Shown: positions 1 through 37,706 of the stretch, in pieces
How positions within the stretch are numbered: position 1 is the first letter of the stretch
Layout of the letters: each line of letters opens with the position of its first letter
From: Hemicentrotus pulcherrimus
Taxonomy: Eukaryota > Echinodermata > Echinoidea > Camarodonta > Strongylocentrotidae
DNA length: 37,706 bases
Assembly: GCA_003118195.1 (NCBI GenBank)
Contig: BEXV01001379.1
Coordinates: 6,176 to 43,881 of the forward strand
Reading direction: 5' to 3'
The notes under the pieces: generated by a model
The model's database searches: none
Told to the model about the DNA's origin: nothing
What the model saw: the letters and a program-made list of their open reading frames with translations, nothing else
Made by a program: the position numbers and the translations under genes

Positions 1-180
1 TTGGGGACCGGGGGGCACGTCAATTTTTTCAGTACATTTTTGCCGGATTTAGGACTGATTTTAACATGTTTTGGGGCGGCCAGGGGGAGGGGGCACGTGC
101 CCCCTGTGCCCCCCCCCTGGATCCGTCCCTTGGGGAGGGGCTATGGGGTGGAGCTTAAATTTTGAAAAATGCATTTTCCC
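1..180. repeat. G/C-rich dispersed repeat remnant
   Basis: Long G and C runs (gggggcacgtgcccc, ccccccctggatccgtccc) differ sharply from the AT-rich surroundings and resemble transposon debris common in marine invertebrate introns. No coding potential is visible. Its left end lies outside the window and its family was not identified. Confidence 0.4.
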
Positions 181-301
181 GTCAAGATCCTAAATGGAAT
201 ACAAAGTCATCGCCACATGTTTTTTTATGTACACAAATATTATCCATAAAAAAACAGGCAAACATTTATGACACAATGATTTCTTTCTATTATTTGTCAA
301 G

Positions 302-553
302 CCGATGACGGCAGGGCGGGGCCTGATATCATTCGGTGTCCTACCAGCCGCACTCCCCACGTCTATGAAACGTTTGGTAATGAAAACTGCAGTCTTCCCT
401 TTGAACCGCCCTTTGTCAGCCAGACAATGGTGACCTTCCTTGCCACACACACTCCTCGAGATACGTTCGATGTGGGTACATATCACGTGGTCTACACTTT
501 TACCAACGTCCAAGGATTCGTATCTGAATGCGTGATACCTCTCACAATAACAC
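302..553 (+). CDS. Exon 1: divergent HYR domain
   Basis: The acceptor is ttatttgtcaag/ccgatg and the donor is acac/gtgagt; 84 codons, phase 1-1. HYR signatures are an N-terminal PDIIRCP, then DTFDVGTYHVVYTFTN, and a C-terminal ECVIPLTI. It is atypical: the central strand that normally reads V-x-W-x-P-P reads LPFEPPF, and there is a third Cys (ENCSLP) besides the usual pair. It is the first exon visible, and upstream exons must lie outside the window because it begins inside a codon. Confidence 0.8.
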
Positions 554-1835
554 GTGAGTATTTTCGTATTCCGTATTCAAATATTTATCGTCAGAAGTCC
601 ATTATGGAATATATTTCCAAGTTGCTTATCACGATTGCCTCTTGTATGTCATAATTATAACACTGAAGAATATTCTTAAACTCCCTCTCCCCAGAGTGGA
701 GTTGTTCCAATCAGGATCTCCTTACAGAAAATGAATGCTTGTCAGTTGTGGGCTGAAGGAAATATAAAGCATTATTTTCACATTTTTCAATTAAGAAACG
801 TACTTTTTTCTTCTAAATGAGATATATGCGCGATATTATTTACCTTATGTATTTATGACATTTATCCCGGGTAGTATATTTCAACCAACAGCGATGGTCT
901 TCCTTGAGGTCCTGTTTGTTAAACAGCAAACGGGGATGAGTAGATTTGCAGCATATTATATATCAAGAGGTAACATGTCTGGATAGAAGATATTCCTTAG
1001 AATATACAAACCTAAAAGCAAAATGGAATCCAGTATGTGGTGAAATGGGTGATGACATAAACCTTTAGGATAATGGAGCGAATAAGAGAATTGATCTGTA
1101 TGATGGATAACAGATAATATTCGTTCCTAAGTTCTCAAGAATTTAATGATTGTTAAACCTGTCTTTGCGTTATATTGGTAGAGACGGAACAATGCGCGTA
1201 GCCATTTATGAGTATAATGCACTATAATGTGGGTATTTTGTGGGCATGGGAGCTTGTATATATATGTGTGTGTGTGAGGGGTGCGTGTGTTTTTTTTTGG
1301 TTATGCACAGTGACATGGGCGGTGATCCTAGCCTCATGATTGGGACATGGGGCGGGAGGGGGAGGAGGAGAGGTTATTTTGTTAATAAGAATGCATTTGC
1401 ATAATTTAATTTAAAACTTGCAAAACTTACATTGGTATTTTTGCTCTTCTCCCTTAAGGTGTTGCATCTCTCATAACTGAACTTTGTTCGTTTGTATGAG
1501 TATTTTTGATTTGTTATATCATGATATACTGATGAAATAATCAGTATCTTTCTTTCTTGAAGACGAATCTGCGGGATCCCACAACTCTCCATGACTAAAG
1601 AAATGAAAGAAGAGTGAAATGAACATTATTTGTTCCCCTTTTTTTCTTCTTTTTTATTCAAGTTCAACATTTTTCTGCATTGAACTGTTACGTCCCGTTT
1701 TATGAATTCGGAGAGAGGGACATCAAATATTTACCTATCCTATATTAAACGTGTCTCAATTGTATAGACCGCAAACAAGATATACTAGAAAAAGGAGGCA
1801 AAAAGTCACTCTTGTTATTCCATTTGTTTTCTTAG
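554..1835 (+). other. Intron 1, no further gene seen
   Basis: This AT-rich intron holds a short (TG)n-like tract and a T-run near 1261-1300, and a G-rich patch near 1350-1372. The short open frames in it (for example 1374-1592 on the - strand) show no domain, no splice logic and no conserved composition. The 3' end is T-rich and leads into the exon 2 acceptor. Confidence 0.7.
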
Positions 1836-1937
1836 AGGGAACTGATGTCTGCAGCTGCACACCTTGCCCTAATGGGAATACATGCAGCTTTGAACAAGTT
1901 TCTCCAGACGTTTACTCATGCGAGATGGCAACTGGAG
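1836..1937 (+). CDS. Exon 2: short EGF-like/Cys-rich module
   Basis: The acceptor is tttcttag/agggaact and the donor is ggag/gtgaat; 34 codons, phase 1-1. The motif VCSCTPCPNGNTC followed by YSC gives five Cys in an EGF-like spacing, with the C-terminal loop missing. The exon length matches the 34-codon Cys-rich exons at 32440 and 36802, though the Cys pattern differs. An alternative acceptor two bases downstream would break the frame. Confidence 0.7.
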
Positions 1938-2012
1938 GTGAATGCTTAGTTGTTATTTTTTTAGTATGCCTTGGCTTAAAATTGTCACTGATCCAAGGTG
2001 TTCGTGTACTTT

Positions 2013-2129
2013 AAAGGCCCACTGTACTACTTGCCCTCTCTATATAGAAAACAATGCCTTATCGGTGACCATTGGTCCCCCATGATCCTCTTTTTCTTAT
2101 GTTAATCGAGAGCTGAGTTGATGAGATAG
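2013..2129 (+). repeat. Dispersed intronic repeat, copy 1
   Basis: This stretch matches 37581-37706 at the right end of the window in the same orientation. Shared blocks include ctctatatagaaaac, ggtcccccatgatcctcttt and gagagctgagtt-atgagatag. It lies in intron 2 and is non-coding. The full element is probably longer than either visible match. Confidence 0.75.
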
Positions 2130-2271
2130 CCACCTGTCAGTGACCTTCCTGGGTGGTCTAATCCCTCCTAGCTAAACTAGTACAGCCCGTGTTTGAACGC
2201 TCAATTGAGACAATAGTAGGGTCCTCGAAAAGAACATCATTGATGCTCATGGGAAATCCTCTTTAAACAAT

Positions 2272-2640
2272 ATAATTATTATTATTGTTGTTATTATTAT
2301 CATTATCATTATTATTATCATTATCAATATCATTATTCATATAATTTTAATTCTCATTATTATTGTTATCATTTTCATTATAATCATTATTATTATCATT
2401 ATCGTTATCAAAATCGTTATCTATATAATTGTAATTATTAGCATTACTATTATTATTCTTATTCTCATTATTTTTTTCATTAGTAGTAGTAGTAGTCGTA
2501 GTAGTAGTAGTAGAAGTAGTAGTAGTAGTAGTAGAAGTAGTAGTAGTAGCAGCACTAGTAGCCGTAGTAGTAGTTGCAGTATTAGTTGTTGTACTATTAT
2601 TATTGTTAATATCATTTTTGTCGTTATTGTTGTTGTCTAG
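2272..2640 (+). repeat. Microsatellite tract (ATT/TTA then TAG trinucleotides)
   Basis: Degenerate ATT/ATC repeats (about 2272-2475) pass into a (TAG)n tract (about 2482-2577) and then into a T-rich stretch that ends at the exon 3 acceptor. The long - strand open frames here, which encode poly-Asn/Thr or poly-Leu, are artefacts of the repeat. Confidence 0.9.
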
Positions 2641-2886
2641 ATCTAGCGCCAATTATCGATAATTGTCCAGAAGACTTGGTAGTGATTCTTCCAAACGGGA
2701 TGACCTCGGTCAGTGTCGGCTGGACATTACCTATCGCGTCAGACGATGTCGACACGGTTAACCTCACAAGTAATCATAATCCTGGAGAGGCTTTCAATCC
2801 GGGAAACACTCAGGTTGTATATAATGCTACAGACAGCCAGAGTCAAACTACATTTTGTGTGTTCAGCGTCGAAGTGTCCCCAACAG
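2641..2886 (+). CDS. Exon 3: HYR domain 2
   Basis: The acceptor is gttgtctag/atctag and the donor is aacag/gttagg; 82 codons, phase 1-1. Key motifs are LAPIIDNCP, VGWTLPIASDD, NPGEAF, VVYNATD and FCVFSVEV. The spliced junction codon gives D-L-A-P. A second AG at 2645-2646 would also keep the frame and delete two residues, but it removes the usual residues before the P-x-I start. The Trp/Tyr core is present. Confidence 0.9.
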
Positions 2887-3507
2887 GTTAGGCAAAAAAG
2901 CAATAAAAATCTGCAATAGCTTAATGTTTTCCCAATGTGAATTAGTTTCATTTATAGGACTTATATTACTTGCAATTGAAGGAGAGAGAGAAAAAAAAAG
3001 ACGAATTGATTTATCAGTTCGTTGCAATGGCAGAATATGTATCACGAAATATCCGTAATATCTTGATTTGTTATAAGTTGGCATACATGTAGATGCTTTC
3101 AGTCAGTTCAATACCCAATGAAACACAATTGTTAGTCTAAAATTATTATTCTAAGAGTCTTTTTGTTGTGGTAGTGTACTATAGACTAATCCTCCAACAC
3201 ATCTTAATGTTGTTGAAACGCTAATCAATCTGTATTGCTCAAAGACCTTTAACATAGCCCGAACCCGAGCCCAGTTAACTCAACAGTGCCGAGATTTGTT
3301 ACATGTTGACCAACGAAATATGTTGGAATGACAATGCATACGCCTAAATTCTGTGGGGTAAACACGATTTGATGTAGCAATATGATGGAAACTATAGGGT
3401 TGAGAGGGGTGTGTTATCAATCTTAAATTGTTCTGATTCCAGTGACGATTGAGAGAAGATAACTGACAAATCGATGAGTAATTTTGATTATTCTACACCA
3501 TGCACAG
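2887..3507 (+). other. Intron 3, nothing further seen
   Basis: Short overlapping frames exist on both strands near 2890-3080, but they lack domain signatures and begin as run-on of exon 3. No repeat, RNA gene or extra exon was recognised. Confidence 0.65.
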
Positions 3508-3759
3508 CCGATACCACGTCACCTGTCTTCTCGAACTGTCCTTCGACTGTGACCGTTCGATTACCCATCGGGCAGGAAAATTCCACAGTGACATGGACAC
3601 CACCTACTGCCATGGATATTGATGGTGAAGCCTATGTGGACTCGACAAGGTCTCCGGAAGATGTCTTTAGTGTCGGGATATCACACGTGGTCTATACTGC
3701 AACCGATGAAGTTGGGTTGCAAGCCACGTGCGACTTTAATGTCATCTTAACAGCTACCG
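3508..3759 (+). CDS. Exon 4: HYR domain 3
   Basis: The acceptor is catgcacag/ccgata and the donor is taccg/gtttgt, which is a weak donor. 84 codons. Motifs are PVFSNCP, VTWTPPTAMD, VVYTATD and CDFNVIL. The polypyrimidine tract is poor, but the frame and domain limits agree with the neighbouring exons. Confidence 0.9.
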
Positions 3760-4313
3760 GTTTGTACCGCAGTCAAGATCCGTGTATTAACAAAAATAAA
3801 ACCTTTTTCAATCGTATTTGATATGCCGATCGTAAGTGGAACATCCTCATAAGCCAGTTGCTTTGTTATATAAACTCTATTTGTAGACAGCAAACAAACA
3901 AAACACATAGAGCCACGGCTTAAATACAACAGGCGTACAGTTAGTGTGAAATAACATGAACATCAGGAACATAACACTCCTATATCAACCCATACATCAT
4001 CTTTTTGATCATGGTGGACAATCGGTCATTAGAATTTTCAAGGGTGAGAAATTTATCCTCTTATTGATAAAAAAGTGATTTCTTTATTGATGAATAGGCC
4101 GTTATCTAAGTTGATTTTCAGGTATTTATAAAACCAATTTGGAATGCTGGATGAGCTTTAGAGGAAAATCAATTTATACCATTTTCTGAATAATCGTATA
4201 ATTGTTCCGTCATAATAAATTTTCAAGATTGATTTTTAGAGATAAAAGTATTTTCTTAATGCACCTTAAGTTTGTTGATACATTTGTTTTTCTTTCTCCA
4301 TTTGCCTTTACAG

Positions 4314-4556
4314 AGGATCATGTTCCACCAGTCATATCCGATTGTCCATTTTCTGTGGTAGCCAAGAATGACGACCAAGTCACATGGAATATACCCACCG
4401 CTGTTGATAATGGAGTCTCTGTACCTTTATCCAGTCAGCCTTCTTCGATCGTTCCAGGGGTGTTCTTGCCACCAGGCTTATATGGACCCCTCTTTTATAC
4501 TTTCGATGACGCCGCCGGAAATAGAGCCGTGTGTGAATTTATTATTTTTGTCAACG
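4314..4556 (+). CDS. Exon 5: HYR domain 4
   Basis: The acceptor follows a strong pyrimidine tract (tttgcctttacag) and the donor is aacg/gtacgc; 81 codons. Motifs are VPPVISDCP, VTWNIPTAVDN, a longer P-rich loop (VPGVFLPPGLYGP), FYTFDDAAGN and CEFIIFV. The loop before strand F is longer than in the other copies. Confidence 0.88.
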
Positions 4557-4793
4557 GTACGCTGTTTTCAAATTATTCAATAAAATATAATCTCTAAATT
4601 TAGTTGCAGTGACGTCATTGATAAGACATGCTTTTAAGGCTCCTCTCATCTTGATGCGTCAATCATTCTTCTTTCACGTGAAATGCATGCTAAACCGACA
4701 AAAAACATTGTTCATATACGTCTAAAAGTGAACATACATAAAAAACATATTTGAGGAATTCTTATTTATTTTCAATGAACTTAGATTAAACAG

Positions 4794-5066
4794 ATCGTTC
4801 CGATACCGTCGCTCCTACACTCACCACAACCTGTCCTACCAGCGATGTGTTTGCTATTGCTGAACTTGGAGACTTTACTGCAACAGCAACATGGACACCA
4901 CCATCCGCAACCGATGACAGGACCGATGTCATTGTTATAGCCACCAACAACCCGGGAGATTCGTTTGGAGAGGGAACCACACCTGTGACATACGTGTTCA
5001 TGGACCAGCAGGGTAATTCGGTGATGTGTCAGTTCAACGTTGTCTTCGTCCCAGATCCAAACAATG
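4794..5066 (+). CDS. Exon 6: HYR domain 5
   Basis: The acceptor is attaaacag/atcg and the donor is aatg/gtatgt; 91 codons, among the longest HYR exons. It has an extended N-terminus (RSDTVAPTLTTTCP) and a C-terminal tail (VPDPNNG). Internal motifs are ATWTPPSATDD, NNPGDSFGEG, VTYVFMDQQGN and CQFNVVF. Confidence 0.88.
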
Positions 5067-5362
5067 GTATGTGGAATCGAATATGCTTTATTAATAACAA
5101 TTCAAATTGCATGGCCGTTAAATTGGTTGAAAGGTTATGTGAAATTTAATTTCTTTGGAGAATTGTGGTTTGATAGTTGTAACATTCAAGAGTATGAACC
5201 AGAGTTTAACAGTACTTGTGAGCAATCCTCAAGCACTGGTGATGTTTCCCCCTGAACTTATCTCTGTTTTTTCGCAACTGCATATTTCTAACCTGAAATT
5301 TATATAAAACTGAAAAAGGAAAAATATCGTTCGATGCCAATTTTCCTTTACATTTCTTCTAG

Positions 5363-5617
5363 ATGACCCCGACCCACCTGGGTTTTCTGAATGTCCATCT
5401 AATGTAGTGGTTTCAGCTCCATTTGGTGCTGCATCTGCCGTTGTGACATGGACAGAACCGACAGCAAATGCCAGAAATGGACAGCCAACTGTCACCTCGA
5501 CTAACAACCCTGAGGGACGTTTTCCAATCGGAGTTACAGCTATCACTTACACAGCTATAGATATGACTGGACTACAGGCGTTCTGTACTTTCAATGTGAT
5601 TGTGCGCGCAGGAGTTG
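5363..5617 (+). CDS. Exon 7: HYR domain 6
   Basis: The acceptor is catttcttctag/atgacc and the donor is gttg/gtatgt; 85 codons. Motifs are DPPGFSECP, VVTWTEPTA, NNPEGRFPIG, ITYTAIDMTGL and CTFNVIV. The D-x-x-G-L form resembles exon 4 rather than the G-N form of exons 5 and 6. It is the last Trp-type repeat before the Phe-type block. Confidence 0.9.
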
Positions 5618-6339
5618 GTATGTTCATCGTTCTTAGTAGCACAGATCTGTAAGATGAAAAATGATGAATTGCTAACATTTCAAATTAGCTACGTCCTTCT
5701 GTCCTATATTTTGTTATAGTTTACTGTCCCTCATCGTTCATTTATCAAATTGTTGACCCGATGATAACTATTACGCCACTTAAGCATTTACATGATTTAT
5801 TTCAAGTACTTCATTGTACCTTATTAATCTTACGGTGGTAACGCTATTTTAAAAAAAATACAAAGTTATATAATTACAAATCCAAACATTCAATTCCTCG
5901 AATAAAAATAGACGTCGTTGAAGCTTTTTTATACATGATTTGTTATCCTGTTGAATGAAGCACTTCAATTTCAAGAGCTCATCTCAAATACCCCTTAAAT
6001 TGAAATGAATTAGAAAAAAGGTAAATCAATTTGTTGTTTTTTGTATGCAGTTTAACCCCAATGGTTCTACGGAACATCGACCCTATTTCCTAATATTAAT
6101 AATTTTCTTGTATTTTGCGCTGTTTGGTAAGAAATTTGAGGGATAAGGTATCGATATTCCTTAACTTTTATCATCAATAATCATAATCCTAACCACAATC
6201 TATAAACCTATCACAAGTACAATATCAATAAAAGCGAATGATTGTCCACCGCCATGTGTGTATTGATAAGATCAGTAGACGTAATTGTAGTTAAATTTTC
6301 TAATAAATCGACCACGTATTTTTGTTCGTTCTTTTACAG
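5618..6339 (+). other. Intron 7, nothing further seen
   Basis: AT-rich, unstructured sequence with a good polypyrimidine tract just before exon 8. No further exon, repeat family or RNA gene was recognised. Confidence 0.6.
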
Positions 6340-6591
6340 TCGATAACATAGATCCAGTCCTGACTTGTCCCGATTTCACACCGCAAGTAGTTGAACTTGG
6401 GACGGTGACGATGGAACTTTCCTTTGATGATCCCACGATCATGGATGAATCAAATACTGCAACATTGTCTTCACGTAGCCATGAGTCTCCTTTTAACTTC
6501 TCAGTCAGTGTACAGACAGTAGTTACGTTCAGTGCCATGGATCAAAGCGGAAACGAGGGATCTTGCTCCTTCTCAGTTTTCTTCATAAGAG
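6340..6591 (+). CDS. Exon 8: HYR domain 7 (Phe-type)
   Basis: The acceptor is cttttacag/tcgata and the donor is agag/gtaatg; 84 codons. Motifs are DPVLTCP, VELG, LSFDDPTIMDESNTA, SRSHESPF, VTFSAMDQSGN and GSCSFSVFF. The usual central Trp is Phe (LSFDDP). Very similar to exons 11 and 12. Confidence 0.9.
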
Positions 6592-7269
6592 GTAATGTAT
6601 TATATTGTTGTATTACTACTTCTATGTTATAACGTAGCTCCTTTAAGTTCCATGGATACATCCTGCGTGCGATTTTGAAACACGAAATAAGCATTCATCG
6701 AACTGAGGAAACAACTATAAATTCAAAGAGAAGAGGGCATGTGAGTAGTGCATTGTGCCTGCACGTTCGTCTTGAATAGAGAGCTCAAAGGTATATTTGG
6801 CTTAAGTTTTTTTCTTAATCGTTAAAGCCTTTACCTATATATAGACTTTGTTCTAAGTGCAGCAATTGAAAATGAAAAACAGTGACATCCGGAAATACAA
6901 ATCTTAGAAGAGAGTTGAAGCTACCATCGTAGCAACACTATCACATCCTGTAAACATTACAGGTCCTTTGAATGTGATAGATCCTGACCCGTTTCTTGTA
7001 GCCTATCTTCGACGGTAATTTTTCCAAACTATACCAAACTTTACAAAGAGTGAACATGATCAACTTTAGAGAAATCAACTGACGGACAATTTCAATACCA
7101 TATTTTATGTGTCATATAATGATTAGACAATTTTTATGCCGTAATATTAGTCAAAAGATTATTGACAAGCCTTCTAGAACTTACTGATGTTGAGTTTTAG
7201 AAGGTCTTTGCGACAATGTTAAGGTCGAACTTGATATTAACAATCATAAGATATATTTTACTTTTGCAG
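6592..7269 (+). other. Intron 8, nothing clear
   Basis: AT-rich intron. A short word shared with intron 12 (agctaccatcgta, near 6920 and 10631) hints at an old dispersed repeat, but no boundaries could be set. Confidence 0.5.
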
Positions 7270-7518
7270 TTGATACGATTCCACCAGCCGTGACCTGTCC
7301 GGACCCGATAAACCTAACAGTAGAGCTTGGACAACTTTTCCTGGATGTTTCCTTCCCGAATGCTACTGCGACAGATTTTAGTGACGTCACGCTTCTGAAT
7401 CAGAGTCACGTTTCTGGCGACATGTTTCCTGTGGGCGTGACAACAATCGTGTCTTTCGTTTTCGAGGATAGGGGCTCTAACCCTGGTGAATGCAGTTTTC
7501 CAATCACTGTCGATGCTG
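7270..7518 (+). CDS. Exon 9: HYR domain 8 (Phe-type)
   Basis: The acceptor is acttttgcag/ttgata and the donor is gctg/gtatgt; 83 codons. Motifs are IPPAVTCP, VELGQ, VSFPNATATDFSDV, SHVSGDMFPVG, VSFVFEDRGSN and CSFPITV. Exon 16 is a close relative (VELGQ/VGLQ, LLN-SHDSG, VSFVFDD). Confidence 0.9.
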
Positions 7519-7763
7519 GTATGTACATAAAGAGTGACCAAAGAGATATTTTGATGTCAATGATTGGTTGTCCATGAAAGTATTCTACACCAACCGAATT
7601 CTTCAATTCAACCACGGACAAAACACTATACCTCAACCTAACTTTATTCTGAACCCTGATCTAAAACCCAAACGCTATCTTGTATTCTAAAATTATATCG
7701 TTGTACAAATAAAGGCCGGAGTAAATATAACTATTATAGCTATTACGCTAAGTGTTTGTTTCA

Positions 7764-7974
7764 GTGAGAAAATCCTGATCGGCATGCGTGTATTTCATCT
7801 TCACGGTATGTTAACACGGAAACTAAAAAAAAGCTCTACCGTAAATATGAAGGTTTTTGACAATTTTCATTCAAAAAATAGTTACCATATTATTTTAAAC
7901 ATTATTCCATTCCATGTGAAAATCCTGTTCGGCATGTGTGTAAATCACCATCACCGTGTAATGACCCGGAAGTT
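7764..7974 (+). repeat. Diverged two-copy direct repeat, period about 151 bp
   Basis: The segment at 7764-7823 (aatcctgatcggcatgcgtg... cacggtatgttaacacgga) recurs in altered form at 7916-7974 (aatcctgttcggcatgtgtg... caccgtgtaatgacccgga). The stretch between them was not seen elsewhere. The open frame at 7784-7993 is explained by this repeat and is not considered coding. Confidence 0.6.
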
Positions 7975-8370
7975 ATTCACATATCTAACGTAGATATGGA
8001 AGTATTTACTATTTTCATCCCCTTTGATTTCCGTTCTCAACCAAGCAAAATTATATTACTGTAACACATGTAGTGCCATTTCAAACGGCCCAAAATATTT
8101 TTATTTCATATCCTAGGAAAATGATAAGTGGTTGCAAAATGTACCCGGGCTCATGAATTATAAAGTAGAACTTGTCTTTAAACACTGATTTCAGATACTT
8201 GGTGAAGTACACCGTAAGAAGGAAATTAAAATGTGACATATTTAATCAACTAACGATGATAGGAATACAACGGGTAACGTGCATATAGAAAGGAAAGATA
8301 AATTCCTTTTTAATAAAGAGGGCATCATAACCATGGTATATATCTGTCACTCTTTGTTATTCCTACACAG

Positions 8371-8625
8371 TCGATACTACACCTCCGAAAGTCACGTGTC
8401 CATCCACTTTATTCGAGACAGTTGAACTCGGTCTCAACGGTACAGACCTAACCATTCCAAACGATACTGCTACTGCTACTGATATATCGGGCATACCAAC
8501 TCTCGTGAGCATTAGTCCATCGCCGGGATCAATATTCGCTGTTGGACCAACCCTTGTGACCATCGTATACACGGACACGAGCGATAACCTAGGCAACTGT
8601 ACATTTACCGTCAACGTTATAACGC
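8371..8625 (+). CDS. Exon 10: HYR domain 9 (aberrant core)
   Basis: The acceptor is attcctacacag/tcgata and the donor is acgc/gtgagt; 85 codons. Motifs are TPPKVTCP, VELG, LTIPNDTATATDISG, SIFAVG, VTIVYTDTSDN and CTFTVNV. Both core aromatic positions are Ile (LTIPN, VTIVY). The exon ends in c, so the junction codon with exon 11 is caa (Gln), unlike the usual g-ending exons. A long - strand frame here is a shadow. Confidence 0.88.
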
Positions 8626-9067
8626 GTGAGTATAATTCTCGCACCGTTTTTGCTTTATAAGGGAGCAGAGTCGTTACAATCTTTATTTTCTAAATTTACT
8701 TTCAGTTTTATGTACTTTACGAGAAGCAGAATACCAGTATTAGAATAATAGCTTTTAACATCAACATGGTACAAGTGATGATTGTTTTAAAACATAAACC
8801 TCTTGCGATGTCATTATAAAGGTAGTACATTTGAAGTTTGAAGTTCGTTTGAAGTTTTAATTNAAAAAAAAAAAATCATAGAAGCCGAAGAGTCTTTTAT
8901 ACAGCAAAACAGGTAGATATATCGAATCGGTATTATATATATTAAATGAATAGCACGTCCCGAAGGGAATATACATGCGACTTTGAAAACTGATTCAGTA
9001 CTTAGAAATACACGCACTACAACTTGTTCGCTTTATCATTCTTTGATTCCACATACACATTATGCAG
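8626..9067 (+). other. Intron 10 with an ambiguous base
   Basis: The intron contains a short ttgaagttcg-like internal repetition (about 8831-8860), followed by one N at 8863 and an A-run. The N marks a low-quality homopolymer in the assembly. No other feature was seen. Confidence 0.6.
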
Positions 9068-9319
9068 AAGATACCACTTCACCCACGGTGACATGTCCAG
9101 AAAACATATTCGAGACGATTGAACTTGGTCAGGGTCCCCTGAATGTGTCCTTTGACGATCCTGCCATTTCCGATGCTTCAAACACAGCGATGATTCTATC
9201 ACGAAGTCACAACTCGAGTACCTTATTTCCAGCCGGAGTGATAACAACGGTCAGCTTTACTGCTGGTGACGAGAGTGGGAATAAGGAATCATGTTCCTTC
9301 ACTATCTTCATTGTGGAGG
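9068..9319 (+). CDS. Exon 11: HYR domain 10 (Phe-type)
   Basis: The acceptor is acattatgcag/aagata and the donor is gagg/gtacgt; 84 codons. Motifs are SPTVTCP, IELGQG, VSFDDPAISDASNTA, SRSHNSSTLFPAG, VSFTAGDESGN and SCSFTIFIVE. An AG three bases further on would also keep the frame and drop one residue. Confidence 0.9.
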
Positions 9320-9768
9320 GTACGTCATTGTTACGTAATAGATTGAGCTGATCCGAAAAATACATCCAAAGTGTGCTATCCCTGGCACGATTTCTTTTGT
9401 CCTCAAAGCAAAACATTTATCAACATTTTTCCTAAAAAGGTATGATGGCGTTTTCATCATCGCGACCGTCTGTAAAATGGCGCCTAGTTAGAATATTTCC
9501 CAGGGATTAGAGAATGTGCACATATTGTGTGTGGGCAAGTCTGGATCCGATGATTGGTGTATTGATATATCTTTGAAGTGTTGAGAGAATTGGAAGATGT
9601 ATTATGGGTTATATTAATCCAGAATATTACTTCTATTATATCGAGGTTTTCAGTAAAGAATGCAAACTGGGTACATTATTTGTCTTGAAAACTCAAAATG
9701 TAGACAATTGCGATTTTCCTAAAGTGATTGATTTTGTAACATTTTTTTTGAAATGTTACCCTCGACAG

Positions 9769-10020
9769 TTGATGCAAAGGCTCCGGTACTGACCTGTCCA
9801 CCTGACACCATTGGAGAGGCTCAGCTGGGTTTATCAACTCTTCCTGTTTCTTTTGACAACCCGTCTATCATGGACGACTCCAATACTGCGACGATTACAT
9901 CATCAAGCCATACGTCTCCAGGACCGTTCCCTGTAGGAGAAACAACCAGAGTTACCTTTACTGCAAGGGATGAGAGTGGAAATGAGGGCTCCTGCTCATT
10001 CAACATCACTGTCAATACAA
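9769..10020 (+). CDS. Exon 12: HYR domain 11 (Phe-type)
   Basis: The acceptor is ttaccctcgacag/ttgatg, after a T-run, and the donor is acaa/gtatga; 84 codons. Motifs are APVLTCP, LPVSFDNPSIMDDSNTA, SPGPFPVG, VTFTARDESGN, EGSCSFNITV. The SNTA and SGNEGSCSF strings link it to exons 8 and 11 as recent relatives. Confidence 0.9.
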
Positions 10021-10983
10021 GTATGAGGAAATTCAAGATCTTTGTTAAAAATGCATTTATTATTGTTATTATTTTTATACTAATTGTTATATTAATGTAT
10101 TTGAACGTTTGGATAATAACACATCAACCCTAAAACCTCAACATTATTTATTTTGGCGCAACTTTAGCTTTGTACTGCCTAGATGCACACCAATGTATAT
10201 TACGGTATGACCCAAATAAATAGTGAGAACTGTAAGCGATCAATGTTTTGTGTTTTTATGCCCGTATATTAACAATATCCAAGTGGTAGGAAGGTGCCTT
10301 TTGCTCCGAACCTTATTTCCTTTAAAAATAGCGTTAGGTTAATGGTTAAATAAAGGTAATACAAAGTTTTGGTATGGGGTCATGAATTTGGATAAAATGT
10401 ACTTGGAAGCATGTTCGATCCTACAATATTTAGTGATCGTTGTAGCGATTGAAATCGGGACTAAAGTTATGAAATTGTAAATAATAAACTCTTTATGTTG
10501 TATAGCTCCCTCTCAAGGTCAAGATATTAATTAAGCTATAAACAATGTTTCTTGACTAAAATACCAATTAGCTATTCGGTTTCAAAAGTATATATCACAA
10601 ATACATATTCTGAGATTGTCATGGTCGCAGCTACCATCGTATGGCCGTAGGCGCTATTTGATATAATTTTTTTTTTCTAAAAAGCAGAAGTGTTTTAGGG
10701 GTTTAATTTTCTAGTGCTTATAATACAAATGTACATCTACAGGGGCATTCAAATATATCAAAATTGAATAAAAAATAATCACTATCCAGTCAATTTTCAA
10801 AATTTCAAAGGTATAGTGATTGGTCCAGTGCCAAAGTTTGAAATTCGGTAAGTACATGATGTTGACCGTGGAGGGAGTGTCACCATAGCATGTGTCGTAG
10901 AAAGCATTAATGCAACTTTAAATCATCCGTGCTCTAACAACCAATGTCATTAATAATTTGTTTCAATATTGCACACACTGCAG
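10021..10983 (+). other. Intron 12, nothing clear
   Basis: A 963-bp AT-rich intron. It opens with an A/T-rich att/gtt stretch and otherwise shows only short T- and A-runs. No exon-like block with HYR signatures was found in any frame. Confidence 0.6.
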
Positions 10984-11229
10984 TTGATTCGACAGATCCT
11001 GTTCTGACCTGCCCTCCAAACATCAACATGACCATTGAATTAGGACCATCAAATTTCCCGATTACTTTTCTCGATCCTATCGTCTTCGACTTTGCCGATA
11101 CCTCTTTATCAAGGAGTCACAGTTCACCCGGACCCTTCCCCGTGGATGCAACTACTGTAGTCACCTTCACAGCCACTGATCAGAGCAGTAATCAAGGGAA
11201 TTGCTCTTTTAGCATCGATTTCAATATAG
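10984..11229 (+). CDS. Exon 13: HYR domain 12 (Phe-type)
   Basis: The acceptor is gcacacactgcag/ttgatt and the donor is atag/gtaaga; 82 codons. Motifs are DPVLTCPPN, IELGPS, ITFLDPIVFDFADT, SRSHSSPGPFPVD, VTFTATDQSSN and NCSFSIDF. Confidence 0.9.
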
Positions 11230-11375
11230 GTAAGAAACGGTGGTTATTCGACGTGCCTGCTCATGCTTAAGACCTATCAATGATATTTGTGTCATGCACG
11301 TTTGAAAAATCATAAGTAGGAATATGGAGACGTTGATATAAAGATGTGACTTGCGATATACCTGATTGGCTTAAT

Positions 11376-11597
11376 ATTATTATTTAAACTGTAATTATCA
11401 CTATTAGTTATGGTTGTTACTATTATCATTATCATTATCATCATCATCGTTATTGTTGGTATTATCCTGCTCACTTTTTTATTTTATGATTATCAATATT
11501 ATGATTATCATCATTATTATTATTACTATTATTATCATCATTATTATGATTATGATTATTGTTATTATAGTCATCATTATCATTATTATTATGTAGG
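11376..11597 (+). repeat. ATT/ATC microsatellite
   Basis: A degenerate tract of tat/att/atc trinucleotides in intron 13. Open frames encoding runs of Ile/Leu or Tyr/His here are products of the repeat and are not genes. Confidence 0.9.
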
Positions 11598-11816
11598 TCT
11601 TCATTGATAAGAGGATATTGTCGATAGTGATTCATGGAGTACAGACAAAATGATACAGATATTTTTTAAAAAAATTAAGAACCGAGATAAAGAGTTCATG
11701 GTGGAAGATCAAACATCATAATCATGATAGTAATACATCGCTCACACAGTCACGTACATTACATTTGACTTTTTAAGCATAAACAATTATAAACAATCTT
11801 CTTGTTCATTTTACAG

Positions 11817-12056
11817 TTGACACGACACCACCGACGGTCACATGTCCAACAAGCATCACTCAAATAGTAGAGAGTCCCCAGTCTGCAATGGTCACCTTTG
11901 ACAATGCCACAGCCACTGACCTATCTAACGTGGTCATGTTCATTTCTCAGTCTCGTCAATCCGGGAGCATGTTCACCTTTGGATTTTCAATCGTTACCTT
12001 CACCTTTGAGGATGGTTCTGGCAATAGTGGCTCTTGTGATTTATCAATCACTGTAG
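11817..12056 (+). CDS. Exon 14: HYR domain 13 (Phe-type), exon end copied into the adjacent minisatellite
   Basis: The acceptor is ttcattttacag/ttgaca; 80 codons. Motifs are TPPTVTCP, AMVTFDNATATDLSNV, SRQSGSMFTFG, VTFTFEDGSGN and CDLSITV. The donor is ctgtag/gtgagt. The last 15 exon bases (tatcaatcactgtag, encoding the SITV strand) and the first bases of the intron form the unit of the tandem array that follows immediately. Continuing past this donor reaches a stop at 12104-12106, so this first donor is the only productive one. Confidence 0.9.
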
Positions 12057-13171
12057 GTGAGTACTATCAATCAATGTACGTGAGTACTATCAATCACTGT
12101 GGGTGAGTACTACCAATCACTGTGGGTGAGTACTATCAATCACTGTGGGTGAGTACTTTCAATCACTGTGGGTGAGTACTATCAATCACTGTGGGTGAGT
12201 ACTATCAATCACTGTAGGTGAGTACTATCAATCACTGTAGGTGAGTACTATCAATCACTGTAGGTGAGTACTATCAATCACTGTAGGTGAGTACTATCAA
12301 TCACTGTAGGTGAGTACTATCAATCACTGTAGGTGAGTACTATCAATCACTGTAGGTGAGTACTATCAATCACTGTAGGTGAGTACTATCAATCACTGTA
12401 GGTGAGTACTATCAATCACTGTAGGTGAGTACTATCAATCACTGTAGGTGAGTACTATCAATCACTGTAGGTGAGTACTATCAATCACTGTTGGTGAGTA
12501 CTATCAATCACTGTTGGTGAGTACTATCAATCACTGTAGGTGAGTACTATCAATCACTGTAGGTGAGTACTATCAATCACTGTAGGTGAGTACTATCAAT
12601 CACTGTAGGTGAGTACTATCAATCACTGTAGGTGAGTACTATCAATCACTGTAGGTGAGTACTATCAATCACTGTAGGTGAGTACTATCAATCACTGTAG
12701 GTGAGTACTATCAATCACTGTAGGTGAGTACTATCAATCACTGTAGGTGAGTACTATCAATCACTGTAGGTGAGTACTATCAATCACTGTAGGTGAGTAC
12801 TATCAATCACTGTAGGTGAGTACTATCAATCACTGTAGGTGAGTACTATCAATCACTGTAGGTGAGTACTATCAATCACTGTAGGTGAGTACTATCAATC
12901 ACTGTAGGTGAGTACTATCAATCACTGTAGGTGAGTACTATCAATCACTGTAGGTGAGTACTATCAATCACTGTAGGTGAGTACTATCAATCACTGTAGG
13001 TGAGTACTATCAATCACTGTAGGTGAGTACTATCAATCACTGTAGGTGAGTACTATCAATCACTGTAGGTGAGTACTATCAATCACTGTAGGTGAGTACT
13101 ATCAATCACTGTTGGTGAGTACTATCAATCACCGTAGGTGAGTACTATCAATCACTGTAGATGAGTACTAT
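12057..13171 (+). repeat. 23-bp minisatellite of 48 units, each carrying a splice donor
   Basis: Units start with gtgagtac and end with atcactgtag. Spacing is exactly 23 bp from 12057 to 13138 (checked at several points), giving 48 units to 13160 and a partial 49th that begins atgagt. Units 1-6 end differently (gtac, gtgg), the core is nearly uniform (gtag), and a few units read gttg. Unit 1 is the real exon 14 donor. Sharp edges and a homogenised core suggest expansion by unequal exchange or slippage. Confidence 0.97.
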
Positions 13172-13683
13172 AAAAAGGAAGGCTTAGTGTACGGTGTTTA
13201 CAAAATAATTCGCAAAAAAAAAGACGGAAGTGTACATGAATATAATGTGTAATAATCAACTATTGAAGAAAACAAATACTGAGTAAAATATTGAACAATC
13301 GAATTGTGGATTGATAGTGTTATACGCTGTAATATATTATAAAATGTATTTTTTATAGGCATTTTTTCAATCGGAGCCAATGTTCGATAATATCTCTCAA
13401 TATCAAAATGCAACTATAGCATTTCTCCATGTGTATTTCTCCAAACATTGATTTAAAAACTTTTTATAATGACTATTGGGCATACTATATTGAATATAAA
13501 AACGGTACTGACAGGATTTCTTCAATGATTATGTCTCAATATTTTACCATTTATCTGTAATATTTTCTGCCCTTCTATTGGGTCAGATGAGGCTTTGTTT
13601 ATAATTATATTTACATCTCCTCCTGTGGTTCGGATAGTGGTTTACATGGATCTTGATATAATGCCATTAAATTCATCTCGCAG
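13172..13683 (+). other. Rest of intron 14, nothing further seen
   Basis: AT-rich sequence after the minisatellite, leading to the exon 15 acceptor. A - strand frame at 13198-13413 shows no recognisable domain. Confidence 0.6.
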
Positions 13684-13794
13684 ATACGGACCAGTGTCTG
13701 AGCTCTCCATGTATGAATGGGACCTGCGTGGATAATGTCGACAGTTTTGCTTGCATTTGTGAACCGGGATTCGATGGGCCTATCTGTGACACAG
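13684..13794 (+). CDS. Exon 15: EGF domain
   Basis: The acceptor is attcatctcgcag/atacgg and the donor is acag/gtgcgt; 37 codons. The full six-Cys pattern is seen: DQCLSSPCMNGTC, then FACICEPGFDGPICD. It lacks the C-x-N-x4-F-x-C hydroxylation signature, so calcium binding is uncertain. It sits between the 13th and 14th HYR domains. Confidence 0.93.
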
Positions 13795-14464
13795 GTGCGT
13801 TTTTAATTATACATTTTGCTGTTTAATCATTATCTAACGTCTTACTACGCCGGTCACCATACCAATGTACAGAAATTCATTAGAGTGTCAATCTGTATGA
13901 TTAGTTCGTGTTGTTTTTAAATGCGAATTCTTGGTTATGAATTACTCGCTAATGTATTATCAGTTATTTAGCTTTTGATAGCCACAAGTGTATTAACTCT
14001 CTGCTGAAGAGTTACCGCCTTCTGGCTCTAAACAGATGGACTATTTCTATATATCATATAAACAAAATTGAAGCATTTTACTTTAGAAAGAGATAACATG
14101 GTGATGTATATTAGGCTGAGGATGGAGTTGTAATGAACTCCAATTTGTTTATTTTAATAGTGCAATTCATGAAGCTTTAGAGGTACTTGTCTCGATATCA
14201 GTTCAATAATGTTATATGACGTACATGTATCTACAAATGGTGACTATTAGTTCATTTAGTGGATGTGGTAAAAACCTATGGTTAATTGAGATTTGTTTTA
14301 AGTTCCCATCGAGGTAAAAATTGATATACACTATAAATCAAGATATCGGAGGAAATCATTTGAATCATGCGGGATAAAATGTTACTGTAAATATATGTAC
14401 CACCTATGTTTCAATCACTTCGTTGGTGAAAACTTACAACATTAATGATCGTTTCTGTTGCTAG
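13795..14464 (+). other. Intron 15, nothing seen
   Basis: AT-rich intron with no exon-like block, repeat family or RNA gene recognised. It ends in gtttctgttgctag before exon 16. Confidence 0.6.
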
Positions 14465-14716
14465 AGGACACTACACCGCCTGTAGTTACTTGCCCGAGAA
14501 ATATCGAACGAACTGTAGAGGTGGGCCTGCAAGGTCCATTTTCAATTACCTTTGATGACGCCACAGCTATGGATACATCGGGCGTGGTCAATCTACTCAA
14601 TAGGTCACATGACTCCGGTAGCGACTTCCCCATTGGACAGTCAGTGGTGTCGTTTGTCTTTGATGATGCCAGTGGAAATGTCAACGAGTGCAGCTTTCTT
14701 GTCTCAATCAATGCTG
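14465..14716 (+). CDS. Exon 16: HYR domain 14 (Phe-type)
   Basis: The acceptor is ttgctag/aggaca and the donor is gctg/gtaaga; 84 codons. Motifs are TPPVVTCP, VEVGLQG, ITFDDATAMDTSGV, SHDSGSDFPIG, VSFVFDDASGN and CSFLVSIN. Closest in the window to exon 9. Confidence 0.9.
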
Positions 14717-14779
14717 GTAAGACGGATACTTGAATGAACATTATGAACACCAACTTATGTGGACAGTATCGAGACTATA

Positions 14780-15248
14780 CCCTTTTCTAATTGCACCGAT
14801 TTTCATCGGATGCATCCGGACGCATCCGATGAAAGTGGCAGTTAGAAAGCAACAGAGGAAAAAAAGGCGATTAAATAGCCGTTGAAAAGAAGAGAAATAG
14901 GCCATTAAATTCTCCTGCTCAAGAGCAGAAGATATTCTCATTCTATCGATGTGACACCGATGAAACGTGCAGTTAGAAAAAGTTCGGGAGAAAAAGGCGA
15001 TTAAAACAGCGATTAAAATGGTCAAAGGTCGCAGTATACGCGCGCTTTATCGTAACCAACTGTGTTTGTTGACTTATGGTTGAACATGCTGCATGCTAGC
15101 TAGATGGCATGGGCTCGCCACAGAGAGTGAATTTCACCGGCAGTTAGAAAGCAACAGATAGAAAACTGCGGTTTCACCTTTGTTAACAAAAGGAAAATGC
15201 AATCGGTATTTTCATCGGTGTCACTCCGATAGTGCAGTTAGAAAAGGG
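14780..15248. mobile_element. MITE-like element with terminal inverted repeats
   Basis: The left end cccttttctaattgcac (14780-14796) is the near-perfect inverse of gtgcagttagaaaaggg (15232-15248). Inside, cagttagaaa recurs near 14841, 14972 and 15142, next to gatgaaa/atccgatga motifs that are also inverted. No coding capacity was seen. A clear target-site duplication was not found. The family was not identified. Confidence 0.65.
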
Positions 15249-15993
15249 TTTTAAAACAAATTATCTTCTCATTTTGCCATCCCTTGTTTAATGTAGTGAA
15301 GATTCAAGCCTTTGCCCATGTGTTAAAACTATACTTGCTGTTAAGATTGCTCATATTTCATGATGTTTGTTCACATTTATTTCTTAAGTGTTTTGTTCAT
15401 AGTTTATGGATTAAAGAAATGAAATACTAAAGTAAATGCTATTTTCGATATGAACCGACCTTAACATTTTTACCTCATACTGTCACGACTTCTATATTTT
15501 TTTCTCGTGAAAAAATGACTACATGGTGGATTACGTATTAATGAAAGAGGAAAGCATTAATATTTCAAAGATTTTGGGTAAAATATTTTGAATTATCAAT
15601 AAGTCGCGTTACCAGACCAAAAAAAAGAAAAGAAAAAAAAGAAAGCAAATGGTTTTCCACCAATTCCACTGATCAGTCAGATTATTTTGAACACTTGGAT
15701 TTTAAATTAAATTAAATGGGATACATCACACGAGACAAACAACAACACCTACGATCGACATTACTGGACTCACGGGCTGTCTGAAACATTTTCCGAGGGT
15801 TTGTGAGACTGATAGCCCACGAGATCGACAGCCCAAATACCAACATGTCGGTCTTCCAAGGTTTCTTGACACCGACATTTTGTTTTTATCGTGGGCTCTC
15901 TATCTGATGGGATTTAAGGATGAACCAAAATACTTGAATCAACTTGCCGTAATATCAAATGAGACATTTTCACTACTTTTCTTGTTCATATAG
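15249..15993 (+). other. Rest of intron 16
   Basis: Contains an A/G-rich run (about 15618-15646) and a G/C-richer stretch (about 15740-15910) with gggctgtct and atagcccac words that look like repeat debris. No exon-like block was recognised. Confidence 0.5.
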
Positions 15994-16242
15994 TTGATGA
16001 GACCCCGCCGACACCTTCTTGTCCTGATGATTTGGTAGAGACAGTCGAGTCAGGTGTCTCTGGAAAGAGGGTGACCTTCGACCTTGTCACAGCTACCGAC
16101 AATTCAGGAAACGTTACACTTGTGACCTACAGTCCTGTCTCTGGGTCTCTATTCCCAGTGGGTTCTACACCTGTAATATTCATCTTCGCTGATGTGGCAG
16201 GGAATCGGGCTTCATGTTTCTTTCTTGTCAACGTCACAGAAG
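15994..16242 (+). CDS. Exon 17: HYR domain 15 (Phe-type)
   Basis: The acceptor is cttgttcatatag/ttgatg and the donor is gaag/gtgaag; 83 codons. Motifs are TPPTPSCP, VESG, VTFDLVTATDNSGN, GSLFPVG, VIFIFADVAGN and CFFLVNV. It combines the Phe core with the D-x-A-G-N string of later repeats. Confidence 0.9.
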
Positions 16243-16746
16243 GTGAAGAAAACGGTTGAAGGGATAACAAATTCCATTAAAAATGTAAAAATCAACCACC
16301 GATTCTAGAAGTGTATTGCTTTAACAAGTAAAACTGCATGTTTCATCTGAAATTCTTTGAGGAACTTGTAAATTACATCCTTCTTATGAGCAGTGTCATC
16401 AGCCTTTATAGTAGCTCTGTTTCTACGCTGGTCCAATCTTCACAATTTAACTTACCAAAATGCCTGGGTTTGTTGTGGAACCATATGTCCATTACTTTGA
16501 TCAGATTCAGGTGGAAAAGAAGTGATAAGTGAATATTTCGTGGGCCATTTGTCTTATAGTCTAGTGAAATTATTTTCTCCACGTGTTCAATAAAATGATA
16601 AAATAGTTGACATAATCCAAATGAAAATGTATAGTGGTTCTACACTCATGTGTTATATGATGCAAGTACACTTCTTATTTTGTGCTTGAAGCTTTCCTCA
16701 TTTCATTGTGAAGTATCACTTTCCCATGTCTTACTCAATTATTCAG

Positions 16747-16995
16747 CTGACATGACACCACCAGAGGCTAATTGCCCAGAAAACGTTACCGCCACCGCAC
16801 AACCTGGTGCCAGCTACGCAGCGGTAACATTCACTCCACCAGAAGCTACTGACAACTCAGGGATGACAAGTCTTGTCGGCGTTAGCTCAGCGTCTGGCAG
16901 CAACTTTACACTCGGAACAACCATCGTGACAGCCACCTTTGAGGATCCTTCAGGAAACATCGGCACATGCTCGTTTTCGGTAGTCGTGAGCGGGG
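16747..16995 (+). CDS. Exon 18: HYR domain 16
   Basis: The acceptor is tcaattattcag/ctgaca and the donor is gggg/gtaggt; 83 codons. Motifs are TPPEANCPENVTA, AAVTFTPPEATDNSGM, SGSNFTLG, VTATFEDPSGN and CSFSVVV. The first core position is Phe within an otherwise T-x-P-P context; the second is Ala. It looks intermediate between the Phe-type and Trp-type repeats. Confidence 0.9.
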
Positions 16996-17330
16996 GTAGG
17001 TAGAATCCAATCTCAACTTTGAATTTGCAATGTGTTTGTGAATTAATGTATTAATATGACGTACACATTATGTGAAAACAAAATAAATAATCTGCTCGGT
17101 ACTCTGCATGGTATACAATTAGAAATGACTGAGTTAATACATTTATCTTCATTAACTTTTCTTTACAAAGTAAGTCATTCTAAAAGTAAATTGAAATTTA
17201 GATGATAATCTACACTTTGCAAGTTGAAAATCTGAATAAGTCTGAATAAAAGTCACACATACGTGCACTGAAAAGATCCAATGAAGAAAAAAAAAATAGA
17301 ATGATTTCAAGCGGTTTAACCTTTTCACAG

Positions 17331-17591
17331 AAAACTCAACTGTCACCGTGAGCGACCTTGGTGCCGATTTCTTCGAGCTGACTTGGACCAATGATGTCAA
17401 CATGGGAATCAGCGCCTACACCATTGTGCTGTCAGATACCGATGGTATAGTTCTTACCACACGAAGCTTTGCGCCATCATCGATAATCACTCAGCGTTTC
17501 GAGCAACTCACTCCGGGGACACAGTACATGATATATATAAATTCCTTCATCAGTACTCCCGTCGACTTTGCTGCATTGAACGTTGTCACGA
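17331..17591 (+). CDS. Exon 19: FN3-like domain 1
   Basis: The acceptor is ccttttcacag/aaaact and the donor is cacga/gtaagc; 87 codons, phase 1-1. Features of the fibronectin type III fold are FFELTWTND (strand B Trp), ISAYTIVLSD (strand C), and QLTPGTQYMIYINS (the L-x-P-x-T-x-Y motif of strands E-F). No RGD was seen. It is the first of four. Confidence 0.85.
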
Positions 17592-17695
17592 GTAAGCAAG
17601 ATATTTATTTCTGTTGGTCAGGAATATACATTGGATGAAAATATGTTTCATTGTGTCATCCACCTGACCCAAAACCAAATCGTTAGCGTGTTTCC

Positions 17696-18049
17696 TTTAA
17701 ACCCCTCTTAAGTGTTGGGAGCCTTAAACATTTGATGGCAAACTTTCACTTATTTATATAATGATGTGAAAGAGGATATAATTTACGGCACACATCTACA
17801 GGGATCTTTTAAATAAATGTGTTTGAAGACAAATATTGATGGAAGAATACAAGTATCTAGGTTTTCTGGTACAACAGAAAAACTTGAATATTGTATTCTT
17901 TCATCAAATATTATCCTCAAAATGAATATACTTGGAAATCCTTGTAGAAGTGTGTATTAAATGACATCATCTTTCACATCTTCATTCAACTTAAGTGAAA
18001 ATTTGCCATCAAATATTTGAGAGTCCCAAAACTTTAGAGGGATTTTAAA
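17696..18049. repeat. Foldback (long inverted repeat) element
   Basis: The left arm (about 17696-17808) and right arm (about 17937-18049) are reverse complements at roughly three quarters of positions or better by eye. Examples are tttgatggcaaactttcac against gtgaaaatttgccatcaaa, and gatgtgaaag against ctttcacatc. The loop is about 128 bp. It is non-coding, probably a MITE or foldback transposon, or a hairpin formed by inverted duplication. Confidence 0.7.
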
Positions 18050-18305
18050 GTATAGATTACAACAACTAAAATGACAACATAGGTCAAACAGACCTGACAG
18101 ATTGTAGGTCTTTTGATACAAAGCGCTTTGCATCCAGTGAAAAAGGGGATATTCCAATTGCAACTATTATTACTTTCGTCGTTTTTATACAACTGCCGCG
18201 AAGTTTTCATTTTCAGAGATATCATTATCCTACTGGACAGAACCAAATTTATAAATTGTAAGCACGGAAGTGATCTTAACATATCACAAGATACGGGGGA
18301 CATGG

Positions 18306-18420
18306 TATAATGATAATGGTAATGATAATAATAGTACTACTAGTACTACCACTACTACTACTTCTATTGCTACTGCTACCTGCTCCTACACTTACTGCTG
18401 CTTCTTCCACTACTTTACAT
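18306..18420 (+). repeat. Simple trinucleotide repeat (ACT/ATA-rich)
   Basis: A run of taatgataata and actactactacttc-type repeats in intron 19, partly complementary in composition to the next stretch of ataataataata at about 18479-18493. Non-coding. Confidence 0.8.
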
Positions 18421-18646
18421 AGGAGTGATATAAACGCTTACTAATGATGATAATTTTTAACAATACTGATATTAATACTAATAATAATAATATATGAACT
18501 TTGTAAGGCACCAAACACACTTGAGACCAAATGTTCATGGTGCACTTTAAAAACAAAAACAAAAATAGTGATGACATAAAAAGCATCTGCATTATCCATA
18601 ATGTGACGGAAGGAGAAAGACTTAAACACGTGTTTGTTCTCCACAG

Positions 18647-18922
18647 GACCAAAGCGGGTGGAAAATGTCACTGTCTATGACCTCGGTAACTCCTCATACT
18701 TCTTTCGATGGGACCCTCCCTATCCCCCGGACAATTTCTTCATCGACTACATTTTGAGGATCAACAGTTCTGTATCTGCAGCCGACGAAATACGTCTAAT
18801 GCCACCAAGAGAGAGTTACGGTCTGGGAGGACTGATGTCAGGGGCTCAGTATATCTTTGAATTCTTTACCAGTATCGGACCAACACTAAGTGGTCCCTCG
18901 GATCTCTCGGAAATTCCCCTAG
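18647..18922 (+). CDS. Exon 20: FN3-like domain 2
   Basis: The acceptor is gttctccacag/gaccaa and the donor is ctag/gtaatc; 92 codons. Motifs are PKRVENVTVYDLG, YFFRWDPPYPPDNFFIDYILRI (strands B and C, given here as one adjoining region at roughly residues 17-40) and LGGLMSGAQYIFEF (the strand E-F motif). It ends SGPSDLSEIPLG, typical of the FN3 G strand. Confidence 0.85.
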
Positions 18923-19147
18923 GTAATCGCAAATAGAATACTCGAAGAGTTTATGATTACTTATTACAGGTTGGTATGTTTTAGTATAGAAAGTGATGTA
19001 GTAATATGTACAAATAGATAACCGTCAATCTTGTGATCGAAATACCGTTTTTTGTGTGACATACAGTTCAGGATTATCGTAATTTTAGATATAAATTGAT
19101 GTAAGTGCAATGCAGTCACTTTTAAGAGCATATTTGTTCTTTCTTAG

Positions 19148-19180
19148 GAAGCATTGTTGACATTAAACGCTCTCCAGCAG
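19148..19180 (+). CDS. Possible 11-codon micro-exon
   Basis: The block lies between ttgttctttcttag (a good acceptor) and cag/gtaaag (a good donor). It is 33 bases long, open in phase 1-1, and would insert SIVDIKRSPA between FN3 domains 2 and 3. It fits the phase rule of the gene exactly, but it is short enough to occur by chance and has no domain signature. It may be an alternative cassette exon. Confidence 0.35.
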
Positions 19181-19458
19181 GTAAAGTAATAACTACACAT
19201 GTATATATTAATTACATGATATTGCTAAACTTGTTCATGGCAGGGTTTAACATGTTTTGTCAATACAATCTACACAGTATAGTTATCAGAGTAAATCGAT
19301 GGGAGTGATGTACTAATTCCATTGCATTGTTGCTTGTCATTAGTCACTAGTAGATAATAATACAATATATATCGAATTTGTTATGTTTATTCAAAAATAA
19401 ATCACGTGAAATTAAGTGTCAGGTCCATCAATACAATATTATATATCCAAACACACAG

Positions 19459-19698
19459 GCACACAAGCCGATATGAACATACGAGCTATAACCGCCCAGG
19501 AATTAGAGTTGTCCGGGAATCCCCCATCAGCAATGACTCAAGTCAAACTGTTTAGTGAGGATGGTTTGGAGGAACATGAAAGGACGATAGAACCTGGCAC
19601 CATGTCGTTGGTCTTTACAGAACTCCAGCCTGACACAGTGTACACGATGATTACTGTGTCAGAGGGTATGGTGGTGTCTTCGGAAACCCGTAGAACAA
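19459..19698 (+). CDS. Exon 21: divergent FN3-like domain 3
   Basis: The acceptor is caaacacacag/gcacac and the donor is acaa/gtacgt; 80 codons. Evidence for FN3 is its position in a block of FN3 exons and the motif FTELQPDTVYTMITV (L-x-P-x-T-x-Y). The strand B Trp is replaced by Leu (LELSGNPP). An AG at 19466-19467 would keep the frame and remove three residues. Confidence 0.7.
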
Positions 19699-20385
19699 GT
19701 ACGTATCGGAGTAAAGCACTGTATTGAACAATAGGAAAGATATCAGGAGCATAGCGAACTGTAAACGTTTATACTAACCAACATGACCAACCCAAAGACG
19801 AAAACAACTACATGTAAACAGTTGCTGGAAGTCACTTAGACATCGTGTTGACAAGAAGAATGCATTATGGTAGCAAAATGATATATCGAGCGAGGGGTGC
19901 CATTATATTTAATAAAATCTCTCTTTTGTTTGTTTGTTTGGGGGGGGGGGCGGTGAGAGGATAGCATATCAAGTAGTGTCCCTGTTTAATATTTTATTGT
20001 AAAAAAGCATTTCTAGTACTGGATTCAGGACAATTTCTATTTTGTTGTATAAAACAAATACATAAATGCGATCAAAAGGTTCTCATGTAGCTCACGTATG
20101 ACCAGAAATTATTATTATTAGTTAGTTATTTCGAGGCACTTGTTATTTACAGTGTAATCCTTCTGATAATTGGTTCCTACAGTGTGTGCCGCTGACCTCT
20201 CGTGGTAAGCATGTGCTCATTCCAATCGCCATCGGTGGTAATGGAAGGTTAACGGAAATACGAAACATAGTAGTAGGATTCTATTGTCAGATATCTTCAT
20301 GTGAATATGGACGCATTATTGCACACATCTTGGCGATGAAAGAATTAAATGACAGTGCCACATTGTTTTTCCCTATTACTTCCAG
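19699..20385 (+). other. Intron 21
   Basis: Contains a tttg repeat running into a ten-G run (about 19927-19950). An open frame at 20186-20395 overlaps the start of exon 22 in a different frame and shows no domain. No repeat family was recognised. Confidence 0.55.
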
Positions 20386-20643
20386 ATCTACTTGATGGGA
20401 TATCTTTTACCGCGGTTACATCTGACTCGGTTCAACTGACATGGACTGCCGATCCCATGGCAACATCTTACGACATATCATACATCAGTCAAGATACGAC
20501 GACTGCAGAGGTTATGTCTACCCCGGCGAGTCAGTCGATGGCTTTAGTTTCGAACCTACAACCACAGACATTGTACACATTTTCCGTTGTGGCTGTATCT
20601 GGAACAGGAAGGACCAATGTCGGCAGTGTGAATACTGCTACAG
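20386..20643 (+). CDS. Exon 22: FN3-like domain 4
   Basis: The acceptor is attacttccag/atctac and the donor is acag/gtatat; 86 codons. The signatures are strong: VTSDSVQLTWTAD, ATSYDISYIS and VSNLQPQTLYTFSVVAV, then GRTNVGSVNTATG. It is the best FN3 match in the window and ends the FN3 block. Confidence 0.92.
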
Positions 20644-20981
20644 GTATATACTGAATCCCACCAAAGATACAATATACCATATACAATATAGTTAACCCAT
20701 AATGCTCATATTGGCAATCGATTTCTCTTTCCTTTTGAGTGTTGAGTGTATCGCGGAACGTCTGCATGTGGATAAAGCTTTAAGGATATTATTTAACGAT
20801 ATAGATATATGGTTTTATTAATTTGAAGAATCTATTTTCTGTTAGCCTGAATCCTTTTAGTGAAAGATTACTGCTCAACTACTAGTATAATTTTCAAAGT
20901 AGCAGCATTCCTATCGGTACTGATCTTAGAATGACATGTGTATTATGAACGTCCATTTTTGTTGTGCTATTCATATCAAAG

Positions 20982-21230
20982 GTAACCCGAATCAGCCTCC
21001 CGTCCTAAACAACTGCCCAAACGATACATCCCAAGTACTACCAGATACATCGTCATTCGTTTTTGTGACTTGGACACCACCTACAGCAGTAGATGACACT
21101 GGGACGCCACAAGTATCTTCCACCAATCAGCCTGAAAGTATGTTTGAGTATGGTCTGACCACTGTTACGTACACCGCAATGGATAGTGAGGGTCTCGCTG
21201 TCAACTGCTCGTTCGTCGTCAATGTGACAG
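20982..21230 (+). CDS. Exon 23: HYR domain 17 (A-type)
   Basis: The acceptor is cagtgtgt-free, reading catatcaaag/gtaacc, so the exon itself begins with gt; the donor is acag/gtatgg. 83 codons. Motifs are PPVLNNCP, VTWTPPTAVDDTGTP, FEYG, VTYTAMDSEGL and CSFVVNVTG. It starts the alternating A/B series. The A-type marker is the string DSxG in place of DxAGN. Confidence 0.9.
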
Positions 21231-21747
21231 GTATGGTACATTTGACAAAAGGCACAGAATCTCATAGACAGTGAGAAACGAATCAACTCGTCATCTGGCA
21301 TAAGTCCAGAGTCGGCTTGTGCTAAAATCGATTTGGAGTGACCACTTTGACTCGTCATTCTATGTCGACTTTCCACAGCCGACGGTCACTAAACATGTGC
21401 AAATAATGTGGGTTTTGTTTTTATTGATATTTGACCAAATATTGGCGAATCATAAGTCGTTCTCACTCTTTTGAGAGATTAATCCTATTTCATTAATACT
21501 GGCAGAGTTTCGTTGACTAGTAATACAATATATTGAGCAACGCCTATTCAAGGTACTAGTGGTTGAAACGGAATGCTTGTACCACTACCTAACCACCTCT
21601 TTTTCACAGTTGTATGTTAAAAATACATGTATTAACTATATTTACAATCCTTTGTTAGTCTTATTAGTATAGACATGGTGATCAAATACGAATTCCTATG
21701 CGGTAACCAGGATAATCATGATATATATATTTCTCTCCTCTGCTAAG

Positions 21748-21993
21748 ATACAACACTTCCGGTAATCAGCATGTGCCCTAGTAGCGCACCAGCCTTGCTT
21801 ATGCCAGAAGACAGTATGGTTGAGGTATCCTGGCCGTTGCCAATGACCGGTGACAACTCAGGAGTGTCCACTTTGATGTCGACTCACAACCGTGGTGACT
21901 CATTTCCTCTCGGAGAGACAATGGTTACTTACACTGCCGTAGATGCAGCCGGGAATAGGGTGACATGTATCTTCAATGTTTCAGTTGCGCCAG
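21748..21993 (+). CDS. Exon 24: HYR domain 18 (B-type)
   Basis: The acceptor is cctctgctaag/atacaa and the donor is ccag/gtaggt; 82 codons. Motifs are LPVISMCP, VSWPLPMTGDNSGV, NRGDSFPLG, VTYTAVDAAGN and CIFNVSV. NRGDSF contains an RGD tripeptide in the loop before strand F, a possible integrin-binding site; this is inference. Confidence 0.92.
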
Positions 21994-22571
21994 GTAGGTG
22001 GAAGTCGATAAACCAACTAAAGGCTGAAGAATGCATGTCCTAACTTTAATAAGGCATATACTTTTATTTACCATTTTGGATCACATCACATCTGAAGCTA
22101 TCATTTATCATCTCTCTAGCTAGTTTCAAGTATGATTGTTATTTGGATATCATTTGCATAATTTAAAAACATGTATGTATCCATGTCACTGCAGAGCACA
22201 CAATTAAACATGGATAGATACAAAATTCCTAATGCTGTACATCGCATTCATTCTAAATTAATCGGTACAAAGGGGCTAATGAACACAAGTAAACGTAATT
22301 ACGAACGTGAAGAAATGCACTGTCGATTGATTAAAGACAAGTTCTTAACCACTACAAAATGTCATTTCGTGGAATTTTTCAAGGAGAACCTCCACTAGCT
22401 ATCATGCCTTAAAATGGATACAATCTTTACCAGTCGTTCTGCAACGTTCTGCGTTTCATAACCTACTGCCATGAAAACGTATCCGTGATATCGTGATCAT
22501 GGCGTAATGTAGTATTGCTCGTTTCTTATCGTCACGTTGTGAAGTCTTATTCCATATCCGTTGACCTCAAG
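21994..22571 (+). other. Intron 24, nothing clear
   Basis: A 75-residue + strand frame at 22171-22398 has no recognisable domain and no splice sites in the phase of the gene, so I do not call it. The rest is plain AT-rich sequence. Confidence 0.55.
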
Positions 22572-22820
22572 ATTCGACCAACCAGTCCCCAGTCCTGTCA
22601 GATTGCCCTATGAACGTGTCAGTTACCCTGACCTCTACCTCGTCCAATGTGACTGCAACTTGGACACCACCCAATGCCACTGATGACAATGATACCCCAG
22701 TGCTGTCTACAACCCACGAGCCAGGCAGCATGTTCATGTTTGGATCAACAATCGTCACCTACACTGCTACAGATTCCAGGAACCTTACAGATACGTGTAA
22801 TTTCACTGTCGTAGTTGGAG
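22572..22820 (+). CDS. Exon 25: HYR domain 19 (A-type)
   Basis: The acceptor is gttgacctcaag/attcga and the donor is ggag/gtagga; 83 codons. Motifs are SPVLSDCP, ATWTPPNATDDNDTP, EPGSMFMFG, VTYTATDSRNL and CNFTVVV. It has several N-x-S/T sites, more than its neighbours. Confidence 0.9.
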
Positions 22821-23172
22821 GTAGGATATAATTCATCATATCATTCTACATCAATCCATCGCATTAAAAGCTAAGCGGAATTAGTCGTATAATTTCTCTG
22901 AACAGAATACATCTTATCAAGGACCTCTTCTAACCCAATTAAACTATTCGAGCTACATTATATAGACCGACATACAACTACACTCGTCGTCTTGACATAA
23001 AGCAAAATTGCCGAGAGTGCAAACATGCAAAACTATACAAAAAGCTCGCAACTCAGAATTACATCCTTTCTTTGCAGTTAGTGGCATGTCATGAAGAGGG
23101 CAAGGACCTTCTAGTGTTGGGAGGAAACACCACTGATTATATGAATGTACTTTGTTTGCATTGTTTTCGTAG

Positions 23173-23424
23173 ATAACACTGAACCAGATCTGACTGATTG
23201 TCCAGTAGTAGACAGCCTTATAGCCCAACAAGGGAGCTCAACGGCCCGGGCCTTCTGGGACCGACCAACAGCCGTGGACAACTCTGCAATGGTGACTGTC
23301 AGTTCCAGTCATTCCTCAGGAGACTCCTTCCCTATCGAATCTACTGTCGTTGTGTACACTGCTACAGATGCGGCTGGGAATAATGCAACATGCAATTTCA
23401 CGGTCGTTGTCAGAGCGTTTCCAG
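23173..23424 (+). CDS. Exon 26: HYR domain 20 (B-type)
   Basis: The acceptor is tgttttcgtag/ataaca and the donor is ccag/gtaggg; 84 codons. Motifs are EPDLTDCP, AFWDRPTAVDNSAM, SSGDSFPIE, VVYTATDAAGN and CNFTVVVRAF. The glycine before the strand F motif is Glu-Ser here (PIEST). Confidence 0.92.
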
Positions 23425-23454
23425 GTAGGGTTATCACATTGACATGTGGTATGT

Positions 23455-23700
23455 AGATATGAAGTTGTCTAGTGGATAAGTTATCGTACTGTGAACCACA
23501 AGGTACATGATTCGAGTCCCTGCCGCAGCACTAATATTCTTTGGAAATACATTTATTAAAATTTGCCCCTCTCTACTCAGACGTATTACGTGGACAACTG
23601 GTAGGATTTATTCCTTGAATACACTAATCGCTACGGTATCCATTGCCAGCGCGTAGGGATGTGATATCATAATGTGATAGGCGCTATAGAAGATCCATCA
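23455..23700 (+). mobile_element. tRNA-derived SINE-like element
   Basis: The head (about 23460-23530) has a box A-like tagtggataag and a box B-like gattcgagtcc at tRNA spacing, ending ctgccgca. The anticodon arm does not pair, so it is not a functional tRNA. The far end contains taggcgctatagaa, a tail word seen in many invertebrate SINEs. It lies in intron 26 in the gene's orientation. Confidence 0.6.
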
Positions 23701-24163
23701 AAGGAAAACTGCAATGATTCTTTTTAAAATTCAAGTTACAAATTCTACTGAGATGTGTTTAGCCCCTCAATCGCAACAGGAACACTTGATACAGTCATTT
23801 AAAAGAGGTGGATAGACAAGGGTTCTCTTAATCAACACCTAATGATGTAAATATCTATAATCTATCAGTACGGTCAAAATAATATTTATTGCAGTTTCCA
23901 CAGTGGGACTGGCACAGTATTGCAATGTTTTTTTTTTTCTCCTACTAAGTAACAATCTTAAATTGTCAAAATTACATTAAGACTAGTATGTGATAGCACG
24001 TGGAATTAATGAGCCATTAAAAATACATCAGCAGACTGTGCAAGCTAGTCTTCTCGTCTTTCATTTATTCTACTTTGTTCTGTTATTATTGTACTCAATT
24101 TTATTTTGTTACATGTGATTTCTTGAAGACAAATAAACTTGATACTTGATTCTCGTCAATCAG
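23701..24163 (+). other. Rest of intron 26
   Basis: AT-rich, with a ten-base T-run near 23929-23939. No exon-like block was recognised before the acceptor ctcgtcaatcag. Confidence 0.55.
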
Positions 24164-24403
24164 ATGATCCTATCCGTATTGTTGACTGTCCACTTGGTGC
24201 GAATGGAACCCTACCGATGTCATCAGACCAGGTGCGGGTGACATGGGTACCTCCTATGGAAGCAGGTGGTATTGGAGAAACCACACTCATTTCTGATATA
24301 CAACCAGACAGCCTGTTCCGCTATGGTGAAAGAGAAGTTACCTACACAGCCACAGATTCTGACGGTTTCACCACCCGCTGTTCGTTCTTGGTAGTTGTAG
24401 CAG
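24164..24403 (+). CDS. Exon 27: HYR domain 21 (A-type)
   Basis: The acceptor is ctcgtcaatcag/atgatc and the donor is gcag/gtatat; 80 codons, the shortest repeat of the alternating series. Motifs are DPIRIVDCP, VTWVPPMEAGGIGE, QPDSLFRYG, VTYTATDSDGF and CSFLVVV. Confidence 0.9.
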
Positions 24404-24678
24404 GTATATGAAATCCAATTATACTCTATATGAATTTAAAACATGACAGAATATCATAACCTTAATATCCACTCGTATCTATTTATTAGAAGTCGAAATA
24501 AATTGACCAATTGATTTTGCACTTTTTCTAAATCAACTAATTACAATGACGAACAACAACACACCACACATTGACTCTTAGGTGGAAAAAATTGTGGTGA
24601 TATTCAATGCGCGCTTAATTGAGGTACATGAACCAACGCGAAGAAAGACAAACTGTTCAATTTGTTATATTTTGATAG

Positions 24679-24930
24679 ACGTCACTGACCCGATGATAAG
24701 TGGCTGTCCAGAGCAGGTTACTGGTGAAGTTCCACAGGGAAGCACCGAGGTCTCTGTCCCCTGGGACATGCCAACTGCTGAGGACAACTCTGGAAATTAC
24801 ACCCTCACGTCCACACGACCACCGAATGACCAGTTCGCCGTAGGAACCTTTGAAGTTGTCTACACTGCATTTGACCAGGCAGGAAATTCTGCCATGTGTT
24901 CCTTTCAGGTTAACGTCACACAGGCGTCAG
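24679..24930 (+). CDS. Exon 28: HYR domain 22 (B-type)
   Basis: The acceptor is tatattttgatag/acgtca and the donor is tcag/gtgcgt; 84 codons. Motifs are TDPMISGCP, VPWDMPTAEDNSGN, NDQFAVG, VVYTAFDQAGN and CSFQVNVTQASG. Nearly the same frame of conserved residues as exons 30, 32 and 34. Confidence 0.92.
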
Positions 24931-25403
24931 GTGCGTTAACACAGATTTTACCCGAAAGCCTCCTGGACATTATTTTTAGTAAAACATGTTTTGATAAATA
25001 AATAATTAAATTTAGGTATTATGATCAACCGATTATGACATAGGCTGTCAAGAAATTCTGAATATATAAACCTTTAATCAGAATAATATATCTTATATAT
25101 TTCCCTATCGTAATTGCTGATCGGATGATATCTTTGTCCTCTTGCAAAAGTACGTACATACTATGAGATTGAAATTGACTTTGTCTAATCAAGGACAAAA
25201 ATCGACGTTGTTTAATGTCATTGCCATTTTCAATACGTCCAAAATTAGTGGAACTCCATTTTCTTTATTTTTTATTTGTTGTTGTTGTTGCTTTGGGCTT
25301 GATATCTATAGCAATTGAATAATCATTAGAATGGTTGTATAGCTCAAGGGCTGTATTTTAAGTTGCATTTAAGACAGACGATCCAATTTCCAATTGTTAG
25401 CAG
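24931..25403 (+). other. Intron 28, nothing clear
   Basis: AT-rich, with a gttgttgttgttg tract (about 25276-25290). No exon or element was recognised. Confidence 0.55.
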
Positions 25404-25649
25404 GCGGCACACCGGGACCAATGTTTGATAGCTGTCCGTCCAGTGTTTCTGGAACTCTACCATCAAACTCGTCGCAGGTAGCTGTAGTCTGGACGGTACC
25501 AATGGCAACGGCCGGGACCGGTACGGCAACGGTAAATTCTAACCATCAGCCAGGAGATCTGTTTGGGGTTGGCCTCATAAGTGTCATATATGAAGCCATA
25601 GATTCAGGTGGACTAATGGCCTCGTGCTCCTTCGAAGTCCAAATCACAG
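25404..25649 (+). CDS. Exon 29: HYR domain 23 (A-type)
   Basis: The acceptor is attgttagcag/gcggca and the donor is acag/gtatcg; 82 codons. Motifs are GPMFDSCP, VVWTVPMATAGTGTA, QPGDLFGVG, VIYEAIDSGGL and CSFEVQITG. Ala-Thr-Ala-Gly replaces the Asp-rich loop. Confidence 0.9.
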
Positions 25650-25810
25650 GTATCGTAAAGTTCGTGGTGGCGGTAGCGGTGATAGTCGGGATGATGGTGG
25701 TGGTGACGGCGGTGGTAATAGTGGTGGTGGATGAATTGGTGATGGGGATGGTGGTGCGACTGAAGGTGATGATACGGATAGTTGAGGTGATGATGAAGGG
25801 ATAATATATA
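25650..25810 (+). repeat. GTG/GAT-rich simple repeat
   Basis: Degenerate gtggtgatgg-type repeats start directly at the exon 29 donor and continue to about 25800. The reading frame of exon 29 runs on through it as a Val-rich tail (VVAVAVIVGMMVV), which I treat as intron because a good donor and the domain end precede it. Confidence 0.8.
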
Positions 25811-26153
25811 TCACTGTTGCAGTATGTTACTTCTTGCATATTTGCCTTCTGGGCTTAGTATTTTAAACTTCGGAATCATATTCTTGATTTTTTTGTAATG
25901 GAATGAGGCAAGGACAACATGGATATATTTAATACAAGTTTAGAATATTGAAATTGCTTCACGCCTCCTATTTTCTGATTTTTGTTACTGTACTGACAAT
26001 GATATTTATGGTACAATATTGTACCGGTAATGGAAAGGATAGATTTGAATTTTAGTTTCGATTTCGATTTCGAATTCAACATTTATATTTATCTAAAACA
26101 GCTATTTTTTTATATAACAACATTTATATTTCTCAAAACCCTCTTTTCTAAAG

Positions 26154-26405
26154 ACATGTTCGACCCAATAATCAGTGAGTGTCCCGCCGGCGCTACCGCA
26201 GTAGTTCCACAGGGAAGTACGAATGTAAGTGTTTACTGGATCAAACCGAAAGCTGAAGATAACTCAGAAAGGGTAACCCTGACGTCAGAAAGTTCTCCGG
26301 GTGATGTCTTTTCCGTCGGGTCGTTTCAAGTCGTGTATACAGCCAGAGATGCAGCTAGCAATACAGCTTCATGTCGTTTCTCTGTTAACGTGACTATGTC
26401 GACAG
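26154..26405 (+). CDS. Exon 30: HYR domain 24 (B-type)
   Basis: The acceptor is ctcttttctaaag/acatgt and the donor is acag/gtatgt; 84 codons. Motifs are DPIISECP, VYWIKPKAEDNSER, SPGDVFSVG, VVYTARDAASN and CRFSVNVTMSTG. Ser replaces the Gly of D-x-A-G-N. Confidence 0.92.
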
Positions 26406-26540
26406 GTATGTCCAGTCGTTTTATACGTTTATAATCACTTGAGTAAAAAGGCTGAAATGAGCATCGACAAAAACACGGCAGTAAAAAGTGCAACATGTAC
26501 CATTCTACCTATAAGTTGTAATTTGTATTTTAACTTGTCA

Positions 26541-26576
26541 GATATAACTCTCTTGTCTGATATAACTCTCTTGTCA
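26541..26576 (+). repeat. Two-copy 18-bp tandem repeat
   Basis: gatataactctcttgtct is followed directly by gatataactctcttgtca. It is a small local duplication in intron 30. Confidence 0.9.
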
Positions 26577-26616
26577 TGTGTATCAGAGACGACATTTATT
26601 ACCACGTATAATTCAA

Positions 26617-26790
26617 TGAGTACGATCACAAAGACTTTCAAAAAATTACCGAAGGCGATTTCAATTGCCTTGTTCATCATTATATTGAAATATGAGATAA
26701 TTGCAAGGATACTTCCTAAGGTATATACAATAGGGAATTGAAATTGCCCTCGAGTTGACTTCTCCAAAGTCTTTGCGATCGTGTTCATGG
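26617..26790. repeat. Inverted repeat (hairpin)
   Basis: The left arm (about 26621-26669, cgatcacaaagact... cgatttcaattgcc) is the inverse of the right arm (about 26731-26785, ggaattgaaattgcc... agtctttgcgatcg). The loop is about 60 bp. The overlapping open frames on both strands in this zone are products of this symmetry. Confidence 0.65.
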
Positions 26791-26793
26791 TAC

Positions 26794-27448
26794 CTTATGT
26801 CTAGGTCACATTTGCAGCGGCGGCCATGCAATCTAAAATATCTACGGCAAATAGCAATTACAGGGCAGCCACAGCATTCCCACGGTCACATATTCTACGG
26901 TTTCCGCACGGCGTATTTTGAATTTGTGGAGACAGAAAATCTGCCACCGCCGTTCGGCCTTTTTAAGTAATGACGCAAGGTCGCCTTAAGGCGTCTCTGC
27001 GGCGGCCGTAGCTTTTTGAAAAATATTACGGCAAACGCGAGGTAACAGCAAGGTGGCCGAAGAGGACAATACGGCGACCGTACGAACAGACTGATGCTAC
27101 CGCTTCATCCCTGGAGTATATAAAACGCAAAGCTCACGCGCGCCCGGTGCACGGTCGCCCGGAACCGCTCTCCAGCATGGCTACGGCTTGTCTAATCGAT
27201 ACGGCGAACTCATAAATGAAAACAGTTTTAGCTCCGCGTTATAATCCCACTGCGACCCATAAGGCATGTAAAGATAGGGATACACCCTAGGGTGACCCTG
27301 GGGCCACCGGGAGCCGCACAGCGTATTTTGCATTTATGGAGACAGAAAAACTGGGCTGCCGTGCGGCATTTGAAGTGATGACGCACGGTCTCCTTAGGGC
27401 GTGCCTGCGGAGGCCCTAACCGTAAAGCAAATGTGACCTAGGCATAAG
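26794..27448. mobile_element. G/C-rich element with 22-bp terminal inverted repeats
   Basis: The ends 26794-26815 and 27427-27448 are inverse with a single mismatch (core taggtcacatttgc / gcaaatgtgaccta). Inside, a segment of about 108 bp at 26906-27013 (gcgtattttgaatttg... ggagacagaaaa... aatgacgcaaggtc) recurs as a direct repeat at 27314-27422. Composition is far richer in G and C than the flanks. No transposase-like frame was seen. Likely a non-autonomous DNA transposon. A target-site duplication was not evident. Confidence 0.75.
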
Positions 27449-27727
27449 CAAATATGAAATACTCTTTCGAATCCCTGAAAATGATCCTCAAAGCCCTTTA
27501 TTCATTGAGATATATTTATATCATTATTCTCAGAGCTCTATGACATTCAATAAGCGGTAAAAAAAAAAATCATTGAATGTTTCTAAGATCAGGTTCGTAC
27601 CTTTTCCTCTAAGAAAAAAAAGTCTGAATAAGGTAAGCTTAAAGCAACAATGGTTTATATGTATGTCATGATAATTATATATTTCAAATTGTTTAATCCA
27701 TCAATAATTTCTTCTTTATGTAAATAG
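27449..27727 (+). other. Rest of intron 30
   Basis: AT-rich sequence with two A-runs. It ends in ctttatgtaaatag before exon 31. Confidence 0.6.
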
Positions 27728-27976
27728 GAGATATAAATCCAGGACCTGAACTTATGAACTGCCCATCAGATGTGGACGCAACCTTACCACCTACTTCGTC
27801 TGAGAAAGCTGTAACTTGGGAGCCACCCACTGCAACAGATGATGCAAGCACACCTATAGTGACGTCAGGTAGAGAATCCGGTAGCATATTTGGATATGGT
27901 TCCACTATGGTCACGTACACTGCTAGGGATTCACAGGGAGTTAAAGACACGTGCTCTTTTACTGTCCAGATAGGGG
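27728..27976 (+). CDS. Exon 31: HYR domain 25 (A-type)
   Basis: The acceptor is tatgtaaatag/gagata and the donor is gggg/gtgaga; 83 codons. Motifs are GPELMNCP, VTWEPPTATDDAST, SGSIFGYG, VTYTARDSQGV and CSFTVQIG. The -QIG end is shared with exon 29 (-QITG). Confidence 0.9.
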
Positions 27977-28240
27977 GTGAGAACAACGTTTATTTCACTT
28001 ATTGCTTAACCACAACTGTCTCCGGCTAAACCTCTTAATCCATTAATTGAACAGTTATTACGACTACACGTCTTATATTTGTGGTCTTCAGTACCTTCAT
28101 GTGGGCACTTGAACTTTCGTAAACACATAGGAAAATATCCAGTAGATAATAAACAAATCAGAGCGACGTTGAACACCCTTTCAGCTTTAGGGTGACAGGA
28201 ATTAAGAATTGTGTTTATTATGTTACACATCCCGGTATAG

Positions 28241-28492
28241 ATTTGAACAATCCTGTCATCCTTGGTTGTCCTACTGCTGGTGCCACTGGTGTCCTTCCTC
28301 CTGGTAGCCATACTGTTCCGGTATCTTGGACTAAACCGACCCAGATGGACAATTCTGGAACGTCTACTTTCATGTCCACTCACATACCAGGATCACCATT
28401 CCGTGAAGGCACTACGGAAGTTCTCTACACGGCGGAAGATATTGCAGACAATTCAGCAGAGTGTAGATTCACCGTTACTGTAACCTCACCAG
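28241..28492 (+). CDS. Exon 32: HYR domain 26 (B-type)
   Basis: The acceptor is catcccggtatag/atttga, with a poor pyrimidine tract, and the donor is ccag/gtaagt (consensus). 84 codons. Motifs are NPVILGCP, VSWTKPTQMDNSGT, PGSPFREG, VLYTAEDIADN and CRFTVTVTSPG. TQMDNSG is shared with exon 34. Confidence 0.9.
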
Positions 28493-28807
28493 GTAAGTCC
28501 CAGGTTATATTCTGAGTTTTACAGATTAAACAAGTAGCATATTAACCTTCAACGACAGTCTGTCAATAGTTTAATTCCTGTATGAGTCTTGAAAGGTCTT
28601 GAGATGAGGTGATAAATACTTAGGGAGAAACAGGACTGAACGTGACATCGTCCCCTCTGAGGGAAGGACTCGCCCTTTTCCAAGGAACGAGTGCTCACAG
28701 ATCTATAAATTATCAAATTGTGTATAAATTCATTGTTTCAGTAGTACGTCATGATTCTGTTGGTTATTAGGGATGGGTTCATTTTTCTTTCCTTCCTTTT
28801 TTGTAAG

Positions 28808-29056
28808 GCGTGATAAATCCACCCCCGGTCATCTCAAACTGCCCTTCTCGCATCCTGGGAGCGCTTCTACCGAATTCGGACAGAGTGTCCGTCTCTTGGA
28901 CTGCACCAACAGCTACAGACAACACTGGAACACCCACGCTGATATCCAACATTCAACCTGGCAGTCTATTTAGCTATGGCATCACGACAGTCACCTACAC
29001 AGCCGAGGATGACGGAGAGGCCGTTGATACCTGTTCATTCAATGTACAAGTTCAAG
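28808..29056 (+). CDS. Exon 33: HYR domain 27 (A-type)
   Basis: The acceptor is ccttttttgtaag/gcgtga and the donor is caag/gtagat; 83 codons. Motifs are PPVISNCP, VSWTAPTATDNTGTP, QPGSLFSYG, VTYTAEDDGEA and CSFNVQVQG. Confidence 0.9.
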
Positions 29057-29346
29057 GTAGATATTCTTGCTAGTTCATTCCAAGAATATATAGAAAGATA
29101 ATAACTAACAAACAAGTTAACGCAATGGGAATCTTTGATAATTGAACGAGGTGTCGATGCAACGTGGAGTCTTTGAATCACTTTAGTAATGCTCTAACCC
29201 TAACACGTGATAGCTTCCAGGAGCTGCTTAAAAGAGTTAGCATTTCAGGGTTCTTTAACAAAAACACCCACATTTTCCAATAATGTTACCCGATGGACGT
29301 CAGGAATATAAGACAATGAACGCAATACATGTTTTGTATTATTCAG

Positions 29347-29598
29347 ATGTGACCGATCCTGTCATAAGTGGTTGTCCGTTCAGTACCTCAGGAACTCTGC
29401 TACCAGGCTTCACCACCGTGGAAGTGTCATGGACACCACCCACTCAGATGGACAACTCGGGCATCTCTACTTTAACCTCCAGTCATGCGCCAGGCACGAT
29501 GTTTCCTGCAGGGGAGACTGAGGTCACCTACACTGCCATAGACACTCCAGGAAATACAGCTCAATGTTCCTTTATCGTCACAGTCACATTGCTATCAG
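29347..29598 (+). CDS. Exon 34: HYR domain 28 (B-type), last HYR of the array
   Basis: The acceptor is tgtattattcag/atgtga and the donor is tcag/gtgagt; 84 codons. Motifs are TDPVISGCP, VSWTPPTQMDNSGI, APGTMFPAG, VTYTAIDTPGN and CSFIVTVTLLSG. Very close to the HYR consensus. Confidence 0.93.
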
Positions 29599-29757
29599 GT
29601 GAGTACCAGTAATTCATGAACAGGATCAAATGTTATCAATACAGAGGTTTCATGGTCTGGTGAATACACATTTGTCAAATGCTTTATCTTTGTTTTATAA
29701 AAAAGGAATCAGTGATAAAAACATTAAAAAAGCTCTATGGCATTTTTTCCCATTTAG

Positions 29758-29949
29758 CTGTAAGATGCATAGTTCCTGCCGTCACCCCTAATCTAAACAG
29801 CATTGGCGACCAGTGCAATGGACCAGTGGCTATTACCTTTAATGCACGGTGCAATTTCCAATGTGATTCTGGATACACTGTTGTTGGAGATGCCTCTCTA
29901 TCTTGTGGCATGGACGGGATGCTAGTCGGGACGTTCCCTACGTGTCAAG
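29758..29949 (+). CDS. Exon 35: Sushi (CCP/SCR) domain
   Basis: The acceptor is ttttcccatttag/ctgtaa and the donor is caag/gtaatg; 64 codons. The Cys layout is RCIVPAV, DQCNGPV, ARCNFQCDSGYTVVGDASLSC and FPTC. The C-x-x-x-C-D-x-G-Y and S-x-x-C motifs are diagnostic of Sushi. It has an extra Cys (DQCNG/ARC) and lacks the usual Trp before the last Cys (GTFPTC). HYR next to Sushi is a known pairing in other HYR proteins. Confidence 0.88.
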
Positions 29950-30285
29950 GTAATGTATACACACTTCACTCTCCGAGTGTGATCATAATGTGGGAGGAGC
30001 GTAGTGACAACACTTCATTTACATTCATGTAAGGAAATCAAACAATTTTAGAGCTTTTTCAATTTAGGTATTGTATTAAGTTTTCCAGTCTGATAATGTC
30101 CACTACAGGAAGTGTGCTGAAACTATTATGGTAAAATTAAGAAGCCCTTTCATACTTTCATGAATGTTGCTAGCTTAAGGAAATCCTTATCTGTAAGTCC
30201 TAACAAGTGATGATTAGTGAACTGGCGTAAATACAGTGGGCGAGGAAATACGTGTTCCCAATCTAAAAAGAAAAAAAAAGGACAT
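29950..30285 (+). other. First part of intron 35
   Basis: AT-rich sequence with an A-run at about 30267-30280. No exon was seen. Confidence 0.55.
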
Positions 30286-30476
30286 ACAGTCAAACCTATC
30301 TATTGCGACCGCCCAAGGGAAACACAAAAAGTGGTCTTTGTAGACATGCGGGCTTTGTAGACAGGTTCCTTTATTATATGTTTCAACGGGAAACAATTTT
30401 TAAGGGAAACACAAATATGGTCTTTGTAAACAGGTGGTTATATAGGCAGGTAGTCACTAAAAGCAGGTTCTACTGT
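30286..30476. mobile_element. MITE of 191 bp with 4-bp target-site duplication
   Basis: The ends acagtcaaacct and aggttctactgt are imperfect inverted repeats, flanked by acat at 30282-30285 and again at 30477-30480. Inside, tggtctttgtagaca and gggaaacacaaa occur twice each. Many marine invertebrate genomes carry elements with the ends cagtcaaacct/aggttgactg. No coding capacity. Confidence 0.75.
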
Positions 30477-30587
30477 ACATGCAAACGGTAAATGTATTTG
30501 TTAATATATGCGACGGTGCACCTGTCACATGTCGACACTTGGTGCCTTTTATGATGTAATCCAATTACTCTCCCTCATTTTCTGTAG

Positions 30588-30713
30588 AAACAAATGAGTG
30601 CAGCACGAGTACAACTTGTGTAGATCCTAACGGATTCTGCCTAAACACCTTAGGATCATATACTTGCCAGTGTAATGAAGGTTATGAAAGAGCTACGGAT
30701 GGCAGCTGCCAAA
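30588..30713 (+). CDS. Exon 36: calcium-binding EGF domain, cassette copy 1
   Basis: The acceptor is cattttctgtag/aaacaa and the donor is caaa/gtaagt; 42 codons. Six Cys: NECSTSTTC, FCLNTLGSYTCQC, GSC. The C-x-N-x4-Y-x-C string is the Asp/Asn hydroxylation signature of cbEGF. The calcium-ligand start is E-T-N-E-C rather than D-x-N-E-C. Same length as, and clearly paralogous to, exon 43. Confidence 0.93.
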
Positions 30714-31194
30714 GTAAGTACATAATTATTATAAAAATATTTGTCTGAACCTGACGGTTAATCAAATGAGTAATTATCATGTAAATAAACGACCGGGGAC
30801 TTTTAAACTTGAAATTATTTACGATGGACTTGGAAATTGATTAAGCTAACGTATAACCTTCATCTTGAAACTTGGATGACGTGTCTGTGACTATTACAAC
30901 GTTTCTTCTTTTACCCGGGTATTCGTGAAGAATTATGAAAAAAAGGAATAAAATAATGTTGGCCTTTATAACATTTTGATCAAAAAGGAGAATCACGGGA
31001 AAGGTTGTTCGCTCTTTGAACAGAAATAATAAAAAAATCTACCAAGCATACAAAAAAACATTAAGTGTGGTATTATTCAATCTGATTCAGTATTAGGTTG
31101 TACCCAGAATGATTCTTCTTCCATGATCATACGAAATCATGATTACGACAGATATGACGTTCAATCCCTTCCCCTGTTATATATTGTTCTTTAG
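30714..31194 (+). other. Intron 36, nothing seen
   Basis: AT-rich sequence with several A-runs. Ends tatattgttctttag before exon 37. Confidence 0.55.
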
Positions 31195-31314
31195 GACTAC
31201 AAGGTCAAAGCTGTTCGGTCACTTCTTGTCAAAATTCTGGAAACTGCATCGATGGTTCAAACGGTCCCGCCTGTCAATGTCCAAACACGTTTACTGGCTC
31301 CATGTGCCAGATCG
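31195..31314 (+). CDS. Exon 37: EGF domain, cassette copy 1
   Basis: The acceptor is ttgttctttag/gactac and the donor is atcg/gtaagc; 40 codons. Six Cys: QSCSVTSCQNSGNC, PACQCPNTFTGSMCQI. Paralogous to exon 44 (C-S-x-x-S-C-x-N-S-G-x-C). Confidence 0.92.
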
Positions 31315-32439
31315 GTAAGCATTAGATCATAATGACAACACGCTAACATCACCTTTCATCAAGATTATCATCATCATCATACATTAAAGTCAGCATTTAC
31401 CCTCTTACGAGGGGTTGCTGACTTTCACACAATAATGATACTCCCTCCCTCCACTACTCTTGTCTCCAGCATCCTCCTCATTTTGACTAACCTTACTGCT
31501 CTTTCTCCACCGTATCTTTCCATGAAACCATCGGTCTTCCTTTCCCTCTTATGCGCTCCACTTCCTAATGGTTTACCTATCATTTTCTTTCTTAACATGT
31601 GCTCCATTTATTTTCTAGTAGGTGTCATTTTTTTGTTGAAAGAGTGCCCCCTTTTCCTTTCACAATAAAATATGCCCCTAATTTAAATCGGCCAAAAGCA
31701 ACTTCTCCTTCAATTTTCCCCAAAGCTACGTTCGGTCGCGTTTATATATAATTTAATTATGTTTCTAACTTTTCTACTATAGTTCTTTTCAGTCTTTCAT
31801 GATAAGATTGTACCATAAGGATTGTTTTTACCTCTTTAAAAGATGTAAGTTTTCGCAGTGCTCGCTAGCAAATAAATATTCAGATCTTCACAACCAATTT
31901 GACCCAACTGCAAAATATGATTCTTAAGCAGTATCTTGGACCATGTTAAGAGAGAAACAAACATTGAAATCATCCCTAATAATGTAATCACAATGTATAG
32001 GTACATAACAATGTCTACACATTGTATATTTTTGCTTTGAGGCTCCCCTTTGTAGGTGACCTCCCCAGACAGTGCTCTTATTTATTGGCACCCCCACACT
32101 TTGAAAGGCGCTCAACCACCCCTGGGTAGATGGGTAAAGAGTGTGGATGTAAACAACCGTCATTCCTAAAATGGGTGTTTTGTTTAATACGAAATTTATT
32201 TATTTCTACACCTATTTTAACTTGTCGGTTTTTAACCTTTGTTTTTAGAAAGGCAACGTTACGTTGCTAAAATTGTATTCAATTGATCAACGTAACAGCA
32301 TAACAAATATTTGTCTAGGTTTCTTTGTAACAGTCTATCATAGTTAGTGATATGCGCTTTATATAATCGTTATTCATTATTATTTTCATGAGGAGAGACT
32401 TTAATTTCTGTAATAAATCTTAATATTCTTTCCGGGCAG
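31315..32439 (+). other. Intron 37, no gene
   Basis: Holds a short ATC run (about 31361-31380) and a C/T-rich stretch (31435-31670) whose open frames lack any domain. No inverted-repeat element was recognised. Possible unassigned repeat debris at about 32040-32120 (ctccccagacagtgctctt... ccacactttgaaagg). Confidence 0.5.
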
Positions 32440-32541
32440 ATTTAACATGTGGAACTGTCACTTGTCATTCTTCACAAGCATGTGCAAACGGGCAATGCAT
32501 GTGTCCCGAAGGAACACAATTTCTCCAGGGGCAATGCCAAG
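32440..32541 (+). CDS. Exon 38: short Cys-rich EGF-like module, cassette copy 1
   Basis: The acceptor is tctttccgggcag/atttaa and the donor is caag/gtatgg; 34 codons. Six Cys: LTCGTVTCHSSQACANGQCMCPEGTQFLQGQC. The pattern C-x4-C-x5-C-x4-C-x-C-PEGT is compact and recurs in exon 45. Confidence 0.88.
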
Positions 32542-32807
32542 GTATGGTAAATACAGGCATTTTAATTATTTTTCATATCTATCATGATTGGGTTGGGTAT
32601 TTTAACCCTGTTTTCACGATATGGTCATCTTCATGTTTAGAGTTGTACTATCATTCAAAAATGACCTATTCCAGGTTTACCACTGATGCAGATACTGTTT
32701 TCAATGATAACTGCCATTTTTTGTTTAAATTCACGGTGAAGAAAAACTTATTTCACATCATTGTAATACTAGAGTCTAGAGCAACATGTTTTATTTTGTT
32801 TGTACAG

Positions 32808-32927
32808 ACGAATGTTCGGTGTCATGTGACCAGTTTACAGAGACATGTGATCAGACATCGAATGGTAATACGTGTTCCTGCCGACCAAACAGAGCTCGTA
32901 GCTACTGGACAAATCAGTGTATTAAAA
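32808..32927 (+). CDS. Exon 39: EGF-like module, cassette copy 1
   Basis: The acceptor is gtttgtacag/acgaat and the donor is aaaa/gtaagt; 40 codons. Six Cys: ECSVSC, ETC, NTCSC, NQC. The end RSYWTNQC is shared with exon 46 (RSYLTNQC). The longer frame 32499-32978 only joins exon 38 to intron sequence and is not the coding structure. Confidence 0.88.
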
Positions 32928-33422
32928 GTAAGTCGGGCTCGAAGTCAGTTTCGCAGAGTGATAACAGTTAAACAATAGAAAACACCTAAAAAAACATTGA
33001 ATTAATACACCATTATTGTGAAGGTCTACATTAAAAAAAATAGTATTTCAAAAGAGCTCAATAGAAAAATGTTATAGGGGTCTACTGTTTATTTTGTTTG
33101 ATGATCAGCAGCTATAAGTAAGAATAATGTAATCTGTCACAATGGGAGGTCTTAAATGCGAAATAAAACTAAATTTAAACGTTTAATTGTACCGGCGATC
33201 ATTTGCCTCTCTGGTATAAATATCCCAAAGGTACAAGGGAAATGATGTCAAAAAATAACCAAAGAGAACCTAAAGTAGTAGCTAGAATTGCTAGAAATCT
33301 ATTTGAATTTCTTGTTTATTGATCGTTCATCACGATTTCTTTACTTATATATATTTGTTAATGATTAGGTATTAAGAAAGACGTGCAAGTTGTTATTATT
33401 TTTAATTATTTTTTTTTGCTAG
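32928..33422 (+). other. Intron 39, nothing seen
   Basis: AT-rich, ending in a strong T-run and gctag acceptor. No further element was recognised. Confidence 0.55.
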
Positions 33423-33550
33423 GAGTACGGTTGTTTATTGTCAGGTTTGCAATTATTCGAATCGGATTGCAGCCCGTAGACTTCAATCCGAATTATGCAA
33501 ACCAGCAAAGTGCGGAATACATAGCAGCATCTTCTGCGATCCATAATCTT
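33423..33550 (+). CDS. Exon 40: SEA domain, N-terminal half
   Basis: The acceptor is tttttttgctag/gagtac (phase 1) and the donor is aatctt/gtaagt (phase 0); 128 bases. It encodes RLFIVRFAIIRIGLQPVDFN, then YANQQSAEYIAASSAIHNL, matching the first strand and first helix of SEA (sperm protein, enterokinase, agrin) domains. It is followed directly by EGF-type exons, as in mucin-like proteins. Confidence 0.78.
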
Positions 33551-33792
33551 GTAAGTATAATATGTGTTTCTCGAATTATGGTAATGATGTTGTTATTATT
33601 AGGGGAACAAGGAGACCGATTTTAAATGGGTTGATAAAAGATAAAGGGCTAAATTTACATTTCACAATGCAAAGTAATTATTCAAAGTACTTACATATTT
33701 CTCTGATATGTACTCAAATTGGAATATTCCTTTGATTCTTTCCAACACTTTAAATTGAGCATCACGATCGTATTTCCTCGTCCCCTTTTCAG

Positions 33793-34021
33793 TTGCCACA
33801 GATTTTGCTAGCCCAAGGAGTTCGGGGTATCATCAATGTTGGAGTAAGACGTTTTTTTCTAGGAAGTTTGATGGCAGAGGTTAATATTTCTGTTAGTGAT
33901 GAATTCACGGGTGATGCTAATACCATCAGAGGTGCCATCGCTTCGTACCTGAGCAGCAATCTTAATACAATTGGCGATGGAACTGATCAACTTGAAATAC
34001 AATCACAAATACAGGCTGAAG
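33793..34021 (+). CDS. Exon 41: SEA domain, C-terminal half
   Basis: The acceptor is ccccttttcag/ttgcca (phase 0) and the donor is gaag/gtaatt (phase 1); 229 bases. Motifs are GVRGIINVGVRRFFLGSLMAEVNISV, given here as the strands around residues 9-34, then DANTIRGAIASYL (helix). The GS-L-M string sits where autoproteolytic SEA domains carry G-S-V-V-V, so cleavage is possible but not certain. The exon pair restores phase 1. Confidence 0.8.
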
Positions 34022-34520
34022 GTAATTAAGATTTTTGTTTCACCACATTCAATTGCATTTGTAGCAGGGCGTCAGTCCAGCAGTCCAGATAGAACTGGAA
34101 ATGGCCGAGTTGAGGGAGGGAGGGAGAGGGGCACCAGGCTTGTGATGGATGAAAAACAAAGTATCAAGGCAGTCTATTCGGGCAAAGATGTTGAAGGGAC
34201 CCTAATATTCCCCCCTCCCTTCTTTCACTGCCTCTCTCGCTCTCCCCTCCCTTTCTCTTCAGCCCTCCCTCTCTCTCTCTCTCTCTCTTTCTCGCCATTT
34301 AGTGGGACTTGCCCTTTGTGCCCATGTTGCTTAAACTGTATGCAAAGCACTCTGATTGAAATATACAAAAGAATGACCCATCATAACATCTGATAGACAG
34401 CGTTCGTTTCGGCCCTCTTTAAAAATGAATTCCACTTTACAGAGTAACGAGAAAAATTAGTATACAGTGATCCAAAAATTTTCTTTAACCAGCTTCTTCG
34501 TATCAAAATCTTGTCTCCAG
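34022..34520 (+). other. Intron 41 with purine- and pyrimidine-rich tracts
   Basis: A gggagggagggaga stretch (about 34112-34130) is followed by a C/T-rich tract with a (CT)n run (about 34209-34295). These are nearly complementary and could pair in the transcript. The open frame at 33971-34393 is not coding. Confidence 0.65.
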
Positions 34521-34691
34521 AAACAACAGTAATCAATGAATGCGCCGACAGCGCCTCCAACGACTGTTCAATTAATAGCATCTGCATCAACGATGAGCCT
34601 GGAGTAGGGTATACCTGTGAGTGCAGACAGGGGTTTCTTGATCTCTACCCAAACACACTACCGGGACGAAATTGCGTGACTGTAGTCACAG
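34521..34691 (+). CDS. Exon 42: post-SEA EGF domain
   Basis: The acceptor is atcttgtctccag/aaacaa and the donor is acag/gtaggt; 57 codons, longer than the other EGF exons. Six Cys: NECADSASNDC, SINSIC, YTCEC, GRNC. The stretched last loop (LDLYPNTLPGRNC) is typical of EGF domains that follow SEA domains. Confidence 0.9.
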
Positions 34692-35198
34692 GTAGGTTCA
34701 TTTCGAAGGGAAAGGGACAAGAGAGGATGAGTGCAGAACCTCGGGTTCCTCGAGATTTATATCAACATTTCATTTATAAGGAATGTTATTCTATTGTCAT
34801 TTTTATAATTCTTCATTATTATGTTATCGGTATCGAAATTTTTTTAATGGAAAGCTGTGGTTATGTAAAGTAATAAATTGGCGTGGAATCCTGCATCAGT
34901 AAGTTTAGTACAAACAAAAGGCGTGAGCTCGAACTCCCCAAGCCCTCTTTCTAGAAGCATGTGCAACTCATGTAGAACATATACAAATGTGTTGTCTCTT
35001 TAATGCCTTATCTTTGCACATATACATTCAAACCTGTAAAATAAATGAGTAAATTCAAATAAAAAAAGAAATCAAATGTGTTTGTTCACTAGTCCACCTT
35101 TAAAAAAGCAAAAAGGATATGTGTCCATTTTGTTACATTTACTGCTCAGTGCAAAATGTTATCGGGAATTAATTATTGCTACTTTCCTTTTCATGTAG
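34692..35198 (+). other. Intron 42, nothing seen
   Basis: AT-rich; the exon 42 frame runs on a little way past the donor (to 34873) with no domain. No repeat was recognised. Confidence 0.55.
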
Positions 35199-35324
35199 AT
35201 ATCAATGAGTGCAGAAGTAGCACAGCTTGTAGTGATGGGAATAGTTTCTGCCTGAACACCATTGGCTCATTTATGTGTGTCTGCAACGAAGGATATGAAT
35301 TGGCCGCTGATGGGGGCTGCCAAG
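35199..35324 (+). CDS. Exon 43: calcium-binding EGF domain, cassette copy 2
   Basis: The acceptor is cttttcatgtag/atatca and the donor is caag/gtaagg; 42 codons. The junction codon completes D-I-N-E-C, a perfect calcium-binding start. Then FCLNTIGSFMCVCNEGYELAADGGC. It is the paralogue of exon 36, with a better ligand motif. Confidence 0.94.
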
Positions 35325-35955
35325 GTAAGGCGATATATTAAGTGTGTAGTCATTTTATACAGTACACGAAATTATGGATTCTTTTTCTAACCTCAGGTTA
35401 CAAATCATCTCACGCGATTACTTGCCGATGGTAAACACTAAATATGGTGAACTACTAACATTTATTTCGAAGGGAGATGAAATGATTTAGCATGTTTTAG
35501 TCTTCATACATTTTAATCCACGATTGACAACTGAGAAAGCCACAACACATTGTAAGATACTATATATGCCTATTTTAAGTTGCCTTAACACCACGCAGAG
35601 AATATAGATCGATGAATAAAAACAGTTTAGAAAGTAAGCACATGATATATATACGTATATAAATCATAGGGCATAATGTTCTTCATAAACATATGAATCC
35701 TCGTGTGTTTTTACGATTACAAGTCGTTGTCCGAAGGTTCTTAGTTCCGAAGGTTTGTAATTAAAAACCTCTTGAAAAACGAACCTTCGGGGGTAGTGCA
35801 TCAGCTGTTCGGAGTTATGAACCCTATTTCGTTTTTGGGAATATTTACCAGCTGGTATGGGAGCTTTGTGTTTTAGAATTATAAACCATCAGAGAAAACA
35901 AGTAATCCACGCTCTTACCCTCACCTTGCTTTTGTTTTGTATCCATGCAAACCAG
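35325..35955 (+). other. Intron 43 with a short inverted repeat
   Basis: ccgaaggttc (35731-35740) and gaaccttcgg (35781-35790) form a perfect 10-bp inverted pair, with a further ccgaaggttt at 35747-35756. This is probably part of a small dispersed repeat. The rest is plain AT-rich sequence. Confidence 0.6.
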
Positions 35956-36072
35956 CACGAGTTGGGCAGTGTTCAATCGCTTCATGTCGGAATTCGGGCA
36001 CCTGTTCCGTCGGGACGACAGGGCCTGTCTGTAACTGTTCAAATTCATTTGCTGGACCTGCTTGTGAAATAG
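35956..36072 (+). CDS. Exon 44: EGF domain, cassette copy 2
   Basis: The acceptor is tccatgcaaaccag/cacgag and the donor is atag/gtaaga; 39 codons. Six Cys: GQCSIASCRNSGTC, PVCNCSNSFAGPACEI. One codon shorter than its paralogue, exon 37. Confidence 0.92.
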   Translation, partial: HELGSVQSLHVGIRAPVPSGRQGLSVTVQIHLLDLLVK

Positions 36073-36801
36073 GTAAGAAAAGCTGTGATATCTTACTATT
36101 AAAGACAAATTACCAAATTTTCCAGGAAATTATTAGAGAAAATGCTCTCTTACAAACGTTCTTCTGAATAGTTTGAATATACGTCCAGTATTTCATCAAC
36201 TGACGGGGCTACCCTGTTCAAATATAATTAAATGAAGAAAAAAATAAATTGTTCAATACTAGATCTACACGAGATTGATCGTCATCTTCAACGGACATTT
36301 TGTGCTATATTGAGATTTATATACAGATGATGATGATAACTATAATATTCATCATTATGTTATTTGTAAATTGTTATTACCTTTTAAAAACTTTGAAAAC
36401 AATGTCAACCCAGGTCCATGTATGGCTCTTTGTAATATGACATACAACCGTGTCTTTGGCAGGATCTCCAAACGTGACGCATGCAACATATTAATCATAA
36501 ATAACATTATAAAGAGAGGGGAAAGGAGAAAAGAAAGTGAAAATTTCTTGAATTGCTTACATCATTTACATCAATGAAACAAAGCTCTCAATCACATTAC
36601 AACTTAAAAAAAAAACTTGTTTATCCCCTAGCTGGGGTTGCTTTTAATGTTCTCTTTCCGTTCTCTCTTACTCTGTTCGGGTAACAATATCCAGTATGTA
36701 AATTGAAGTAAAGTTATATTATGGTATAATTGTATAACCGGTATGTGTTCACTATCTGTTTTGACCTTAATCATGTAAATTATAATACCCTTCCTCTACA
36801 G
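36073..36801 (+). other. Intron 44, nothing clear
   Basis: AT-rich, with short GAT repeats near 36327-36340 and an A-run near 36606. Frames here have no domain. Confidence 0.55.
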
Positions 36802-36903
36802 ATCTGCGTTGTGGGAACAGCGCCTGCCATATCTCTCAAGTATGTTCCAATGACCAATGTACATGCCCAGAGGGAACTGAACTATTCCTCGGATCATGCA
36901 GAG
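36802..36903 (+). CDS. Exon 45: short Cys-rich EGF-like module, cassette copy 2
   Basis: The acceptor is cttcctctacag/atctgc and the donor is agag/gtagac; 34 codons, the same length as exon 38. Six Cys: LRCGNSACHISQVC, DQCTCPEGTELFLGSC. Motif spacing is identical to exon 38. Confidence 0.88.
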
Positions 36904-37178
36904 GTAGACATTTCAAGTTCCTTTTTTTTGTATTGCATTAAATAATCATGCCCATTTTCAAGAATCTCTCAAATTATTTTTTAGGTGTCCTTTTCATTAG
37001 TATTGGTATATTATGTTTATTTTAGTAATTCGGAATATAGTATTCAATATCGAATCCGTTGATATTATAATCATAAATGTCATTATCATTTTTTCGTATA
37101 TAAGCCATTTTTGTTATGCATTGATCCATGGTTGATTATATAGTGTAAATTTTGACTAATATTTGTTCCTTTTCTCAG

Positions 37179-37301
37179 ACCAATGTTCTCCATCATGTGA
37201 CGTAACGAGGGAGACATGCATACAGACAACCACCGTTAACCATACGTGTGAATGCAGAGCAAGAAGAGACCGTAGTTATTTGACAAATCAGTGTTTGACA
37301 A
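37179..37301 (+). CDS. Exon 46: EGF-like module, cassette copy 2 (last exon seen)
   Basis: The acceptor is tccttttctcag/accaat and the donor is acaa/gtaaga; 41 codons. Six Cys: QCSPSC, ETC, HTCEC, NQC. Paralogue of exon 39, one codon longer. By analogy the next exons should encode a second SEA domain. Confidence 0.88.
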
Positions 37302-37370
37302 GTAAGAAATCGCACCCAGAAACATGATTCGTAGTATAAAACCAATATGTCATTATCTGTAATAAACAGA

Positions 37371-37408
37371 AAGATAACGCAGATCTTTAAAGATAACGCA
37401 GATCTTTA
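37371..37408 (+). repeat. Two-copy 19-bp tandem repeat
   Basis: aagataacgcagatcttta occurs twice in direct succession in the intron after exon 46. Confidence 0.92.
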
Positions 37409-37539
37409 AAAAGATGTTCCAGAAAACAAGCATTACCTGGCTATGACAATATTTCATATTCTTATAGCTGAATGATATTAACACGTAATGTGTACAAAAT
37501 TGATCATATCTATTCAATATTCAATAATTCATATTTGGT

Positions 37540-37706
37540 CAATAATAATGATAATAATATTTAATTTTTATATTGCGCTTAAAGGCACACTGTCCTACTT
37601 GTAGCTACTTGCTCCCTCTATATAGAAAACTTCCCCAATTGGTGCCTGTTGGTCCCCCATGATCCTCTTTTTCTTATGTTAAATGAGAGCTGAGTTAATG
37701 AGATAG
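37540..37706 (+). repeat. Dispersed intronic repeat, copy 2, cut by the window end
   Basis: An ataataatga stretch and tttatattgcgctt precede a block (37581-37706) that matches 2013-2129 in the same orientation. The gcgctt word resembles the tail of many invertebrate SINE-like repeats. The element continues beyond the window. Confidence 0.7.

What the first reader, a model, noticed from the sequence alone, without database searches (positions are those of the whole stretch)
12042..13171. A 48-copy tandem array of a splice donor, built from an exon-intron junction
The 23-bp unit consists of the last 15 bases of HYR exon 14 (tatcaatcactgtag) plus the first 8 of the intron (gtgagtac). The array therefore places 48 near-consensus U1 binding sites (tag/gtgagt) every 23 bp at the very start of the intron. 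Unit 1 is the true donor. Because 23 is not a multiple of 3 and a stop occurs at 12104-12106, every other donor gives a frameshift or a premature stop. Splicing must therefore choose 1 of 48 near-identical donors, or many transcripts are non-productive. The array could act as a U1 platform (suppressing early polyadenylation), as a switch for nonsense-mediated decay, or be a neutral expansion tolerated because the first or the strongest donor is used. I know of no described function for such an array.
Basis: partly seen in the sequence, partly recalled or inferred. Interest (0 to 1): 0.88.

Follow-up and report, generated by a model that had tools for sequence, protein, structure and literature searches.

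The report
Sea-urchin array of 48 splice donors
In a hyalin-like gene, likely of a sea urchin, the DNA at one exon's end stands 49 times in a row and repeats the "cut here" splice signal 48 times; only the first copy would give an intact protein, a related sequence has a single copy, and the array is likely a recently grown repeat that the cell likely tolerates by using that first copy.

Summary
In detail: 49 tandem 23-bp units (12042-13168) start across the donor of an HYR exon (11817-12056). 48 keep GT; 39 carry an identical TAG|GTGAGT. 100 shuffles gave no match. The gene is hyalin-like, likely from a sea urchin: twelve phase-1 exons read 956 aa without a stop and match a Lytechinus variegatus protein at 72%, which holds exactly the junction made by donor 1. 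Joined to the next exon, donor 1 alone of 49 sites gives a stop-free product. New here: a protein from a closer, unnamed relative (P0001) reads through the same junction with one unit and resumes in recognisable intron, so that relative does without the array. The unit's AG is a poor acceptor, against recursive splicing; RNA folding supports no other function. Best reading: a minisatellite grown across an exon-intron junction, tolerated because donor 1 is likely used, perhaps at some loss of transcript. Here 23-bp units break the frame and copies are more. No RNA data were available.

The parts
11817..12056 (+). HYR-domain exon (240 nt, phase 1 to phase 1) ending at donor 1
   Evidence: PF02494 E 4.4e-21 for the open frame around it; in a stop-free chain of 12 exons; matches L. 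variegatus hyalin-like protein
12042..13168 (+). Array of 49 units of 23 bp (15 exon-like bases TATCAATCACTGTAG + 8 intron-like bases GTGAGTAC), 38 exact
12057..12058 (+). Donor 1 (TAG|GTGAGTAC), the only donor of the array whose product has no stop
   Evidence: junction product conserved in P0002
12065..12087 (+). Unit 2: weakest of the units that keep GT (TAC|GTGAGT, U1 duplex -7.2 against -12.0 kcal/mol); by U1's footprint the one that would clash with donor 1
   Evidence: footprint from a PMC6002489 passage
12088..12202 (+). Units 3-7, all TGG|GTGAGT (weaker by the frequency matrix, 4.5 against 6.2; nearly equal by U1 duplex, -11.8 against -12.0)
12104..12106 (+). Stop in the exon's frame, met if the exon is extended to donor 4 or later; donors 2 and 3 meet a stop in the next exon
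12203..13145 (+). Units 8-48; 37 of 41 exact (runs 8-19 and 22-46)
13146..13168 (+). Unit 49, GT changed to AT (no donor)
13169..13683 (+). Rest of the intron; its first part is recognisable in P0001 (...ILNNRIVD)
13684..13794 (+). Next exon, EGF-like by its cysteines (own reading; never scanned against Pfam in the right frame), phase 1

Best explanation
This is a minisatellite of 49 copies of a 23-bp exon-intron junction in a hyalin-like gene, likely of a sea urchin; it likely grew recently by replication slippage or unequal exchange, and it is likely tolerated because the spliceosome likely uses donor 1 for most transcripts, while use of a later donor would send the transcript to nonsense-mediated decay. 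Shown: the array, its register on the junction, the single stop-free donor, the donor-1 product in a Lytechinus protein, and a related sequence with one unit. Inferred: donor 1 wins because it alone makes an exon of the usual 240-255 nt, because it is the end site of the array, and because the clashing unit 2 has a damaged donor, units 3-7 being slightly weaker too. Later donors are decoys that may cost some output. The mutational mechanism, the age and any phenotype are inferred.
For: Array and register. One stop-free donor of 49 sites. Lytechinus variegatus hyalin-like isoform X2 (P0002), 693 of 960 aligned columns identical, has the donor-1 junction with no array residues. P0001 (104 aa, 1,049-bp contig, source label 'lgn', species unnamed) shares 50 of 56 exon residues with the window, against 42 of 56 for either with Lytechinus; it reads ITV-GEYYQQDC once and then sequence like the window intron: tblastn gives 31 of 70 columns at window 13102-13311, of which 9 fall in an array unit, with ILNNRIVD exact. 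Exon found once in the assembly. 18 HYR exons for which I had both ends are 240-255 nt. Donor 1 ranks 7 of 35 gene donors by a recalled human-like matrix, 15 of 35 by an own-gene matrix, 4 of 35 by U1 duplex energy; the best GT at 11817-12049 and 13172-13679 scores -0.3 against 6.2. Varied edges with a uniform middle, which I recall as usual for minisatellites. Precedent: IFI6.
Against: No RNA, reads or population data. A paper seen in passages says that the intron-proximal of two comparable donors is favoured (PMC6002489); that would favour the last good donor (unit 48) over donor 1. The weak zone may be edge decay plus copying of one change (units 3-7 share it); the chance figure of 1.7e-5 treats units as independent and overstates the case, and units 3-7 differ by only 0.2 kcal/mol in U1 pairing. 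By the own-gene matrix donor 1 is middling (15 of 35), and 38 later units carry the same 9-mer. P0001 is one predicted protein; the single-unit state rests on it, since the mature Lytechinus protein says nothing on intron content. The window's joined flanks have no direct repeat over 4 bp across the junction, and repeats of 3-8 bp occur at the 34 other donors, so slippage at a seed repeat is not shown. At low U1 levels the model gives donor 1 no real advantage (0.04 against 0.03).
Confidence: 0.75

Rival explanations
1. Splicing rheostat: competing donors divert a copy-number-dependent share of transcripts into nonsense-mediated decay, and the array length sets the gene's output.
For: 47 later units keep GT and each gives a premature stop; intron-proximal preference (PMC6002489 passage).
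Against: A related sequence has one unit; conservation of length could not be tested beyond it; the usual HYR exon length favours donor 1.
Confidence: 0.12
2. Recursive or self-cancelling splicing: each intact unit is AG|GT, so splicing from one donor to a later unit's AG removes whole units and rebuilds the same donor.
For: 39 units read TAG|GTGAGT. Fission-yeast genes with a 24-bp AGGT-bearing exonic repeat splice across copies (PMC4974935 passage).
Against: The standard unit's AG scores -3.8: 62nd percentile of 1,896 background AGs, below 23 of 24 gene acceptors scored leave-one-out. Neighbouring units are too close for an intron (general knowledge), though longer jumps are possible.
Confidence: 0.04
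3. U1 platform or enhancer: many U1 sites help define the exon or block early polyadenylation.
For: 39 U1 sites at -12.0 kcal/mol; a nearby array-free intron does carry seven polyadenylation-like signals, so the gene has such signals.
Against: Footprint allows about 24 at most. This intron has 1 polyadenylation-like signal; its array-free neighbours have 0, 0 and 7. Another exon has the stronger CAG|GTGAGTAC and TRF lists no array there. One unit in a related sequence.
Confidence: 0.05
4. Assembly artefact: a short or absent array was inflated in the assembly.
For: No raw reads could be examined; tandem arrays are error-prone.
Against: Variant units fall in ordered blocks with varied edges, not a plain stutter of one sequence; the exon was found once in the assembly. 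Copy number could still be off.
Confidence: 0.04

Closest known systems
Human IFI6 (6-16/G1P3) splice-donor minisatellite (Turri, Cuin and Porter 1995; its title and one summarising sentence seen in PMC4526556; the paper itself not held)
   Same: A minisatellite whose repeat units serve as splice donors
   Different: IFI6 (recalled: 26 repeats of 12 nt from the end of exon 2) keeps the frame and several units are used; here 49 units of 23 bp, frame broken, every later site leads to a stop, use untested, and an unrelated gene in a likely echinoderm
Internal tandem repeats at exon-intron boundaries of human duplicated genes (PMC2812944, passages read)
   Same: Minisatellites at exon-intron boundaries, expanded in one lineage, altering splicing
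   Different: There on average 4 copies of 30 bp, reported to form new introns; here 49 copies at an existing donor
Intron gain by tandem duplication of an AGGT segment (Rogers 1989 model; PMC4974935, passages read)
   Same: Tandem copies of an AG|GT segment; fission-yeast case with a 24-bp unit
   Different: There an exonic segment makes a new intron; here the segment already spans a donor and its AG looks like a weak acceptor
Lytechinus variegatus hyalin-like isoform X2 (P0002)
   Same: Aligns through all twelve exons in order, same donor-1 junction
   Different: Only the mature protein was seen; intron content unknown

Membership tests
Splice-donor minisatellite (IFI6 kind) | Tandem units each resembling the donor consensus | tested here: met
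   48 of 49 units keep GT, 39 identical TAG|GTGAGT
Splice-donor minisatellite (IFI6 kind) | Array begins at the exon's end and runs into the intron | tested here: met
   Unit 1 spans 12056/12057
Splice-donor minisatellite (IFI6 kind) | More than one unit used as donor in mRNA | not testable with these tools
   No RNA data
Splice-donor minisatellite (IFI6 kind) | Alternative donors keep the reading frame (12-nt unit; recalled; a property of IFI6 rather than of the kind) | tested here: not met
   48 of 48 later sites lead to a stop; one of them also lacks GT
AGGT tandem-duplication intron gain | Unit contains AGGT | tested here: met
   39 of 49 units read TAGGTGAGT
AGGT tandem-duplication intron gain | A later copy's AG serves as acceptor | tested here: inconclusive
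   AG score at the 62nd percentile of background, below 23 of 24 gene acceptors; use untested
AGGT tandem-duplication intron gain | A new intron made inside an exon | tested here: not met
   The unit spans a donor; single-unit relative P0001 has recognisable intron after it
Recursive splice site | Strong acceptor directly followed by a donor | tested here: not met
   Donor strong by U1 pairing, acceptor weak
HYR-domain hyalin-like gene | Repeated HYR domains (PF02494), echinoderm homolog | tested here: met
   6 of 10 scanned pieces hit HYR; P0002 72% over 960 columns

The most novel reading that the evidence does not exclude
A frame-lethal donor array acting as a splicing rheostat: the first donor, shielded by a firebreak of damaged units 2-7, competes with some forty decoy donors that feed nonsense-mediated decay, so that unequal exchange in the array changes how much hyalin-like protein the animal makes, an inherited dial on expression by donor copy number.
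Probability: 0.12. Interest if true: 0.8.

Novelty: new variant of a known kind. Interest (0 to 1): 0.47.

Why it matters
It is a natural competition experiment on donor choice: 39 identical donor 9-mers among 49 units in a row, with only the first one giving an intact product. RNA reads from one individual would show whether exon definition, the intron-proximal rule or U1 crowding decides. It would also extend splice-donor minisatellites, known from human IFI6, to an echinoderm and to units that break the frame.

Tried and rejected
Recursive splicing: unit AG weak (in that table the AG itself is not scored, so units without AG also show a number; unit 1's own AG, with exon before it, is at the 87.5th percentile). 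RNA structure: 10 units fold at -65.2 kcal/mol, z -0.44, 60 of 200 shuffles as good. Rfam: 0 matches in the window at gathering score. Seed repeat for slippage: not supported on the joined flanks; P0001's YYQQ would allow TATCAA after the donor in the ancestor, but codon degeneracy leaves this open. Second or allelic copy in the assembly: none found. A second protein search with P0001 found only itself. A genome-wide count of other donor arrays was not obtained: that search did not complete. Papers: nine searches were counted; in the listings I recognised no sea-urchin donor array, but most subscription papers are not held. Passages seen by 'find': PMC4526556, PMC2572611, PMC2812944, PMC4974935, PMC3618361, PMC2915984, PMC6002489, PMC12958757; PMC3618361 and PMC2915984 gave only the Turri reference, PMC2572611 that reference and unrelated text, PMC12958757 nothing to the point. 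Turri 1995, Hodson 2012 and Hicks 2010 are not held. The donor matrix (human-like frequencies) and the 11-nt U1 5' end are recalled, from no call. The 35 donors were picked by me from 42 ORFs; 7 were dropped for want of a clear phase-1 donor scoring above 2, so weak donors are missing and ranks are rough. In one search the two printed continuations into a third exon used a start a few bases off; the stops reported lie before it.

Full report
Observation. The array is as described. TRF reports 12042-13171, period 23, 49.1 copies, 98% matches. Parsed in register there are 49 full units, 38 exact and 11 variant. 48 keep GT; unit 49 reads AT. Donor 9-mers: TAG|GTGAGT in 39, TGG in 5 (units 3-7), TTG in 3 (20, 21, 47), TAC in 1 (unit 2), GT lost in 1. 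A search at up to 3 mismatches gives 49 matches, against 0.00 in 100 shuffles.

Gene. The window lies in a 414-Mb assembly of 4,189 contigs. Of ten pieces scanned, six hit HYR, two fibronectin III (just under the curated cut-off), one sushi and one EGF_CA. Twelve neighbouring exons, which I chained by hand, are all multiples of three and read 956 aa without a stop. The best protein match is Lytechinus variegatus hyalin-like isoform X2 (P0002): 76% in the searched region (574 proteins passed, 120 listed), 693 of 960 aligned columns over the twelve exons. The source is therefore likely a sea urchin (inference).

Which donor is right. Donor 1 joined to the exon at 13684 gives SITVDTDQCLSSPC, and Lytechinus has exactly SITVDTDQCLSSPC. 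Of 49 sites tested with the next exon, donor 1 alone is free of stops; sites 2-49 all meet one (site 49 has no GT either). Eighteen HYR exons with both ends in hand are 240-255 nt, and donor 1 gives 240.

A relative with one unit. The protein search with the exon's open frame returned one protein, P0001 (104 aa, 1,049-bp contig, label 'lgn', no species). It shares 50 of 56 exon residues with the window; either shares 42 of 56 with Lytechinus. It reads through the donor once (ITVGEYYQQDCSVYG...) and then through sequence like the window intron beyond the array, ending in ILNNRIVD (the tblastn stretch has 31 of 70 identical columns, 9 of them in an array unit, and the window frame there carries stops). 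If the contig is a short-read assembly (not shown), skipping of an array by the assembler is unlikely to explain it: the last window unit reads ITVDEYYKK, not ITVGEYYQQ, and the exon differs at 6 of 56 sites. So one unit is enough in a related sequence. Limits: one predicted protein, DNA not available, and a paralog cannot be fully excluded, though the exon was found once in this assembly.

Could the array do something? (a) Recursive splicing: 39 units read AG|GT, but the standard unit's AG scores at the 62nd percentile of 1,896 background AGs and below 23 of 24 gene acceptors. (b) RNA structure: no better than shuffles. (c) Guard against early polyadenylation: one AATAAA/ATTAAA-like site in this intron; 0, 0 and 7 in three array-free neighbours, so no link is seen. 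(d) U1 loading: a published footprint of 23 nt upstream and 12 nt downstream (Sharma et al. 2011 as cited in PMC6002489) forbids U1 on adjacent units. A lattice model with recalled U1 pairing gives about 24 U1 per array at most. Donor 1, as the end site, is fuller than a mid-array unit at middle and high U1 levels (0.84 against 0.40 at one setting) and no different at the lowest (0.04 against 0.03). Among the 47 later units that keep GT, the only one with badly reduced pairing is unit 2 (-7.2 against -12.0 kcal/mol), the one that would clash with donor 1; a consensus unit 2 lowers donor-1 occupancy in the model from 0.84 to 0.62 at that setting. This is suggestive only.

Against donor 1 stands the reported preference for the intron-proximal of two comparable donors (PMC6002489 passage). 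If that rule held here, unit 48 would be favoured and most transcripts lost. Only RNA can decide.

What is known. [quoted passage not shown] 1995, cited in PMC4526556; that paper says that two downstream repeat units serve as donors). The number and length of its repeats (26 of 12 nt) I recall. Tandem repeats at exon-intron boundaries are known in human duplicated genes (27 intron modifications; PMC2812944), and AGGT-bearing tandem copies make introns in the Rogers model, with a 24-bp fission-yeast case (PMC4974935). The present array differs in copy number, in breaking the frame, and in its host.

Verdict. A real, striking array; most likely a young, tolerated minisatellite across an exon-intron junction, a frame-breaking variant of the IFI6 kind. 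How many such arrays exist in this genome was not learned, as the pattern search did not complete.

Noticed in passing
window 29599: Another HYR exon has the donor CAG|GTGAGTAC, with the same first 8 intron bases as the array and stronger pairing (-13.6 kcal/mol); TRF lists no array there.
   Followed up: partly
window 2271-2599 and 11479-11592: AT-rich short-period tracts (TAT/TAG/TTA) between exons of the same gene.
   Followed up: no
window 14717-15993: An array-free intron of the same gene holds seven AATAAA/ATTAAA sites in 1,277 bp, while two neighbours hold none.
   Followed up: no
window 37370-37410 and 26534-26576: Short tandem repeats: 19 bp x 2.2 (AAAGAT...ATCTTT, ends complementary) and 18 bp x 2.4.
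   Followed up: no
proteins P0015 and P0021: Bacterial HYR-repeat proteins (a Flavobacteriales bacterium, a Myxococcaceae bacterium) match this animal gene's HYR repeats.
   Followed up: no
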